From a virus: a DNA stretch of 64,000 bases. The DNA lies in the IMG/VR virus record IMGVR_UViG_3300008740_000351, positions 30,856-94,855 of that record. One strand, given 5' to 3'. How positions within the stretch are numbered: the stretch's first letter is position 1; each line of letters starts with the position of its first letter. The notes beneath the pieces were generated by a model. That model was not told where the DNA came from. It was given only the letters and a program-made list of their open reading frames with translations, and did no database searches. Below, piece by piece: positions 1 to 64,000 of the stretch. Made by a program: the position numbers and the translations under genes.

Positions 1-120
1 ATCAAGATCTTTTTGATTCATTAATGCTTCAACGTATAATGTTGTTCCTCCTGCTTTTAAAAAAGCTATAGGACGAGTTACGTCTTTCCATTTGTTGTAT
101 GTAATATTAAATGTTTTCAT
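1..120 (-). CDS. Partial hypothetical protein, N-terminal 40 residues
   Basis: An open frame starts at the ATG complementary to 118-120 and runs without a stop off the left edge of the window. It begins MKTFNITYNKWKDVTRP. Its start overlaps the last 14 bases of the SGNH hydrolase gene upstream, which fits the short overlaps throughout this operon. No clear Shine-Dalgarno sequence is visible and no family is recognised from 40 residues. It is probably the next gene of the surface-glycan module. Confidence 0.5.
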   Translation of the reverse strand, partial: MKTFNITYNKWKDVTRPIAFLKAGGTTLYVEALMNQKDLD

Positions 121-820
121 ATATGTACTTTGCCCAACCTTCATGCCCATCTTTATAACAATGTCCTCCTGGACCGAGTGGGTAATTCTTTTTCCTACAA
201 TAGTTAATGAATATCTCTGGCAGATATTTTATATCATCTATCCATTGTTTTACAAAATCGTTATGTGTTGGGTCAAACTGCGGTATGTCTAAAGCCCAAG
301 ATTGAATTAATTTTATTCCTAAACTATCACAAATTTGTTTTAAGTTCCACATACGTGAATATTGTAACTCTGATCTAACTTTAATCCCAGGGAGAGTCAT
401 AGTGTAAGGTTTGTGAATTTGATTTAATGCTTCTGTTGTAGTAGCATCAAGTTTACTTATCTCACTATGGTTGGGCAATTTAACGCCATACATTTGTATA
501 GGAATATGCCAACCAGTATCGTTTACATCAATAGGAATCTCATCTCTATCTAATGTTGTCCAACATACAACAACTATTAGTTCTCTTGGGTTATAATGTT
601 TGTTATAATTTCTAATAAAATTTGTAGTTCTACGAAATATTCTATTGTTACTTGTACCTTTAACAGCATCATTAAAACACATTGTAGTACCTAGTAGTTT
701 GTGTAACTGCCAAGGCCAACTCCAATAGTATTGTTCTGCTTCTGTTTCGTGTTCTTTGTATGGTAGACCTAGTTCGTCTCCTTGTGTCCAGCTATCACCA
801 TTAGTGTATAAAGTTATCAT
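107..820 (-). CDS. SGNH/GDSL-type hydrolase, paralog 1
   Basis: A protein of 237 residues with an N-terminal GDSWTQG motif (nucleophile Ser in the GDS block I of SGNH esterases) and a C-terminal GHCYKDGHEGWA segment that fits the Asp-x-x-His block V. Such enzymes remove or transfer acyl groups on sugars and lipids. Three further genes in this operon share the same layout (1661-2434, 2455-3228, 3222-4082). It follows the nucleotidyltransferase gene with an ATGA overlap and lies among glycosyltransferases, so a role in acylating or deacylating a surface or virion glycan is likely. The substrate cannot be read from sequence. Confidence 0.75.
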   Translation of the reverse strand: MITLYTNGDSWTQGDELGLPYKEHETEAEQYYWSWPWQLHKLLGTTMCFNDAVKGTSNNRIFRRTTNFIRNYNKHYNPRELIVVVCWTTLDRDEIPIDVNDTGWHIPIQMYGVKLPNHSEISKLDATTTEALNQIHKPYTMTLPGIKVRSELQYSRMWNLKQICDSLGIKLIQSWALDIPQFDPTHNDFVKQWIDDIKYLPEIFINYCRKKNYPLGPGGHCYKDGHEGWAKYIYENI

Positions 821-1545
821 CGTCTAAAATGCCTGTGTGTATAATGTAACCAGTCAGGTTGTGTACCAACAGGCCAAAATGTTTTTGCGTGTACTTTGTA
901 TTGTTTTACAATATGTTTTTTAGCAATTAACTCGTTATAAACAGATGACACATAATATTCACCATACTCGGGTGGTTTGGATAATAATTTAGTTGTTGCT
1001 TCATTATATACTTCGCCATTAGCGAAATGATAGAATCCAGTAGTAGCATTATTACAATGATAACCAAGTCTTGTTTTTTCACAACAATGCCAAACGTCTA
1101 TGTCATTATCATTTGTAAGAGCGAAACTATGTCTTTGTTCGTCTAGTGAATCGTAAGTTGTCATGTAACTAGCATCTGGTTCTACTTTCATTTTTTCTTG
1201 TAGTTCTGTTGTGTCCCATTCAAATACTTGATCACAATTAACACTAATAAAAGGACCACTACTATTCATTATTTCTTTACATTGTTGTAATGTTTCAGCC
1301 GCACCACGTGTTGGTTTATCTATTACTGTAACACTTCCCATACTTTCTAATAACGGTAACATAAAGTTAAATTGATCAAGGTGTTCTTTCAATGCTATAA
1401 AGTACCAATCACCAGGCCAGGCTAAACTATAATACACGTTTTGAATCATAGTTGTGTTGCCCGTACGGATTAACGGTTTAGGATATGTATGTCCTGCTTC
1501 TTGAAAACGTGTTCCAAGGCCAGCCATTGCTACTACTATTTTCAT
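817..1545 (-). CDS. Sugar-phosphate nucleotidyltransferase-like protein
   Basis: A protein of 242 residues that opens with MKIVVAMAGLGTRF followed by YPKPLI. This is the G-x-G-T-R ... P-K-P signature of the nucleotide-binding loop in glucose-1-phosphate thymidylyltransferase/UTP transferase-like enzymes. These activate a sugar phosphate to NDP-sugar, the donor for glycosyltransferases. Length is close to the catalytic core of the family, with no C-terminal acyltransferase domain. Its start overlaps the stop of the 40-residue gene before it (ATGA). With the neighbouring glycosyltransferases and SGNH hydrolases it forms a glycan-modification module. The sugar is unknown. Confidence 0.8.
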   Translation of the reverse strand: MKIVVAMAGLGTRFQEAGHTYPKPLIRTGNTTMIQNVYYSLAWPGDWYFIALKEHLDQFNFMLPLLESMGSVTVIDKPTRGAAETLQQCKEIMNSSGPFISVNCDQVFEWDTTELQEKMKVEPDASYMTTYDSLDEQRHSFALTNDNDIDVWHCCEKTRLGYHCNNATTGFYHFANGEVYNEATTKLLSKPPEYGEYYVSSVYNELIAKKHIVKQYKVHAKTFWPVGTQPDWLHYTHRHFRR

Positions 1546-1664
1546 TTGTATATAAACGGATCTCGTTTTTTAATTTCTTTAAGTTTCTTTCTGTATGCTA
1601 TTTCCATTTTAATTTTTAAATAGATATCAGTAAAGAACTTCTTTATACGTCTTAACAACCTCAT
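1542..1664 (-). CDS. Small basic conserved-type phage peptide, 40 aa
   Basis: A 40-residue frame fills the otherwise empty gap between two genes. It overlaps the upstream SGNH gene by an ATGA at its start (1661-1664) and the downstream nucleotidyltransferase by an ATGA at its stop (1542-1545). Sequence begins MRLLRRIKKFF and ends KKRDPFIYK, with about a third Lys/Arg and an amphipathic pattern. The ending YRKKLKEIKKRDPFIYK resembles, from memory, short proteins of marine T4-like phages. The perfect double overlap is the main evidence that it is translated. Function unknown; a nucleic-acid- or membrane-binding peptide is possible. Confidence 0.75.
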   Translation of the reverse strand: MRLLRRIKKFFTDIYLKIKMEIAYRKKLKEIKKRDPFIYK

Positions 1665-2434
1665 ATTTTATCTCCTATCTTATCTACTATAAAGTTTGCT
1701 ATTTCTTTATGTCCTTTTTCGTTTGGGTGCGAGCCAATACCAACCCTAGAAACAAATCCAGTTATACCTTCACCAGCGCCAAATGTTTTACTAGCAAAAG
1801 CAGGTTGATAGTATTTGACTTGTTCGGCCCAAATTGGTTCATACTCGCTGTACTCTTTTTCAAATTCGGGATTAGTTAATGCAAAAAATTGATGAAGTTT
1901 TATTTTATTTGCTTTACAAATTTCTTGTAATGACCACATTAAGTTTTTTAAAGCAGGAGCATCACCTGAAGGGTCTCGTAGTAATGTCCAACTTTTATGT
2001 AATGACTTCAGTGCCATATTTTGTCCTGGACTCAAGAATCCACTAAAATCCATAGATTCTGGATCATTACTGTGATGCCAATGGAAGAATTGTCGTTCAG
2101 TCCATTCAACAAATTTCTCACCGTCATGATATTTCTCTTCTGCTGGTAAAGAAAATTCAGTACGCTCGTATGTTGACCAAGCAACAATAATAGCTAATTC
2201 AGAGAATTTACCTTTGTATGATTGTAAAAATTCTATTGTTCTCCTATACATCCTAGCATTGGAGCCACCACCTCTGGCATCATTTATTAGCTGTGGAATA
2301 TTATAATGTTGTGAAACGTGCCAAGGCCAACTGTTATAAAATTTATGATTCAAGTTATCAACTGCTGTTACATCACCTAATTCTTCGCCATAGGTCCAGC
2401 TGTCGCCTGTTGTATATAAAAGTTTTATTGGCAT
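1661..2434 (-). CDS. SGNH/GDSL-type hydrolase, paralog 2
   Basis: 257 residues. The N-terminal GDSWTYGEELGD carries the GDS nucleophile block; the C-terminal SHPNEKGHKEIANFI matches the D-x-x-H-type block V, with Asn-Glu-Lys-Gly-His typical of SGNH hydrolases. The middle contains an AWSTYERTEF segment shared in style with paralogs 1 and 4 (CWTTLDRDE, GWTSPERKD), so these genes are related to one another. A strong AAAGGAG ribosome site precedes the ATG. It is likely a glycan or lipid O-acyl hydrolase/transferase of the surface-modification module. Confidence 0.75.
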   Translation of the reverse strand: MPIKLLYTTGDSWTYGEELGDVTAVDNLNHKFYNSWPWHVSQHYNIPQLINDARGGGSNARMYRRTIEFLQSYKGKFSELAIIVAWSTYERTEFSLPAEEKYHDGEKFVEWTERQFFHWHHSNDPESMDFSGFLSPGQNMALKSLHKSWTLLRDPSGDAPALKNLMWSLQEICKANKIKLHQFFALTNPEFEKEYSEYEPIWAEQVKYYQPAFASKTFGAGEGITGFVSRVGIGSHPNEKGHKEIANFIVDKIGDKI

Positions 2435-2454
2435 TGTTGATGTTCTCCTTTGTA

Positions 2455-3228
2455 TTATTTAAACAATTTATCCGACACATCATAGTTTTTTGTATACCAT
2501 TCTTCAAATTTTCTTGCTATTACTCTATGACCTGTTCTATTAAAGTGTCCACTGCCTAGATCATCTGGATATTCTTTGCTAACAATACCGTAATCTACTT
2601 GTAAAAAGTTATTAGGAAACATCTCTTCTAACTCGTGCCACATTGTAAACAATACCCAATTTGATGTTAGTTGATTTAATCTATGTAATTGTGTGGCAAA
2701 AATGCCACAATCTTCGTATCGTTTAATTTTACTATCATGAACTTCTTTAACATATGAACACAATGTATTAAGTCTAGACTCTGGTTCGTTTTTTAAAGTC
2801 TTGTTAGTAGGTATGCCACCTTCTTTAAATAATAATATATTGCTACAAGTTTCACTTTGGAGAATATTGTTACTATTAAACGGTAAGTCAGTTAATAAGT
2901 TTTCTTTATAATCTTCATAATTTAAATCTTGAATTGTTACTTCCTGTTCGTTACTATACACTATACCAGGTTTAAGCCAATGTAATCTATCTTCATTAGT
3001 AGTAGATATTATATAAAATGCATCTTCGTCAAAGTTGTCAACGAAATATTTTATCATTAAACTAATACTAAAATTACAGCAACCTGGTCTAGCTAAACTT
3101 ATTAATTTAGAATCAAATGCTTCTGCTATCTTAACAGGGTATGATGAAACTTTTGGATCATGTAATCCAACACCAGTAGCAAAACTATCGCCAGCATTAT
3201 AAACTGTACTAATTTGATGATCTACCAT
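2455..3228 (-). CDS. SGNH/GDSL-type hydrolase, paralog 3 (divergent)
   Basis: 257 residues with an N-terminal NAGDSFATGVGL motif (GDS block) and a C-terminal GSGHFNRTGHRVIARKF, the H-x-x-x-G-H pattern expected around the catalytic His. It lacks the W-S/T-x-x-x-R segment of the other three paralogs, so it is the most divergent copy. Start overlaps the stop of paralog 4 by a few bases. Role as for the other SGNH genes, with substrate unknown; it could also be a catalytically altered copy. Confidence 0.65.
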   Translation of the reverse strand: MVDHQISTVYNAGDSFATGVGLHDPKVSSYPVKIAEAFDSKLISLARPGCCNFSISLMIKYFVDNFDEDAFYIISTTNEDRLHWLKPGIVYSNEQEVTIQDLNYEDYKENLLTDLPFNSNNILQSETCSNILLFKEGGIPTNKTLKNEPESRLNTLCSYVKEVHDSKIKRYEDCGIFATQLHRLNQLTSNWVLFTMWHELEEMFPNNFLQVDYGIVSKEYPDDLGSGHFNRTGHRVIARKFEEWYTKNYDVSDKLFK

Positions 3229-4082
3229 TTTAAATTTTCCTTTATATATTTTTTAATATGTTTGGCCCATAGTTTATGCCCTTCTTCGTTTGGATGCTGT
3301 CCTATAATTGTTTTATCGAGGCCTTTCTTTTTCATATAACCAAAGAAACTTTCTGTCATAAATGTTTTTTGATTTAGGCATTCCCACATTGTCTTATTCA
3401 TTTCATTACTGTAATGATGATGCCAGCCTGGATGTTTTTCTCCAAGCTCTGCTTTCTCAAATTCATCATTTATATAACCTGGACTTTTATAATCTATAAA
3501 GTCATCCATATTTTCTTTTGCTCCGTGTATGCCTTTGCCTGCGTCATAGAACGCTTGAAACATCAGCAATTCGATGTCATGTGCCTTACATAAATTTTCC
3601 ATTGCTGTTACTTGATGAACGTACCTATTTAATGCTTCACGTTGATGCCACAAGTAAGTTACATATAGTTTAAAGAAATCATTCATGCCTGGTTGTACAT
3701 AATCAAATCCTGCTTGTTGTGGCCATATAGTTGTCCAGTTTGGTGTACTTTTATTATGAGGATCAGTATAGAAAAAGTCTTTACGTTCTGGACTTGTCCA
3801 ACCAATTATAACTTTAAGTTCATTAGTACTTCTATTTCGACTTATATAATTTTCATACAACCAACTTTCAGTAAGTCGTAATATACGATCATTACTTGCC
3901 GCCGGGTAAGATAAGTTAGTTAAACCTGTACCTAATTCTTTAGCAAGTAATGTAGGCCAAATTCTAGGTATGCGATAACTGTTATTTTGTATATCCCAGT
4001 CTTTAATATCCACACTTAAATCAGGGTTTCTAATTTCACTACCGAAGCACCAACTGTCACCTACTACTAATAACTTACTCAT
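3222..4082 (-). CDS. SGNH/GDSL-type hydrolase, paralog 4
   Basis: 286 residues, the longest of the four paralogs. It begins MSKLLVVGDSWCFGSEI, with the GDS nucleophile motif, and ends GQHPNEEGHKLWAKHIKKYI, the block V His region. A GWTSPERKDFF segment is shared with paralogs 1 and 2. An extra 40 or so residues lie between the core and block V. It overlaps its neighbours on both sides by 7-8 bases, so translation is coupled. Likely an acyl hydrolase or acyltransferase working on a glycan. Confidence 0.75.
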   Translation of the reverse strand: MSKLLVVGDSWCFGSEIRNPDLSVDIKDWDIQNNSYRIPRIWPTLLAKELGTGLTNLSYPAASNDRILRLTESWLYENYISRNRSTNELKVIIGWTSPERKDFFYTDPHNKSTPNWTTIWPQQAGFDYVQPGMNDFFKLYVTYLWHQREALNRYVHQVTAMENLCKAHDIELLMFQAFYDAGKGIHGAKENMDDFIDYKSPGYINDEFEKAELGEKHPGWHHHYSNEMNKTMWECLNQKTFMTESFFGYMKKKGLDKTIIGQHPNEEGHKLWAKHIKKYIKENLKW

Positions 4083-4518
4083 TTTTAATTCCTAGTTTGT
4101 CGTTGTATTCTTTAAATATTGTTCTAAGTTTTTCTTTTAGTTCTGGCAACACATCTCCTTCTTTATATGTTGTATGATTAAAATACTTTGGATAAAATCT
4201 TGTACCAGTAAGTTGCTGTATGTAAGTAGCCGCCTCTGTATAAATGTTATTGTAAGAAAAACGCTTACAGTTATCAGGCAAGTCTGGTATTTCTGGCACA
4301 ACAACTTTATCTAGAAATTTCTTTTGTACTACTCCGCTATCAATCCATTGATCGTAAAATATTCTATAACAATCTTTGTATACAATAAAACTATGTAATG
4401 CTGTATTAGTATCTGTTTCTTTAGTAGCGTGTGTATGATTTTTAAACCCAAACAACATTTCTTTATCTGCTCCCGGTATATTATAATAACAGAACAAGTT
4501 AACAGTACTGATGATCAT
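4075..4518 (-). CDS. Hypothetical protein in the glycan module
   Basis: 147 residues, beginning MIISTVNLFCYYNIPGADKEMLF. No signal peptide, membrane helix or known motif is recognised. It is tightly packed between an SGNH hydrolase and a glycosyltransferase-like gene (1-base overlap with the latter), so it probably serves the same surface-glycan pathway. The Tyr/Phe/Asn-rich composition is ordinary for this genome. Confidence 0.6.
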   Translation of the reverse strand: MIISTVNLFCYYNIPGADKEMLFGFKNHTHATKETDTNTALHSFIVYKDCYRIFYDQWIDSGVVQKKFLDKVVVPEIPDLPDNCKRFSYNNIYTEAATYIQQLTGTRFYPKYFNHTTYKEGDVLPELKEKLRTIFKEYNDKLGIKNE

Positions 4519-5243
4519 TAGTATGCCTCTCTAATTTCATTCCAGTCTAGATATGGATCTAAGTCAACAACTGATGTTCGCCAAAGTGTTTCTCCTAGTT
4601 GTGGTTCTATTTGTATCATTCTTAAATTATATTTTTGTCCTAGTTGATACATTATTGTACCTGGAGAATACATTGTGTCTTCAGGGTCTACATTACCACC
4701 AGTTAAGCAAGTTAATTGTTTTGGCATTAATGTCCAATTATAATATCTATAAGAGTCACTAATGATATCCATAGCATGACTATTGCCCCAATAAATTAAA
4801 TCACTAAAGCCGTGTGTAGCAAAATCAGTTAGCACTAGTCCGTTGTTGCCTATGCTATAATATATGCTTCTATCAACTACTTCAGGGTATATCCAACGTT
4901 TGTGTATTGGTATTAATAAATCAAATCTACATTTAATTACAATGTCATATCTAAATTTATTTTTAAGTTCATGTTGTCGTTTAAGCCAATTAGATTGTTG
5001 TATACTATGTAACATATTACCAGCAAAGCCTCTATGTTTCCAAGGTGTTTCAATAAACGACTCAACTGGATCTAAAAGTTCATTAAGTTTATCCCAATCT
5101 TCTTTTGGCTGATCGTTATCCCAACTATGATAAAAATGATCAATGTTTTTTATATTTTCAAAAAATCTTAACAAGTACGGAACAGCTCGTAAGCCAGTTC
5201 GTAATTGCCCACTCCAGCAAATGGCTACCTTAGGTGATCTCAT
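4518..5243 (-). CDS. Glycosyltransferase-like protein, SGQLR family, copy 1
   Basis: 241 residues. It opens with VAICWSGQLRTGLRAVPYL, a motif found at the nucleotide-sugar-binding N terminus of a family of putative glycosyltransferases in LPS and capsule loci and in marine phages. A YDIVIKCRFDLLIPI segment near residue 120 resembles the D-x-x-x-x-x-R-x-D region of that family. The next gene is a paralog (same SGQLR start). Predicted to transfer a sugar to a surface or virion acceptor. The assignment is by motif only. Confidence 0.55.
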   Translation of the reverse strand: MRSPKVAICWSGQLRTGLRAVPYLLRFFENIKNIDHFYHSWDNDQPKEDWDKLNELLDPVESFIETPWKHRGFAGNMLHSIQQSNWLKRQHELKNKFRYDIVIKCRFDLLIPIHKRWIYPEVVDRSIYYSIGNNGLVLTDFATHGFSDLIYWGNSHAMDIISDSYRYYNWTLMPKQLTCLTGGNVDPEDTMYSPGTIMYQLGQKYNLRMIQIEPQLGETLWRTSVVDLDPYLDWNEIREAY

Positions 5244-5943
5244 GGTCGCCTCCGCTATAATGTTTTTCTTCTCGTTTTAATTTAATTGGCATATAAGTTT
5301 GTACAGGTTTTATATTATTAGCTTTCATATGAAATGCTAAAACGTGTTCAGGTCCGTATGTTTTGTCGTCGTTAATTACAAACCAATCTTTTTTATATCT
5401 AGGTATACAACTATAAAAATCACACATACGGTCATAGTCAAAACTTGTTGTAGCAAAGTAAACATCACTACATCTATATCTATGATTTTTATCAAACGTT
5501 TGATGAATGATATGAGCTTCGCCCATTTTCATTTGTGATATATGATATTTTTTTTCAACGTAATTATCGAATCTCATTCTTACACAAACATCATATTGTA
5601 AAGCAAAATCATGTTCGTATTGTTGTTTTAAATTACAAGCCATCATAACACCGTAAAATTGACTATGATAGTTTGGGTCAAATACTGCCCATTCGTTTTC
5701 AGTTTTAAATTCTATAGGATCTTCTATTAATATTTTTTTAAGTTTGTTAAGTTCTTGATTACTAATACTTTTTTCTTCGTCGTCTTTATTTTTATGTGCT
5801 ATAGCATTAGGGGCCGTTTTATTTGTCCATGTATGTACAAAGTAATCAACCTCGGATTCTTTATCAAACATTAACGGCCACGTTTTAATAGATTCTTCCC
5901 AGTGACCTCGTAATTGTCCACTAACACAAACAGCTATTTTCAT
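5230..5943 (-). CDS. Glycosyltransferase-like protein, SGQLR family, copy 2
   Basis: 237 residues, starting MKIAVCVSGQLRGHWEESIKTWP and carrying YDVCVRMRFDNYVEKK, the same two landmarks as the downstream copy. The two genes are neighbours with a 14-base overlap and look like an ancient tandem duplication. It lies directly downstream of sufD (4-base overlap), so the Suf genes and the glycan genes belong to one transcript. Acceptor and donor are unknown. Confidence 0.55.
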   Translation of the reverse strand: MKIAVCVSGQLRGHWEESIKTWPLMFDKESEVDYFVHTWTNKTAPNAIAHKNKDDEEKSISNQELNKLKKILIEDPIEFKTENEWAVFDPNYHSQFYGVMMACNLKQQYEHDFALQYDVCVRMRFDNYVEKKYHISQMKMGEAHIIHQTFDKNHRYRCSDVYFATTSFDYDRMCDFYSCIPRYKKDWFVINDDKTYGPEHVLAFHMKANNIKPVQTYMPIKLKREEKHYSGGDHEIT

Positions 5944-6518
5944 TGTTTGATTGTTCCTTCCATTTTATTTTTAATGTCTTGGGAAAATGCTTCTACGAGC
6001 ATATCAATAGAGTCCTCATATGATATTCCTCTGCTTTGAAGATAAAATAATTGTTCTTCATCTAATGCTCCAGTTGTACTGCTATGTGAACAAACAACAT
6101 TAGAATTTAAAATGTTTAATTCTGGTTTTGCGAATGCTTTAGATGTAGTATCTAATAAAAGATTTTTGTTAGACATATGACTTTCACAATTAGTAATATC
6201 TTTAGGAACAGAAATTAAACCCTCAAAAGAACTAACACTATTCTTGTTTATAAATCTAAAGTCTTGATTACACTTTGAATTATGACCATTGTGTACTACG
6301 TTAGTAACAACATCTGTTTTCTCATCTGTGTTTTTAAATATACCATACAACTCGCAAGATGAATTTGTATCTAAGTTTATATTAACAGTTGTCGCAACGC
6401 CAGAATAATTATAAAAAAATATAACCGCAATTGAGTCTTCTTTTAAGTTATAATTTAATACTGAATCTTCTTTTAAGTTTATAACTTTTTTATAATTATT
6501 TTGTATGTCCATAACCAC
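5940..6518 (-). CDS. sufD: SufD-like Fe-S scaffold protein, short form
   Basis: 192 residues, less than half the usual SufD length of about 420. The C-terminal part is clearly SufD/SufB family: AKPELNILNSNVVCSHSSTTGALDEEQLFYLQSRGI contains the Cys-Ser-His site (the conserved SufD Cys/His) and the LDEEQLFYL motif. The N-terminal half keeps only a few beta-helix strands. SufD pairs with SufB and SufC to build Fe-S clusters. The gene overlaps sufC by 23 bases; a second ATG at 6512 is possible. The shortening looks like loss of beta-helix rungs, not a frameshift, because the frame is clean. Confidence 0.75.
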   Translation of the reverse strand: MVMDIQNNYKKVINLKEDSVLNYNLKEDSIAVIFFYNYSGVATTVNINLDTNSSCELYGIFKNTDEKTDVVTNVVHNGHNSKCNQDFRFINKNSVSSFEGLISVPKDITNCESHMSNKNLLLDTTSKAFAKPELNILNSNVVCSHSSTTGALDEEQLFYLQSRGISYEDSIDMLVEAFSQDIKNKMEGTIKQ

Positions 6519-7230
6519 TCTTTTCTAATTCTAAAGCTAGTGCTTCACATCCTGTTCTATCTATTTTCCCATCCATTAAAACATGAACAAAGTCTGGTTT
6601 AATGTAATCTAGTAAACGTTGGTAATGTGTAATAATTAAAAAAGATCTATCTTTATTTTTTAAAGCATTTACACCGTCTGCTACGATTCTTAAAGCGTCT
6701 ATATCTAAACCAGAATCAGTCTCATCTAGAATTGCTAACGTAGGTTCTAAGATAGACATTTGTAATACTTCATTTTTCTTTTTTTCGCCCCCTGAGAATC
6801 CTACATTTAGTTCTCTATTAAGTATTGTTTTGTCAATGTTAAGGGTTTCTGCTGTTTGTTGTATTTTTGCAACAAATTCTAAAGGGTCTAATTCTGCTTC
6901 TTTTCTATGTCTACGAGTTTGATTTAGTGCTGATCTTAAAAAGTTACTTGTATTAACGCCAGGAACTTCAACAGGATATTGAAATGCTAAAAACAAACCT
7001 TCTTGAGCTCTTTCTTCTATTGGTAAAGTTAATAAATCTTTTCCTTGATAAGAAATTGTTCCATCAATATCATAACCAGTTCGCCCAGCTAACACATTAG
7101 CCAATGTACTTTTACCTGATCCGTTAGGACCCATTAAAGCATGGACTTCACCTTTTGGAATATTAAGGGTTAAGTCTTTTATTATTTCTTTACCATCTAT
7201 TGATACTTTTAAGTTTTCAATTTTTAACAT
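6496..7230 (-). CDS. sufC: SufC Fe-S assembly ATPase
   Basis: 244 residues, full length for SufC (about 250). Walker A GPNGSGKST at residues 34-42, Q-loop FQYPVEVPG, ABC signature FSGGEKKKNE near residue 145 (the K-K-N-E extension is diagnostic of SufC), Walker B LAILDETDSGLD and the H-loop ITHYQRLL. SufC is the ATPase of the SufBC2D complex that assembles Fe-S clusters in the cytoplasm. It overlaps sufE upstream and sufD downstream. All catalytic residues appear intact. Confidence 0.95.
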   Translation of the reverse strand: MLKIENLKVSIDGKEIIKDLTLNIPKGEVHALMGPNGSGKSTLANVLAGRTGYDIDGTISYQGKDLLTLPIEERAQEGLFLAFQYPVEVPGVNTSNFLRSALNQTRRHRKEAELDPLEFVAKIQQTAETLNIDKTILNRELNVGFSGGEKKKNEVLQMSILEPTLAILDETDSGLDIDALRIVADGVNALKNKDRSFLIITHYQRLLDYIKPDFVHVLMDGKIDRTGCEALALELEKSGYGHTK

Positions 7231-7621
7231 TCGGTATCCTTTTTATCATTATCTCGATCATTTGATAGAATCCAGTTTTTCTATTCATTGTTAGTAATTC
7301 GTCTAGTTTAATTTCTTCAAATTGTTCTATTGTGATTTTTTCTGCTCCTGGAGAATTAAAAATATCTATTAGTATGTAAGCATAACCTCCAGCTATCATG
7401 GCGTTGCTCCATGCTTTAAATTTACCATCTTCCCAATCAACAAATAAATCAAACTGGCAACGACTTACTCTGTTTTCTTCAATACGTTTTTCTTCACTTA
7501 AAGGATCGAAGTTTAATTTTGCCCCGAGCGAAATCAACCATCGGTAAACTTCTAAACTTTCAATTGCTCGTAACGTTTCAATGTTATTTTTATACTCTGT
7601 AATTTTATCTAAATAATTCAT
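7217..7621 (-). CDS. sufE: SufE-family sulfur acceptor protein
   Basis: 134 residues, normal SufE length. The segment YRWLISLGAKL, then EENRVSRCQ with Cys55, matches the SufE core, where the conserved Cys accepts persulfide from the desulfurase SufS. The WSNAMIAGGYAYILIDIF region matches the family's S-D-A-x-I-x-x-G-L helix. The usual V-x-G-C-Q-S is changed to V-S-R-C-Q-F. No SufS gene is in the window, so the host desulfurase would be the partner. It overlaps the VOC gene and sufC. Confidence 0.85.
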   Translation of the reverse strand: MNYLDKITEYKNNIETLRAIESLEVYRWLISLGAKLNFDPLSEEKRIEENRVSRCQFDLFVDWEDGKFKAWSNAMIAGGYAYILIDIFNSPGAEKITIEQFEEIKLDELLTMNRKTGFYQMIEIMIKRIPNVKN

Positions 7622-8033
7622 CTGGATTCGCCATTGTTTTAATTTCTAAACAGTTACCGTTAGGGTCTTCGATAAACATTGTTTCTTGTTGTCTACTCTC
7701 GCCTTCAAACCTAATGAAGGGAGGATCTAAAAATTCTATTCCGTTATCTATTATTCGCTGTTTTAAATTTTGAAATACATCATTGTCTAAGTGTACACCA
7801 AAATGGGGTACGGATACATTACCCATATCTACATTATGTCTTTCGCCTGTGCTCTTATCATCAGGATCAGATGCGTGTAGTGTTAATTCATTCCCCCAAA
7901 AATTAATATCTGCCCAGGCATCTGGGTATGTAAATTCTGCCATACCTCTTTCGCAACCTAGTATATCACAATAAAAGTTTATTGCTTTATCTAAATCTCC
8001 TGCCGGTATTGCTAAATGAAATCTATTTGACAT
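7605..8033 (-). CDS. VOC-superfamily (glyoxalase/dioxygenase-like) protein
   Basis: 142 residues with the VOC fold pattern of two beta-alpha-beta-beta-beta modules: FHLAIPAGDLDKAINFYCDILG at the start, PHFGVHLDN near residue 77 and FIEDPNGNCLEIKT at the end. His6, the His residues near the middle and Glu of CLEIK are at the usual metal-ligand places. VOC proteins include glyoxalase I, fosfomycin/bleomycin resistance and extradiol dioxygenases, so the reaction is not predictable. It lies between sufB and sufE with 1- and 17-base overlaps, an unusual place for this family. Confidence 0.85.
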   Translation of the reverse strand: MSNRFHLAIPAGDLDKAINFYCDILGCERGMAEFTYPDAWADINFWGNELTLHASDPDDKSTGERHNVDMGNVSVPHFGVHLDNDVFQNLKQRIIDNGIEFLDPPFIRFEGESRQQETMFIEDPNGNCLEIKTMANPDELFR

Positions 8034-9478
8034 TATCCTACGCTCCCCTCTAAACTAATTCCTACGAGTTGCTGTGCCTCCATAGCAAACTCCATTGGTA
8101 ATTTTTGTAATACTTCTTTACAAAACCCATTAACAATTAAACTAACAGCTTGTTCCTCTGGTATGCCTCGTTGTCTTATGTAAAATAATTGGTCATCACT
8201 AATTTTAGATGCTGACGCTTCGTGTTCTGATACTGAAGTCTTACAATTATTATCTATGTATGGAACAGTATGTGCTCCACACTTGTCGCCTATAAGTAAT
8301 GAATCGCATTGTGTATAATTGCGAGCCTTATCGGCCATCTTCTTAATACTAACTAATCCTCTGTAAGTGTTTTGTGAATGTCCACAGGAAATACCTTTTG
8401 AGATTATTCTACTTTTTGTATTCTTACCCATATGAATCATTTTAGTTCCTGTATCTGCTTGTTGGTAATTGTTTGTTACAGCAACAGAATAAAATTCACC
8501 CGAAGAGTTATCTCCTTGTAATATACAACTAGGATACTTCCACGTAACTGCTGAACCTGTTTCTACTTGGGTCCAACTTATTTTACTGTTACGTCCTCGG
8601 CAGGCTCCTCGTTTAGTGACTAAATTATATACGCCACCTTTTCCTTGATCGTCACCTGGGTACCAATTTTGAATTGTTGAATATTTTATCTCAGCATCAT
8701 CAAGAGCAACTAATTCTACATTGGCGGCGTGTAATTGATTCTCATCTCTCATTGGTGCTGTACATCCTTCTAAATAACTTACATAACTTCCTTTGTCAGC
8801 AATTATTAATGTCCTTTCAAATTGACCTGTTTTTTCAGCATTAATTCTAAAATATGTTGATAATTCCATAGGACATTTTACACCTGGTGGAATATACACA
8901 AATGAGCCATCTGTAAATACAGCAGAATTTAACGCCGCATAAAAATGATCACGTATTGGTATAACAGAACCAATGTATTTTTTAACTAATTCTGGGTGCT
9001 TCTGAATTGCTTCTGATATTGGACAAAATATTACTCCTGCTTTTTCTAATTCGTCTTGAAATGTTGTAGCAACTGACACACTATCAAATACAACATCTAC
9101 TGCCACACCTGCTAACTTTTTTTGTTCTGCTAATGGTATTCCTAATTTTTTGTATGTTTCTAATAGTTTAGGGTCTACTTCATCTAAACTCTTAGGACCA
9201 TCTGCCATACTCTTAGGTGCTGAATAATAATATAAATCTTGATAATCTATTTGAGGAAAATCAACGTTAGCCCAATTAGGCTCTTCCATTTTAATCCAAG
9301 CTCTATAGGCTTTAAGACGCCAATCTAACATCCATTGCGGTTCATTCTTTTTAGAAGATATTATTTTAACAATATCTTCGTTTATGCCTTTTGGAATTGT
9401 ATCTGATTCTATATCAGTTGACCAGCCGTGCTTATACTCGGAGAATTTATCAACTGTTTTTACTGTTTCTTTTTTCAT
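8033..9478 (-). CDS. sufB: SufB Fe-S cluster scaffold protein
   Basis: 481 residues, full length for SufB (about 480-495). Recognisable blocks include [44 protein letters not shown] (the conserved core Cys), the C-D-S[11 protein letters not shown] run and [22 protein letters not shown] with the conserved Glu-His. The C terminus ISLEGSVG is also typical. SufB is the main scaffold of SufBC2D. It is the first suf gene transcribed, with an ATGA overlap with the gene before it. Nothing suggests inactivation. Confidence 0.95.
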
Positions 9479-9915
9479 TCTATAACTCCGATGTAATCAC
9501 TACATAAACCATAACAATTTTTATATACTTCTAGTTCTTCTATACTAGGTCTCCCCATATGACATATTACTGATTTTGGTGTGTAAATATTGTAGTCAGA
9601 GTGTGTCCATATATAACCCTTACTTGTTAACGTAACATCATCTCCTTGATGCCAAAAACAATTAATGTCGTTGTTAGTCATATACTCTAATGCTTCAACA
9701 TTTTTAGCATGACACCATAAGCCATTCATGTTTAACATTTTCTTGTTAACAGTATATATAGGTTTATCATGCCCTAGTTGTATCATTCCGTTTTGATACC
9801 ATACATCAATTTCAACATCAAATCCTTCTGCTAGTGCCTCAAAAATATAATGTGGACTGTTCTCCCTTTCAGGATTAGGCCCATTTAAATTTCCTCTGTG
9901 ACTTATTTTTCTCAT
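9475..9915 (-). CDS. Glycerophosphodiester phosphodiesterase-like protein, short
   Basis: 146 residues. The start [18 protein letters not shown], then GFDVEIDVW and LGHDKP, follows the GDPD/PI-PLC barrel pattern HRG ... E-N-(T/S) ... E-x-D-V ... H-D, with His-Arg, Glu-Asp and His-Asp at the active-site places. A complete GDPD is about 240 residues, so this is a shortened barrel or a phage-specific subfamily. Possible roles are hydrolysis of host phosphodiesters or use of glycerol phosphate for glycan decoration. Four-base overlaps couple it to the reductase gene upstream and to sufB downstream. Confidence 0.65.
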
Positions 9916-10634
9916 TTAACAAATGCTTTCTCTACTACAAATGAACCAACTTGTGATTTGCTACCTTCTAGCCAACCACGTTCTTCAAGATAGTCTCTCA
10001 TTTCAATATTAAAATCCATACTACCACATAACATAACTTTATCTTTTTCAGGTGATGTTTCTTGAAATGCTTTGCCTTCTTTAATTAAATCTGTAATTCG
10101 TCCACGTCTGTGAAAGTCTTCTTGTGTAACTGTAGGAATATAGTTACAATCCATTGTTTCTAAAATAGATTTATAAGCATCTTGATCTTTTATTGTTCGT
10201 GTAGTCCAACACACATTTACTAGATTAAACATTCCATATATTTCTGGATCACGTAATAAACTCATAAAAGGAGCAATACCAGTTCCGGTTGCTATAAGCC
10301 ATAAGTTACTATTTGGTATGCCACCTGGCCATATGTTGTCTGTTACTAATGTTCCTGTAGTTTTGTCACCTACGAATAATTTATCACCTTCTTTAATATG
10401 TTGTAATTTACTTGTAAGTGGGCCGTCTGGTAATTTGATACTATAAAATTCTAAGTAATCTTCATTAGGACCATTACAAAAGCTATAAGGCCTTTTAGGA
10501 ATAGAACGATCATCACTATCTAATCCTACCATCACAAACTCACCTGCTCTAAATTTATATGTCGCTGGTCTTGTTGTTTTAAATTTAAATAGGTTATCTG
10601 TATAATGTTCTACTTCAGTTACGTCTACTATCAT
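9912..10634 (-). CDS. fpr: Ferredoxin/flavodoxin-NADP+ reductase
   Basis: 240 residues from the ATG at 10634. An upstream in-frame ATG at 10775 exists, but the segment between lies inside the preceding gene, looks non-conserved, and 10634 forms an ATGA overlap with that gene's stop. FAD-binding KRPYSF (R-x-Y-S), NADP-binding GTGIAPFMSLLRD, an LCGS segment and the C terminus VEKAFVK mark the bacterial Fpr subclass. It exchanges electrons between NADPH and ferredoxin or flavodoxin. Its place just upstream of sufB suggests reductant supply for Fe-S assembly or for Fe-S and flavin enzymes encoded here. Confidence 0.92.
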   Translation of the reverse strand: MIVDVTEVEHYTDNLFKFKTTRPATYKFRAGEFVMVGLDSDDRSIPKRPYSFCNGPNEDYLEFYSIKLPDGPLTSKLQHIKEGDKLFVGDKTTGTLVTDNIWPGGIPNSNLWLIATGTGIAPFMSLLRDPEIYGMFNLVNVCWTTRTIKDQDAYKSILETMDCNYIPTVTQEDFHRRGRITDLIKEGKAFQETSPEKDKVMLCGSMDFNIEMRDYLEERGWLEGSKSQVGSFVVEKAFVK

Positions 10635-11122
10635 AAGAAATGTCTCCATTGTATATTGAGATTGCTGTGTTCGATGGCTTTCATTTTTGATTTCCATGTG
10701 TCCATTAATGCCTGATCCCATTTTCTTTGTTGTTGTTTGGTCATATCCCATGGGCCTGGTTTTGTCCATTCCCACGTTTCGTCTTTCTCAATACGATTTT
10801 TTAAACAGTCAAACCCTACTGTATGAATAATTGTTCCGCCTAACTCAACAGCATATTTCATTTGTAATGTTCCTGTAATGTCATCATCGTCTGCTTCTTT
10901 TGGAATAATAAAGTTTTCTTTAGTATTCCATTTAGTAATAATTTTTCCTTTATATTCTTCGCTTAATACTTCTGCTGGTTGCTTATCTGCTACAGCAATA
11001 AAATCTAAATCTTTAAATCTTTTGTACTGTCGTTTAGTTCCTAGTTTAAAATCATATGGATAGTTACAAATATGTAAATTATCTTTTAAACTAACACCAT
11101 TTCCTATACATAAGATTTTCAT
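10631..11122 (-). CDS. Hypothetical protein, possibly nucleotide-sugar/DUF115-like
   Basis: 163 residues, beginning MKILCIGNGVSLKDNLH, a G-x-G-x-S-L-K type loop seen in DUF115/MptE-like and some glycan-pathway proteins. It ends NIQWRHFL. The motif at the start suggests nucleotide or sugar-phosphate binding, but no family is certain. Four-base overlaps link it to the glycosyltransferase upstream and the reductase downstream. Confidence 0.55.
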   Translation of the reverse strand: MKILCIGNGVSLKDNLHICNYPYDFKLGTKRQYKRFKDLDFIAVADKQPAEVLSEEYKGKIITKWNTKENFIIPKEADDDDITGTLQMKYAVELGGTIIHTVGFDCLKNRIEKDETWEWTKPGPWDMTKQQQRKWDQALMDTWKSKMKAIEHSNLNIQWRHFL

Positions 11123-12039
11123 TTTATATCTTGTTCAGTTAACATAACTCCATATCTAGTAGGATTCTCATAAACCATTTTAAACCATCTACTAGATTCA
11201 GCATCTAAATCAGCAATTCTAAATTGTAAATCTTTTCTAAGTAAGTCACCATATTCTTTAATAGCTAGTTTTCTTGTTTCAACATCTTTATATTTTTCTA
11301 ACATTTCTTTACAGAAAGGTTGCATGAAATCATAATTAGCAATTTGTGTATGGTCCCAACGTTCAACGTTTGTCATGTAAGTACTCATCCTAGCACCTAG
11401 TATTGCCCAGTCGCCAAATTCTACATCAAGTCCAACGCTACACCATATAGCCAGTCTATGTAAATTTTTATAGTGATTCTTTTCTAAGTATTCCCATTTG
11501 TCAGGAAGTATACCTCTATCTAAACTTAACTTAACACCTTCTCGTATGCCAGCTCTAAATGCCTGTTCAGTACTACCGTTAACACAGACATCACTCATAG
11601 TATCTGCCATTTGAAAGTAAGTTACCATCCAACAAAAGTCTACGGCGTGTTGTTCAGTTTTTGACTTCTCGTGACTTTCCATATTAGTAATGATGTGTTT
11701 TGGCCAAAGTTTAACGCCACCGTTTCCATAAGTTAATCCGTTGATTATGTTGTGACCACACCAACTAAAAACAAAGTCCTTTTGTGCTTCGTCATCTATT
11801 TCTAATACTTCATTAAAAAAATCTGCCCTTACCATATTATCACCGTCTATAGTAAACACTCTATCAGTTTCACTTATTTGTCCTGCTTTATTATGAGCCG
11901 CATCAAAACCTTTAACACCGTGTACACGTTTTGCCCACGGGCATTTACTTTTTAAATCTGCCCAATGTTTTTCAGCATTAGGTTCGTCATATGAAATGTA
12001 TACAACGTCAAAGTCACTTACTTTATATTGATTAATCAT
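11119..12039 (-). CDS. Glycosyltransferase (GT-A-like) protein
   Basis: 306 residues. The start FDVVYISYDEPNAEKHWADL and the downstream DRVFTIDGDNMVRADFF form a GT-A-like layout, with the DGDN as the metal- and nucleotide-sugar-binding D-x-D. SWCGHNIINGLTYGNGGVKLW follows, as I recall from similar proteins of marine T4-like phages. It probably transfers a sugar to a surface structure, virion protein or DNA. Eight-base overlap with the gene upstream. Confidence 0.7.
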   Translation of the reverse strand: MINQYKVSDFDVVYISYDEPNAEKHWADLKSKCPWAKRVHGVKGFDAAHNKAGQISETDRVFTIDGDNMVRADFFNEVLEIDDEAQKDFVFSWCGHNIINGLTYGNGGVKLWPKHIITNMESHEKSKTEQHAVDFCWMVTYFQMADTMSDVCVNGSTEQAFRAGIREGVKLSLDRGILPDKWEYLEKNHYKNLHRLAIWCSVGLDVEFGDWAILGARMSTYMTNVERWDHTQIANYDFMQPFCKEMLEKYKDVETRKLAIKEYGDLLRKDLQFRIADLDAESSRWFKMVYENPTRYGVMLTEQDIK

Positions 12040-12601
12040 TGCTTGTCCTATAACTTACTAACATATCTAAATTATATCTAGATACTAATGAAATTTCTTT
12101 TGTGTCGAGATATGGTTTAATATCGTATTCAAATTCTCCTAGTGAGTGTAAGTATATACGTTCTAGCATAATTGAATATTGACCTTTTGGTGTAACCCAA
12201 ATTGTTTTCTTATCTGGTAAATTACCATTTGAAACTAATTTTAATTTTCTAGTTTTTAAATTGTAATCAAACTTAAAAAGACGCTTCGGATTGTATTCAT
12301 TTGTTATATGAACACGGTTGGTTGATGACATAGCATCAGTACTAATATTTATTAATTGTGGAGGCTCCTGGCTAGTATCTACCATCCAAGATTTTAAATT
12401 GGTATCAGCTAGTTCTACATATCTATCTCTACTAACACGAATAAATGATTCTTCTTTATAGTCTGCTATTTCCTTAGGACTTAATGCTAATATTTGACCA
12501 AAGATATTATAATATACTCTATGCTGACTAGCTTTAGCAACACGTTTAACATTTACATTGAATAGATTATCGGATAATGCTTGTACGTCTTCTTGTTTCA
12601 T
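12032..12601 (-). CDS. Hypothetical protein
   Basis: 189 residues, soluble, with no signal peptide, membrane segment or recognised motif. Its composition is beta-rich (FDYNLKTRKLKLVSNGNLP, YDIKPYLDTKEISLVSRYN). It sits between two glycosyltransferase genes with 4- to 8-base overlaps, which suggests a shared pathway or complex. A virion-associated role is equally possible. Confidence 0.6.
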   Translation of the reverse strand: MKQEDVQALSDNLFNVNVKRVAKASQHRVYYNIFGQILALSPKEIADYKEESFIRVSRDRYVELADTNLKSWMVDTSQEPPQLINISTDAMSSTNRVHITNEYNPKRLFKFDYNLKTRKLKLVSNGNLPDKKTIWVTPKGQYSIMLERIYLHSLGEFEYDIKPYLDTKEISLVSRYNLDMLVSYRTSND

Positions 12602-13473
12602 GCTAGTTCCTCTAATCGTTCAATATGTTTATCTGTTAACCATTTCTTAACGTGGTAATGTACTGGTTTTGTTTGTAAGTAATTGTTAATAAAACATCTA
12701 CCATCTTCGTCCCAACTATCCATTAAGTATTCTGGCCAGTCTATGTCTTGTACTTTATAATCTAATAGTCCTTGACATTTTGATTTTAAATGTACAAAAG
12801 TAAAACTTGGAATAGGTTTAACTTTATCTTCCCATTCTAATAATCTAATAGCAAGTCCATACACTTCATCTGTTGCCGCCCAACGTACTTTGTTATGTCT
12901 AATATATTCCCAACTGTAGTCGTCCCAATTTTTAAATATGTCTTCGCATACATTAAAAAATTTCCTTGCTTCTTTACTTTGTCTAAAATAAGTTAAGGCC
13001 GCATACCCTCTATATAAATTATTTCTAGCAAATTGTTTACTGTAATAACTTACATCTGCTTTGTGTCCTTTAAATGTTATAGGACTATTACAAATTTGTA
13101 ATGGAAAACGTCTTGCTAATATATTCCACCATTCACTATGGTCGTGTGTAAAAATCATATCAGCATCTAAACAAATTGTTTCTTTGTAAGGTGTCATATG
13201 ATATGCTTTCCACCAGTTATGTAATTTCCAATTATGAGGTAATGCTTCGTCAGTCCATGGAATAGTAACTACTTCATCAAACACTTCTTTATAATTGTCA
13301 GGTAAACGTTTTTGGTCTTCTGCTGTCATGCCAACTGCCAAGTATGGTGCTTCTTTTTGACTTGCTTTTAAACTTAATGCTAAAGCATAAGCCATTCTAG
13401 GATAGTCACCAAACTTCTCACTATATTGTGCTATAGTAAAAAAGCCTCGTTGTCTTTTATATTTTCTAGCCAT
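12598..13473 (-). CDS. Glycosyltransferase-like protein with LDADM motif
   Basis: 291 residues. YKETICLDADMIFTHDHSEWW near residue 95 is a D-x-D motif on a hydrophobic strand, as in GT8/GT-A transferases; PSFTFVHLKSKCQG near residue 240 resembles the C-terminal H-x-x-x-x-K region of that group. The N terminus RGFFTIAQYSEKFGDYPRMAYALALSLK matches the first Rossmann-like unit. Donor and acceptor are unknown. Adjacent to another GT-like gene of similar length and layout (13466-14290). Confidence 0.6.
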   Translation of the reverse strand: MARKYKRQRGFFTIAQYSEKFGDYPRMAYALALSLKASQKEAPYLAVGMTAEDQKRLPDNYKEVFDEVVTIPWTDEALPHNWKLHNWWKAYHMTPYKETICLDADMIFTHDHSEWWNILARRFPLQICNSPITFKGHKADVSYYSKQFARNNLYRGYAALTYFRQSKEARKFFNVCEDIFKNWDDYSWEYIRHNKVRWAATDEVYGLAIRLLEWEDKVKPIPSFTFVHLKSKCQGLLDYKVQDIDWPEYLMDSWDEDGRCFINNYLQTKPVHYHVKKWLTDKHIERLEELA

Positions 13474-14290
13474 AAAGTTCCATAAACCTATCGTAGTTGT
13501 TTTCTATTTCGAGTTTGTTTAATAAATGTACGTTTGTATCTTTTAATCTTACAGGTCCATCACCTGTATTAAGTGTTATACTTCCTTTGTTAATATCTAT
13601 AATTGTTTCTGGAGGATAACTGTTTATTTGTCTTGTGGGCAATGGTTTTAAATATCCATCTGAGTACCCATTTATAATATGAGAGGCAATAGAAGCTGTT
13701 ATATCATTTCTATAAAAAGTATATGGACTATTAAATGTTGTACTGTAAAAGTCATTGTTTTCTTTGATTTCTTTTGCTAGTGTAAACCATTTTTCAGCTT
13801 CAGTACATTTTCTAAAGTAACATACAGTAAACCAATGTATATTAGGATAGCCATCTGTAATAACTTTTTCGTAAATATGTTCTTGTTTTTTACTAGGTAA
13901 CCTACTAGTAGTATTCATTAACATTGGTTCAACACTTCCCCACACGTTAGATAATACTGAATTTTGTATTAAATAATCGCCGTCGATTAATATTGTTTCA
14001 TCGTATGGAGATAAATCGTAAGCTAATAACCTATTTAAATTGTACCATGTAATGTCTTGACGTTTGCCTTTAACATAAACACCACGCCCATTAACTACTT
14101 CTACATCATCTAGATATATTACTTCGTCCCATATATCGCTAGTATTATTTTTATAATCTTCTTCTAAAGTAATTAATGAGATAGGAACGTCAAGGAAATG
14201 CTTTGCCATAACACCAGCCACTTCGGCCTGCTTTATGTAATTAAACTGTTCGTTATTTTTAGCAAATATTAATACGCCTTTAGTCGTCAT
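13466..14290 (-). CDS. Glycosyltransferase-like protein with DGDY motif
   Basis: 274 residues. It begins MTTKGVLIFAKNNEQFNYIKQAEV and carries YDETILIDGDYLIQNS near residue 97, the same position and context as LDADM in the neighbour, so the two are probably diverged paralogs. The D-x-D suggests a metal-dependent nucleotide-sugar transferase. It overlaps the 116-residue gene upstream by 11 bases. Function within the glycan module is inferred. Confidence 0.55.
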   Translation of the reverse strand: MTTKGVLIFAKNNEQFNYIKQAEVAGVMAKHFLDVPISLITLEEDYKNNTSDIWDEVIYLDDVEVVNGRGVYVKGKRQDITWYNLNRLLAYDLSPYDETILIDGDYLIQNSVLSNVWGSVEPMLMNTTSRLPSKKQEHIYEKVITDGYPNIHWFTVCYFRKCTEAEKWFTLAKEIKENNDFYSTTFNSPYTFYRNDITASIASHIINGYSDGYLKPLPTRQINSYPPETIIDINKGSITLNTGDGPVRLKDTNVHLLNKLEIENNYDRFMELYG

Positions 14291-14630
14291 ATGTTAATAT
14301 CTCTTCCACGCTTCTTGCTGTAACTATTTCCCTTTTTTCTGCTAGGGCTCGATTTTGTTCTTGAACATAAGTGTCCAAAATTAATGTCATAAAAGGTTTA
14401 ACTTCGACTTCAATTGGATTGTCATTACGGTCGTCTATAACAGCCGTAGTGTAATTTTTACGTTCAAGCAAATCTAATAGATTCAGTAGAGTTGGATCAA
14501 TATTAAACATTCCGCCGTTATAACCAATTGTAAGCCTTTCAGCAGTTAATTCTTTGAGTAATTGTAATTGGTTATTTTGGACTTGTCGATAATTTGCTTT
14601 TTTGAATAAGTCTTTTGTTTCTTGAGTCAT
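14280..14630 (-). CDS. Hypothetical protein, first gene of the minus-strand operon
   Basis: 116 residues, hydrophilic and helix-rich (MTQETKDLFKKANYRQVQNNQLQLLKELTAERL), ending VEEILTYDD. No known domain. It is the first gene after a consensus sigma70 promoter (14688-14716) and so should be transcribed early with the rest of the operon. A small regulatory or structural role is possible. Confidence 0.6.
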   Translation of the reverse strand: MTQETKDLFKKANYRQVQNNQLQLLKELTAERLTIGYNGGMFNIDPTLLNLLDLLERKNYTTAVIDDRNDNPIEVEVKPFMTLILDTYVQEQNRALAEKREIVTARSVEEILTYDD

Positions 14631-14654
14631 GATACGGTTATCCTAATATAAAAA

Positions 14655-14686
14655 TAGCGAGTAGTGTTTTTTACACATACTCGCTA
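14655..14686 (-). terminator. Rho-independent terminator overlapping the next promoter
   Basis: An inverted repeat of TAGCGAGTA (14655-14663) with TACTCGCTA (14678-14686), extended by GTGT/ACAC with a one-base bulge and a 5-base loop. On the minus strand it is followed by TTTTT. It lies just downstream of the tail-fibre gene ending at 14735 and should end that transcript. The predicted start site of the next promoter (about 14681) is inside the first-transcribed arm, so new transcripts lack the full stem. Confidence 0.85.
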
Positions 14687-14687
14687 T

Positions 14688-14716
14688 ATTATATAGTCTT
14701 TGGATTAGGGTGTCAA
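14688..14716 (-). promoter_or_regulatory. Consensus sigma70-type promoter for the glycan/suf operon
   Basis: On the minus strand, TTGACA (complement of 14711-14716) and TATAAT (complement of 14688-14693) are both perfect matches and are separated by exactly 17 bases. Predicted start is an A near 14681. It precedes the gene starting at 14630 and hence the whole operon to the left edge. Host RNA polymerase should use it early in infection. Confidence 0.85.
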
Positions 14717-14734
14717 GTATTATTTAGACTATTT

Positions 14735-15670
14735 TTAGAATGAATCTGTTGTAGCAAAGGCCGGAGTAGCAATCGTGTATGTGCTCGATTTTCTAATCGT
14801 AATGTCTGCTTTAGTCCCAGATTCAACTGTGTCAACTGTGCTTGGACTTGTTGGAGCGTGTTGATCATCTAATGTAATTTGAAAAGTAATAACTCCAGCG
14901 CCGTCGCTTTTTGCTTGAACTAATACATCGTTGGCACTATAAGCACCTGAACCAATGTTTGTTCCTTCAAAAATAGTCGCATATGATGTTGACAAATCGT
15001 AAAATCCTGTAGTAGTACTTGGCGTTCCGCCTGAACCAGTTCTTGTAGTTCCAGTATAACCCATTTTAATAGTTCCTATGGAAGTATCAAAAATAGATTC
15101 CCAATTTTGAGATTGTGTAGTAGTCGCTGTTGGTTGATCCAAAGTAATATGGATTTCACCACCAGTATTAAAAAAGTATCTTGCCGCGTTATTATCAGCA
15201 AATGTAACTGTTACATCTGAATTAATTGCCGCACTTCCTACTTCACCACCCCAAGCTGAACCTCTTTGAGAAGTGTGCTGAGTACCTAAAGTAGTTTGCT
15301 GACCTGCGTCAACGTTCTGATAGTTTGTATCTATATCAGTAACAGCACTTGATAAATCATATGAATACGCTTGTCCACCGATTGTTTGTGAACCGTCAAA
15401 AGCGTGTATAGTATCACTAGATGCCGGATAACCAGTATCACTAGCACCTGGTATATCAACTGATGTACCTTGGTGTGTTGCCGCCGTAGCAACAGCATTT
15501 AATAATGCTGTCCATTGTGCCGCAGTAATTTGGTCTGTAGCTGATACAGTAGATAATGCACTTTGTCCATAACCTTTAGAACCCGAACCGGTTCCTATCG
15601 CGCCATTGACAGTAGAAACAAAACTATTGTAATCAGCGGCAGTAATTATGTTGCCTGTTGAATATGTCAT
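14735..15670 (-). CDS. Tail fibre/virion structural protein
   Basis: 311 residues, rich in Thr, Ser, Gly and Ala with repetitive short beta-strand patterns (YSTGNIITAADYNSFVSTVNGAIG at the start; TITFQITLDDQH-like strands near the end). The low-complexity, Lys/Arg-poor composition is typical of phage fibre and appendage proteins. A ribosome site AAGGGA precedes the ATG. It is the last gene of the fibre group before a strong terminator, and probably forms part of the distal adsorption apparatus. Confidence 0.6.
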   Translation of the reverse strand: MTYSTGNIITAADYNSFVSTVNGAIGTGSGSKGYGQSALSTVSATDQITAAQWTALLNAVATAATHQGTSVDIPGASDTGYPASSDTIHAFDGSQTIGGQAYSYDLSSAVTDIDTNYQNVDAGQQTTLGTQHTSQRGSAWGGEVGSAAINSDVTVTFADNNAARYFFNTGGEIHITLDQPTATTTQSQNWESIFDTSIGTIKMGYTGTTRTGSGGTPSTTTGFYDLSTSYATIFEGTNIGSGAYSANDVLVQAKSDGAGVITFQITLDDQHAPTSPSTVDTVESGTKADITIRKSSTYTIATPAFATTDSF

Positions 15671-15702
15671 GTTTTAATTTTCCCTTAATCCTTTACGTTA
15701 TA

Positions 15703-17175
15703 TTAATTAATTATCACAAATGCTTCAATTTCGCCTACTTCTGGAGTATTTTTATCCTGAAGTGCTCTACCTATACAGTTGAAATAATTTGCTTCGCCTG
15801 TCGATGCGGATCTTGCCATGCCGTTCCCAGCACTTACAAGTCTATCACCTTTCGTGACTGTTCCAGTAACCCTTACTGGCACTCTTCCGCTAACTGCTAC
15901 AGCAGGGTGGCTGGCGTTGCCGCCTGCTTTTGAGTTCATTAAGTATGCTGGTCTTGTTGAAACAACACCAAATACTTTATCACTTAATTCTTCATTTACT
16001 TTTGTAATTTCTTCTACGCCGCCTAAAGCAACAATAGTTCCTGGTTCAATAACGTCGTCAGCCGCGAAACGCTCTGCCAAGTCAGCATATTGAGCCGATG
16101 TTGATTGTCCTTCAAATGTTGTAGCAAATACTTGATTCCATTTTAAAGCATTAGAACCTAAGTCTCTTGTATTATTAGCATCAGGTACTAAATCGCCTTG
16201 CATACTAGCTGAGCCATCTCTTAATACCGCGGCTCCTGTTGCTGATAATTGAGTATCAACATAACCTTTAGTTGCCGCACCTAATGCCACACTTGGGTCT
16301 GCTCTTAAAATTAAATCTGCTGTTGCGCCATCAAAATATGCCGCTGTTTTAACAACACCACCATCGTTAACTGATATAATAATATCACCATCTGATGTTT
16401 GGTTTGCTAAAGTAACGTCTGATCCTGAAACTGAAATTTTAGCATCAGCATCAGCACCAACTGTAAAACCAGTATCGTTAGCAACACCTAATGTTCCTGT
16501 TGTAGTATCGTTATCATTTGATCTTAAATAACCTGCCGCTGTTACACCACCTAATGAATCTGAATCTGTTGCTGTTCCATGGAATTTTGCTGAAGCAAGT
16601 GTAGAGTTAACATTGTAACCTTGCTTAATTGTAGCAAATCCTGAAATAGCAGAGTTAGGTGTAAATGTAGAATCTTTAGATATAATAGCAACAATAGTAT
16701 CACTAACATACATTTTAACTATAACGTGATCAGTTGCTCCTGTATCTGCGACGGTTGTAATTACTGGACCAGATTGTCCTGACCCTTGTGTAAAGGCCGG
16801 ACCAATTAGTGTCCATGTACTTCCGTTATAAACTTTTAATTGTGAGTTTGTAGTGTCCCACCACAAGTCACCAGTTACACCACTTGATGGTGTAGAACCA
16901 GAAGCAGTAGAACTTGAAACTGTTTTAAATGTAGCACCATTGTAAACTTTAAGTAAACTGTTTGTGCTATCCCACCATAACTGGCCAGCTAAAGGCGCCG
17001 ATGGTGCTGAAGTGTTAGAGAAATTCTCTAGTAGTTTTACGAAGTTCTCATTCAGCAATTCGCCGTAACCACTATAGTTTTTACCGATCATTATTAGATC
17101 AGTTGTATTATCTATAGTACCGTCACTGACAGTAGCTAGTAAGGCTCCGCTTGTTTTGTTAACTGTATATGCCAT
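15703..17175 (-). CDS. Tail fibre-like virion protein with peptidase G2/IMC-like C terminus
   Basis: 490 residues. Near residues 65-115 two copies of a repeat of the form LWWDSTNSLLKVYNG/LWWDTTNSQLKVYNG are seen, a motif of phage fibre proteins that bind or trimerise. The C-terminal region QYADLAERFAADDVIEPGTIV, with VFGVVSTRPAYLMN, resembles the self-cleaving peptidase G2/IMC-type fibre chaperone domains. A late-type promoter lies at 17194-17209, and GGAG precedes the ATG. Probably a host-recognition fibre. Self-cleavage is inferred only. Confidence 0.65.
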   Translation of the reverse strand: MAYTVNKTSGALLATVSDGTIDNTTDLIMIGKNYSGYGELLNENFVKLLENFSNTSAPSAPLAGQLWWDSTNSLLKVYNGATFKTVSSSTASGSTPSSGVTGDLWWDTTNSQLKVYNGSTWTLIGPAFTQGSGQSGPVITTVADTGATDHVIVKMYVSDTIVAIISKDSTFTPNSAISGFATIKQGYNVNSTLASAKFHGTATDSDSLGGVTAAGYLRSNDNDTTTGTLGVANDTGFTVGADADAKISVSGSDVTLANQTSDGDIIISVNDGGVVKTAAYFDGATADLILRADPSVALGAATKGYVDTQLSATGAAVLRDGSASMQGDLVPDANNTRDLGSNALKWNQVFATTFEGQSTSAQYADLAERFAADDVIEPGTIVALGGVEEITKVNEELSDKVFGVVSTRPAYLMNSKAGGNASHPAVAVSGRVPVRVTGTVTKGDRLVSAGNGMARSASTGEANYFNCIGRALQDKNTPEVGEIEAFVIIN

Positions 17176-17193
17176 TTATGTACTCCACAACAT

Positions 17194-17209
17194 TATTTAT
17201 TATATTTAG
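17194..17209 (-). promoter_or_regulatory. T4-late-type promoter boxes
   Basis: On the minus strand the sequence reads CTAAATATAATAAATA, containing both CTAAATA (complement of 17203-17209) and AATAAATA (complement of 17194-17201). These match the T4 late -10 box TATAAATA except at the first base. They end 19 bases before the ATG at 17175. The 12-mer CTAAATATAATA also occurs upstream of the portal gene (62319-62330). Confidence 0.6.
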
Positions 17210-17211
17210 CG

Positions 17212-17883
17212 TTAATTCACGCTAGACAGATTCGTTAAAGTTTGAATTCTTACTGTATATTCAATCTCAATTAAGCGATTTAATGACTTTTGTACGGGGT
17301 GAAACACTACGTGAGTTAATAATTTTCCTGTATTAACTGTTCCAACCCAACTTTTTAGTCCTAGTTCATCAAACACATACGTTCCGTCAAAATTATTTGT
17401 ATTATCAAAAGCAGATTGATCTGCTGGTTCTCCGTAATCTAATAGACAGCTTACAACAATATCAGTGTAAACAGTACCCTCAACGTGTGTTGTTTCTATC
17501 TTATTACGGTTAGCATCATTATTTAAAGCTGATAATGTATCAACTACTTTGTAATAAGTTTGATTATATAAACTACTATTAGTTCCGCTGTTATTAGCTG
17601 GTTTATATGTAATTACACCTGTTGGGTCAACGCTTGTTCCACCATTACCTAATGCTAATTCATGAACAAATCCGGTAGTTTTATTAGCAAGAGATAAAGC
17701 TAAAGCTTCACTCATATTCTCATAGTGGATAGCGTTACGTTTATTGACAAATTCTTCACCAGACACAGGATCAAAGATCCTGATATGTCCTTCGACACTA
17801 ACGTTACCAGTTTCGTCCGGCTTTTCGTTGATTTTTTCTTTTTTATCTGTTTCCATTGTATTCTTTTCTTCTACCTTATTCAT
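17212..17883 (-). CDS. Virion structural protein, marine T4-like type
   Basis: 223 residues. After a charged Lys/Glu-rich leader the sequence NVSVEGHIRIFDPVSGEEFVNKRNAIHYENMSEALA is of a type I recall from structural proteins of marine T4-like phages. An alternative ATG at 17856 (METDKKEK) could be the true start. It follows the giant gene with a 4-base gap and precedes the fibre gene, so it may link fibre to baseplate. A CTAAATA box (complement of 17885-17891) lies just before the first ATG. Confidence 0.6.
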   Translation of the reverse strand: MNKVEEKNTMETDKKEKINEKPDETGNVSVEGHIRIFDPVSGEEFVNKRNAIHYENMSEALALSLANKTTGFVHELALGNGGTSVDPTGVITYKPANNSGTNSSLYNQTYYKVVDTLSALNNDANRNKIETTHVEGTVYTDIVVSCLLDYGEPADQSAFDNTNNFDGTYVFDELGLKSWVGTVNTGKLLTHVVFHPVQKSLNRLIEIEYTVRIQTLTNLSSVN

Positions 17884-17887
17884 ATAT

Positions 17888-20800
17888 TTAGCTCTTTATG
17901 TAAGTAGGTTTCTTAACTAAGAAATCTGCTTGTATAGTTGTTGAATTTTGTAAACCATTACCATCACTAGGGTTACCACCACTTACTTGGTACCATGTTT
18001 TAGTATGAGCTGATGGAATTTCTTGTCTACTACTTGTATCTACTACTAAACTTCCTGCTGTATGTGTCGATTGGCACCCTGTGCCTAAAGTACCACGTTT
18101 TATTCTAGAAAGCGTATTAGTAGTTAAATTAATTTCTAAGTATTCTATTCTTTCATTATTAATCCAAATAACACCAGGAATTGCTTTATTAAGATCTGGT
18201 GTAGGTAATCTACTAGCGTCAGTAACTTTGATTTCTGAATGTATTGCTAATAGTTCTGTGGACAATTCAGCTGTGTTTTCATTTGCTAATCTATGATAGT
18301 GTACTTTATCATGTAAATCTTTAAAGATTTTAAATCCAACTGCTGGTTTAATAATTTCTTCTGTAAATTGTGTTATTATTGTAATGTCAGATGCTTGAAG
18401 CGACTCAGCAAATGCTAACTTGCCGCCGACAATTTTATAATCAAAGTTCGGAATCATTTTAACACCGTTCTTTGTTACCCACAAATATGATAAGTTTGTT
18501 GGCGTTTTAAATAAATTAAATTCTGCTATATTAACAACACTAGCCGTAACGGCGTCAAAACTAACAGATTCAAATCCTCGAATATCAAATCCGATATCTG
18601 TTGTAATAGCTGAACTACTTCCACCTTTAAATGTTTCAGTAGTCATTTTCATATTATTATGATTATTAAATGTAGTAACAACAACTTTATCACTACCTGT
18701 CCAAGTTCCACCTGTAATAGTTAATGTTGTACTATCTGTTAAAATATAATCAGCGTTTGTTGTAACACCTACATCAATTTTAGAATTTGCCGCTGGTGCC
18801 TCATCTAATTGAATTGCTTTTATTGTACTATCAGATCCTTCAACAATACTATAGTTTGTAGTTTGTACGCCATTAATATAAACTCTAGTATTTGCTTTTA
18901 CTAAAGTAGAATGGTCTATATCTGAACTTGTAGTTAAGTCATATGTTGCTGAACTACTATCATTCGTTAAGTATGTAAACACTGGCGGGCGTAATCTTTT
19001 TCCGTTAAGTTCAACAATAACTTTATCTGTTCTAGCTAAATCATTATCAGCACCATCTGTTAACGTAAATGTTCTTGTACTGTCGTTAACTGTAAACTCG
19101 TCAACAGTAACTTTACTAAATGTTCTTGTAGAACTTGATGGAACGTCAAACACAAAGAAGTGAATGTGATCATCTTTAGTAAGCCACGATACAGCGGGGT
19201 CCCAGTCTGTGTCGCTACCTTTATCAACAAATGTTCCACCAGTAGAATGACTGCCATTCGCTAACACTAATGTTTGTTTGTTTTCAATTAAGCTATAAGG
19301 AATAGGTAATGTTACAACTGTTTCTCCACCGGATGCTTGGAACTCGTAATCAAATAATAATTTATCACCAGTTGTTCCAAAACTAGTTACTGATATAATT
19401 TCATCTTTAAGTGGTGCTGTAGTAAACTTAACAACATTATCATTCCAATCTATTGTATATGCTGACGAGCTAATTCTACCAGAAGTTTTACTCCATACTA
19501 TAACTTTTTGATCAGTTTGTTTGTTAGTGCCAAATTTAAATACTTTATTACTGCCGTCACCTTTATAATTGATAACACTAACTGCTGGGCCTAATGCTCC
19601 GTCACCGTCTGAGTCTCTACTAGGAGATGTAAATACATTAATATTTAAACTGTCAAATACTCTACCTGGAACAAATTCTTCCGGGGCGTGTGAGCTGTAA
19701 GCATCAACAAATTTGCTACTACCATCAACAATAATATCTTCTGGTCGTAGTCCTAATTGTGTATCGTTAAATTTTCCTTGTAAATCTAAATCTATATTAT
19801 CAGCTGATATAACAAAACGACCGTCTTTATCAATTTCATAGTTGTCAAATTCTCTAGTATCAAAACCGCCCTTGTCTAATCCTGGGTCTTTAGTAAATAG
19901 TGGGCCTTGAACTTTTGTACCAGGATATGTTATACCTTTAAATATTTGTCCTAAATCTTTTCCATCTTGTCCTGTTTTAGGAATATAATATGCCATAGTT
20001 CTATCCATAGCATTATTAAATGTAGCATCAGCTTTAATTGTCAGTTTGTCACTATCAAATGCTGTGCTTGATGTAAATGCTTCATTAACTGTGTATGCTT
20101 CGCCTAAGTGTTGAATAATATCACTAGTTGAATATGTTGTATTAGCTGTCCATTCTTTAACAGATGAACTGTATCTAGTTCTATCAAATTTTATTGTTTC
20201 TTTAATTTTTCTTATTTCAGTGTTCTTTAAGTTAGCGTGTAAGATACCATTTAGCATTGGGCTACCACCTGTAAGTGTTACTACAGGTGCTTTAATATAA
20301 CCACTACCTTTTTTAATCATAGTAACAACATCAATGTGGTTGTCAACTATTGTACATTTTGCCGTAGCCGCCACACCGCCCGGAATTAAAGTACCGTTCT
20401 TATCTTTAGGTGCTTCAATTGTTATTGTTGGTGCTGTAGCATAACCATATCCCCATTTACTAATTGATAAACTATCAACTTGATAACTATGATTTTCATT
20501 CCACATTTTATAAGCATAGTCTGTGGTTAATGCGCCAGCATCATGACTATTTTCACCATTTGGTGATCTAAATGTTTTTGTAATAGAATCATATCCACTA
20601 GGAATATCAAAGTCAGTAGTATCACCTTCGTGTGTTTCTAATTTATTATAACCTAAAACGTATTCTCTAATTTTAGTGTGATAAGGTTTTACTTCGTTAA
20701 TATAATTTTTAACAAATTCTTGATTGTCTCTTTGGTATGTTGGAAATTGATCTAATGCTCTTAAGTTGTGTTTAACACTAACAAAACTAGTTTTAAAAAT

Positions 20801-23800
20801 CCAATCTACAAAAGGTTGTTCTTGTAAAGCAAACCTCAATAAAACAAACATTAATTTATTATGTTCATTTGCTAAATCACCAACTAGTAGTTGTTTTTTA
20901 ATTGTTTCAACAATGTTTCTAGTTTCAATTTGTGGTTCTGTATCCATTAAGTTAAAATCGTAACCTTCAGAATCAAAACCTAAGTTACTTGTAACATAAT
21001 CATATAAGTCAGTACCGAATTGTATAGTACCGTCTTTTTGTCCTATTAACGTATAATCATTTCCGTCTTTAATATATAAATCCCAATTACCACCATTGTT
21101 AATTTTAATAATGCTTTTATCTGCTATTGTGTTTTTATAAATGTCATTAAATAATTCATATCTGTAATCTATGGTTGTATCTGATGAGTAACCTGTGCTA
21201 TACCAATCACAGTATGCCCAAAATAGTTTAGTATCATAACTTTGAGATCTACTTCTCAACCAAGTTTTATCTGCTTGTAGTGTATGAATACTCCATCTAC
21301 CACCAATGTCTGAATCTGTTTTTACTAATATATTATAACCTGTTGAATGTAAAGCTGGTTTAATATATCCAAGCTCTATCATTGTGTCAACTGTTTCGTC
21401 CCAAGTTCCTGAATTAATTGATGGTATTTTTTCTTCGCTATTTAATAAAGTAAAATCAATTGTATCTGCTATGTTATATTTTTTAATAACAGCATTAACA
21501 TAGGTAATATATTCTTGCATCGCAAGATATCTATTCATAAAGACACTTTGTCTCGGTCTTATTTTAATACCGTATTTGTCACCAGCACTTAAAGAAATAT
21601 CTGGCACTTTGTTACCTCGTGAATCAGCACCTGCTAAACTATCTTTAATTTTTTCAAACAATTCTTCTGGTATAAAACTTTTTGGATTGCCTTCTTCTAC
21701 CAAAGACCATTCAGTATGTAATAACTTATCATTTGGTTTTTTATCGTAATCAATTGCTACTACAACATTTTTATCTTCTAAGTATCCTGAAACATTTGTT
21801 AAGCCTATTGAATCTTTTCCTAAAAACATAATGTATGGTGTGCCGTTAGTAATTGGATCTACAATCATTTGTCTAATTTGTGCGACACTTGATGTTTTAG
21901 TACTATGAACTGTAAGTATAGCACTAGCCCAGAAATAATATTTTGTTTGTAGTTGTTTTGTAACGTTGTTTATACTTTGAATTTCAACGTAAACACTATT
22001 ACCATATTTGGCATTGCCGGCTGTATATGATTCAGGTTTAACAGATGATTCAACCCATTGATATATGCTAATGTCACTACCTGGGAATACACCTCCCCAG
22101 AATAATTTTTTATAATCGTTATCACCTTGTTCGTAATTAATGAATTTAACTTTACTTAAATCCCACCAAATTTTACCAACCTTGTCAGATTGCCAATGGT
22201 TATCTCCGTTGTTAATCTTTTTAGTTCCGTCTGTGTAGTTGTATATCGCGGGGTCCCATGTTGTTTTGTAATCAATGTTATGTTCAGCTTCACCTAATAC
22301 TTTTCCTTTAACAGGATCAATGTAATCCAAATAACTCATAATAGTATTTGATTGTGTATTATACAAGAATGCTTTATTAATACGTTCAACGTCGACTAAA
22401 TCTTGTTCTTTTTCATCTACTTTATATAAGTCATCTGTTTTAGTAAAGTGTACCACACGTCCTGAATTTGATACAGTAGATGTATCATCAAATGGTGATC
22501 CAACATAAATGTTATGTTCAGTTATAGCAAGAGCTGAACCAAATCCATCATTAGCATCTAAACCACTAGCATATAAACTGTCAGCTTCTATATGTCCAGC
22601 ATTTATTTTTTGGTAAACATGAACACTACCTGTAAAGTATTTTTCTGCTAAAAATCTAGATCCGCCCCCATCAAATAATGTAGTGCCATCATCAAAATTT
22701 GTTTTTACTGTTGTGCTACCATTTGGGCAACCAACAATTAATTGTTTATTGTCTCTAGTAACTTCAAGTACTTGACCGAACCTGTGACCAGTTTTTCCAT
22801 CTTTTAATTTTATTATTTTTCCAGTATTAGATGTAAATGGATGTAGGTTTAAATCTTTCATAAGTGTTCCACTCGCACCTACTGTAACATGGATGAAACC
22901 TTTTACATTTTTTGAACTTTGAATAGTAAGATTGTTATTACTACCAGAAGCAGTAATACCAGGAATGTTTTTATTATTAATGTCGTCAACAATATTTTGT
23001 AATGTTGTTCCTGTTGCTGTTATTTTATAACCGTTTATAAACATACTGTGACCAGTTGTATATGATCCTATAGGCCATGCTTTTAATGTACATTTATTTT
23101 CTACTATTGAATCTTGTCTGTCAAATACTTCAACAATTCCAGAGTTTTCTGTCATGCCATCTTTTTCTGGTACACCTACATAAATTGATTGTGCTGTTTC
23201 GTCAATACGAACAGACGTTAAAGCAAACTGTCCGTTTACTTGAGGATCGCTTGGTGTAAGTGTTTGTAATGGTGTAAAGTTGTCAGTCCAGATTGTTATA
23301 TCTTCACCAGGCTGTGGTGCTGTAACAAACGTTATTGTATTACCAGCTTTTGTCCATGTAATTGTACTATTAGTTATTCTTGGAGTCTCTACACCGTTTA
23401 TATAAACAGGACTACTTGCCCTGCCAATATCTGCTGTTGATACTGTAAATTCTTTTGTAGAGCCATCTCCAATAAACACTTCATAATGTCTTGCTAAGAT
23501 ATCAATACTACCCATGTTTGTAGTAGAGTCAGGTGCTACTGTATCTCTATTAGGATCACCAATAACAATATAGTTACCTTGAGAGTCGATATCAATTGAT
23601 GAACCATACCCTTCTATAGTACTAGATCTTTCATCTACTAAACTCCAACCACGTAAAAATGTAACACTAATAGAATGATCTGTGCTTGGTGCTGTAGTAA
23701 ATGTAATTGTTCTAGTACCAAGATTATAAGTATAATCTCGTCCAGCAATAAGATCATTGCCTTCAATTCTGATATATAATTCTTCAGTTACTGATGCATC

Positions 23801-26800
23801 ATCAAAATTTGTGTCTAAAGTCCATTGTGTAGTACTACCATCACCTATAAAACTTTGAGTTGCTGTTTCGTCATTGTCGTTACCGTGTGCTAAATGATAT
23901 ATAAACACTTTTTTGTCACCAGGTGCTGAAACAACACACCATTCACCATTAGCACTCATTTTTACGTTAGTACCAAATTTAGCGTTTGAGCCTAAAGTTG
24001 TTGGTTGGTCTAATGTTCCTGGTAGAAAGCTACCACTTGATAAATCTCTGTAGTAAAACATTATAGCACCCTTGCCACTATTTGTATTTGGTGCTCCAAT
24101 GGCTACCCATATTTTCCCTCTATGCCATTTTTCGTATTTTAAAGCACCACCTTCTCGTGGAAGAAATGCTCCAGTACTTACACTTGCTCCTAGTTCGTCT
24201 ACGTTTGAAGCTGTACTTGTAATGGCCGCAAATTGTTTTAATTCTATTGGTTGTGGTGTGTATACATGAAACTTGTTTAGATTTTTTTGTCCAATTAATA
24301 CCCATTGGCCGGTTGGATCTGAACATATAGCATCACCGAAGTTCTCATCAAGTTGCGGTAATAATGGATTAATTGACTGGTTGGCTGTATAAGAAGTATT
24401 TTTCTTTAATACATACCAATGATTATTTTCATCTTCATCAATATAAAGTTTATCTTTAAGATCCCATCCTTGTCTTGGTCTTTCTATTGTGCTAGAAGTT
24501 TTAAATCTACTACTAATAAATTTTAATACTAGAGCAGTAGCTTCTTCTTTTGCTACTTCTCCACCGCCTGCTGTTTTAAAAGAAGTTACTGACGGTACTT
24601 CAGTAATTCTATATACACCATCTCTTTTTGTGCTGTAATCTTTAATAACAACAATATCTTCTTTTTTAAAGTAGTGTGTGTCTTTTGTAGTCCAAGTATA
24701 TGTAGAACCGTCTTGACCGCCGTCACAATTAATAACTTGAGTTGTTGTAGTGTCGAGATATTTCATATCCCAATCATTGTCACCGTCATCAGCTACCCAT
24801 ACTGTATATCCAACTTTCATATTTGCTATCATTGGTGTTAGCGTATTAGCATCTACACTATAAAATAAAGTAGCATCAGCGTCTGTTAATTTTGGATATC
24901 CTGCTGTAGGTAAAAGTTCATCGTAAAATGCTTTACTATCAACCCCTGCTTTAAAACTTTTTCTTAATGGCACCCAGTCATATGTTAAGTCAGATGGTGC
25001 TTTATATAATTGGCTAGGTGTAAATTCTGTTTTACTATTAAGATCTGATTTACTTTGAGTTGTTGGAACAACTTTTATTTCTTGAGGGTTATCTTTAAAT
25101 CCTTCTTCATCTAGTTGTATTTCAATTCTTGAATTTACATCTGATGCTCCGTACTCAGCTTGTCGTATAGCCCACTCTTCATAAAAAGAAATGTCACTAC
25201 TAAACTGATCAAAGTTTGATCTAATAAGTTTGTCAACAGCACTTCGCGTTCCTTTTTCTTGAAGCATACCTTGATAAAATTTTACTTGACTAATATCATC
25301 AAGTCCAATTTGATTAAAGTATTCTCTATTTTGGTAACCGATAGAACCCTTACCATATTTGTCTGTTTCACTTTCTAAGTTAACAGTATTAACATCATAA
25401 AAACTTTCAAAGTTTTTACCTAGTGTATCAAAGTTAGGTAATAGTCCAATCTTAAATGAATCTGTTAGTGACCAATTTTCATATATAAACTCTTCTGAGC
25501 TTGTATGGTTTACCATTGCTGTATAAAGATTATCTTTGAATTTTATAATATCGCCTCTAACATAGTCAGTATTAGCTACCCATACTGGAACTTTACCATC
25601 ATTATAAATAAATCCTTCAGCTGTTAAACTTCCGTTCCAGCCTCCTGTTTTATAACCAACAAGCCTTAGTCGATATTGTCTGTTACCTAAACTTGGTTGG
25701 TATATAACATCATTAAATTTTGTTACATTATTAAACACTAAAACGTGTTCATATTCTACAAGTTTAGTATTAACAAAGTAAATACCACCCATATCCGGAT
25801 TAGGATATAATTCAAATTCGTTATCTTGTCTGCTTATTTTGTAACTACTAGGACGAAGAGGTTCATAGTTTTGATTTAATACGTTTGTTTGTGCTTGACT
25901 GTTTGACAGAGCTTCGGCTACACCAGCCGGTGTAACACATCTAATTCTGTTAGCACTAGGACTAATAGCGATAACTGAACCGCTTAACCATCCCTGTTTA
26001 GACCAATGTATAAATTCTTTAACACTCATTAACCAGTTAGCAACAATTTTTTGTGTACCAAAGTCTTCCATTCTATTATCAAAATCATAACCATTTCTAG
26101 TTAAATATTTTTGATAAGAGAAAAAGAAATCAGCAACTTCTTGTTTTGTTCTAAACGTATGACCGTATGGTACTTCTTTTATTTCTGACTCATATTCATC
26201 GTATTCGTAAATAGTCTCTCCATCAACATCATGAACTTTATAGTTTCCGTTCATAATAGGGTTACATATAGAAAACTTTGGATTATTTAAATTGTAACCA
26301 TATATTGTATATCCACTTGTACCAACTTGAACAATTACACCACTGTACGGGATAGATCTTAGAGGTCCTGTTTTATGTAAATGAATATTATAATCTTCAT
26401 CAGGAACATAAACTGAATTGCTTGTACTAGTCGGTGAAACTTGTTCAGCTAATACTTTAATAAGATTATGATCTGTGTATCCTTCCATTTTATGGGCAAG
26501 TCTAATATCTAATGTTGATAAAACGTTTTGTAAATGTTTTGTAACATCGATATTTTGCCATCTCAAATATTCAGATACAAAATTACAACAACCTTCATAT
26601 CTTGCTGTAGGTAAATCAACTTTTAAATCTTTAGGTTGTTGTCTTTGATTAGTAGTAGTCATTACCAGTTGTTTAGTTAATTTGTTTCGAACAATTTGAC
26701 TTTTGTTAAAGACCTGGCTAAAATATTCTGATGGTTTAATTAGTGCCATTAAATGGTTTACACTAAAAGCAAAACTACTAGAATTTCTCCAAGCATATTC

Positions 26801-29800
26801 AGGTGGAGCAACATCTCCAAATTTCCAAGCATGACTTGGCGATAGGTCTTCTGAGTTTTTAGTAATACAATCAATTGGTGGTTTTAAAACACCATGTTCA
26901 TCTACTGGCATTATAAGTTCAATTGACGGTCTAGCATAAAGTAAATTTATAGTATAATCATCAACGTCAGCTGATGTGTATCTGCGTCCGTCTCTTACGT
27001 CATCCCATAATACTTTGTTACCAGATGTATATGGTCCTACACCGTAACGGTCTTCCCACCAACTTGGTTTTATTGACCAACCAAACATTTCCCAAGCTCT
27101 TATATGTGGAGCAACAGTATCATAATAATGTTTGTATAAACCCTTCCAGTAACCTTGTGGTAATAATGTTCCTTCCAGTTTATCTACAAAGTTTGTATAG
27201 TTCCAAGTAAATGAATCATTGGCGTTAAACGTTGTATTTTCTGTATATGGAATTCTATGCCTTGTACTCCAACGTAAGAATTCGTCTTCTAGTACAGCAT
27301 CAACTTCTTTTACAGCAAAATCAGTTGTTTTAAAACGCCCTGGTGTATATTCGTCAAGGTTAAAAACATCTTCATCATATGCTGTTTTACAGTTATTATA
27401 AATTCTTTTTTCAAGTTCAAGTAAGATATTATCTCTAGTATCTCCGTATGCTATTGTTCTACTGCCGTCGTGGCCAACAATAATATTTTGATCTACAGAA
27501 TAAGTTGTGTCATTTACAATTTCAGGTTTGTATTTTTTCCACAATCCAAGTTTAGTTGGCGTAGGTGGAACATAATTTCCTAATGTATCTGTATAATCAA
27601 TGAATTTTAAAACATCACCAATAGTTAAAGTTTTAATAATTCTAATATTGGCACTAGTTGTTTCAAATGTATAATCAATGTTATGATATAATTGTACATC
27701 ATTTAGGTATACTAATACAGCTCTGTTACTAGGAATAGAATTATCATGTACAGATGTTATTTCATATGTTTTATCTCTATTATCTGTAATTGTATATGTT
27801 GTAGTTGTAGCGTCAGCACCATATGGAACCATGTCTGATGTATAAAATGGAAATGTTGTTTTTTTATTTGAATTTAAATACACCATTATCGCATCAACAG
27901 TTTTTTGAGCATCAGTTAATTCTAAGTTATCTAATGTTTCAAGTGCTGTTAAAAACTTTGATTTAAATTTTTCATATTCAAGGCCACAAAATCTTAGAGC
28001 TTGTGTGAAGTTTAAATCACCAGGTTGATTTAACAACATTGGAAGTATCATAGATGAACTATGTTGTAAAATTAATCCCTCAGTTGATTTTGAATTTTCA
28101 AGATCCCTTAGGTTATTACTTCCTTGTAATTTACCTGTAAAATATTTGTTAGTATCTATTAATGCTGATACGTGATTTTGTAATTGTCCTAAAGTAATTG
28201 TAGAAAACTTATCGTTGTAACTATTATCTTCTAAATTTTTAGGAATAGTATAATATCCATGTTTAGAAGTTGCGTCACTAATAAGTCTAATAATAATACT
28301 ATCATCTATTGCGATGGTATCATTTATTGTACAAATGTTCACACCTTCTAAAACTGATGTAGTAAAGTTAGATGTACGTTTATTATTAATGTAAACAAAT
28401 ATATTAGGTACAGCGTTAGTTGATGTTTTAACTTTTACACCAATGTCGAAGTTTTTTAGAGTTATATCTGAAACAATATATTCAACTTGTTGGTATTGTC
28501 TACTATTATGTAAACTTTTTTGCCAGCCATTATTGTAAGTAATAGCACTATCATATGGATCGGTAACTTTAACCAACCCTGTTGCTGTTGATAAACTTGT
28601 AATTCCAGTAGATTTTTTATAGTTAAATTTCTTTTCAGTATAAACATTTTCAAATAAAATATCGCCAACGTTATTAAACGTTCTATACTTTAATGGAAAT
28701 CCTAATTCAGTATCATTAGAACCTGATCCAACACTAAATTTAAATAATTGGTTACCTAAAAAATCACTTGATGGGTATGTAGTTGTATTATTAAAACTGA
28801 TACCTTTAGAGTCAAATAAGTTAAACAATGGGTATTGGTTTATTTTAGTTTTTGTTTGAGAGGCAATCCAGTTAGTACCATCCCAATGGTATGTTGTTCC
28901 TTTGCCTGCTGTTCCTTTATTGATGTAAACCGAGTCATTAGTATTAACAATAATACCTGAGTCTTTTAATACTAATGATTCCGCACTTGAATCTCCGTCG
29001 GTATCTTCGTAACCAACTTCCCAAATTGTTTTTCTAGTTTGTGAATCTTTATCTTTTATGAATATAACTTTAGTACCTGCTGATAGACTTACTCTATCAA
29101 CAAAGTATCCAGATACACCGTTTATGTTTGATAACGCATCTGTTTCTACTGTGTCTACTAAATCAACACCATCGTGGCCTTTGCTTCCAGAGTTATATAA
29201 ATCTAACCCTGCTTCAAATTCGATAATTGGTCTTACAGCTCTATTTTTTTCGTCAAATATTGCTGTTGTTTTATTATAACTTGCTGTTGCTGTAATAATG
29301 TCTTTATGAAACCATCTATTACTACGACTCCAAGCATTTTTATTAACCGAACCACGTGTTAATGTAATATAATCTTTAGTATCTGTTCCTAGTTCTGGTG
29401 TTGTTAATTCTGTGTCGACAAGATAAATTTTAGATCCAACTCCTTGGACGTAATAAGTTTTACCAACATAAGCCGGCATATCAATAGTAGAATCAAATGT
29501 AATCTTTAAACCATTAGTAAACACAATACCATTTGGACTTGTATATTGTGATTTTCCTAAAAAGTCTGTTGTTTTAATTTCTTTAGCTTCAGCATCAACC
29601 AACTTAATTATACCATAAGAAGTTCTGTCACTACCATGTTGATAGTATAACGTATCTAGGTGTGCTGTAAGAACAGGAATAATAGTAACAAATTCTGTTT
29701 CTTGAGCTCGGTATATTTGTCTACCACCGTAAGTAGTACCTTCTGTAATTTTTGCTCGGTCATCATATGTTACGGTATTAATTTTATTAAGAACTAAAAT

Positions 29801-30880
29801 TCCATCAACTTCGTTTATTTTCCAAACACCTACTCGTTCTTCTTGTTTAACCATTCCATCTTCTTGAGCAAAGCCTAGTCTATCAAACGGATGTTTACTA
29901 TAATCAGCTTTAAATGTCCAGTTGTCGTTATCTACATTATGGTCTTCGTTTTGTTTGAATACAACAGTTTTACCAACAAGCATTCTTTGATTGTCAATAC
30001 CATTGTGCTGATCAATTAAGTCAGCCAGTCTACGTCCTTGTACATCTTTATACGGGACTTCACTAAACAGATTTACATCTGCTAATAAATTAAGATTGTT
30101 TTCATAAAATGATTGAGCTGTAACGTCTGGTACTGTAAATGTTATACCACCAGCTGGTTCTAGATCACCTTGAGCGCCACCGTTATTTGTAACACCATAA
30201 ATTTCTCTAGAACTTTTTGTTGATGTTTCTGCTTGTGTTCCTGTAATACTACCTGGATCTGTTTGAATCCAAAAATTTTCTAGCTGGTCTGTTTCAAAAG
30301 TATATACACCACCACGTGCTAGATATATAGTTGGATTAATCCCTTCTAATTCTGTTACGTTGTATCTATTAAGTTCGTCGTTATACTTAATGTTCCATTC
30401 GCCTGACATTTTAATATCGCCGCCTGTAATGGAAACACTATTTGGGCCATCTTTTAACCAATAGTAACTACCGTAGTTTACAAGAGTATCAAAGTTTATA
30501 AATCCTGCCCAATTATAAAACTCTTGTCCAAATAACTTACTATGGTCTGTTATATCAACGCCTTCGTCTTTTAACTTATTAAGTAAGTCGTCGTACGTTA
30601 CTACAGACCCAACGTCATTGCTATCCACAATGCTATCAATAGTAGAATCTTTTTTAGTAACAATAGCAGGTTCTAAATGATAATTTCTTCTTAATCCAGT
30701 AGTTGTTAAGTAATTGTCTTTAACTTTGAAACTCGGTGCATATTTTCTCCCGACAAACCCGTCCATACGGGTAAGATTTGAACTAGACATTAACTGATCT
30801 AGTGTAGCACTTAAGAACTTTTTATTACGTTCTGTTTGATATGCTTGTGGTAGAAATGAACTTGTGTTTCTTTTTGCCAT
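17888..30880 (-). CDS. Giant virion structural protein with beta-propeller, 4330 aa
   Basis: One uninterrupted 12,993-base frame, a fifth of the window. The N terminus FLPQAYQTERNKKFLSATLDQL resembles large structural proteins of marine T4-like phages. About residues 2180-2785 hold six or seven FG-GAP/integrin-like blades (VAIGAPNTNSGKGAI, CVVSAPGDKKVFIY, YIVIGDPNRD, IYVGVPEKDG, LIVGCPNGS, IYVGSPFDD), a likely beta-propeller. Modules opening with GDGS occur near residues 2343, 2467 and 3773, each ending in a T-A-P or A-P-x-x-x-x-I type strand. The segment NEVKPYHTKIREYVLGYN, near residue 3400, is another recognisable block. It lies between baseplate genes and fibres, so it is probably a baseplate-attached appendage or long fibre. 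Confidence 0.8.
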   Translation of the reverse strand: MAKRNTSSFLPQAYQTERNKKFLSATLDQLMSSSNLTRMDGFVGRKYAPSFKVKDNYLTTTGLRRNYHLEPAIVTKKDSTIDSIVDSNDVGSVVTYDDLLNKLKDEGVDITDHSKLFGQEFYNWAGFINFDTLVNYGSYYWLKDGPNSVSITGGDIKMSGEWNIKYNDELNRYNVTELEGINPTIYLARGGVYTFETDQLENFWIQTDPGSITGTQAETSTKSSREIYGVTNNGGAQGDLEPAGGITFTVPDVTAQSFYENNLNLLADVNLFSEVPYKDVQGRRLADLIDQHNGIDNQRMLVGKTVVFKQNEDHNVDNDNWTFKADYSKHPFDRLGFAQEDGMVKQEERVGVWKINEVDGILVLNKINTVTYDDRAKITEGTTYGGRQIYRAQETEFVTIIPVLTAHLDTLYYQHGSDRTSYGIIKLVDAEAKEIKTTDFLGKSQYTSPNGIVFTNGLKITFDSTIDMPAYVGKTYYVQGVGSKIYLVDTELTTPELGTDTKDYITLTRGSVNKNAWSRSNRWFHKDIITATASYNKTTAIFDEKNRAVRPIIEFEAGLDLYNSGSKGHDGVDLVDTVETDALSNINGVSGYFVDRVSLSAGTKVIFIKDKDSQTRKTIWEVGYEDTDGDSSAESLVLKDSGIIVNTNDSVYINKGTAGKGTTYHWDGTNWIASQTKTKINQYPLFNLFDSKGISFNNTTTYPSSDFLGNQLFKFSVGSGSNDTELGFPLKYRTFNNVGDILFENVYTEKKFNYKKSTGITSLSTATGLVKVTDPYDSAITYNNGWQKSLHNSRQYQQVEYIVSDITLKNFDIGVKVKTSTNAVPNIFVYINNKRTSNFTTSVLEGVNICTINDTIAIDDSIIIRLISDATSKHGYYTIPKNLEDNSYNDKFSTITLGQLQNHVSALIDTNKYFTGKLQGSNNLRDLENSKSTEGLILQHSSSMILPMLLNQPGDLNFTQALRFCGLEYEKFKSKFLTALETLDNLELTDAQKTVDAIMVYLNSNKKTTFPFYTSDMVPYGADATTTTYTITDNRDKTYEITSVHDNSIPSNRAVLVYLNDVQLYHNIDYTFETTSANIRIIKTLTIGDVLKFIDYTDTLGNYVPPTPTKLGLWKKYKPEIVNDTTYSVDQNIIVGHDGSRTIAYGDTRDNILLELEKRIYNNCKTAYDEDVFNLDEYTPGRFKTTDFAVKEVDAVLEDEFLRWSTRHRIPYTENTTFNANDSFTWNYTNFVDKLEGTLLPQGYWKGLYKHYYDTVAPHIRAWEMFGWSIKPSWWEDRYGVGPYTSGNKVLWDDVRDGRRYTSADVDDYTINLLYARPSIELIMPVDEHGVLKPPIDCITKNSEDLSPSHAWKFGDVAPPEYAWRNSSSFAFSVNHLMALIKPSEYFSQVFNKSQIVRNKLTKQLVMTTTNQRQQPKDLKVDLPTARYEGCCNFVSEYLRWQNIDVTKHLQNVLSTLDIRLAHKMEGYTDHNLIKVLAEQVSPTSTSNSVYVPDEDYNIHLHKTGPLRSIPYSGVIVQVGTSGYTIYGYNLNNPKFSICNPIMNGNYKVHDVDGETIYEYDEYESEIKEVPYGHTFRTKQEVADFFFSYQKYLTRNGYDFDNRMEDFGTQKIVANWLMSVKEFIHWSKQGWLSGSVIAISPSANRIRCVTPAGVAEALSNSQAQTNVLNQNYEPLRPSSYKISRQDNEFELYPNPDMGGIYFVNTKLVEYEHVLVFNNVTKFNDVIYQPSLGNRQYRLRLVGYKTGGWNGSLTAEGFIYNDGKVPVWVANTDYVRGDIIKFKDNLYTAMVNHTSSEEFIYENWSLTDSFKIGLLPNFDTLGKNFESFYDVNTVNLESETDKYGKGSIGYQNREYFNQIGLDDISQVKFYQGMLQEKGTRSAVDKLIRSNFDQFSSDISFYEEWAIRQAEYGASDVNSRIEIQLDEEGFKDNPQEIKVVPTTQSKSDLNSKTEFTPSQLYKAPSDLTYDWVPLRKSFKAGVDSKAFYDELLPTAGYPKLTDADATLFYSVDANTLTPMIANMKVGYTVWVADDGDNDWDMKYLDTTTTQVINCDGGQDGSTYTWTTKDTHYFKKEDIVVIKDYSTKRDGVYRITEVPSVTSFKTAGGGEVAKEEATALVLKFISSRFKTSSTIERPRQGWDLKDKLYIDEDENNHWYVLKKNTSYTANQSINPLLPQLDENFGDAICSDPTGQWVLIGQKNLNKFHVYTPQPIELKQFAAITSTASNVDELGASVSTGAFLPREGGALKYEKWHRGKIWVAIGAPNTNSGKGAIMFYYRDLSSGSFLPGTLDQPTTLGSNAKFGTNVKMSANGEWCVVSAPGDKKVFIYHLAHGNDNDETATQSFIGDGSTTQWTLDTNFDDASVTEELYIRIEGNDLIAGRDYTYNLGTRTITFTTAPSTDHSISVTFLRGWSLVDERSSTIEGYGSSIDIDSQGNYIVIGDPNRDTVAPDSTTNMGSIDILARHYEVFIGDGSTKEFTVSTADIGRASSPVYINGVETPRITNSTITWTKAGNTITFVTAPQPGEDITIWTDNFTPLQTLTPSDPQVNGQFALTSVRIDETAQSIYVGVPEKDGMTENSGIVEVFDRQDSIVENKCTLKAWPIGSYTTGHSMFINGYKITATGTTLQNIVDDINNKNIPGITASGSNNNLTIQSSKNVKGFIHVTVGASGTLMKDLNLHPFTSNTGKIIKLKDGKTGHRFGQVLEVTRDNKQLIVGCPNGSTTVKTNFDDGTTLFDGGGSRFLAEKYFTGSVHVYQKINAGHIEADSLYASGLDANDGFGSALAITEHNIYVGSPFDDTSTVSNSGRVVHFTKTDDLYKVDEKEQDLVDVERINKAFLYNTQSNTIMSYLDYIDPVKGKVLGEAEHNIDYKTTWDPAIYNYTDGTKKINNGDNHWQSDKVGKIWWDLSKVKFINYEQGDNDYKKLFWGGVFPGSDISIYQWVESSVKPESYTAGNAKYGNSVYVEIQSINNVTKQLQTKYYFWASAILTVHSTKTSSVAQIRQMIVDPITNGTPYIMFLGKDSIGLTNVSGYLEDKNVVVAIDYDKKPNDKLLHTEWSLVEEGNPKSFIPEELFEKIKDSLAGADSRGNKVPDISLSAGDKYGIKIRPRQSVFMNRYLAMQEYITYVNAVIKKYNIADTIDFTLLNSEEKIPSINSGTWDETVDTMIELGYIKPALHSTGYNILVKTDSDIGGRWSIHTLQADKTWLRSRSQSYDTKLFWAYCDWYSTGYSSDTTIDYRYELFNDIYKNTIADKSIIKINNGGNWDLYIKDGNDYTLIGQKDGTIQFGTDLYDYVTSNLGFDSEGYDFNLMDTEPQIETRNIVETIKKQLLVGDLANEHNKLMFVLLRFALQEQPFVDWIFKTSFVSVKHNLRALDQFPTYQRDNQEFVKNYINEVKPYHTKIREYVLGYNKLETHEGDTTDFDIPSGYDSITKTFRSPNGENSHDAGALTTDYAYKMWNENHSYQVDSLSISKWGYGYATAPTITIEAPKDKNGTLIPGGVAATAKCTIVDNHIDVVTMIKKGSGYIKAPVVTLTGGSPMLNGILHANLKNTEIRKIKETIKFDRTRYSSSVKEWTANTTYSTSDIIQHLGEAYTVNEAFTSSTAFDSDKLTIKADATFNNAMDRTMAYYIPKTGQDGKDLGQIFKGITYPGTKVQGPLFTKDPGLDKGGFDTREFDNYEIDKDGRFVISADNIDLDLQGKFNDTQLGLRPEDIIVDGSSKFVDAYSSHAPEEFVPGRVFDSLNINVFTSPSRDSDGDGALGPAVSVINYKGDGSNKVFKFGTNKQTDQKVIVWSKTSGRISSSAYTIDWNDNVVKFTTAPLKDEIISVTSFGTTGDKLLFDYEFQASGGETVVTLPIPYSLIENKQTLVLANGSHSTGGTFVDKGSDTDWDPAVSWLTKDDHIHFFVFDVPSSSTRTFSKVTVDEFTVNDSTRTFTLTDGADNDLARTDKVIVELNGKRLRPPVFTYLTNDSSSATYDLTTSSDIDHSTLVKANTRVYINGVQTTNYSIVEGSDSTIKAIQLDEAPAANSKIDVGVTTNADYILTDSTTLTITGGTWTGSDKVVVTTFNNHNNMKMTTETFKGGSSSAITTDIGFDIRGFESVSFDAVTASVVNIAEFNLFKTPTNLSYLWVTKNGVKMIPNFDYKIVGGKLAFAESLQASDITIITQFTEEIIKPAVGFKIFKDLHDKVHYHRLANENTAELSTELLAIHSEIKVTDASRLPTPDLNKAIPGVIWINNERIEYLEINLTTNTLSRIKRGTLGTGCQSTHTAGSLVVDTSSRQEIPSAHTKTWYQVSGGNPSDGNGLQNSTTIQADFLVKKPTYIKS

Positions 30881-31143
30881 TAGTAATTGTATCCTGGGCT
30901 TGGTGTACTTGATGGATTATTTCTAAGTTGTTCAAATAAGTCCTGATGCTGTTCAACAATTTCTTCATCCATGTCTTTCATATCGTCCATCTGGTCTAAT
31001 AACTTCTCAGTAAGTCTTTCTAACTTATCAACCTTGTCGTCAATTACTGCTTGAGTAGTTGATAGACTAAATGTTTGTGTTAGGTTCCAACCACCTAAAG
31101 CGATTAGAATTCCTATCAATAACATTATTATTTGATCTTTCAT
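30880..31143 (-). CDS. Small membrane-anchored coiled-coil protein
   Basis: 87 residues: one N-terminal membrane helix (IIMLLIGILIALGGWNL), then a long acidic helix with coiled-coil spacing (DDKVDKLERLTEKLLDQMDDMKDMDEEIVEQHQDLFEQL) and a short Pro/Ser tail. The layout resembles phage spanin- or holin-accessory-like proteins, but no lysis function can be proven. It sits between gp6 and the giant structural gene. Confidence 0.6.
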   Translation of the reverse strand: MKDQIIMLLIGILIALGGWNLTQTFSLSTTQAVIDDKVDKLERLTEKLLDQMDDMKDMDEEIVEQHQDLFEQLRNNPSSTPSPGYNY

Positions 31144-31144
31144 T

Positions 31145-34100
31145 TTAATATCCCCCGCTCGATACCGCTGAAGAGGTAGTGTCTGTTATTGTATCTGATG
31201 TTGCTATAGAACCACCTGCTTGGATCTTACTTGCTGTTATACTGTCGATTATTTCTACATCGTCAACTGTAGCACCACTAACTAATATTTCGTCATAGTT
31301 ACTACGGATCTGGAATAAACTACCAAATACTTGTGATGTACTTTTAGGAACAATAACAACTGAATTTAATTCTGGTGCTAATACACCATGAAGATAAGCA
31401 CTTAATTCTGAGAAGTAAAAAGTATCGCCAAAGTCCCAGTTGCTTGTTACAAAATAATTGTTAATAGCATTAATCACATTTGATTTTATTTCACTATCAC
31501 TTACGCCTAAGGCTGTATTTTTTACAACTTTAAAAGTTGCTTGTAAATTTTTCTCAGCTTTAGCTCCAAACAATGGTTTAAATTTAGCTGAATGATATAT
31601 TATAGTATCTGAAATACTTTTTGATGTTTCAATTGTACTATAAGAACTTCTCAAAGTTTCTGACGTTGGTTCATTAGGTTTAATGTAACTATCTGTAGCA
31701 TCTAATAACCAAGATTTATATGAGTCAGCATACGATTGTGTTAATATATACATATCGATTAAGTTACTTGGGCTAGGATCAATACGTCTGTTATTCGGAG
31801 CATTATGTTTGTATTGGAATTTTAAATCACTTCGACCAATATAAACTTTATATGCATTTGGAGCCCTGCCAGTAATATAAGTAGCAGGTATTTCTGTTCC
31901 GGCTGGGACACCAATTGTTTTTGATAAAACATTGTTATCTAAAAATATTTTACAAAACTTTTTATCACTAGTAGTATAAAATACTTGTTGATTTTGGTAT
32001 AAATCTTTTACAGCTTCTACTTCTGCTTCTGTTTTATAATCATGGTTAACAACGTCATCTGCGATTGGTTGGTATCGTTCAATGTTATCATAATCTAAAT
32101 ACTTTTTAAAGAATACAAGTTTTCTGTTAGACGCTGTACCGTTAGGGTCATCTGTGCCAATAATTCTATTAAACATTTCTGGATTGTCTGTTACACTATC
32201 GTTATCAGCATCACCGAATGTTACTTTAACTTTTGTATTATCTTTATAGCCATCAGTTTCAGTAACCATGTCAACAATATCTAAAGCATAATCTCTTTCT
32301 AAAGGACTATTGTCGCTTGGCTTGTTGTTAATTTTTAATACTGTACATCTATCTCTAATTGTTTTTCCTGATACACTATCATAAATTTTAACAGCTTTAT
32401 CAAAATAAAATCTAGTTTCTTCTCTACTTGAGAAGTAATAATCTAATTGTCTACTTCTTGTAGTGTATGTTTCGCCATTGGTAGTAAATTGTACTAACCA
32501 ACTAGCATCTAATTTAGCATTAGATGTTGACCCTGTGTTATTATCATTATATTCAGCATCAACGGAAAGGTTGTCAGAAGTTATAATATACCATGTGCTA
32601 GTTGAATAATCGTATCTTAAACCAAAGTCTTTGTATTCTTTAATATTATTTTTAATTGTTGTTTCTAATGTCGTAGGTAAATCACTAACCCATTTTGGAA
32701 ACACTCTTTCAACTATAGCACCTGTTGGTATTAATTCATTAAGTGTTACAGCACCAACACCGTCAGATGATTTTCCATTTCCTTCTTTACCTAAACCGTT
32801 ATTATCTAAAATAGTAATCGTTGACCATGTTTCGCTTGTTGCTCCTAAATGTCCTGTGTCTGTTCCTAACATTTGTGTACCATTTTTCATAAAGTGATAA
32901 CCTGCTGTAGGAATAAACTTAATCATACTGTTAAGTGCCAAGTATTGATTAAGATTTGATGTATCACTTATTTGTAACACATTATCATCTTCGTCAACAA
33001 AATAACCAGTGCTTGTATTTGATGTTTTTGAAACCTGTACCCATTTAGCTGTAGTTGTAAATTCTTTTGAAGCAAACTTATCTAAATAAAAATGATACAT
33101 TTCTTTACTAGCTATATTTGGTTCTATTGTATTTTTAATTACACTAATAATTTCGTTGTCATTAGAGAAACTAAATGTATCTTTTTTATTTGTATATTCT
33201 TTATAAAATACACCATCATCACTAAAAATATTTGTACTAGAAAACTTACCAGTAGTATCTTTAACATCTAAGAATCTACTAATACCACTTGATGCTCTAT
33301 TAACAGCTTTTGATTTAATAATATTTGTAAATTTTGTTAATGGATAAATGTTGTAGTCTTCACCATTAATCATTCTGTTTTGTGTATAATAGGCTTGTGG
33401 GGCCAATTGTTTAATTTTGCCCATTGATTCAGTACTAGATGCTGTATTAACACCTTGTTGTAAACTGAATGTTAGAGTCATTGTTTCTTGCTGATTAGTT
33501 CTACTAACATAGTTAAAACTTAATGAAATATCTTGAATGTCGCTACTTTTTATAGAATAAGAAGAGCCGTTACTTGACCTGTGATAACATCTAAATCTTC
33601 CTTTTGGAATATCTGCGAATACGCCATCACCAAAAACTAATTTAATTTGATCACCTACTCTTGATTCAACAGCATATAATTTTCTGTTTAATTGGCTTAA
33701 ACTATTATAGATAACATTCGATCCAGCAATCGCCGGAACTTGCGTCCATTGAGAACCTAAATTTCCGTTTTCATCAACTTCAAATAACCAAACATCAGTA
33801 TTATTAATATTACCAACATTAATATCATATGTAATATTAGGTAATCCACTAGTAAGTTGAATATCGGATTGGCCTAATGTTCCTTGTTTAAAATAAGCAA
33901 AGAATCCTGTGTTAGCTGAGTCGTTACCTCTACCGTCACTTCTATAAAGTAAGTTATATGTTGATCCAGGTATTGGTGCTTTTTCGTAAATAAATTCTGT
34001 ACCGGAAAATGTTCCGTTACATAATTCAAAAGTCATATCACCTGAATTTACAGTAGCTGAAAATGGCAAGTAAGGTTGTGTGCCTGGTATAAGAGAAAGT

Positions 34101-34663
34101 TCGTATTGTTGTGTTTTAATACTACCAATTGTTTTTTCTAATGCTGGTTTGCCAATACGTTGTGCTGACGCCAGTGCCGCATTAAGTATTGTATTATACT
34201 GTTCTTCGTAATCAGAATTAACAGGGTCATTCCAAAATATTGTACGCTCACTTAAATTGTTTAAATTTGAATCATACACTTCTTCTGTTGTATTAATACT
34301 AACAACTTTTAATAATCCAGCGGAAGTTATATTTCGTTTTGGTTGATATGATAATAAATGTGCTAATCTTAAAATAGAATCTCGTCTTTGTGCTGTTTCT
34401 AAAAAGTTTTCTCTAGCATTTAAATCTTGTCTGTATGCTAAACTTTGGCCAAAGAAAGCAATTAGGTCAATAAGAGCAATATATTCTGAACTTTCAATAA
34501 AGTCGTTAAAGTCCTCAGGAAACTGTTTCCTAAGGTATGATATCATTGTAGTTCTTAATGTTTCAAAATCGTAACTCTGGAAGTCAGCACTTTTAAAAGT
34601 TTGATAAATTTTCTTCCAATCTTCACTTACGAATAAATTTGTTTGCCTTGTACTATTTGCCAT
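31145..34663 (-). CDS. 6: Baseplate wedge subunit gp6
   Basis: 1172 residues, well above the 660 of T4 gp6. The N terminus is the recognisable part: FSAD-like FKSADFQSYDFETLRTTMISYLRKQFPEDFNDFIESSEYIALIDLIAFFGQSLAYRQDLNARENFL, typical of gp6/gpJ wedge proteins. It follows gp25 in the order of transcription, as in other T4-like phages. gp6 dimers form the inner iris of the baseplate that holds the sheath. The extra length is mostly inserted beta-rich sequence. Confidence 0.9.
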   Translation of the reverse strand: MANSTRQTNLFVSEDWKKIYQTFKSADFQSYDFETLRTTMISYLRKQFPEDFNDFIESSEYIALIDLIAFFGQSLAYRQDLNARENFLETAQRRDSILRLAHLLSYQPKRNITSAGLLKVVSINTTEEVYDSNLNNLSERTIFWNDPVNSDYEEQYNTILNAALASAQRIGKPALEKTIGSIKTQQYELSLIPGTQPYLPFSATVNSGDMTFELCNGTFSGTEFIYEKAPIPGSTYNLLYRSDGRGNDSANTGFFAYFKQGTLGQSDIQLTSGLPNITYDINVGNINNTDVWLFEVDENGNLGSQWTQVPAIAGSNVIYNSLSQLNRKLYAVESRVGDQIKLVFGDGVFADIPKGRFRCYHRSSNGSSYSIKSSDIQDISLSFNYVSRTNQQETMTLTFSLQQGVNTASSTESMGKIKQLAPQAYYTQNRMINGEDYNIYPLTKFTNIIKSKAVNRASSGISRFLDVKDTTGKFSSTNIFSDDGVFYKEYTNKKDTFSFSNDNEIISVIKNTIEPNIASKEMYHFYLDKFASKEFTTTAKWVQVSKTSNTSTGYFVDEDDNVLQISDTSNLNQYLALNSMIKFIPTAGYHFMKNGTQMLGTDTGHLGATSETWSTITILDNNGLGKEGNGKSSDGVGAVTLNELIPTGAIVERVFPKWVSDLPTTLETTIKNNIKEYKDFGLRYDYSTSTWYIITSDNLSVDAEYNDNNTGSTSNAKLDASWLVQFTTNGETYTTRSRQLDYYFSSREETRFYFDKAVKIYDSVSGKTIRDRCTVLKINNKPSDNSPLERDYALDIVDMVTETDGYKDNTKVKVTFGDADNDSVTDNPEMFNRIIGTDDPNGTASNRKLVFFKKYLDYDNIERYQPIADDVVNHDYKTEAEVEAVKDLYQNQQVFYTTSDKKFCKIFLDNNVLSKTIGVPAGTEIPATYITGRAPNAYKVYIGRSDLKFQYKHNAPNNRRIDPSPSNLIDMYILTQSYADSYKSWLLDATDSYIKPNEPTSETLRSSYSTIETSKSISDTIIYHSAKFKPLFGAKAEKNLQATFKVVKNTALGVSDSEIKSNVINAINNYFVTSNWDFGDTFYFSELSAYLHGVLAPELNSVVIVPKSTSQVFGSLFQIRSNYDEILVSGATVDDVEIIDSITASKIQAGGSIATSDTITDTTSSAVSSGGY

Positions 34664-34677
34664 ATGTCCTTGTCCTA

Positions 34678-35079
34678 TTACTGTACTTTATCTTCGTCTA
34701 CTTCGTTGGCTACAACTATAGCCGCATCTTGGTTAAATGTATACAGCATACTTTCAACTTGGTCTGTTGGTACATATCTTAATGATATTAATATTTGAAT
34801 CCCGTGCTCGTATGTTGTTGGTAAAACACTCACTACGTCCAATCTTGGGTCAGATAATGCTATTGCTGTAACATTATCAATAATTGTAGAATGAGCGGCC
34901 TCTGTAAGTTGTTCAAATAACATATCCCAAATAACACATCCAAACTCTGGTCTCATCACCCGTTCACCTTTTCTAACATTAAAGTTATTCATAAGGTCAC
35001 GTTTTGCTAATTCAAAATCAGTTGTAGTAACTGTTTTAAATTCGTTGCCAATAGTTGAAAATCCTCTGTAAGTACTCAT
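34678..35079 (-). CDS. 25: Baseplate wedge subunit gp25
   Basis: 133 residues from the ATG at 35079 (an upstream in-frame ATG at 35100 adds seven residues). The sequence RDLMNNFNVRKGERVMRPEFGCVIWDMLFEQL carries the E-P/R-x-F-G core (here MRPEFGC) of the gp25/GPW family, followed by PRLDVVSVLP. gp25 joins sheath and wedge and is conserved in contractile machines. Directly upstream of gp6. The start is not settled: no clear ribosome site precedes either ATG. Confidence 0.9.
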   Translation of the reverse strand: MSTYRGFSTIGNEFKTVTTTDFELAKRDLMNNFNVRKGERVMRPEFGCVIWDMLFEQLTEAAHSTIIDNVTAIALSDPRLDVVSVLPTTYEHGIQILISLRYVPTDQVESMLYTFNQDAAIVVANEVDEDKVQ

Positions 35080-35092
35080 ATAAATATTTATC
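35079..35092. promoter_or_regulatory. Palindromic, possibly bidirectional late promoter
   Basis: The near-palindrome TATAAATATTTATC gives TATAAATA on the plus strand (35079-35086), 33 bases before the radical SAM ATG at 35120. On the minus strand it gives GATAAATA (complement of 35085-35092), pointing at gp25. The first is an exact T4 late box at a normal distance. For gp25 the box abuts the ATG, so a leaderless message or another promoter is implied. Confidence 0.5.
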
Positions 35093-35119
35093 GTAATCAT
35101 TAAGTGAGTATATAATTAT

Positions 35120-36262
35120 ATGTTTGATTTTAGGAAAATAGATATTTTTCAGGTGGAAACATCCACATATTGTAACGTTGCCTGTCCATTATGCCCACGA
35201 CATTTCATGGGAACTAGTGTTTTAAGGCCTACGTTACGTCAAAAAAATATATTAGCACCACAATGGAATAAATTTTTAAGTGATATGGACCATATTGCTA
35301 CTAAAGAACATCCAGTTAGTATGGTATTTTGTGGTTGTCATGGTGACCCTCCTATGACTCCGGATTGGGAAGAAATCATTATTAATACAGCAAAAAGAAA
35401 TTATATTATTGATGTAGAAACAAATGGTAGTATGAGAACACCCGAAAGTTGGGCTAGAGTAGGAAAAGCCTTTGCTGAAGCAGAAAAAAAGCAAGGTAGT
35501 CGGAAAGTTATAACATTTAGTATAGACGGTTTAGAAGATACAAACAAGTTATATCGTATAGGTATTAAGCACGAACGAACAATAGCTAATGCTAAAGCCT
35601 ATATAGATGCTGGCGGTAAAGCAAGATGGAAGATGATTGTATTTGAACATAACAAACATCAAGTCGAAGAAGCTCAACAAATAGCAAAAGATATGGGTTT
35701 TTGGCAATTTGACAAACACGTTTCAACTAGAAATTTTGAATATAACTATGCTGAACTTGAAAAGAAGAATGCTAAACAGTTAGCAATGAACACACCTGAG
35801 TCAATCACAATAGAAACAGATGTTAGAAAAGCGAGAAAAGGCGCAAATAACAGGTCATCTGAAACAACAAAAGAGTTAAACATTACAGATGAAGGTGCTA
35901 AAATTTATAGAGAAGTTGTCGAGTCATCAGACATATCACAAATAACTTGTGATTTTAAAGAACAACGTATGATGTATATCGATAGTGAAATGAATTTATG
36001 GCCCTGTAATCATATCGCGGCAACAAAACAAGAAGATATGACACACTATAATAAGTTAGAAAAAGAATATGGTGTGGGTTGGAATAATTTAGAAAAACAT
36101 ACAGCAGAAGAAATATTTTATCATGAGTACTTTCAAAGTATTTTACCTTTAACGTGGAAGGATCCGAGCCACAAGTTATGTACTTACGAATGTCGGAAAA
36201 TGTGTGGGGGTGGTTTACATAGTAAGGCTTGGGAAGCCTCTACAAACAGAGAAGAATTATAG
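35120..36262 (+). CDS. Radical SAM protein with C-terminal Cys-rich (SPASM/twitch-like) region
   Basis: 380 residues. Cys18, Cys22 and Cys25 form the C-x3-C-x2-C site (STYCNVACPLC) that binds the radical SAM [4Fe-4S] cluster. VFCGCHGDPP is the G-E-P-like motif. C-terminal cysteines in ITCDFKEQ, LWPCNH and CTYECRKMCGGG suggest an auxiliary cluster, as in SPASM/twitch enzymes that modify peptides or small molecules. The gene is alone on the plus strand among minus-strand baseplate genes, with its own late box upstream and a hairpin terminator downstream, like a mobile cassette. The substrate is unknown. Confidence 0.85.
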   Translation: MFDFRKIDIFQVETSTYCNVACPLCPRHFMGTSVLRPTLRQKNILAPQWNKFLSDMDHIATKEHPVSMVFCGCHGDPPMTPDWEEIIINTAKRNYIIDVETNGSMRTPESWARVGKAFAEAEKKQGSRKVITFSIDGLEDTNKLYRIGIKHERTIANAKAYIDAGGKARWKMIVFEHNKHQVEEAQQIAKDMGFWQFDKHVSTRNFEYNYAELEKKNAKQLAMNTPESITIETDVRKARKGANNRSSETTKELNITDEGAKIYREVVESSDISQITCDFKEQRMMYIDSEMNLWPCNHIAATKQEDMTHYNKLEKEYGVGWNNLEKHTAEEIFYHEYFQSILPLTWKDPSHKLCTYECRKMCGGGLHSKAWEASTNREEL

Positions 36263-36264
36263 TT

Positions 36265-36303
36265 GTTGTATTTTTACAACATTTGTTGTATTTTTACAAC
36301 AAA
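36265..36303. terminator. Tandem duplicated bidirectional terminator
   Basis: Two successive hairpins share one unit: GTTGTA-TTTT-TACAAC at 36265-36280 and TTTGTTGTA-TTTT-TACAACAAA at 36282-36303. They fill the 42-base gap between convergent stops (radical SAM at 36262 and PAAR at 36305). Both strands present A/T-rich flanks, so either transcript could end here. GC content of the stems is low, so strength is uncertain. Confidence 0.65.
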
Positions 36304-36304
36304 G

Positions 36305-36613
36305 TTATCCTGAATAAACTGTAGATTGTGTTACCGCTAAGACAACGGCACTACAGGAATAAACATCACCAACTCTTGCTAGTCCGTTTCCATTAGCAAA
36401 AACAGTTGGGCTACTTGTTACTATAGGTGTAGAATATACAGGTGGACAATGTGTATGTGGTGTATTTAAATCAAGGTTTCTATGAACTCCGTGTCCTGCT
36501 ACAAACACATCACTACTTCCTGTTAATGTCATAATAACACCAGGAACAATACAAATAGGATGAGTTGTAAAAACTGTATCCCCTGATCCTGCCATTCTTG
36601 CTACTAAGGCCAT
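36305..36613 (-). CDS. PAAR-repeat tail spike tip protein
   Basis: 102 residues: starts MALVARMAGSGDTVFTTHP and shows the PAAR pattern of His and Cys metal ligands in Gly-rich turns (GHGVHRNLDLNTPHTHCPPV, NGNGLARVGDVYSCSAVV). PAAR proteins form the sharp metal-binding tip on the gp5/VgrG spike. It lies close to the gp5-like gene, separated by the peptidoglycan hydrolase gene, as expected for a spike-tip module. Confidence 0.85.
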   Translation of the reverse strand: MALVARMAGSGDTVFTTHPICIVPGVIMTLTGSSDVFVAGHGVHRNLDLNTPHTHCPPVYSTPIVTSSPTVFANGNGLARVGDVYSCSAVVLAVTQSTVYSG

Positions 36614-37563
36614 TATCTTGTATCCTCATAACCGCCACCTTTAGGGGCATCTTTTTCAATATATGTTTCTACATCTGAAAATGGAATCCAGTTACGTTTA
36701 ATAGATGTTACTTTTCCTATACCAAAACTTTTAATGTTTAAATCATTGCCTTGGTTTCCACCTAAAATATTAACTCTTCTAGTTAGTTGATTGTATCCTC
36801 TATAAAAGCCAATATGTCCTGTTCCACCGCCATAACTAAAAATAACAAGATCATTCCATCTCACTTTAGACCAATCACCGACGCCAACTTCTACACCATA
36901 ACCTCGCCATGCTTGACTACTAGCAGTTCTCATTGATGCTATGCCGGCTTGGTCAAGTGCCCAGCTAACAAAACTAGCACACCACGGCCATCCCTTTTCA
37001 GGATCTAATTTACACCATACATGAAGGTTGTCAATATTAGCACCACCGTTAACTCCGGAAGGATTTAAAGTAGTTGCTTTTTCTTTCCAAGCACCACCTT
37101 TAGCTTGTCCTAAATATCCTGTTAATACGTTATCTAAATCACTTGAAGCAAAAGAAGGGTCTGCTACTTTACCTGATATTGAAGCAAGTGTTACATTTTC
37201 TTTAAATTTTGCTTTGGTTATACCTGTGCCTTCTTCTTCCTCTTCTTTTTTAACTTCTTCAGCCCAAAGAGCCATGTTACTATTTGATCTAACACTACCA
37301 CTCTCGCCAGGTGTAACTAGTTCTGGTATGTGGCCAAATTGTGGAACATCACCATTTCCAATAATGCCTGTTTCGTCATTAGTGTTAGCAGAACTCATTA
37401 ATGATACACTTGTACTAGTAACAAAAGTTGTTTCATTAGCAGTCATAGGTCTATAAATTTCTGTTGGAGTAGATATAATATAAGACGGCCATTCTTCTGC
37501 GTCTGTTGTTCTAGGAACTGCTACTCTAACTTCTTCTTTTTTTGAATCTTCTTCTTCTGACAT
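36613..37563 (-). CDS. CHAP/NlpC-like (TIGR02594-type) peptidoglycan hydrolase
   Basis: 316 residues. After a Ser/Glu-rich N-terminal half, the C-terminal half shows the catalytic WPWCASFVSWALDQAG (Cys near residue 195), LVIFSYGGGTGHIGFYRG (His near residue 249) and ILGGNQGNDLNI, a full match to the TIGR02594/CHAP-like amidase or endopeptidase core. It would cut cell-wall peptides. It lies between PAAR and gp5-like genes with a 1-base overlap, so it is likely a tail-borne lysin in place of the T4 gp5 lysozyme domain, though it could serve as the endolysin. Confidence 0.85.
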   Translation of the reverse strand: MSEEEDSKKEEVRVAVPRTTDAEEWPSYIISTPTEIYRPMTANETTFVTSTSVSLMSSANTNDETGIIGNGDVPQFGHIPELVTPGESGSVRSNSNMALWAEEVKKEEEEEGTGITKAKFKENVTLASISGKVADPSFASSDLDNVLTGYLGQAKGGAWKEKATTLNPSGVNGGANIDNLHVWCKLDPEKGWPWCASFVSWALDQAGIASMRTASSQAWRGYGVEVGVGDWSKVRWNDLVIFSYGGGTGHIGFYRGYNQLTRRVNILGGNQGNDLNIKSFGIGKVTSIKRNWIPFSDVETYIEKDAPKGGGYEDTR

Positions 37564-37572
37564 ATTATACTC

Positions 37573-39141
37573 CTATTGCGGTCCTGTTTTGTTACCTTTT
37601 GAATATTGTACTGTACCGCTACCGTCTATGAATACACTTTGTTGTTCTGATCCTGCCGCTGTTTCGGCTTTAGTAAAAGCAATAGGATCTAAATCTTCGT
37701 GTTGGTCCCATGGTTCATGTTGAGGTATTCTAGCTGTTATTGATGATGTTGTTGCTTCTAATGGAATATCAGCTGAATGTTTATCCGGCCAATGATCTTC
37801 ACTAGAATCATTAAATCGTATTTCTGTACCTTTAACTAACACATTCCCACCAAATGATTCTATACCTATATTTGCTGTACCATGAAGTGATAGAATACCT
37901 TTACTTACAACGTTAGTAGTTCCTTGAGCAATCATTGTTTGATTTGTCTCAGCATAGTTGGCCATAAATGTGCCACTATTAATTGTTGTACTAGTTCCAG
38001 CATTTGTTCTTATAGATTCACCTGCTGTTAAATGTGTACCTTTACCAGATTGTGATTTTACTTTACCACTAGCTGAAATATTAACATCTTCACCAACTGT
38101 TAAATTAAAATTTCTATCGGCTGTTAAATTTAAATCTCCATGTGTATGAATGCTCATCGAGTCTCCAGCAAATATATCAATCTTACCACTCTTAGACATT
38201 TCAATCCATGATGTTCCTGAAGCGTTAGCAATATAAAGTAAGCCTTTTGTATCATGTAATAATATTTGATGCCCAGTACCCGAACGTAATCTAATTAAAT
38301 CATTTGATCCACTAATTTCACCATCATCCATTATAAAAGAATGTCCTGGCTTTCTTGATGTTATATCTAATTCACTTGTTGATAATCCGTATGGATTACT
38401 TTGATATTTTTCTAATAGCTCTGAATCGTCAGCTGGGTCTGGTAGTTTACGTCCTTGTGTAGACATACCAATCATACCCTTAGGTGCTTGTCTGGCAGTA
38501 CTAGTACTTGTTACACCTCTAATAGTATCAAATAATAATCCTTGAGCATACAATATTCTAGACATAAGTCTATCAAAGCCGTATTTTAATTTTGTAATAG
38601 TAGAATAATTTGGTTTATCTGCGGCTTTTAGGTTTTTCTCTATGATAGGAAATTGTTTACCACTGTTAAACCATTCTTCTTTATCGTAGTCAGTCCATGC
38701 TATTAGCTCTTTATCTACAGCAATACCTCTGCCTGTAGTTGTAGCACTTTGAAATGGGTTTGGAATAAAAGCAATAATGTAACCTTGTGACCTGTCACCG
38801 TTAGCAAAAGTAACTAGACAATTTGTACCAACATCAGGTTCTGATATAGTTAGTCCATAACTAGTACCACCGTCGTGTTCGTCTTTTGATCTACTAGATC
38901 TTCCTGTCGTATGAGGTACAGCACCATAATGAGGTAAAGCAATAGTAACATCAATCCATGTGGCAGGATCATCTTTACTAACAGAATTGTCTTGGTCTAT
39001 TATAGAAACAGCAACTCTATTATTTTTTGTTGGGTCGCCAATAGCCATTACTTCTGCTATGTATGGGCCAGCTGGTAATTCTCCTGCTCTATAATTAGAG
39101 CCAGCCATTTTAGGATCTGTTCTAAAAATATACTTTGCCAT
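37573..39141 (-). CDS. 5: Baseplate hub spike, gp5-like, without lysozyme domain
   Basis: 522 residues. The N-terminal part GPYIAEVMAIGDPTKNNRVAVSI is the OB-fold-like start of gp5/VgrG spikes, with VGTNCLVTFANGD in the same domain. The C-terminal region has repeated beta-helix rungs (GDLNLTADRNFNLTVGEDVNISASGKVKSQSGKG) that form the triple-stranded spike. No lysozyme motif is seen between them, unlike T4 gp5. The spike punctures the envelope; the adjacent CHAP protein may supply the lytic activity. Confidence 0.8.
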   Translation of the reverse strand: MAKYIFRTDPKMAGSNYRAGELPAGPYIAEVMAIGDPTKNNRVAVSIIDQDNSVSKDDPATWIDVTIALPHYGAVPHTTGRSSRSKDEHDGGTSYGLTISEPDVGTNCLVTFANGDRSQGYIIAFIPNPFQSATTTGRGIAVDKELIAWTDYDKEEWFNSGKQFPIIEKNLKAADKPNYSTITKLKYGFDRLMSRILYAQGLLFDTIRGVTSTSTARQAPKGMIGMSTQGRKLPDPADDSELLEKYQSNPYGLSTSELDITSRKPGHSFIMDDGEISGSNDLIRLRSGTGHQILLHDTKGLLYIANASGTSWIEMSKSGKIDIFAGDSMSIHTHGDLNLTADRNFNLTVGEDVNISASGKVKSQSGKGTHLTAGESIRTNAGTSTTINSGTFMANYAETNQTMIAQGTTNVVSKGILSLHGTANIGIESFGGNVLVKGTEIRFNDSSEDHWPDKHSADIPLEATTSSITARIPQHEPWDQHEDLDPIAFTKAETAAGSEQQSVFIDGSGTVQYSKGNKTGPQ

Positions 39142-42100
39142 TAGGACTGATTACCTTTTTTTAATTTATCTTTTAGCCCTGGAGGTAGAACTCCAGTTAC
39201 ATTAGATTTGCTAGACTGAATTTGAGTTATTGGTAATTCGCGTTTATATTGACTAGCTGGTCCTTCCGTCCACTTAACATTTGTGGTAGTAGCGTCAGAA
39301 AGTTTAGGTTTTTGTTTTCCATAATTTAAAACAGCTTTCCTATCATAGCCATGTTTGATATTGTGTTGATGCATTTTTAATCTTTCTTCAGCGGCAATTT
39401 TATTGGCGGCTTTTTCGTCGTCAGTTAAAGGTGTGTTATCTAATTGTCGTAGTAATGATTTGTCATGTGTTACGCCGTGTTTAAATGGGCTTTGAGTTAC
39501 AGCACCATCTCCCATTGCTGTTCTTAATTTTCCTTCAGGATAATCATATTCTTGGTTTTGTACTCGTACTAACCTTAATACTTGCTGGAAAGTACCGCCT
39601 TCAAACGCAGATGTTATATTCATAATTTTATAAAAACCACTAAAGACTGATGTTGAAGGTTTTTGTGTACCGTACCGTCCGGCCGGTCCTTCACTTGCTA
39701 AATCGTTAGGATTAAAGATAGTACCTGTTTTAGAATTAATGTCAATTGGTGTTAAAAAGTTTATTAAAATAATAGGTTGTTTGTGTGTGCTTATACTACC
39801 GTTTGGACTATAATGATTAGCAAAAGCTTCGAGATTAAATCCTTCGTCTTGTACAATAAAATCTGGGTCGCCAATTATTGTTAATTCGCCTGCTAGTCTA
39901 TCAGCACCAGTATTATATATTCTTGTCATAAGATTTTGTGCTTTTACAACTTGGAAATCACTAGCACTACCAGGCATCCATCTAGTTTGATTTGTTCTAA
40001 CATTTTTAGTTGATGTTACAAAAGCACTTGCGAAAGCATCAGCATTTCTTTGAAGCGTTGCTTTTTTAGTTTTTTCAGCTGATGTTTGTCCTGCTAGTTT
40101 AGATGTCCAACCACCTATAACATTAGTTTCGTAATAAGCGGCGTCAAAGTTTAAATCAAATTCTAACACATCTCTGTTTGTACCAGTGTACATATAATCA
40201 TATTGCTTACAAACATCAGTAACAGCATATTTCCCCATATCAGTTTCAGTTTCACCTTGTAATTCACATAAAGCTATAATGTAAGTGTAATGTTTTTGAT
40301 ATGTTTTTCTTATCCTATCCCATTTACCAATATGGACAATAGGTGTAACTTTATAAGCTATAATAGGTTGATCCTTTGTATCTTTCCAATCAACTATTGT
40401 CATGTCTTGTTTTATATTATTTCCTCGTCCTACATTTGACATTGTTACAGTTTCAACTTGGTCAGTCATAAATGTACTAGAACTAATAACAGCATGAATA
40501 ACTTCCATAATCGATTTACCGGCTGGTATTTGAAATGCTGTTTCAAATCCTTCTTGCATTCCAAAAGTCCAATTAGCTATGTACGGAGATGTCGCTTTAA
40601 CTAAATTATTAAAAACAGGTACATGATTTATATCAAAAGAATCTGGTTTTGCTATTCTTTTATCTAAAAATGTACGGTCAAACAAACCTTCTTTAAATTT
40701 AAAATTATATGTGTCAGCATATTCTTGGGCTTGATAGCCAGTCTTCGGATCAGGTACACATTTTTCTGCTTCAATGCTATTTAAAATAGCATCAAAACTT
40801 CTCTGGGTCGTTCCTTTCTTTACAAGTGTTTTTGGTTTAAAAGAATTAATATCAGGATTCTCTCGCACTGAAGGTGGCCCTTCTTGATATCTATGTCCCA
40901 TTCCGTCTGGTTTAACCCATGCTCCAGTATCGCTATTTAATATTTCACCTTTTTCATTAACATCACTATAACTTTTTACAGGTATACCTTGTAAATATCT
41001 TTGAGTGTCGTATTGTGGAGTGTCGCCAACACCTTGAATAGGTCCAGCTATCTTTTTTGCTGGTGTGCTTTTAACACTTTGAACATAACCAAATTGGTTA
41101 TCATAGTGTTGTGTTTCGTAACTATATGCTGTAATACCATTACCATGGATATCTGGATTGGAATTATCAGAGTTTCCTCCAGAATATAAACCAAAAAATT
41201 GTCCTAATGTTGTTGAATTAACTTGAAGGTTGGAAGAAACCATTCCCCCATAATCTTCAAGAGCAAAAGAATTATAATTATAAAATTCGAGTTGGTAAGT
41301 AGTTCCTTCATTTGATACTTTAAAATTAAATTTACCAATTTTTAACATTAAGTATTTTACACCATAATCGTTTTGACTGTAAACAGTTTCACCTCTCATA
41401 TTTGGTGGTAATTCGTTAGCTTTTGTTGGTATTCGTGTATTAAGTTTTTCACCAGTTTCGTCATACCCGTTAAATTTAATTCTTAACATATACGGCATAT
41501 CTATATATGATTCACCTTCGATTGGTGAATCATTTGTTGCTCTAATTAAATTTTCTAATAGTGTCGAACCATATGGTTCGAATATTTCTAAATTACAATT
41601 AGTATATTTGGCACCGCCACTTTTTTTACCTGGTGCTACATAACTTTCGACAGCTACATTATCAATAAAATAATCTCTATCAGCAAAATACCTATTACTA
41701 GATGATCCTTTTTTTGTATGGTCGGTTCTAACACCGGAAGAACTTATTAATAATCTTTCTGGTAATTTTGTAAAATCAAAAAATAATTGTTCGTTCCATT
41801 TGTCAATAGCTATACTTTGATTAATATGATTATAATCAGTTGGGTTCATTAAGAATAAATCAAATTGTGTATTATAACTAGCAAAATAATGTAGCATATT
41901 ATCTCTTGGAGTACCACCTGGGTGTTGTCTCCATTTGTCAAACATCTTTTCTTTCTTTATAGTTGATACAGTACTGCCAGTTTTACTTTGAGTGTTTTTT
42001 GGATCACTTTTATCAACAACTTCACTTTCGACAACTGTAGGTTTTGTGTTTCCACTAAATGGGAAACCGTCTGTAGTAATAGCGACGCTTGTAGTACTAG

Positions 42101-42965
42101 CGTCTTTCATAGATTTTATTATTTCAGATGAGTCATTAATAGCACTTTTGGCTACTTCTAATTTTGCGGCGAAAGTTGCCTCTGACTCGTTAGATTGTCC
42201 TGAATGTTCTATTACTTCTCCAGGCTGTGGTACTGAACTATCAAGTTCTTCAGCTGTAAGATTTTTAGGAGGTACATCCTTACCTTTTTCAGTAACAGAT
42301 GATACTAGTTTATTATAAGATGAAAATACTTTGTTCTCAGGATCTTTTTGTCTTTCAATTCTTTCAATACCACCTACTTTAGTAATTGAAGCTGTGGCTT
42401 TAATAGCCAAGTTTAAAGCATTATAATATTGTTTCTCAATATATGTAGTTTCTGGCTTAAATGCATTTGGTGAGCCCGAAGTGGTAAACTTTTCTGTCAT
42501 CTTCAATCGATGTGATATTAGCATTGTTGCTTTTATTCGAGAATCTCTAATATCAGAATCTAGTTGTGCTATGTCATGAACTACATTAGAAGTAGCAGGT
42601 TTTCTGTTTTCAGTGGCGTAAAGAGCCCTATCAACAGCTACTGGTTTATTAATTACAACTTCAGATTTAAATTTTTCATAACCTGCTTTTGTAAGTGATC
42701 CATTACCATTATAAGGCCATTGTCCTATATATTTTTTACCAAGAACATCGTTGGCAGAATTTGTATTATACCAAGTTTTAATATCTTTTGGATAATTAGC
42801 TGTCGGACTACCTGTATACTTGCCAGTTACACCGTCTTTGTATATAGGTATATTAGGATTAGCAAATTGGACAGCACTCAATGTCATACTTCCAGCATTA
42901 AGTTTATCAATGTTAGAATAATGACCTGTGTAATCTTTTGATGATAGGTAGGCTTTATCTGCCAT
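39141..42965 (-). CDS. Large baseplate hub/virion structural protein, 1274 aa
   Basis: 1274 residues without signal peptide. A hub-like segment LMLKIGKFNFKVSNEGTTYQLEFYNYN near residue 545 and a region with FMTDQVETVTMSNV and ITVTPIVHIG-like strands near residue 850 suggest gp27/gpD-like jelly folds. It overlaps the gp5-like gene by 1 base and follows gp53 by 1 base. Position and size fit the uncharacterised large structural protein found between gp53 and gp5 in marine T4-like phages. A gp27-equivalent role is inferred from position only. Confidence 0.6.
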   Translation of the reverse strand: MADKAYLSSKDYTGHYSNIDKLNAGSMTLSAVQFANPNIPIYKDGVTGKYTGSPTANYPKDIKTWYNTNSANDVLGKKYIGQWPYNGNGSLTKAGYEKFKSEVVINKPVAVDRALYATENRKPATSNVVHDIAQLDSDIRDSRIKATMLISHRLKMTEKFTTSGSPNAFKPETTYIEKQYYNALNLAIKATASITKVGGIERIERQKDPENKVFSSYNKLVSSVTEKGKDVPPKNLTAEELDSSVPQPGEVIEHSGQSNESEATFAAKLEVAKSAINDSSEIIKSMKDASTTSVAITTDGFPFSGNTKPTVVESEVVDKSDPKNTQSKTGSTVSTIKKEKMFDKWRQHPGGTPRDNMLHYFASYNTQFDLFLMNPTDYNHINQSIAIDKWNEQLFFDFTKLPERLLISSSGVRTDHTKKGSSSNRYFADRDYFIDNVAVESYVAPGKKSGGAKYTNCNLEIFEPYGSTLLENLIRATNDSPIEGESYIDMPYMLRIKFNGYDETGEKLNTRIPTKANELPPNMRGETVYSQNDYGVKYLMLKIGKFNFKVSNEGTTYQLEFYNYNSFALEDYGGMVSSNLQVNSTTLGQFFGLYSGGNSDNSNPDIHGNGITAYSYETQHYDNQFGYVQSVKSTPAKKIAGPIQGVGDTPQYDTQRYLQGIPVKSYSDVNEKGEILNSDTGAWVKPDGMGHRYQEGPPSVRENPDINSFKPKTLVKKGTTQRSFDAILNSIEAEKCVPDPKTGYQAQEYADTYNFKFKEGLFDRTFLDKRIAKPDSFDINHVPVFNNLVKATSPYIANWTFGMQEGFETAFQIPAGKSIMEVIHAVISSSTFMTDQVETVTMSNVGRGNNIKQDMTIVDWKDTKDQPIIAYKVTPIVHIGKWDRIRKTYQKHYTYIIALCELQGETETDMGKYAVTDVCKQYDYMYTGTNRDVLEFDLNFDAAYYETNVIGGWTSKLAGQTSAEKTKKATLQRNADAFASAFVTSTKNVRTNQTRWMPGSASDFQVVKAQNLMTRIYNTGADRLAGELTIIGDPDFIVQDEGFNLEAFANHYSPNGSISTHKQPIILINFLTPIDINSKTGTIFNPNDLASEGPAGRYGTQKPSTSVFSGFYKIMNITSAFEGGTFQQVLRLVRVQNQEYDYPEGKLRTAMGDGAVTQSPFKHGVTHDKSLLRQLDNTPLTDDEKAANKIAAEERLKMHQHNIKHGYDRKAVLNYGKQKPKLSDATTTNVKWTEGPASQYKRELPITQIQSSKSNVTGVLPPGLKDKLKKGNQS

Positions 42966-42966
42966 T

Positions 42967-43266
42967 TTATGTTCCTAGTACTTCTTTAATAGAACTTTTC
43001 TTTGGTAAAAAAATAACTTTTCCTGTTGTGAAATCCCATACTGGATCTTTTAGAACATCAGGGTTTCTGTTTGTAAAAACCCACCAGTAACTAGCATTTC
43101 CATAAAGATCGTATGCTAATAGGTCGGGTCTATTATTAAATTCTGCTGTTATCTCGTAAGACAAGTCATCAGCTTCGTGTGGTATATCTCTATAATTTAA
43201 AACTTGAAGTTCTTGTTTTATTTGTGATGTAGAGTAATAAGGACTAGTTTGTGAGTAATCAGCCAT
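42967..43266 (-). CDS. 53: Baseplate wedge subunit gp53
   Basis: 99 residues, shorter than T4 gp53 (196). LLAYDLYGNASYWWVFTNRNPDVLKDPVWDF is the hallmark of gp53 (Y-D-x-Y-G-x-x-x-Y-W-W), and VIFLPKK follows. The LysM-like C-terminal part found in some homologues is reduced. It joins neighbouring wedges. It lies between gp48-like and the large hub gene with almost no spacing. Confidence 0.85.
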   Translation of the reverse strand: MADYSQTSPYYSTSQIKQELQVLNYRDIPHEADDLSYEITAEFNNRPDLLAYDLYGNASYWWVFTNRNPDVLKDPVWDFTTGKVIFLPKKSSIKEVLGT

Positions 43267-44306
43267 TATAAGAATCCTTCTGGGTTACCTAACAATCCTC
43301 CTGAAACTATATCTCGGACATCATAATCAGCAAGTTGCATTCTGCTGTATACAGGCATCATTGTAACAGAAATATCTGTTACTGTTGGAACCCTGTCAAC
43401 AGCCATTTCTTTACCTGCTCTATCCATGGCTCGTAAAGCAAAACTTCTGTCAGTATCATGTAATGGATTATCGTCAATAGTTATATAATCAACATTGTTA
43501 GGCAATGTTAAAGCAAAGTCTTGTACAACTACTGGTACCCTTGGTATTAAATTTTTACCGTGTCCTGATAATCGTAATACTGGAGGAGGTGATCCAGCAT
43601 CTGGATCATTGTTTCTAAAACTCTTTGTTACTAGTCTTAAAAATGTTATACAAGCTAAAACATATCTTGCCTCTTCGGCGTTTTGAGCTGTAAATTGTAC
43701 TAGTAAGTTAATTGTACTCACTTGTGAGTTAGAATACATTTGAAAGGGATAATTAGTATGTACAGGGGAACGCGAATTATAAACGGCTGTATTATTCATA
43801 ATAATTTGAGGAGTATAAGGAAAAATTATTCCTCTACTTTCAATTAATGGTTTTAATAATCCAGCTTCTTCACCGTTGTCAGCATTGTAAAAACGTCTCA
43901 AACCATCAGGGAGAGATAATTTTACCCTTCTTTCATGTGTGTCGTTTACTCGGTTATCTGTTATTTTTCCCCTTGTTCTTTTTGGTACTTCAGCACCAGC
44001 AGGAACTGTACTTCGTAAATTTTGCTGTCTAAAATTGGAAAAGAAATCAGTGATAAGAGTATTAAGATTTTTAGATGATATAGGTTTTTTATCAGTTTTT
44101 GAATTACCTTCGCCTTCTCCTCTAAATTCTTTATACCCAGAACTCGCGGCACCGCCGTGTACGTTAGCATGACCGCCTTCGCGACCGCCTCCTTGGCCAG
44201 TATTACGCCAAGTTATTTTGCCAGTAGCATCGTCAGTAACGTATGCTCCGTAGTTGTCGGGGTGACTTACTCCAACGTGTGGGTTTGTCCTGTTATGAAT
44301 TGCCAT
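43266..44306 (-). CDS. 48: Tail tube cap/baseplate protein gp48-like
   Basis: 346 residues. The Gly-rich N terminus (TGQGGGREGGHANVHGG) is followed by GIIFPYTPQIIMNNTAVYNS and YPFQMYSNSQVSTINLLVQFTAQNAEEARYVLACITFLRLVTK, which match my memory of gp48-like tube-baseplate proteins in marine T4-like phages. It is the first gene of the minus-strand baseplate run and is preceded by an exact T4 late box (44341-44348). It connects the baseplate hub to the tail tube. Confidence 0.7.
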   Translation of the reverse strand: MAIHNRTNPHVGVSHPDNYGAYVTDDATGKITWRNTGQGGGREGGHANVHGGAASSGYKEFRGEGEGNSKTDKKPISSKNLNTLITDFFSNFRQQNLRSTVPAGAEVPKRTRGKITDNRVNDTHERRVKLSLPDGLRRFYNADNGEEAGLLKPLIESRGIIFPYTPQIIMNNTAVYNSRSPVHTNYPFQMYSNSQVSTINLLVQFTAQNAEEARYVLACITFLRLVTKSFRNNDPDAGSPPPVLRLSGHGKNLIPRVPVVVQDFALTLPNNVDYITIDDNPLHDTDRSFALRAMDRAGKEMAVDRVPTVTDISVTMMPVYSRMQLADYDVRDIVSGGLLGNPEGFL

Positions 44307-44340
44307 TACTAATTATTTCCTTTTTTTGTCTTGCTCTTTG

Positions 44341-44348
44341 TATTTATA
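44341..44348 (-). promoter_or_regulatory. T4-late-type promoter TATAAATA
   Basis: The plus strand reads TATTTATA, so the minus strand has TATAAATA, an exact T4 late -10 box. It ends 35 bases before the ATG of the gp48-like gene at 44306. It lies in the divergent gap opposite gp55, the sigma factor expected to use it. The plus-strand side of the gap has TATAAT at 44367-44372 followed by the AAAGGAAAA ribosome site for gp55. Confidence 0.75.
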
Positions 44349-44387
44349 TGTGTTATTATATGGGTATATAATAAAAGGAAAACATTT

Positions 44388-45257
44388 ATGAGAAAAAAAT
44401 ATTTAAATAATAGAGACCTCTTAAAAGAGATCGCGAATAGTAAAAATAGTTATAGTTCATATGTTGATCCTGAAACTGATAGTCAATATGATATCATTTT
44501 GCCATCAATCGATAGAATAAACATCAGAACTACAGCCGAAGCCAAACGTAATAGGGCAGATAGACAAGCAAAATTGGCTTATACAGCCGCCATCGAAGAT
44601 GGACAAAAAGTAAAACAAGCCGAATTTGCTGTTGATTGGAAGAAAATTCTTAAAACAGATGTAGTGTTCCGTATTATGACTTTTGAGCATATACCGGAAG
44701 AACCAGGTAGAAAGAAAAACCCAAAAACAATAGCTGACCGACACGTCCGATGTAACTTTCCACCATATCAACATTATCGCTTTAATGAAGAAGGTGAGCT
44801 AATAATTATTGGTAAAAGTCACTGGGAAGGTGGTATGGAAAATGGATTCTTTAATAAAGAGCATGGTGCTATTAATAACGAATTAGCTAAAATGTTTATA
44901 AAATTATGTGAACGTTATGCTACTAGATCTAACTGGCGTGGCTATACTTACAATGATGAAATGAGAAGTACAGCACTATTACAATTAAGTCAAATTGGAT
45001 TACAATTCGACGAATCCAAATCACAAAACCCATTTGCTTATTATACAGCGGCTATTACAAATAGTTTTACAAGAGTTTTAAATTTAGAAAAACGTAATCA
45101 AATTATTAGAGATGATATTCTTGAAGAAGCAGGTTTAATGCCTAGCTTTACAAGACAAACAGAAAATGAAATTAAATCTGGGAAAATGAAACCAGGTGAG
45201 AATAATGGACCTGTGGTTAGTATCAAAAAAGATGCTTGGCCAAAGGTTCGTGACTAA
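44388..45257 (+). CDS. 55: Late-transcription sigma factor gp55
   Basis: 289 residues from the ATG at 44388. A longer frame from 44331 lacks a ribosome site, while 44388 has AAAGGAAAA. The C-terminal half is the recognisable part: LCERYATRSNWRGYTYNDEMRSTALLQLSQIGLQFDESKSQNPFAYYTAAITNSFTRVLN is the sigma region 2-like core of gp55. gp55 directs RNA polymerase to TATAAATA late promoters. The roughly 120-residue N-terminal extension compared with T4 gp55 (185 aa) has no assigned role. Confidence 0.9.
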   Translation: MRKKYLNNRDLLKEIANSKNSYSSYVDPETDSQYDIILPSIDRINIRTTAEAKRNRADRQAKLAYTAAIEDGQKVKQAEFAVDWKKILKTDVVFRIMTFEHIPEEPGRKKNPKTIADRHVRCNFPPYQHYRFNEEGELIIIGKSHWEGGMENGFFNKEHGAINNELAKMFIKLCERYATRSNWRGYTYNDEMRSTALLQLSQIGLQFDESKSQNPFAYYTAAITNSFTRVLNLEKRNQIIRDDILEEAGLMPSFTRQTENEIKSGKMKPGENNGPVVSIKKDAWPKVRD

Positions 45258-45291
45258 ATGGAAATATTTTGGATTCTTCCTAGGAAAAAGA

Positions 45292-45321
45292 TTGACAAAG
45301 CTATTATTGTTAATGTATAAT
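45292..45321 (+). promoter_or_regulatory. Consensus sigma70-type promoter for the gp47-gp46 operon
   Basis: TTGACA (45292-45297) and TATAAT (45316-45321) are perfect hexamers with an 18-base spacer. The predicted start, near 45328, leaves a short leader with AAGGT before the ATG at 45342. It lies in the 84-base gap after gp55 and should drive recombination and auxiliary genes early in infection. Confidence 0.85.
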
Positions 45322-45341
45322 AGTCATAATAAGGTTGGTAT

Positions 45342-46355
45342 ATGGCAAATTTATTTAAAAAGGCATTAGCCTTTACAGACATTCATTTTGGTAATAAGTC
45401 CAATTCATCGTTGTTTAATGATGACTGTATAGACTTCGTTAATTGGGCTATTGAACAAGGTAAAGAACAAGACTGTGAGACTTGTATATTCCTCGGCGAT
45501 TGGCACCATCACAGGGCGGCAATTAATGTTGCTACACTCAATTATAGTATTAAAGCCATCGATGCTTTAAGTAAAGCATTCGAAAAAATGATTTTCATTC
45601 CAGGAAATCATGATGAATATTATCGTGATAAACGAGATTTTAATTCAATTGCTTGGATTAAAAATTATTCAAATATAAAAATTTACAACGACGTTACTGT
45701 AGATGGTGACGTGGCGATCGTACCATGGCTAGTAGGTGACGAACATAAAAGTATTAAAAAATTAAAAGCCAAATATATGTTTGGACACCTAGAGCTTCCT
45801 CACTTTTATATGAATGCCATGGTACAAATGCCCGATGTTGGTGAACTACATGACAAAGACTTTGGTGGTGTCGAACACGCCTTTAGTGGACATTTTCATA
45901 AAAGACAAACAAGAGGAAACATTACATATATTGGTAATGCTTTCCCACACAATTACTCAGATGCTTGGGATGACGAGCGTGGTATAATGACTTTAGAATG
46001 GGGTAAAGAACCCAAGTATACAGCATGGCCAGATGCTCCAAAGTATAAAACATTAAAGTTAGGACAACTGTTAGATAAACCTGAAGAGTATTTGTTACCA
46101 AAAACGTATGCTAGAGTTATGCTTGATATTGAAATTAGTTATGAAGAAGCTAATTTTATAAGAGAAAACTTTATGGAACAATATCCTATACGTGAATTGA
46201 GTTTAATACAACAAAAGTTAGAAGATACAAATGTTGATGAGACAGTAGAAATTAATTTTGAATCAGTAGACAGTATTGTTTATAGTCAACTTGATGCTGT
46301 ACAAAGTGATTTTTATGATAAAGATCTTTTAAGAGAAATTTACAGGGACCTTTAA
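45342..46355 (+). CDS. 47: Recombination endonuclease subunit gp47 (SbcD/Mre11-like)
   Basis: 337 residues, the length of T4 gp47. Metallophosphoesterase motifs in order: AFTDIHFGN, FLGDWHHHR, IPGNHDEYY, FGHLELPH and FSGHFHKRQ, giving all metal ligands of the Mre11 family. With gp46 it resects DNA ends for phage recombination-dependent replication. It is the first gene after the consensus promoter at 45292-45321, and its stop overlaps the gp46 start by 1 base. Confidence 0.95.
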   Translation: MANLFKKALAFTDIHFGNKSNSSLFNDDCIDFVNWAIEQGKEQDCETCIFLGDWHHHRAAINVATLNYSIKAIDALSKAFEKMIFIPGNHDEYYRDKRDFNSIAWIKNYSNIKIYNDVTVDGDVAIVPWLVGDEHKSIKKLKAKYMFGHLELPHFYMNAMVQMPDVGELHDKDFGGVEHAFSGHFHKRQTRGNITYIGNAFPHNYSDAWDDERGIMTLEWGKEPKYTAWPDAPKYKTLKLGQLLDKPEEYLLPKTYARVMLDIEISYEEANFIRENFMEQYPIRELSLIQQKLEDTNVDETVEINFESVDSIVYSQLDAVQSDFYDKDLLREIYRDL

Positions 46356-48118
46356 TGTTTAACTTAAACAGTATTACAGTCAAGAACTTTATGAGTGTGG
46401 GTAACAGCACACAGGCAATAGATTTCAATAGAGATGATTTAACACTTGTACTCGGAGAGAACTTAGACTTAGGTGGTGATGATACAGGTGCTAGAAATGG
46501 TACTGGTAAAACAACAATCATTAATGCTTTAAGTTATGCTTTATACGGACAAGCACTTACTAAGATTAGAGTTGACAATTTAATTAATAAAACAAACGCC
46601 AAGAATATGCTTGTTTGTTTAGAATTTGAAAAGAATGATAAGAAGTATAAAATTGAACGTGGGCGTAGACCTAACTTATTAAAATTTTATATTGATGAGC
46701 AAGAGCAAGAAGCAGAAGATAATGCTCAAGGTGATAGTAGAGAAACACAACATGAAATAAATCGTTTACTTGAAATGGGTCACGAAATGTTTAAACACGT
46801 TGTGGCACTGAACACTTACACGGAACCTTTTTTAGCACTTAAAAATAATGACCAACGTGCTATTATTGAGCAACTATTAGGTATTACTTTATTAAGTGAA
46901 AAATCTGAGAAACTTAAAGAACAGATGAAGAAAAATAGAGATGATGCTAAAGAAGAAGAATATAGAATACAAGGTGTTGAACAAGCAAATGCTCATATTA
47001 AAGAACAAATAGAAAATCTTAAACGTAGAAGTAAGTTATGGGAAGATAGTAAAGACGAGCAAGTACAAAAATTAGAAAAAGCGATTGCTGATTTAGGTGA
47101 TGTAGACATTGATGCTGAATTAAAACAACATGAGCAATTAAATGATTTTATGACTCTTAAAAACGAACAATCGTTATTAGAGACCGAGGTAGCTAGTAGT
47201 GAACGAGCAGTAGATAGACTTATTAAAGAATCAGAAAAAATTGCTGACAGTCTAAAACTTGTTGAAAATCATACTTGTGATAGTTGTGGTCAAGACATTA
47301 AACATTTAAAAGATTATAAAGAAAAATTAAAAAATCTTCAGAAAGAACAAAAAGATATAACAAAAGAATTAGAAAATGCAAATAATAGAGTTGCTGAACA
47401 AATTTTATTAAGAGTTGATATTGGTAAACGACCAGAAACTTTTTATGAAAGTGCCACAGAAGCACACAATCATAAAAGTACGTTAACAACTCTTGAAGAT
47501 CAATTGACAAATAAACAAGCAGAAGAAAATACCTATAATGAACAAATAACTGAAATGGAAGAGTCTGGTCTTCAAGAGATCTCGTTTGATGTATTAGAAC
47601 AGTTAAATAACGTAAAAGAACACCAAGAATTTTTATACAAGTTACTAACAAGTAAAGATAGTTTTGTTCGTAAACGTATTATTGAACAGAATTTAGCATT
47701 CTTAAATAAACGATTAACATACTATCTTGACAAGATTGGATTACCACATAAAGTGATATTCCAAAATGATTTATCAATTGAGATCACCGAGTTAGGTCGC
47801 GATCTTGACTTTGATAACTTATCCAGAGGTGAGAGGAATAGATTGATATTAGCATTAAGTTGGTCTTTCCGCGATGTTTGGGAAAATCTATACCAACCTA
47901 TAAACTTGTTGTTTATCGACGAGTTGATTGACTCAGGCATGGACACCTCTGGAGTTGAAAGCTCTCTTGCTGTTTTGAAAAAGATATCAAGAGAAAGAAA
48001 GAAAAGCATATGGCTTATCTCACATAGAGATGAACTTGCTGGTAGAGTAAACAACGTGCTTACCGTTACTAAAGAAAACGGTTTTACCAGTTACAATAAT
48101 GACGTTAACGTTAACTAA
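46355..48118 (+). CDS. 46: Recombination endonuclease subunit gp46 (SbcC/Rad50-like)
   Basis: 587 residues. Walker A is GTGKTTIINALSYALYG near residue 50. Two long coiled coils flank a zinc hook, CDSCGQ (Cys near residues 307 and 310), which dimerises the arms. The C-terminal part has the ABC signature DNLSRGERNRL, Walker B LLFIDELIDSG and the ISHRDEL switch. With gp47 it forms the nuclease complex that processes DNA ends. It is intact and typical of T4 gp46 (560 aa). Confidence 0.95.
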   Translation: MFNLNSITVKNFMSVGNSTQAIDFNRDDLTLVLGENLDLGGDDTGARNGTGKTTIINALSYALYGQALTKIRVDNLINKTNAKNMLVCLEFEKNDKKYKIERGRRPNLLKFYIDEQEQEAEDNAQGDSRETQHEINRLLEMGHEMFKHVVALNTYTEPFLALKNNDQRAIIEQLLGITLLSEKSEKLKEQMKKNRDDAKEEEYRIQGVEQANAHIKEQIENLKRRSKLWEDSKDEQVQKLEKAIADLGDVDIDAELKQHEQLNDFMTLKNEQSLLETEVASSERAVDRLIKESEKIADSLKLVENHTCDSCGQDIKHLKDYKEKLKNLQKEQKDITKELENANNRVAEQILLRVDIGKRPETFYESATEAHNHKSTLTTLEDQLTNKQAEENTYNEQITEMEESGLQEISFDVLEQLNNVKEHQEFLYKLLTSKDSFVRKRIIEQNLAFLNKRLTYYLDKIGLPHKVIFQNDLSIEITELGRDLDFDNLSRGERNRLILALSWSFRDVWENLYQPINLLFIDELIDSGMDTSGVESSLAVLKKISRERKKSIWLISHRDELAGRVNNVLTVTKENGFTSYNNDVNVN

Positions 48119-48129
48119 AGGAGAAAGAA

Positions 48130-49155
48130 ATGACTAGCAAACACATTAAACGTTTCTTAATTATAGTCAGTATGCTGTTTATATCTATGGTTTCAACAGC
48201 CGGGTTATTTACAGCACAAGCAAAAGCTGACGAAATTAAAATAGCAGAACTCAATTGGCCATCGGGAACGATATTGGCTCATATTGATACTGTAATACTT
48301 AAAATAGGCTATGGACATAAAGTAGAAATAGTTCCAGGTGGAACTGAAGCTACTATTACGTCAATGTTAGCCACAGAGTCACCTAATATTTTTAGTGAAG
48401 CTTGGACTTCATTTTTAGGTGCTGGATATGACGAAGCTGTAGCTGAAGGTAAATTACTTACAGCAAGTATAGGAGTTATTGAAGGTGCTGGTGAAGGATT
48501 TTATGTTCCTGATTATGTGTTAGAAGCACATCCGGAATTAACTTCTTTTGAAAAGGTACTTGAACATCCAGAACTATTTCCACATCCAGAAGATGCGACA
48601 AAAGGCGGAATTGCTATTTGTCCTGACGGCTGGGCTTGTCAAATGCAACATCAAAATTTATTCGAAGCATTTGATATGGAGGCAAAAGGCTGGAAACTTA
48701 TTAACCCTGGATCTGGTGTAGGTTTAGATGCCGCTTGGACTGGTGCTGTAACTAAAAAGGAAAACTTTTTCGGTTATTACTGGTCACCAACATTATTAGT
48801 AGGTAAATTAGGATTGTCAAAACTTCCTTTTGAAACTGAATTCGCTGGACAAGAAAATTGGGAGTGTATAACATTACCTGATGATGAATGTATTGGACCA
48901 AAGCCATCAGCATATCCAGAAACAATTATTGCCACAGTAGTTACATCGGGTCTTCATCCAGATGTAATGGTTTATCTATCTAAAAGGCAAATGCCAGGTG
49001 ATGTATTAAACACTTTATTAATATATTCTAATGATAATCAAGCATCACCAACTGACGTTGCTATAGAGTTTCTTAAATCACATAAAGAAACTTGGTCTAA
49101 ATGGGTAACGCCGGAGGCGGCTGAAAAGCTAGGCTTGAACGTAACACTTGATTAA
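48130..49155 (+). CDS. proX: ProX/OpuAC-type betaine ABC transporter binding protein
   Basis: 341 residues with a clear signal peptide (basic start, hydrophobic FLIIVSMLFISMVSTAGLF, cleavage likely after AQAKA). The mature part is OpuAC-like: IKIAELNWPSG, VEIVPGGTEATITSMLA, ICPDGWACQMQHQN and GYYWSPTLLVG. Such proteins bind glycine betaine, proline betaine or DMSP with a Trp-rich box, and Trp residues are at W53-, W160s- and W200-like positions. It follows gp46 by 11 bases with AAAGGAG before the ATG. Phage genes for this function are unusual. The ligand is inferred. Confidence 0.9.
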   Translation: MTSKHIKRFLIIVSMLFISMVSTAGLFTAQAKADEIKIAELNWPSGTILAHIDTVILKIGYGHKVEIVPGGTEATITSMLATESPNIFSEAWTSFLGAGYDEAVAEGKLLTASIGVIEGAGEGFYVPDYVLEAHPELTSFEKVLEHPELFPHPEDATKGGIAICPDGWACQMQHQNLFEAFDMEAKGWKLINPGSGVGLDAAWTGAVTKKENFFGYYWSPTLLVGKLGLSKLPFETEFAGQENWECITLPDDECIGPKPSAYPETIIATVVTSGLHPDVMVYLSKRQMPGDVLNTLLIYSNDNQASPTDVAIEFLKSHKETWSKWVTPEAAEKLGLNVTLD

Positions 49156-49160
49156 TAGCT

Positions 49161-50027
49161 ATGAGTAATTTTCCATCATTGGAAAAGAGTAACATAGTAG
49201 CGATTAAGAAATTTATTGACAGTACGTTTAGAGAATTTGCTAGTACGTGGGGAGAAAGTTTCCAAGACTTTCTTTCCCCACTCCTCTATTTTCTTATTTG
49301 GTTTGAAAAATTATTATTAGCAACGCCATATTATGTATTCTTATTAGTAGTAGGATTATTAATATGGGTTCTTACTAAAAACTGGAAAATAATTTTAGGA
49401 TCATTGACTGCCTTTATAGCTATAGGTTTAGTTGGTATGTGGGATGATACCATGAGAACTTTAGCTATAGTTTCTGTATCTACATTTATTTGTGTTACAT
49501 TTGGTATTCCTCTCGGAATACTAATGGCAAAAAAAGATAAAGCACAATCTATAATTTTACCTATGCTTGATTTCATGCAAACTATTCCTAGTTTTGTATA
49601 TCTAATTCCTGTTATAATGTTATTTGGACTTGGCAAAGTTCCTGGCTTAATTGCTATATGTTTTTATGCTATGCCACCAGTAATTAGATTTACAAATATC
49701 GGTATTCGAGAAATTAATAAAGATTTAATAGAAACAGCAGAAGCATTAGGATTACGAGCTAAACATATTTTAGCTCTTGTTGAATTACCGTTAGCAAGAG
49801 CAACAATTTTTGGTGGTATTAACCAAACAATAATGATGGCACTGGCAATGGTAGTAATAGCATCAATGATTGGTGTTAGAGGGTTAGGGTCACAAGTTAT
49901 GAACGCTGTTGGAAATCAATTTTTAGGATTAGGTGTTATAAGTGGATTGTCAATAGTTGCTTTAGCAATTATTATTGATAGAGTTGTTCAAGCATACAAT
50001 AAACGTGATGATCGTTGGAAGAAATAA
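49161..50027 (+). CDS. proW: ProW/OpuAB-type ABC transporter permease
   Basis: 288 residues with about six membrane helices. The cytoplasmic EAA loop is intact: DLIETAEALGLRAKHILALVELPLARATIFGGINQ. Helices such as TLAIVSVSTFICVTFGIPLGILMA and IILPMLDFMQTIPSFVYLIPVIMLFG match the glycine betaine permease family. The EAA loop is where the ATPase binds. No ATPase gene (ProV) is in the window, so a host ProV would be needed. Starts 5 bases after proX, no spacer for a separate promoter. Confidence 0.9.
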   Translation: MSNFPSLEKSNIVAIKKFIDSTFREFASTWGESFQDFLSPLLYFLIWFEKLLLATPYYVFLLVVGLLIWVLTKNWKIILGSLTAFIAIGLVGMWDDTMRTLAIVSVSTFICVTFGIPLGILMAKKDKAQSIILPMLDFMQTIPSFVYLIPVIMLFGLGKVPGLIAICFYAMPPVIRFTNIGIREINKDLIETAEALGLRAKHILALVELPLARATIFGGINQTIMMALAMVVIASMIGVRGLGSQVMNAVGNQFLGLGVISGLSIVALAIIIDRVVQAYNKRDDRWKK

Positions 50028-50060
50028 TAAGTAATTAAAGCATAGTAAAGGGTGTTATCA

Positions 50061-50873
50061 ATGACTGTACAAGTATTAGAATATACAGATTCAGAATTAA
50101 AATCAGAAATTCAACAAGTATTAAAAGATGGATATACATTTCATCATGAACAAAATTTAACACAACCTCAACTAGTTGACTATTGTAGACGTATAGGAAA
50201 TACAGACGACGATACAATGGGACAATTTCATTATAACCCAAAAGAAAATCCAGACATAGCAAGAGTAATGCCAGGTGGATTGTTTGGAGAAACAGAACTA
50301 CAATGGCACGCCAATGGCACAATACATCATTTAGGTGAGTTTAAAGAAATACTAATTGCTTTATATTGTGTAGGAGAATGTCCTGATACTGTTTTTAGTT
50401 TATTAAACAATAGAGATGCTTTTAATGAGTTACCTGAAAAAGAAAAAGACTATTGGCGTTCTATTGATATACAGTTAAACAATTTTAGTAGTTATGGTAT
50501 ATATGGGTCAAAAGAAGAATCAAATGTTGATCCTAGTTTAGATGATTACGTTATGCCAATTCATCACGACGGTGATGACTGTATGCCAGCAGTAAATAAA
50601 CATCCTGTAGATGGGCAAGAGTTTTTATATTGGCAACCACCATTGTTAGAAAAAGCATGGCAAAACGGTGAGCCAGTAAACGTAGATATTGTAAAAGAAA
50701 AATATAAAAAAACATTAGACAGATCAATTTATCAAAAACATTTTGTATTTAAAAAAGGTGATTTATTATTAATGGATCAATTGTATACTATACACAGACG
50801 TTCACCTGTTGTAAACAAAAGTAGAGAACTTTGGCGTGTAGCATTAGATTACACAAATATTTTTAAGGAATAA
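50061..50873 (+). CDS. TauD/TfdA-family Fe(II)/2-oxoglutarate dioxygenase-like protein
   Basis: 270 residues from the ATG at 50061 with AAAGGGTG upstream (an in-frame GTG at 50052 is less likely). The fold landmarks are GGLFGETELQWHANGTIHHL, HPVDGQEFLYWQPP, KKGDLLLMDQLYTIHRRSPV and LWRVALDY. His83 and His245 and Arg259 fit the facial triad and 2-oxoglutarate site, but the usual carboxylate of H-x-D is Asn85. That could mean altered chemistry. It starts a four-gene tailoring cassette with the ligase, nitroreductase and methyltransferase that follow. Confidence 0.8.
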   Translation: MTVQVLEYTDSELKSEIQQVLKDGYTFHHEQNLTQPQLVDYCRRIGNTDDDTMGQFHYNPKENPDIARVMPGGLFGETELQWHANGTIHHLGEFKEILIALYCVGECPDTVFSLLNNRDAFNELPEKEKDYWRSIDIQLNNFSSYGIYGSKEESNVDPSLDDYVMPIHHDGDDCMPAVNKHPVDGQEFLYWQPPLLEKAWQNGEPVNVDIVKEKYKKTLDRSIYQKHFVFKKGDLLLMDQLYTIHRRSPVVNKSRELWRVALDYTNIFKE

Positions 50874-50874
50874 T

Positions 50875-52290
50875 ATGTTAAAACAAACACAAGGACCTCT
50901 CAGTGAAGATGATATTTTTTTAAGTAATTCTACTGAACAAATTACTTGGGGAGAGTTACACGATAATTTAGATGCTAAAATTAAAAGACTTAAAGAGCAT
51001 GGTATAGGACCACACGTTGTTTTTGTAATAGCAGAAGATCAAGTTACAATAGATGATTACTTATGGATACTTGCTAGTATTAAAAACGGTGGATCAGCTA
51101 CACAGGCTGACGCTAGACAATCTAAGATGGAGCGTGAAGGATTGATTAAAGGTTGTAAAGCAACTTGTATTATACGTTCTAATAAAATAACAATGTTAAG
51201 TGATCCAGCTGAAACAGGACCTACTATATTACATCCTAAAGAAATATATAGAGGTATGACAAGCGGAACTACAGTTAAAGAGTTTTTTGAAATGTATCCT
51301 TTCTTTTGGGATTACGAAGATCATGAAGAAGCTATTGTAGATGGGCAGACATTATTAGGATGTACAGCACAGGCATCTACTAATCATTTATTTGCTATAG
51401 CACCTGAATTTACAAAAGATAAACGACCAAGAATTCTTTGTACAGCAGGATTTACTGCTACTTATAATCCTTATAACTTGTTAAGAATATACTTAATAGG
51501 TGGTAGTATACATTTTTTAAATTGGGGAGATAATATACCTGGGGAGATAGTAAAAGCAAAACCTAATTGTTGTATATCATATCCTAATGCTATTAAAAAG
51601 ATAGTTGATGAATGTCCTGATGATTTCAATTGGCCTATAGATTACTGGGAATGTTCTGGAGGACATACACCAGAAGTAGTTCTCAAAAGTATTATAAAGA
51701 AATTTAAGTTTAAAGCAATTTACAATATGATGGCAAGTACAGAAGCAGATTGCCATTCAGTTGCTGTTTATAGACCAGGTGATCCAATAAAAAACTTTTA
51801 TGGATTTACAAAACATCTTTATAACGGGGAGTTAAAACTTGACAAAGAAGGCGTACTTTGGTACAAGTACGGAACACTAGATTGGCAAACAGATGGTGAT
51901 AAGTTTAGAGATGAAAATGGTACATGGTATTATTCTGGTAGAGTGTTTGATGATGTTATCTTTATGAAAAGTGGTATAAAAATTTATACAGGATTAGTAG
52001 AAGCATTGGCACTCGAAGTTCCTGGTGTTGAAAATGTTGCTAGTTGCGAACAAGATGAACTTCATTACTTAATATATACAGGAACAGCTAATGCTAATGA
52101 TGTAGCTAAACACTTTACTGATAATGCTCAAAAGGCTAAACGACCACACGATATATATCATGTAACTGAACATTTATATTTTTCTGGTCCAAATAAATTT
52201 CAAAGAAGTAAATTGCCTGCCATTGTTAAAAATAGTTTTCCTCCTCATATTATTTCTAAGGTTAATGTAAAGGATTATTCAGAAGTATGA
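50875..52290 (+). CDS. AMP-forming ligase of the ANL superfamily
   Basis: 471 residues. Adenylation motifs are present in order: RGMTSGTTVKEF (P-loop-like A3) near residue 130, YNMMASTEADC (A5) near residue 285, TDGDKFRDENGTWYYSGRVFDDVIFMKSGIKIY (A7-A8) near residue 340, and PNKFQRSKL with the A10 Lys near the end. ANL enzymes activate a carboxylate as acyl-AMP for transfer to CoA, a carrier or an amine. No carrier protein is encoded nearby. It follows the dioxygenase by 1 base. The substrate is unknown. Confidence 0.85.
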   Translation: MLKQTQGPLSEDDIFLSNSTEQITWGELHDNLDAKIKRLKEHGIGPHVVFVIAEDQVTIDDYLWILASIKNGGSATQADARQSKMEREGLIKGCKATCIIRSNKITMLSDPAETGPTILHPKEIYRGMTSGTTVKEFFEMYPFFWDYEDHEEAIVDGQTLLGCTAQASTNHLFAIAPEFTKDKRPRILCTAGFTATYNPYNLLRIYLIGGSIHFLNWGDNIPGEIVKAKPNCCISYPNAIKKIVDECPDDFNWPIDYWECSGGHTPEVVLKSIIKKFKFKAIYNMMASTEADCHSVAVYRPGDPIKNFYGFTKHLYNGELKLDKEGVLWYKYGTLDWQTDGDKFRDENGTWYYSGRVFDDVIFMKSGIKIYTGLVEALALEVPGVENVASCEQDELHYLIYTGTANANDVAKHFTDNAQKAKRPHDIYHVTEHLYFSGPNKFQRSKLPAIVKNSFPPHIISKVNVKDYSEV

Positions 52291-52976
52291 TAGTTAGTGA
52301 TGCTTTAGCAACTCGTAAGTCAACAAGAGCTTTTTTAAATAAAGAAGTTTCTATTGATACTATAAACAAAATATTAGAGCAAGCCAAACAAGCACCAAGT
52401 GGTGATAATCATCAACCTTGGCAAGTAGCTGTACTTACAGGTACGTCAAAAAATAATTTATGTAACAAATTAGAAGAAGCATTTAGTTCTGGTATAACAC
52501 CTGTTATGGATTACGAGTATTATCCATTTGATAAGTTTAGTGAAAAAGATGCTGAATGGTTTGGAGAGTATAAGCAACGAAGAAAAGAATGTGGATTAGC
52601 TTTATATAATCAACTAGGTATTACTAGAGAAATGACAGAACGTAAAAATTTGTTATATGCTAAAAATTATAGAGGGTTTGATGCTCCTGTTATGTTATTA
52701 TTTTTTATTGACAGAGCATTAGGCAAAGGTTCTTATGTAGACTATGGTATGTTTATACAATCGATTATGCTGTCTGCTGTTGAACATGGCCTGGCAACCT
52801 GTCCACAGGGGTCATTAGGAGAGTATGCTGATATAGTAAGACAAGAATTACCTGAGTATAAAGAAAAAATTGTATTGTGTGGTATGAGTATTGGATACGA
52901 AGATACTAAAAACATAATTAACAAATATCGAACAGCTAGAGAAAACCTAAATGACATGGTAAAATATTATGACTGA
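52287..52976 (+). CDS. Nitroreductase-family flavoprotein
   Basis: 229 residues. The N terminus ALATRKSTRAFLNKEVSIDTINKILEQAKQAPSGDNHQPW is the FMN-binding R-x-S-x-R-x-F ... A-P-S-x-x-N-x-Q-P-W signature; the C-terminal GLATCPQGSLGEY and IVLCGMSIGYEDT match the second FMN-binding region. These enzymes use NAD(P)H to reduce nitro, quinone, enone or oxidised intermediates, and some act in azoline oxidation of peptides. It overlaps the ligase stop by 4 bases and the methyltransferase by 8. Confidence 0.9.
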   Translation: MIVSDALATRKSTRAFLNKEVSIDTINKILEQAKQAPSGDNHQPWQVAVLTGTSKNNLCNKLEEAFSSGITPVMDYEYYPFDKFSEKDAEWFGEYKQRRKECGLALYNQLGITREMTERKNLLYAKNYRGFDAPVMLLFFIDRALGKGSYVDYGMFIQSIMLSAVEHGLATCPQGSLGEYADIVRQELPEYKEKIVLCGMSIGYEDTKNIINKYRTARENLNDMVKYYD

Positions 52977-53559
52977 TTATTGGTTAGACGAAATTTATAA
53001 AAAAAGTAATAGCGAATTGTATGATGGTTGGGATAACTATCATGACGAAGTTATAAATGAACGAGGATGGGTATGTCATACTATTGCTTCTAATTGGATT
53101 ATAGATAATTTTCTAGAAGGAACAGAAGTAGGAGACATTGGTTGTGGAAACGGTCAAGTAGGACTTGGATTAATAAATCACAAATACTTAATTGATGGTT
53201 ACGATTTAAATCAACCTATGCTTAATAGATTTGTGGCAGGTAATTATAGAACTACTAAGATACACGATATAACTAAAGCACCATTACCACAAAAATATAA
53301 ATGCTTAACAGCAATTGGCGTACTAACATTTGGACACGTTGATGCTAGTGCTTCAAAGCATATAGCTGATAGTTTAACTGACGACGGGTTACTATATTGT
53401 AGTATGTGTATAACTCCAAAAGATTGGATAACAGAAGGTGGTTGGGAAAAACAGACTGATTTAAAAGTTGTTAGTATTGAAAAAGTACATAGTATAACCA
53501 CACCAGAAGGTGAAAAAAAGTATCATAACATGGTAGTTTGGGAGAAAACGAAGAAATAG
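52969..53559 (+). CDS. SAM-dependent methyltransferase
   Basis: 196 residues with the motif I sequence VGDIGCGNGQVGLGLI near residue 55, an acidic strand end IDGYDLNQPML (motif II Asp) and LTAIGVLTFGHV. It is a class I methyltransferase of the small-molecule type; N-terminal KKSNSELYDGWDNYHDEVI resembles the S-x-x-Y-D-x-W-A start of some quinone/metabolite methyltransferases. Last gene of the four-gene cassette. Substrate unknown. Confidence 0.85.
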   Translation: MTDYWLDEIYKKSNSELYDGWDNYHDEVINERGWVCHTIASNWIIDNFLEGTEVGDIGCGNGQVGLGLINHKYLIDGYDLNQPMLNRFVAGNYRTTKIHDITKAPLPQKYKCLTAIGVLTFGHVDASASKHIADSLTDDGLLYCSMCITPKDWITEGGWEKQTDLKVVSIEKVHSITTPEGEKKYHNMVVWEKTKK

Positions 53560-53606
53560 TTCAGAAATCGTTGTCCTAGGTACCTTAAACAGTAAATAAA
53601 ACACAA

Positions 53607-53625
53607 TAGCTGGATTATACAGCTA
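53607..53625 (+). other. Hairpin before the small basic gene
   Basis: TAGCTG (53607-53612) and CAGCTA (53620-53625) form a 6-bp stem with a 7-base loop, shortly before the ribosome site AGGAGA. There is no U tract after it, so it is not a normal terminator. It may be an RNA-processing or translation-control element. Low GC and short stem make it uncertain. Confidence 0.35.
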
Positions 53626-53638
53626 ATAGGAGAAAAAA

Positions 53639-53818
53639 ATGTCAACACTACATGAGCAAATAACTGAGGCATATAATAATTATATGACCGAATCTGACAA
53701 GTTTGATAGCAAAGGTAATAAAGCGGCGGCTACTAGAGCTCGTAAGGCACTAGGTGAATTATCTAAGTTAGGCAAATCTCGTAGAGCAGAAATACAAGAA
53801 AAAAAGAACGCTATGTAA
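53639..53818 (+). CDS. Small basic histone-like/DNA-binding protein, 59 aa
   Basis: 59 residues from the ATG at 53639, with AATAGGAG 8 bases upstream. It starts MSTLHEQITEAYNNYMTESDKF and has the Lys/Arg/Ala-rich run KAAATRARKALGELSKLGKSRRAEIQEKKNAM, which recalls the histone H1-like small proteins of marine T4-like phages. It probably binds DNA or RNA. It lies between the methyltransferase and the nuclease, after an 80-base gap. Basic helix with an A-x-x-R-A-R-K pattern. Confidence 0.8.
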   Translation: MSTLHEQITEAYNNYMTESDKFDSKGNKAAATRARKALGELSKLGKSRRAEIQEKKNAM

Positions 53819-53854
53819 TTAGAGTTCTTTCTTATAAGAAAGTAATTTAAATTT

Positions 53855-54367
53855 ATGCCAAGCCCACAAAAAGCAAAAGGATCAGGTTGGGAGCGAGATG
53901 TCGCAAGATTCTTGTCCGGACTATACAATGAAAGTTTTATAAGAGCTCCTGGTTCCGGTGCTTATGTGGGCGGGTCTAATAAAGCTAGAATGGAAATACT
54001 TCACGAAGGCCAAGTAAGAGCCTTCAAAGGAGACATTGTTCCTGGACAAAGTTTTCCTAAACTAAATGCGGAATGTAAATTTTATAAAGCATTTCCGTTT
54101 CACAGACTATTACAACCTGAACCGATTCCAATGTTAGAAGAGTGGATATCTCAACTAATGGATGTAGCAGTACCAGACGACTTTAATATATTAATAATGA
54201 AATTCAATCAAGTAGGCAAATTCATAGCCATAGAAACTAGGCACAATTCAAAATCAAAAAACTATATAGACTACTGGTCTAACACTACAGGCTCTAACTG
54301 GCGCATATCAAATTTTGAGGAATTTTTCACAAGAAATTCAGATTTGGTTAAAACATTGTGTGCCTAA
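53855..54367 (+). CDS. PD-(D/E)XK nuclease, Holliday-junction-resolvase-like
   Basis: 170 residues. KGSGWERDVARFLSGLY near the start and RAFKGDIVPGQSFPKLNAECKFYK at residues 55-75 give the E ... G-D ... E-x-K arrangement of PD-(D/E)XK nucleases; RAPGSGAYVGGSN between them resembles archaeal Hjc-type resolvases. It would cut branched DNA or process ends during recombination. Location after gp46/gp47 in the same operon supports this. Metal ligands appear intact. Confidence 0.75.
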   Translation: MPSPQKAKGSGWERDVARFLSGLYNESFIRAPGSGAYVGGSNKARMEILHEGQVRAFKGDIVPGQSFPKLNAECKFYKAFPFHRLLQPEPIPMLEEWISQLMDVAVPDDFNILIMKFNQVGKFIAIETRHNSKSKNYIDYWSNTTGSNWRISNFEEFFTRNSDLVKTLCA

Positions 54368-54429
54368 GATAACATACTATTAACAGCAACATTCAGGCAA
54401 ACATTAACAACTATATAGCTACCTCACAA

Positions 54430-54850
54430 ACATACCCTTGAGGGTACAGACACCTGTACTCAGATCTGGGTTGTAGCAAGTGAAGGCCATTATACTTAAA
54501 GGCTAAAAGATGAAGCTCTGTGAAAAAGATACAACTTCAACATTTAAACATTCGACGTTCTGGGTGAATAAATGTTCCGAAACTTATGTGAAGCTGAAGT
54601 AGGGGGTTAGCGGGTTTCCGCCTCCGTTAGTAGTAATACTAAATCTTCTTAGACGTTATGGGTGAGTTACTCGAATGATGAACTACCTTATACTTTGCCC
54701 CTAGCGGGTGAAGTATGGGCAAAATATCTGAATGATAAACGAAATAAATTTCGTTATAACAAATAAGTGTTTTGAGCGAAAGCGAAAAAACATATCAGCG
54801 AAGCTGATATTGTTAAAGTTCTACTAGTATATTAATGTTTCAGGAAACTC
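54430..54850 (+). ncRNA. Candidate structured non-coding RNA in a convergent gap
   Basis: No plausible gene exists in the 504 bases between the nuclease stop (54367) and the minus-strand gene ending at 54872. Perfect hairpins crowd it: TACCC/GGGTA (54433-54446), GTACAG/CTGTAC (54444-54459), GCGG/CCGC (54610-54621), TTAGTA/TACTAA with GTAA loop (54627-54642), TTTGCCC/GGGCAAA (54694-54723), AACGAAAT/ATTTCGTT (54738-54755), TGTTTT/AAAACA with an inner GC-GAAA-GC (54768-54792), ATATCAGC/GCTGATAT (54792-54810) and GTTTC/GAAAC (54837-54848). Two loops (GTAA, GAAA) are GNRA type when read on the plus strand, suggesting that strand is the RNA. No tmRNA, RNase P or group I intron core was recognised. 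An origin of replication or other DNA element is an alternative. Confidence 0.55.
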
Positions 54851-54871
54851 TGACTGGTCGCTCAAGAGCTC

Positions 54872-55060
54872 TTAATGTAAATCAGGATCACGGCCAAAAC
54901 CATTTTTAACCGGACTTACTTCTATTTTTTCTACGATTAATTCCCAATGAGGATGGTTTATTTTTTCCATGTCAATAACTTGCTGGGCTTCTTCTAACGA
55001 AAAAACCGTACAATAAATATCTTTGGTTTGCTTGTTAACCACGTTGTATCTTGTGTACAT
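54872..55060 (-). CDS. Small hypothetical protein, 62 aa
   Basis: 62 residues: MYTRYNVVNKQTKDIYCTVFSLEEAQQVIDMEKINHPHWELIVEKIEV, a beta-beta-alpha-like layout with a HPHWE motif that I recall from small proteins of marine T4-like phages. A CTAAATA late-like box (complement of 55068-55074) lies 7 bases before the ATG, an unusually short distance. Function unknown. Confidence 0.6.
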   Translation of the reverse strand: MYTRYNVVNKQTKDIYCTVFSLEEAQQVIDMEKINHPHWELIVEKIEVSPVKNGFGRDPDLH

Positions 55061-55132
55061 AGGTTATTATTTAGATGACTGTACTAAACATTAAAGTATG
55101 TTATTTGGTGTACGGCCATTAAATAATGGAAT

Positions 55133-55600
55133 TTAGTTTGAGTTAGCTAACGGGTTTGTTGCTTTAAGTCTATTTGATTCTATTTTTTCGTCTTGTAACT
55201 CATTCTCTTTTAATGCTATAGCAACTTTTTTATCAACTTCTGTTAATGTTTCTTTCATAGCATTTAAATCAGATTTAATACTATCGCTAGATTCGTTTAT
55301 TTTTGCTGTTAATGAACGGTTTAGTTCTACAATAGTTTCTGATATTTCAGTAAGATCAATTTCTTGACCTGACTCTACTTGCTCTTTCAAAGCATTTATT
55401 CGATCGATTAGATCTACTTCCAATGCTGAAATTCTATCATTTGTTGGTGTAAGATCAACAGTTTCGTTTACTACAAATTGTTTATTTTCAATAGCTGTTA
55501 AACGAGTGTTGAATTCACCCCAAGCGTAAAAGCCTCCTCCAATGGCACCGATGACTCCAATCAATGATGCGTAGGTTGTAAGTTTATTGATTAAGCTCAT
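55133..55600 (-). CDS. Membrane-anchored coiled-coil protein
   Basis: 155 residues. One N-terminal membrane helix (ASLIGVIGAIGGGFYAW) is followed by a long helical region with heptad-like spacing (IDLTEISETIVELNRSLTAKI, DLNAMKETLTEVDKKVAIALKE). The layout resembles the small 30880-31143 protein and phage spanin-like or tail-associated anchors. It overlaps the secreted protein gene upstream by 17 bases. Role unknown; lysis accessory or virion membrane-interacting protein are possible. Confidence 0.65.
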   Translation of the reverse strand: MSLINKLTTYASLIGVIGAIGGGFYAWGEFNTRLTAIENKQFVVNETVDLTPTNDRISALEVDLIDRINALKEQVESGQEIDLTEISETIVELNRSLTAKINESSDSIKSDLNAMKETLTEVDKKVAIALKENELQDEKIESNRLKATNPLANSN

Positions 55601-57344
55601 TTCTCATTACCTCCAATTCAGCTTCTAATACGCTGATATTATTATTTACAGTATTTATCTTTTGTTCATATTGGGCAACAGGATCTGTTGCCTGGTAAGC
55701 CGCCAATGTTATATCTTGGTAAATTGATCTACCATACGTTTCTAAAATTGTAGCTTCAGCATACCAATCTGTATTATCGGGTAATTGGACTGTTTTATAA
55801 AATTCTTTTTGGGTATATTCCGACATATCTGGTTGTTGGTCGACCATTGCTTTAGCAAGTATAAAGGCAGTTGCTTTTAATTTTAAATCTACACGTTGTA
55901 AGTTTGCTTCTACTTTAGCAATAACTTTTTCAATTTTTGCTTGTATGTCAGCAACTTTATCTTCTACTGTAACTTCTCCAATATTCGCATCTTCACCATC
56001 TGTTTCCGCAAGTTCGGTCTCTCCACTTCCTTCCACTTGCTCTTCAACATCACTATCGGACTCTTGTATTTCTTCTGTTTCTGTTGTTTCTTCATTTGGT
56101 GTCTCCGTAGTTTCAGTTTCAACTTCTGTTTCGGTTTCTACTTCTGTAGTAGATGCCATTTCTTCTTCCATTACTTCTTCAACTTCGTCAAAAAATTCTT
56201 GTTCAGTTATATCTTCTTCTGCTAATGCGTCGTTGAATGTTTCTTCTAACCCTGCTTCTTCTATTATATTATTAAATGCTTCTTCAAATGTTGTTTCTGG
56301 TTCTGATATTGATAGTTCTTGAGTTATTGCTTCGTCTATTGTAACGTCAACAATTTCTATAGTTTGAACATCTAAGTTTGTAACATCAATAACAGTTACA
56401 TCTTCAGTTGTAATGTTAGTAACAGCATCAGTAATTTGTTCCTCAACATCATCTAATCCTGGTTGATTACCAGCACACGTCGATGGAACTTTTTGCCAAC
56501 AGTATTCTATTGTAGTTGCTGTTGATGTTGCTGTTGAAGAAGTTGAACTTGCTGGAACAGTTGTTGTAGTTGTTGTAATTTCGTTGTGTTGTATATTTAA
56601 TTCTATATCATCAATATCTGGTCCGTAGTGTACTGATTGATGCCAGTTGCCACCATGAACATCGTTGCTTACTTCTGCTTTAATAGAGAAGTCGGTTGCT
56701 GTATTGGTACCTTGTATGTAAGTATCATCAAAAGATTCCCATGCACCACAGTTATTACTTCCACAACCTGTATCAGTAAGAGTTCTTGTTTGTACAGTAG
56801 CATTTCCACTATTGTCTGTAATAGTTTGTTTAAGTGTTATTGTATTAGTTTTAACATTCCAAAACCATAATCTTGCTGATAGTGTTGAACGGAAGCCATG
56901 TTGTAATTCTGCTTCTGACATTCCAGTTGCTGTCTTAACTGATGAAACAGTTTGATGAATAACTGTTTGGTCACCACTTGCGACAACACCACCTACTGTA
57001 CTTCCTCCATTATTATAGGCGTTAGTACCAGAGTGGTAGCCAGGATTAGTTTCAACAGTCCAGCCTGTAGCATCATATCCGGTGCCAGGACCACCAAAAG
57101 TTGAGTTAGTTAATATGTCTCCTGAACTTGTAAGATTTTCTGATGTAGTTGTTGTAGTTGTAGTTGACTCTGGTGTGGTTACAGTTGTAACAGTAGTGGT
57201 TGTACATACTGTAGTTGTATCACCTTCTTCAGGTGTATTATCTGTATCAACGCAACTAACTGATGATGTAGTAGTTGTTTCAGCATTAACATTTGTGTAA
57301 CCTAATGCTAAAACAAATATAAGAGCAAGGAGCCACTTATTCAT
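55584..57344 (-). CDS. Secreted Thr-rich, acidic phage protein, 586 aa
   Basis: 586 residues with a signal peptide (MNKWLLALIFVLALGYTNVNA). Thr-rich low-complexity stretches near residues 22-75 and 255-285 flank a beta-rich domain (ATGWTVETNPGYHSGTNAY), followed by a very acidic Glu/Thr region near residues 325-455 and a C-terminal coiled coil ending MRNELNQ. It overlaps the membrane coiled-coil gene downstream and sits 2 bases after another signal-peptide gene. Exported phage proteins are unusual; a periplasmic or virion-surface role is likely. Confidence 0.7.
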   Translation of the reverse strand: MNKWLLALIFVLALGYTNVNAETTTTSSVSCVDTDNTPEEGDTTTVCTTTTVTTVTTPESTTTTTTTSENLTSSGDILTNSTFGGPGTGYDATGWTVETNPGYHSGTNAYNNGGSTVGGVVASGDQTVIHQTVSSVKTATGMSEAELQHGFRSTLSARLWFWNVKTNTITLKQTITDNSGNATVQTRTLTDTGCGSNNCGAWESFDDTYIQGTNTATDFSIKAEVSNDVHGGNWHQSVHYGPDIDDIELNIQHNEITTTTTTVPASSTSSTATSTATTIEYCWQKVPSTCAGNQPGLDDVEEQITDAVTNITTEDVTVIDVTNLDVQTIEIVDVTIDEAITQELSISEPETTFEEAFNNIIEEAGLEETFNDALAEEDITEQEFFDEVEEVMEEEMASTTEVETETEVETETTETPNEETTETEEIQESDSDVEEQVEGSGETELAETDGEDANIGEVTVEDKVADIQAKIEKVIAKVEANLQRVDLKLKATAFILAKAMVDQQPDMSEYTQKEFYKTVQLPDNTDWYAEATILETYGRSIYQDITLAAYQATDPVAQYEQKINTVNNNISVLEAELEVMRNELNQ

Positions 57345-57346
57345 TT

Positions 57347-58297
57347 TTACCTACCCATATTTTTAATTTCAAACGGGTTTGATGTTATGTCTTCTGGATC
57401 TTCTATTGGTGGAAGATCTTCAATAATTACTTCTTCAACAAATATGTTATTTGGTTTAGGTTTAGGAAGTATAATTTCCTCCTCAACAGGAACTTCTTCA
57501 TCTTCATGAACCTCAGGAACTAAAGCTGTAAGACGTTTAACTTCTTCCTTTTGAGCTTTAATTAATTCTTCTTGCATTTTCTTTAATTCTTCAATATCTT
57601 TTTGTAACTGTTTGTTTTCTTTACTAATAGTTTTAACGTCTGTTTTTAATGTTTCGTTTTCTTCAAGTACGCCTTCTTCTTTCATAATACGTTCATCTAT
57701 TTCTAAACGTTCGTCCATTTTTTCAACATATTTTTCGTAATCAGGTCTTTCAATGTCATACTTTTTCCATTGCTCCATTGCCGCAGAACCAATTCTACCT
57801 TCAAACGGACATGGTGTTCCTGCTTGTTCCATAGCTTCAAACACTCTTGGATCTTGACAAAGTATTGCCACAGCCGCGACTTTCATACCGTAATCGTTCA
57901 ACAGTTTAGAAAGCTTCATACGTTCACAGTTCATATCACGTGTTGTAGTACCACCTGATATACCAAATCCAGGTGCTTGTATTCCACCTGATTTTCCAAC
58001 AGCACATATATCTTGGGAGTAAGCACTCATGCTTGGAGCACTCGCTGTAGGTACTGGAACTTTAGTATTGTTGTTATTGTTAGTAGTATTATTAGTAGTA
58101 CTTGTGGTATCATTAGTTGAACCATCTTGATATGTAGTAGTTGATTCAGCTGAATAACCACCTGATATAGTAGTGTTAGATCCTGTTGTTGCTGTTTGTG
58201 TGTTTGTAGTGGCGCCAGTACTTGACGTATCCGCTAAAGCAGACATAGACAACATTGCCACTATACAAGTGGCCAAAACTAGTTTTAGAAAGTTCAT
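57347..58297 (-). CDS. Secreted coiled-coil protein of marine T4-like type
   Basis: 316 residues with a signal peptide (FLKLVLATCIVAMLSMSALA). A Thr/Asn-rich linker precedes a conserved-looking domain, SAYSQDICAVGKSGG, with CERMKLSKLLNDYGMKVAAVAILCQDPRVFEAM and paired cysteines; this domain I recall from marine T4-like phages. A Lys/Glu coiled coil and an acidic Pro-rich tail follow. GAGGAG precedes the ATG, and an AATAAATA late box lies at 58322-58329. Probably exported or virion-associated; function unknown. Confidence 0.75.
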   Translation of the reverse strand: MNFLKLVLATCIVAMLSMSALADTSSTGATTNTQTATTGSNTTISGGYSAESTTTYQDGSTNDTTSTTNNTTNNNNNTKVPVPTASAPSMSAYSQDICAVGKSGGIQAPGFGISGGTTTRDMNCERMKLSKLLNDYGMKVAAVAILCQDPRVFEAMEQAGTPCPFEGRIGSAAMEQWKKYDIERPDYEKYVEKMDERLEIDERIMKEEGVLEENETLKTDVKTISKENKQLQKDIEELKKMQEELIKAQKEEVKRLTALVPEVHEDEEVPVEEEIILPKPKPNNIFVEEVIIEDLPPIEDPEDITSNPFEIKNMGR

Positions 58298-58321
58298 GTA
58301 ATAATACTCCTCACTCAGTAG

Positions 58322-58329
58322 TATTTATT
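58322..58329 (-). promoter_or_regulatory. T4-late-type promoter AATAAATA
   Basis: The minus strand reads AATAAATA, differing from the T4 late box only at its first base. It ends 25 bases before the ATG at 58297, with the GAGGAG ribosome site between. It should drive the secreted-protein genes late in infection. Confidence 0.65.
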
Positions 58330-58344
58330 CGATGAACGTTTTTG

Positions 58345-58563
58345 TTATAATAGGGGAAGTTTCGTTTCGTTAACGTTTTTAATATTTTGTTTAATGATTT
58401 CGTTAATATGTCTTCTCTCACTAGAAGATAAACCAGTAGCTTCAGAATAGGATATCCCACCCCTCATATACCAGGTTATTTCTAAGAGTTCTTTTTCTAG
58501 GGCTTTTGTCTGCTTGTCAAATTCGTCTAATAATTTAACAATCTCTTCATTGCTTAACGCCAA
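58345..58563 (-). CDS. Small baseplate-assembly/tape-measure-associated protein, 72 aa
   Basis: 72 residues: MALSNEEIVKLLDEFDKQTKALEKELLEITWYMRGGISYSEATGLSSSERRHINEIIKQN. The ITWYMRGGISYSEA core matches my memory of a short protein that follows gp26 in marine T4-like phages, analogous to tail assembly chaperones encoded next to the tape measure. It lies 5 bases after the gp26-like gene. Virion or assembly role inferred from position. Confidence 0.7.
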   Translation of the reverse strand: MALSNEEIVKLLDEFDKQTKALEKELLEITWYMRGGISYSEATGLSSSERRHINEIIKQNIKNVNETKLPLL

Positions 58564-58568
58564 AAGCC

Positions 58569-59507
58569 TTATGCGAAAAAAGTTGAATTATCTATTGTAA
58601 ATGGTTGTTCCCATTCGCCATCACACGCTGTCTTTTTGCCTTCTAGATCAGTAAAACCATCACACTTGAATTTTATTGGTGGTATAGTTGTTTGTTGTTT
58701 TTCTTTTCCTAAATGATCTTTAATAGCATTAAAAGTTTTATGATCAGCGTTTGCTACAAACTCAGAAATCATATTACGATCAGTAACAACGTCTGTTGGT
58801 GTAGTAACACTTTTAATAGTATCTGCTAAAATTCCAACATTATACATTGTTAATCTTAGAAAAGCACTTTGAAATTTTTCAAGCCTTTCTTCTGCTGAAG
58901 TATTTGGATCATCTGTATTACTAATAGATTGAACCATACGTTGCTGTTCAAAGTTTTTAAGTGCTCCTTTAGTAGCTGTATCATAAGTTAATGGAGCAAA
59001 CTTTATTTGTAAGTCACCTATAGTTAAGTCTTCTTGAAATTTTATTGACGATACTCTGTCAGTAATTGTTCGTAAGTCTAGTTCAAATGTTGTTTCTTCA
59101 GTACATTTAGGACAAACACCTTTAACATCAGTAGTTTCTCCGTAACTACCAATTCGAATACTAACAAGTACTAGGTCGACATCTAAAGAAGTTAATTTCC
59201 AAGCATTTTTAATTGCTGGTACACAACTTTGGATAACGTCTACAGTAGTAGCACCGTTCATTAAAGCATCAGGAGTTCTCATTAAGATTTCGTCCTTTGC
59301 TGTCATAGGATAAACAGGAATTTCACCATTTGGTGGTACTTCTATTTCTTCAACTGTATTATACCTTCCACCTGTTGGTAATTTAATATAAATTGAAGGC
59401 CTACGAAAGTATGCCTGTAGTGGATTTGGTTGTTTAATAGGAGCTTTTTCACCTTTTTCGTCAGCTGGCGCAAAAACCTCAGCCAAACTTTGTTTTTCTT
59501 TTTCCAT
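58569..59507 (-). CDS. 26: Baseplate hub protein gp26-like (T4_baseplate family)
   Basis: 312 residues from the ATG at 59507, which has GGAG 9 bases upstream; an upstream ATG at 59531 lacks one. The pattern YFRRPSIYIKLPTGGRYN, then PVYPMTAKDEILMRTPDALMNGATTVDVIQSCVP, is the hallmark of the T4-like baseplate family. A zinc-ribbon-like pair, CPKC near residue 120 and CDG-x15-CDG near the end, is visible. It works in hub assembly. It is divergent from the tape measure gene and has a late box at 59555-59562. Confidence 0.85.
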   Translation of the reverse strand: MEKEKQSLAEVFAPADEKGEKAPIKQPNPLQAYFRRPSIYIKLPTGGRYNTVEEIEVPPNGEIPVYPMTAKDEILMRTPDALMNGATTVDVIQSCVPAIKNAWKLTSLDVDLVLVSIRIGSYGETTDVKGVCPKCTEETTFELDLRTITDRVSSIKFQEDLTIGDLQIKFAPLTYDTATKGALKNFEQQRMVQSISNTDDPNTSAEERLEKFQSAFLRLTMYNVGILADTIKSVTTPTDVVTDRNMISEFVANADHKTFNAIKDHLGKEKQQTTIPPIKFKCDGFTDLEGKKTACDGEWEQPFTIDNSTFFA

Positions 59508-59554
59508 CGATTTTTTCTCCGCTAAATACATTTAATAATAGTAGTTAGTCATTG

Positions 59555-59562
59555 TATTTATA
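59555..59562 (-). promoter_or_regulatory. T4-late-type promoter TATAAATA
   Basis: The plus strand TATTTATA gives an exact TATAAATA late box on the minus strand, 48 bases before the gp26-like ATG at 59507. On the other side of the divergent gap, TATAAT at 59569-59574 precedes the tape measure gene. The same arrangement, a minus-strand TATAAATA next to a plus-strand TATATAAT, is seen at 44341-44372. Confidence 0.7.
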
Positions 59563-59588
59563 TGACTATATAATGGTGAATTTAGAAT

Positions 59589-62318
59589 ATGGCAACAACA
59601 ATACAAATAGATGGTGATCAGATAACATTAAATGATGCCGCGAGCGAAGAAACTCTTAAAGAGCTTGTTGAGGAGTTAAAAAGGCAAGGTTCTGCTGGAG
59701 GATCAGGTGTCGGCGGGGCTTCAAAATTAAAAGAAACTGAAAAGTCCATGAATACAGCGGCTAAAAATCTGAAAAATGCTTCTGTTGATTTAGGCAAAGT
59801 TGTTGAAACATTTGACGATATCGAACAAACTTCCTCAAAGACATTTACAGAAATCGGTAACAAGATAGGTAAAGAATTAGGCAAAATTGCCAAGAGTACT
59901 GGATCAGTAATTACCCAACTTGTTCGAGGACCGATGAGTTTTGAAACATTAGGTCGAGCCGCACAATCAGGATTAAGCCAAGCAGGAGAATTAGCAGAAG
60001 AATTAACTCAAGGTATGGCAGGCGCTGTACCTGTTATTGGTTCATTGGGTACAGTTGTAAAAGGTGCGACTGCCGTAGCTGGTGCTGGTTTAATGGCCGT
60101 GGCCGCTTATGCTCAAAATGTAACAGATGGATTTGTTGCTTTATCTCAACAGGGTGCTAATTATCATTCAGACGTTGTTAAAATATCAGCAGATATTAGA
60201 GGTCTAGGATTAAATTTAAATTCTTTCACACAACTAGTTCAACAAAATGCTAAAGGCTTTGCTGTATTTGGTGGTACAGTTAGAGCTGGTACAAAACATT
60301 TTGTCGAGTTAGCTGACATTACAAAAAATCAATTTGGTGGTAACTTATATGCTATGGGTATTATGTTCGAAGAACAAGCAGAGTTATTAGCAGATTACAT
60401 GGTTTCACAACAAAGAAATACAGATTTCAATAATGCCAGTTATGCTACACAAAGTCAGATGTATAGAGAGTATATCTCAGACTTAGGCAAGATAGTTACA
60501 TTAACAGGTAAAAATAGAAAACAGTTAGCGTCAGAAATTGCTCAAATGGAATTAAGAGCAGATGCCGAATTGGCATTAAGTTACGCGACACAAGATGCCA
60601 AAGAAGCAATGGCGTTAATGAGATCATACTTTGATCCAGGTAGTGCTGTAGATAATATTATGATGGCTGGCTTTGCCGGCAGAAGTTTAGCGGCAGAAAT
60701 TGCGGCAGGTACACCAGGCGTAAAAGAATTCATGGCGGCGAATCCAGAAGCGGCTGAACAAATACGTTTATGGTCGGAACAAGTTGCTAATGGACAAATA
60801 ACACAAGAACAATTCTTTAGTAATATGCATGGATTGTCAGGACAAGTTATTAATAGATCTAAAGAATTCCAAGGGTTGTATGGTATTAATGATGTTGCCA
60901 CTCAAGCCTTGTTGGCTACGGGCGGTTTTAAGAAAATTAATGAGCAAGGTAATCAAATTATCAAAAAGCAAACTGAAGCAGTAGAAGACCAAGAAGAAAC
61001 TTGGAAAGGTATTAAAGAAGGTATAGAAGCAACAGGTATTGGTGGTACATTTGTAGAAATTAAAGGTAAGCTAGATCAATTAAGTGGTGAGATAGCTCAA
61101 GGGCTACAAGATACAGCGGCAAATTTAGCTGAACAGTATGGTTTTAGTGAAGAAGTAGGAAAAGATTTAACAGAGTTTTTTGATAATATTAACTCGATCC
61201 AAACAGCAGTTTCTGACCTTACAAAACCAACATCAGACTTAGGCACTACTATTGCATCATTCCAAACATCTGCTAGTGGGATAAAAAATTCTTTAGCTTC
61301 GATGTTAATAACCTTTCAAGATTTTTATAGTTCGTTTAGTATAGTTGCCGCGGCACCATGGGACTTCTTAATGGGAGGCACAAGTACTTCAGAATTAAGA
61401 GACCAAGTTACTGCTTTAGGAGATAAAACAGGTATGTCCTCAGATGAAATATCAGGTTTATCTGGTGAAGATGCTAGAGCTGTATTAATGGGATTTGGTA
61501 GAAGCAAAAAAGAAGGTCTAGGTATAGTTGCTAAAATTAGAGAGAGAAATAGAGTTGATACAGCGGCGGCTGTAGAAGAAATAACAGCTCAATCTACTGT
61601 TACACCTAAACTTGATGGTAAGGATGGTACTGCTAACTATGGTCATAAATCGGCACTAGCGTCTATGTTAACACAATGGTCTACTGCTAGAGATGATATG
61701 GGTATAGGAGATGGTTCTTCATATAGAATAGCAAGTAGTAATTTTGCCAAGAATTTAATCGACTTAATGTGGCAGAATGGCGGATCTATTCCAGCAACTG
61801 TTACACCAACTATTGATGAGATGTCAAAAATCTTTGCCAACAATGGTATTGGTGCGTCACAGCATTATGGTGGTCCAGGACAAATGGACCCAGATTTTAT
61901 GGGTACTTTCCAAGGATGGTCTCCTAAGAAAAGAGATTTGTGGTGGATACGCCACAACATAAACAATGAGATTATGTCGGCCGGCCTTACTGCTCCATTT
62001 AGAAAATACGGTGGACCAGTAGGAATGAATACTCCTTATTGGGTAGGTGAGCGTGGAGCAGAATTATTTTCACCAAGTACAGCAGGTACAATTACACCGT
62101 CACATGATTTAGCTACAAAATCAGGTAATATGAGTGTTGTAGCTTTACTTCAACAATTAAATGATGGGGTTTCACGTTTAGCAGGTGAAACTGGACAAGG
62201 ATTAAACACAAGCAATTCGGCATTATTTGAACAAATAGATCTTTTATCGAAAATCTTGAATGTAAACCAAAAAACAGGTTTTGGTATTCGTGAATTAAGA
62301 GATGCTAACTATTCGTAA
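59589..62318 (+). CDS. Tail tape measure protein
   Basis: 909 residues. Long helical N terminus (LKELVEELKRQGSAGG, then KLKETEKSMNTAAKNLKNASVDLGK), a hydrophobic stretch near residues 135-185 (GAVPVIGSLGTVVKGATAVAGAGLMAVAAYA), and the C-terminal FRKYGGPVGMNTPYWVGERGAELFSPSTAGTI typical of tape measure proteins. It sets tail length and is ejected with DNA. T4 gp29 is 590 aa, so this one is longer. Neighbours gp26-like and portal agree. Confidence 0.85.
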   Translation: MATTIQIDGDQITLNDAASEETLKELVEELKRQGSAGGSGVGGASKLKETEKSMNTAAKNLKNASVDLGKVVETFDDIEQTSSKTFTEIGNKIGKELGKIAKSTGSVITQLVRGPMSFETLGRAAQSGLSQAGELAEELTQGMAGAVPVIGSLGTVVKGATAVAGAGLMAVAAYAQNVTDGFVALSQQGANYHSDVVKISADIRGLGLNLNSFTQLVQQNAKGFAVFGGTVRAGTKHFVELADITKNQFGGNLYAMGIMFEEQAELLADYMVSQQRNTDFNNASYATQSQMYREYISDLGKIVTLTGKNRKQLASEIAQMELRADAELALSYATQDAKEAMALMRSYFDPGSAVDNIMMAGFAGRSLAAEIAAGTPGVKEFMAANPEAAEQIRLWSEQVANGQITQEQFFSNMHGLSGQVINRSKEFQGLYGINDVATQALLATGGFKKINEQGNQIIKKQTEAVEDQEETWKGIKEGIEATGIGGTFVEIKGKLDQLSGEIAQGLQDTAANLAEQYGFSEEVGKDLTEFFDNINSIQTAVSDLTKPTSDLGTTIASFQTSASGIKNSLASMLITFQDFYSSFSIVAAAPWDFLMGGTSTSELRDQVTALGDKTGMSSDEISGLSGEDARAVLMGFGRSKKEGLGIVAKIRERNRVDTAAAVEEITAQSTVTPKLDGKDGTANYGHKSALASMLTQWSTARDDMGIGDGSSYRIASSNFAKNLIDLMWQNGGSIPATVTPTIDEMSKIFANNGIGASQHYGGPGQMDPDFMGTFQGWSPKKRDLWWIRHNINNEIMSAGLTAPFRKYGGPVGMNTPYWVGERGAELFSPSTAGTITPSHDLATKSGNMSVVALLQQLNDGVSRLAGETGQGLNTSNSALFEQIDLLSKILNVNQKTGFGIRELRDANYS

Positions 62319-62325
62319 CTAAATA
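62319..62325 (+). promoter_or_regulatory. T4-late-like box CTAAATA upstream of portal gene
   Basis: CTAAATATAATA (62319-62330) lies directly after the tape measure stop and 38 bases before the portal ATG at 62363. The first seven bases match the late-type box seen elsewhere, and the 12-mer is identical to that at 17198-17209 on the minus strand. Confidence 0.5.
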
Positions 62326-62362
62326 TAATATACCCATATAAAGGGATAAGGAACAGAATATT

Positions 62363-64000
62363 ATGAGTTGGAAAAAATATTTTAAGACAGTAGATACAGG
62401 AACAATTAGTCCTATTAGAGGCTCAACCCCAGATCTAGCTTTTAAGAACTATCAAAGTCAACTTCCCGAAGTATATATTGGTCACCCGAATAGAATTGAA
62501 AGATATGCTCAATATGAATCTATGGATATGGATTCAGAAGTTAATACAGCAATTGATATTTTAGCAGAATTTTGTACAATGAAGTCCCCAGAAAACGGAA
62601 CACCATTTACATTTAATTTTAAAGAAGCACCAACTGAAACTGAAATGAAAGTTTTAGCAGAACAACTTAAAAATTGGACTAGCTTAAACGATTTTAATAA
62701 AAGAATTTTTAAAATGTTTCGCAACGTACTCAAGTACGGCGACCAAACATTTATTAGAGATCCAGAAACTTTTGAATGGTTTTGGGTTGAACCACAAAAC
62801 GTGGTAAAAGTTGTTGTTAATGAAGCTAAAGGAAAACAACCTGAAGTTTATGTATTAAAAGATATTGCTCCTAACTTTGAAAACTTAACAGTTACAGCAC
62901 CGCAACATACAGAAACAGCACAGATGCAACCTAGTTCAACTACAACTGGTTACAATCAAGCTAGTATGTATAGTGGCAGACAAACAGAAACAACTGAAAA
63001 CTCTATAGATGCTGAGAACGTTGTACATTTAAGTTTAACAGAAGGCTTAGATGCTAACTGGCCTTTTGGTACAAGTATATTAGAAAATATATTTAAAGTA
63101 TTCAAACAAAAAGAATTATTAGAAGACGCTATTATTATATACAGGGTACAAAGAGCACCTGAGCGTAGAGTGTTTTATATTGACGTAGGTAATATGCCGA
63201 CACATATGGCAATGGGCTATGTTGAAAGAGTTAAAAACGAAATTCACCAAAGACGTATTCCAACACAAAGTGGTGGTGGACAAAGTATGATGGATGCTAC
63301 TTACAATCCATTATCAATTAATGAAGATTATTTCTTCCCTCAAACAGCAGAAGGTAGAGGTTCTAAAGTTGAAACATTACCAGGCGGTGAAAACCTTGGT
63401 GAGATATCAGACTTAAAATACTTTACTAATAAGTTGTATAGAGGTTTAAGAATTCCAGCAACATATCTACCTACATCAGGTGATGACGCTACTAATACAG
63501 TAGCAGATGGTAAAGTAGGTGTAGCATTAATCCAAGAACACAGATTTAATCAGTATTGTATGCGACTACAAAGTTTAATAGCAAGTACAATGGACGCTGA
63601 ATTTAAATTGTGGTTACGTTGGAGAGGTGTTAACATTGACAATTCAATTTTTGATATTGAATTTAATGAGCCTCAAAACTTTGCTAGTTACAGACAAAGC
63701 GATATAGATGCTAGTAGAATTAGTAACTTTACACAAACAGAAGGTATTAATTATATTAGTAAACGATTTGCTTTAGAAAGATTCTTAGGTTTAACTGAAG
63801 AAGAAATGAAAAAGAATGATATTCTGTGGCGTGAAGAACAAGGCGATTCTGATAATGTGTTAGGTGGTAAGGCACTTAGGAGTGCTGGTATTACTCCTGG
63901 TGGAGTAGGTGCTGACATGGATACTATGGGTGGCGATCTCGGTGGCGCTGATCTTGACACAGGTGAAGGTGGTGAAGGTGGCGAAGGCGAAGCTGGAGCA
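62363..64000 (+). CDS. 20: Portal vertex protein gp20, partial at the right edge
   Basis: 546 codons from the ATG at 62363 (AAGGAAC upstream) with no stop before the window ends. SEVNTAIDILAEFCT, RNVLKYGDQTFIRDPETFEW, VQRAPERRVFYIDVGNMP and YFTNKLYRGLRIPATYLP are hallmarks of T4-like gp20. The portal is the twelve-fold ring through which DNA enters the capsid. The Gly/Asp/Glu-rich sequence at the right edge (GGDLGGADLDTGEGGEGGEG) is a low-complexity C-terminal tail typical of these portals. The missing part is probably short, since T4 gp20 is 524 aa. Confidence 0.95.
   Translation, partial: MSWKKYFKTVDTGTISPIRGSTPDLAFKNYQSQLPEVYIGHPNRIERYAQYESMDMDSEVNTAIDILAEFCTMKSPENGTPFTFNFKEAPTETEMKVLAEQLKNWTSLNDFNKRIFKMFRNVLKYGDQTFIRDPETFEWFWVEPQNVVKVVVNEAKGKQPEVYVLKDIAPNFENLTVTAPQHTETAQMQPSSTTTGYNQASMYSGRQTETTENSIDAENVVHLSLTEGLDANWPFGTSILENIFKVFKQKELLEDAIIIYRVQRAPERRVFYIDVGNMPTHMAMGYVERVKNEIHQRRIPTQSGGGQSMMDATYNPLSINEDYFFPQTAEGRGSKVETLPGGENLGEISDLKYFTNKLYRGLRIPATYLPTSGDDATNTVADGKVGVALIQEHRFNQYCMRLQSLIASTMDAEFKLWLRWRGVNIDNSIFDIEFNEPQNFASYRQSDIDASRISNFTQTEGINYISKRFALERFLGLTEEEMKKNDILWREEQGDSDNVLGGKALRSAGITPGGVGADMDTMGGDLGGADLDTGEGGEGGEGEAGA

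Follow-up and report, generated by a model that had tools for sequence, protein, structure and literature searches.

Descriptions of the closest known systems are taken from the available excerpts of the cited articles. Roseobacters and SAR11 take up DMSP through the ABC transporter DmpXWV, and the DMSP pocket of RnDmpX is formed by four Trp, Tyr200, Glu113, Thr64 and Ala153 (PMC10030565). The SAR11 glycine-betaine one-carbon locus includes BHMT, DMGDH and an Opu/Pro transporter (PMC3160333). SAR11 strain HTCC1062 requires glycine or its precursors and reduced sulfur, and host proVWX is lowered by two pelagiphages (PMC12753301). For SUP05 viruses, tctA and a 2OG oxygenase are named as separate genes (PMC4164917, PMC6359870). 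No cassette such as the one described below was found, among the matches listed, in the open-licence PMC literature on phage betaine, DMSP, TauD and TctA genes, and a term search within the available parts of PMC9599517 and PMC11360552 returned no mention of betaine or nitroreductase. Several related marine phages have this cassette, mostly next to importer genes of their own, which suggests that they redirect the infected cell's use of DMSP/betaine-type osmolytes, compounds abundant in the ocean. The preferred reading, with a probability of about one half, is that of a virus-borne auxiliary pathway for the import of a methylated osmolyte (DMSP/betaine type), followed by activation of its carboxylate and further processing.

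The window (the whole stretch of DNA analysed, 64,000 nucleotides) comes from a virus record and carries tail/baseplate-type ORFs (recognised by eye). ORF calls place a TauD-fold oxygenase, an AMP-forming ligase, a nitroreductase and a methyltransferase at 50052-53559 on the + strand with spacings of +1, -4 and -8 bases, in agreement with the original prediction of four co-directional, tightly packed genes (Table 1). The Pfam TauD, AMP-binding and Nitroreductase matches all exceed their curated cut-offs. The set consists of metabolic genes that are flanked by phage genes and belong neither to replication nor to virion assembly, and is thus a viral auxiliary metabolic cassette. Neither promoter-like sites (36 versus 30.3, sd 5.5, in shuffles) nor terminator-like sites (4 versus 2.3, sd 1.7) gave a signal.

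Table 1. Features of the slot and of its boundaries in the window.
Feature	Position	Strand	Evidence
gp46-like recombination endonuclease subunit, upstream boundary gene	46355..48118	+	47% identical to annotated subunits across 99% of its length
ProX-type substrate-binding protein, DmpX-like	48130..49155	+	Pfam OpuAC 9.1e-39
ProW-type permease	49161..50027	+	Pfam 8.9e-27; ProW NF008196 249 bits, below the cut-off of 439
TauD-fold Fe(II)/2-oxoglutarate oxygenase	50052 (GTG) or 50061 (ATG)..50873	+	Pfam TauD 5.4e-12
AMP-forming (ANL) carboxylate ligase, divergent	50875..52290	+	Pfam AMP-binding 2.4e-08; 1 base gap after TauD
Nitroreductase-family oxidoreductase	52287..52976	+	Pfam 7.9e-24; 4-base overlap with ligase
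SAM-dependent small methyltransferase	52969..53559	+	Weak Pfam matches and motif by eye; 8-base overlap with nitroreductase
Conserved flank, downstream slot edge	53560..53854	+	Alignment A8; common to L218 and L012; starts ~20 bases past the last cassette stop
PDDEXK phage endonuclease, downstream boundary gene	53855..54367	+	Pfam PF24608 6.1e-20

Ligase groups were defined as clusters at 95% DNA identity in IMG/VR, the window being counted as one of the 10. With the window included, a methyltransferase is present in 9/10 groups, TauD in 9/10 and nitroreductase in 8/10, and the complete four-gene set in 7/10, which contradicts the possibility, raised with the original prediction, that the four genes never co-occur elsewhere. 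The association was considered to exceed chance because it is repeated in the nine ligase groups beyond the window. A peptide-pattern scan of viral_contigs confirmed 15/15 nitroreductase relatives and 20/21 methyltransferase relatives on ligase-bearing contigs; one more methyltransferase (L232), met by another route, lies off ligase contigs. As a control, the best 80 of 131 TauD-family relatives in viral_contigs were grouped into 76 loci, of which 58, many of them near copies of one another, are not ligase contigs; at E<=1e-5, none of these 58 loci among the best-80 relatives contains a ligase, nitroreductase, methyltransferase, ProX, ProW or M24 gene. TauD relatives elsewhere in phages are unlinked to the other cassette genes.

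The model of the window TauD (pLDDT 81) has the double-stranded beta-helix fold (VIA-align Z 23.6 to 3pvj, rmsd 2.8 A, 246 residues aligned). The protein has HxN...H where HxD...H is canonical, so that the HxD/E...H facial triad is absent and the position of the metal-binding carboxylate is occupied by Asn. Among 94 distinct phage sequences, HxN is found in 10/11 of copy A and HxD in 5/5 of copy B in ligase loci; other phage loci gave 74 HxN, 3 HxD and one gapped sequence. The second His is retained, as is a conserved Arg at what we take to be the place of the 2OG-binding Arg. Weak TauD matches occur in 75/147 Pelagibacterales genomes (best 2.7e-14), and in the loci inspected (L203, L204 and L210) betaine genes are not adjacent.

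In an 11-row alignment of the ligase (A1), the motif-like stretches TSGTT, ASTEAD, T-DGD and GR-FDD were recognised, with T129-T133, A287-D292, T339-D342, G355-R356 and K441 all invariant. We take these to be the ANL motifs (P-loop-like, TE motif, TGD-like, hinge GR and C-terminal Lys), by which the protein is an ANL enzyme. A search of 50,697 phage records (Mosig included) gave no ligase match, nor did 147 Pelagibacterales genomes or 12 genomes reached via ProX loci, two genome searches with no positive control among the genomes and a query that did match its own record elsewhere. No relative was confirmed in genome_contigs using two short patterns only, which is weak evidence. Profile searches gave no PDB match at E<=0.001, and a single-sequence query gave two weak ones (E 0.018 and 0.028). 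The AlphaFold model built from 11 rows was useless (pLDDT 49), and a reading of the ligase pocket was dropped; at the stretch of the alignment corresponding to the A4 region, where an Asp would bind the alpha-amino group, no FDxS-like Asp was seen by eye, the model being too poor to confirm this, and the idea of an amino-acid A-domain or NRPS found no support.

The nitroreductase belongs to its Pfam family (85.2 bits, cut-off 23.5), from which an FMN cofactor is assigned, and its profile matches PDB entries 3gr3 (3.7e-53), 7dp0 (2.1e-42) and 2wzv (NfnB, 2e-29). Its relatives occur in 39/147 Pelagibacterales genomes and in 1/12 genomes reached via ProX loci; in the one SAR11 locus inspected (L207) betaine genes are not adjacent, and this locus therefore gives no hint of function. 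The methyltransferase matches several SAM-methyltransferase Pfam models, all below cut-off (best 2.3e-04; 22.2 bits, cut-off 30), and carries the glycine-rich SAM motif DIGCGNGQ (by eye). Distant relatives were found in 57/147 Pelagibacterales genomes; in 10/57 the gene lies no more than about 7 kb from ProX, and the best-scoring SAR11 matches lie elsewhere.

A gene mix that activates, oxidises, reduces and methylates could also be biosynthetic rather than catabolic, starting from an acid that is imported or supplied by the host and yielding a specialised small molecule, be it a modified osmolyte, an antimetabolite or a signal. The nearest TauD folds by Foldseek E-value include the isonitrile-pathway enzymes SfaA, ScoE and Rv0097, a radical SAM/SPASM-like gene lies between ligase and nitroreductase in L007, and L003, L005 and L018 have radical SAM genes upstream. 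However, SfaA and ScoE are ~17% identical, with VIA-align Z values (22.2 and 22.1) no higher than those of TauD (23.6) or AAD-1 (22.8), the DddP-like variant described below points to breakdown, and a scan of seven window genes matched neither a carrier protein nor an NRPS, whose absence the original prediction had stated. We regard a biosynthetic role as rather unlikely.

ProX-ProW are found on the same contig as the ligase in 8/10 groups (window included), upstream of the cassette in six and downstream in two; since the transporter may lie on either side, the association was considered as kept or regained after rearrangement. In 2/10 groups (L005/L006 and L017-L022) ProX-ProW are lacking within about 8 kb of the cassette; these contigs are also missing from the viral ProW scan, while 10 viral ProW loci (L218 and nine others) have no ligase in the stretch examined. 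The transporter-cassette link is strong and not obligatory, because transporter and cassette are also found separately. TctA transporter genes lie within about 8 kb in 5/10 ligase groups, and a different imported acid is therefore possible. These separate occurrences, together with TctA as a common neighbour, are what would be expected if transporter and four-gene set were unrelated cargo meeting in a hypervariable slot, but their combination in 8/10 groups on either side makes such hitch-hiking unlikely. The earlier interpretation, a small tailoring pathway with a conceivable tie to the betaine transporter, is partly supported: the set co-occurs elsewhere and its tie to the transporter is strengthened, and each also occurs alone. 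Action of the four enzymes on one molecule, and tailoring rather than degradation, are conjectural.

The best PDB match of the window ProX is 7yle (E 7.5e-48), an entry named glycine betaine/proline-binding protein, which we take to be RnDmpX because the published pocket residues sit at exactly their numbers in the 7yle chain. The window ProX retains 8/8 of the RnDmpX DMSP-pocket residues. The comparison covered fifteen full-length phage ProX, nine of them encoded on ligase contigs and six at transporter-only loci: the aromatic cage (four Trp and Tyr200) and Glu113 are present in 15/15, and the 14 others keep Thr64 in 3 cases and Ala153 in none. Ile replaces the carboxylate-binding Thr in 11/15, so that the solute may differ; Thr is found in the window, L231, L232 and L235 (among ligase contigs, in the window only) and in 57/57 distinct cellular ProX sampled. 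The pocket Ala is Ser or Thr in 14/15 phage ProX, a position also variable in cellular ProX. From these residues, the predicted solute class is of DMSP/glycine-betaine type. With the linkage in 8/10 groups and the DddP-like enzyme of a variant cassette, they reinforce the proposed tie to a betaine transporter. In the tree, nine phage ProW fall into a single clade (100/100) with a long stem of 1.54 changes per column. A ProV ATPase query gave no more than weak matches in the window, the best to a SufC-like ORF (E 0.002), and none at E<=1e-5 across stretches L001-L101; several SAR11 ProX-ProW loci likewise have no adjacent ProV (by eye).

The slot between proW and one common flank is, in close relatives, empty (L218, where ProX-ProW occupy the same place without a cassette), filled with three genes (L012: ligase, DddP-like M24 enzyme and TauD) or with four (the window), and its gp46-like and PDDEXK neighbours are the same genes in L012 and L218. 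A further locus, L232, has methyltransferase-ProX-ProW and no ligase. The slot is thus modular, with a variable composition. The L012 M24 protein scores 278 bits against the DddP model versus 67 for the next family model, below the curated DddP cut-off of 600; its gene is absent from the window and confined to this one viral contig. It matches PDB entry 4rzy (E 7.9e-70) and retains a Tyr and an Asp, the residues at which chains 4s00 and 4s01 differ. A creatinase was rejected, as no creatinase-named entry appears among the 35 PDB matches listed and the DddP model is far ahead. Another reading is modification of virion or cell-surface glycans, with the oxygenase and its partners acting on the sugars or peptides of the envelope or of tail fibres. 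It is suggested by ORFs resembling sugar-nucleotide enzymes and glycosyltransferases at 1-14 kb of the window (by eye), by the many viral loci with several consecutive TauD-family ORFs among unannotated ORFs, and by the Mosig relative, which lies next to tail-fibre genes among oxygenase-like genes and genes for other enzymes. It is unlikely given that gp46 and PDDEXK genes enclose the slot in the window, L012 and L218, given the 0/58 control loci with transporter or partner genes, and given the transporter linkage that it leaves unexplained.

In the preferred osmolyte pathway, phage ProX and ProW, probably with a host ProV ATPase, would import a cationic methylated solute (DMSP/glycine-betaine type). 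In the predicted order of steps, the ligase would activate its carboxylate to an acyl-AMP and then probably a CoA thioester, one or two Fe/2OG oxygenases would oxidise the solute by hydroxylation or oxidative demethylation, the nitroreductase would provide an FMN redox step and the methyltransferase would transfer a methyl group. In L012, the DddP-like enzyme, in place of nitroreductase and methyltransferase, could cleave DMSP. Whatever the putative product, the likely gain for a SAR11-like host during infection would be glycine, reduced sulfur, C1 units or energy. Such a host is presumed for the window phage, whose low G+C does no more than fit SAR11 and whose gp46 is closest to Pseudomonas jumbo phages (47%).

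This osmolyte reading is favoured because of ProX-ProW in 8/10 groups, the conserved DMSP-pocket residues, the DddP-like gene in L012, the Amylibacter ProXWV-DddP cluster, the SAR11 betaine loci, the L232 arrangement and, from the excerpts of PMC12753301, the nutrient needs of HTCC1062 and the lowering of host proVWX by pelagiphages. It is weakened by Ile in 11/15 ProX, the two groups without transporter, the 10 ProW loci without ligase, a DddP-like gene in one contig (278 versus 600), SAR11 methyltransferases near ProX in 10/57, the absence of a ligase match in 147 Pelagibacterales genomes, TctA near 5/10 groups, the unlinked phage TauD relatives, and SAR11 nitroreductase and TauD relatives that, in the loci inspected, lie apart from betaine genes. 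More tentatively, T4-like marine phages may possibly have evolved a pathway of their own, with a ligase found here only in viruses and an oxygenase family with Asn at the iron site, in which a viral transporter imports a methylated osmolyte for a chemistry not known in their hosts; the pathway would be a module exchanged for others at a fixed genome slot. If phages do encode both an importer and several successive enzymatic steps for such solutes, viral infection would directly change marine carbon, nitrogen and sulfur flow, and these closely related phages, with a transporter-only slot (L218) or filled slots (window, L012), offer a testable model.

TauD/AAD-1/ScoE-type Fe(II)/2OG oxygenases share the fold, the second His and the Arg position with phage TauD, but the identity is 12-20% in the rows shown and the metal carboxylate is Asn in the phage protein. 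In Pelagibacter phage Mosig EXVC030M, a TauD 34% identical is followed by a methylase; this pair lies in a tail-fibre-side cluster, with no ProX/ProW annotated in the 19 kb inspected. DddP, an M24-fold DMSP lyase, is the best family model of the L012 gene, with the 4s00/4s01 Tyr and Asp retained, but the identity to Amylibacter DddP is ~34% and the score remains under the cut-off; in Amylibacter, a ProXWV cluster is followed by two short ORFs and a true DddP (858 bits, cut-off 600). DmpXWV has homologous ProX/ProW, with all eight pocket residues shared by the window, but includes an ATPase for which no gene was found in the window or in stretches L001-L101. In some SAR11 genomes, the host locus for betaine and one-carbon metabolism brings together distant relatives of ProX-ProW, the methyltransferase and the L012 M24 enzyme; ProX-ProW there adjoin BHMT-like, DMGDH-like, GbcA-like and DmdA/GcvT-like genes and sometimes methyltransferase and DddP-like genes. 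Neither the phage ligase nor the nitroreductase or TauD has a relative in the flanks examined (BLAST), and the phage cassette is without the BHMT, DMGDH, GbcA and GcvT-like genes of this locus.

The ORFs of the window bore out the original prediction of a cassette of four nearly abutting or overlapping genes (TauD-fold oxygenase, AMP-forming ligase, nitroreductase and methyltransferase), with successive spacings of +1, -4 and -8 bases and three of the four products above their Pfam cut-offs. Beyond the ProX-ProW transporter genes on the upstream side lie gp46- and gp47-like genes (gp47 recognised by eye), and a PDDEXK endonuclease gene lies downstream of the cassette.

Coordinates of the cassette, the transporter and other genes on viral and SAR11 sequences
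Feature	Sequence	Coordinates	Remark
ProX	window	48130-49155	upstream of cassette
ProX pocket Thr72 (DMSP-carboxylate Thr)	window	48343-48345	
ProW	window	49161-50027	upstream of cassette
TauD	window	50052 (GTG; ATG at 50061)-50873	above Pfam cut-off
Ligase	window	50875-52290	above Pfam cut-off
Nitroreductase	window	52287-52976	above Pfam cut-off
Methyltransferase	window	52969-53559	below Pfam cut-off; superfamily resemblance only
SufBD-core fragment	window	5940-6518	
SufC-like ABC ATPase	window	6496-7230	Suf role inferred from neighbours
SufE-like	window	7217-7621	
SufB-like	window	8033-9478	
Radical SAM gene	window	35120-36262	+ strand, amid - strand structural genes
TctA	L007	9198-10637	Pfam
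TctA	L018	12397-13842	Pfam
TctA	L003	3-1100	BLAST
TctA	L011	12199-13692	BLAST
TctA	L013	12484-13944	BLAST
Mini-ligase	L005	15698-16408	
Mini-ligase	L014	6107-6808	
Mini-ligase	L015	13537-14235	
Mini-ligase	L018	6227-6922	
Mini-ligase	L003	2784-3530	
Weak arginine-deiminase-fold ORF	L122	1174-2283	SAR11 betaine locus; amidinotransferase-like by eye
Agmatinase-family gene	L211	5355-6344	SAR11 betaine locus

The ligase had no match among 50,697 phage records, a set from which records very near the window are perhaps absent; IMG/VR held 23 ligase loci, including one contig almost identical to the window, and these, with the window, formed 10 groups at 95% DNA identity. Neighbours were counted on group representatives, and on other ligase loci where the representative was without the gene. 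The methyltransferase and TauD were each present in 9/10 groups (absent from the variant L012 and from the L015 group, respectively) and the nitroreductase in 8/10 (absent from L012 and L017-L022). The anticipated co-occurrence elsewhere was found, all four genes being together in 7 of the 10 groups, window included; the four-gene set is real and conserved in viruses. ProX-ProW stood in the examined stretch around the ligase in seven groups; for the L014 group the pair (L221) is on the ligase contig too, directly upstream of that stretch, giving 8/10. Five groups carry a second TauD copy, and in the L007 group the ligase and nitroreductase genes are separated by a radical SAM/SPASM-like gene. 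Within L017-L022, four of the six members (the near-identical contigs L018-L021) have TauD, which is missing between ligase and methyltransferase in L017 and L022, an apparent recent loss or gain.

Pattern scans, which overlook diverged copies such as the L232 methyltransferase, placed all 15 nitroreductase relatives and 20 of 21 methyltransferase relatives on ligase contigs. Of 131 relatives of the wider TauD family in viral contigs, the best 80 fell at 76 loci, and the 58 non-ligase loci among these had none of the other cassette or transporter genes.

Three related phages (window, L012 and L218) have the gp46, ProX, ProW and PDDEXK genes in common. Between ProW and PDDEXK, L218 has only one conserved stretch, L012 has a ligase, a 406-aa M24 gene and TauD, and the window has the four cassette genes; in all three the downstream flank begins to align about 20 bases past the last stop codon and does so up to where PDDEXK starts. 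From these three contents and the common flank, the cassette is an exchangeable insert 3' of the transporter gene pair. Nine further viral loci, some of them near copies and several cut by contig ends, carry ProX-ProW (or ProW at the contig end) without ligase, nitroreductase or TauD in the examined stretch; L232 has a methyltransferase (43% identical) directly 5' of ProX-ProW. On the L014/L221 contig of the L014 group an SGNH-like ORF (by eye) stands after ProW and before the first TauD.

The window ProX matched PDB 7yle (E 7.5e-48), taken as RnDmpX because the DMSP-pocket residues listed in PMC10030565 (Trp35, Thr64, Trp84, Glu113, Trp152, Ala153, Tyr200 and Trp202) occupy their published numbers in it; by sequence comparison all eight of these residues are present in the window ProX. 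Across 15 full-length phage ProX (eight distinct, L221 and six from transporter-only loci, with fragment L228 left out), the four Trp, the Tyr and the Glu are kept throughout. The change of Thr64 to Ile is common, not universal (Ile in 11; Thr in the window, L231, L232 and L235), and Ala153 is kept in the window alone. The 57 distinct cellular ProX sampled all have Thr at the former place and Gly, Asn or Ser at the latter. All the phage ProX compared therefore have an intact cage for a methylated cation, most of them with an altered carboxylate contact, and the Ile may reflect a virus-specific change of solute. In a ProW tree that excludes transporter-only loci, the nine phage rows did not nest in SAR11 but formed one clade (100/100) whose stem is long (1.54 changes per column). 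A ProV query found no ProV gene in the window or in the stretches around viral loci L001-L101.

The modelled window oxygenase (pLDDT 81) is folded like TauD (Z 23.6 against 3pvj), with HxN where TauD has HxD. Over 94 distinct phage sequences, HxN occurs in 10 of 11 sequences of copy A at ligase loci and HxD in 5/5 of copy B; non-ligase loci gave 74 HxN, three HxD and one gapped. HxN may point to altered chemistry, to lost activity or to an unusual iron site. The M24 gene of L012 was found in one viral contig only; its product scored 278 bits against the DddP model (next family 67; DddP cut-off 600) and matched PDB 4rzy at 7.9e-70. It keeps FDTD, DISRT, HGVG and two Glu stretches, which we take to be the metal site, and a Tyr and an Asp at places changed in chains 4s00 and 4s01, presumably DddP mutants.

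Other genes recur nearby. TctA (tripartite tricarboxylate transporter) lies near the ligase in 5/10 groups, followed in four of the five by an ORF of about 350-377 aa (no Pfam match in the one examined). Mini-ligases of about 231-248 aa cover the middle of an AMP-forming ligase only (of two examined, one spans Pfam AMP-binding positions 170-377 and the other 170-341), recur near the cassette and near two further small conserved ORFs (partly by eye), and are possibly a separate activating module. The window has a phage-borne Suf set (5940-9478), and about nine ORFs related to radical SAM references by BLAST lie at about 10.7-28.0 kb of the virus record (L212, L213).

In cellular genome contigs, 212 ProX relatives were found, the best 80 in Rhodobacteraceae, Granulosicoccaceae, Pelagibacteraceae and others. 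An Amylibacter locus has ProX-ProW-ProV, two short ORFs and a true DddP (858 bits, cut-off 600). At several SAR11 loci, ProX-ProW lies opposite a block of GbcA-like Rieske, BHMT-like, DMGDH-like and methyltransferase genes, with MTHFR-like and DmdA/GcvT-like genes alongside; in some of these betaine loci a DddP-like M24 gene (353 bits) adjoins the methyltransferase, and other SAR11 ProX-ProW loci (e.g. L124) have different neighbours. Between the methyltransferase and DMGDH-like genes, the L122 and L211 ORFs hint at guanidino-compound metabolism. Of 147 Pelagibacterales genomes, 57 had a match to the phage methyltransferase profile. In 10 of these, probably related and hence not independent, the match lies no more than about 7 kb from ProX (tables compared by eye); matches in the remaining genomes, including the best-scoring, are not near ProX. 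Among 12 genomes initially picked via their ProX loci, eight had a match, near ProX in six. This proximity gives moderate rather than strong support.

Each chemical step of the proposed pathway is assigned from family membership, the genes and their linkage being the observed part: ProX-ProW with a host ProV would import a methylated, carboxylated solute, the ligase would activate it and the Fe/2OG enzymes oxidise it, with an FMN redox step and a methyl transfer, or, in L012, cleavage by a lyase as the alternative. According to PMC12753301, SAR11 HTCC1062 requires glycine or precursors as well as reduced sulfur, and host proVWX expression is lowered by two pelagiphages, which together provide a physiological argument for such import and processing. 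Since, for each of the DmpXWV, DddP and TauD systems, defining features are lacking or lie beyond sequence analysis, the cassette is classed with none of them and is regarded as viral auxiliary metabolism, in a form of which no earlier description appeared among the open-licence PMC articles listed by the searches.
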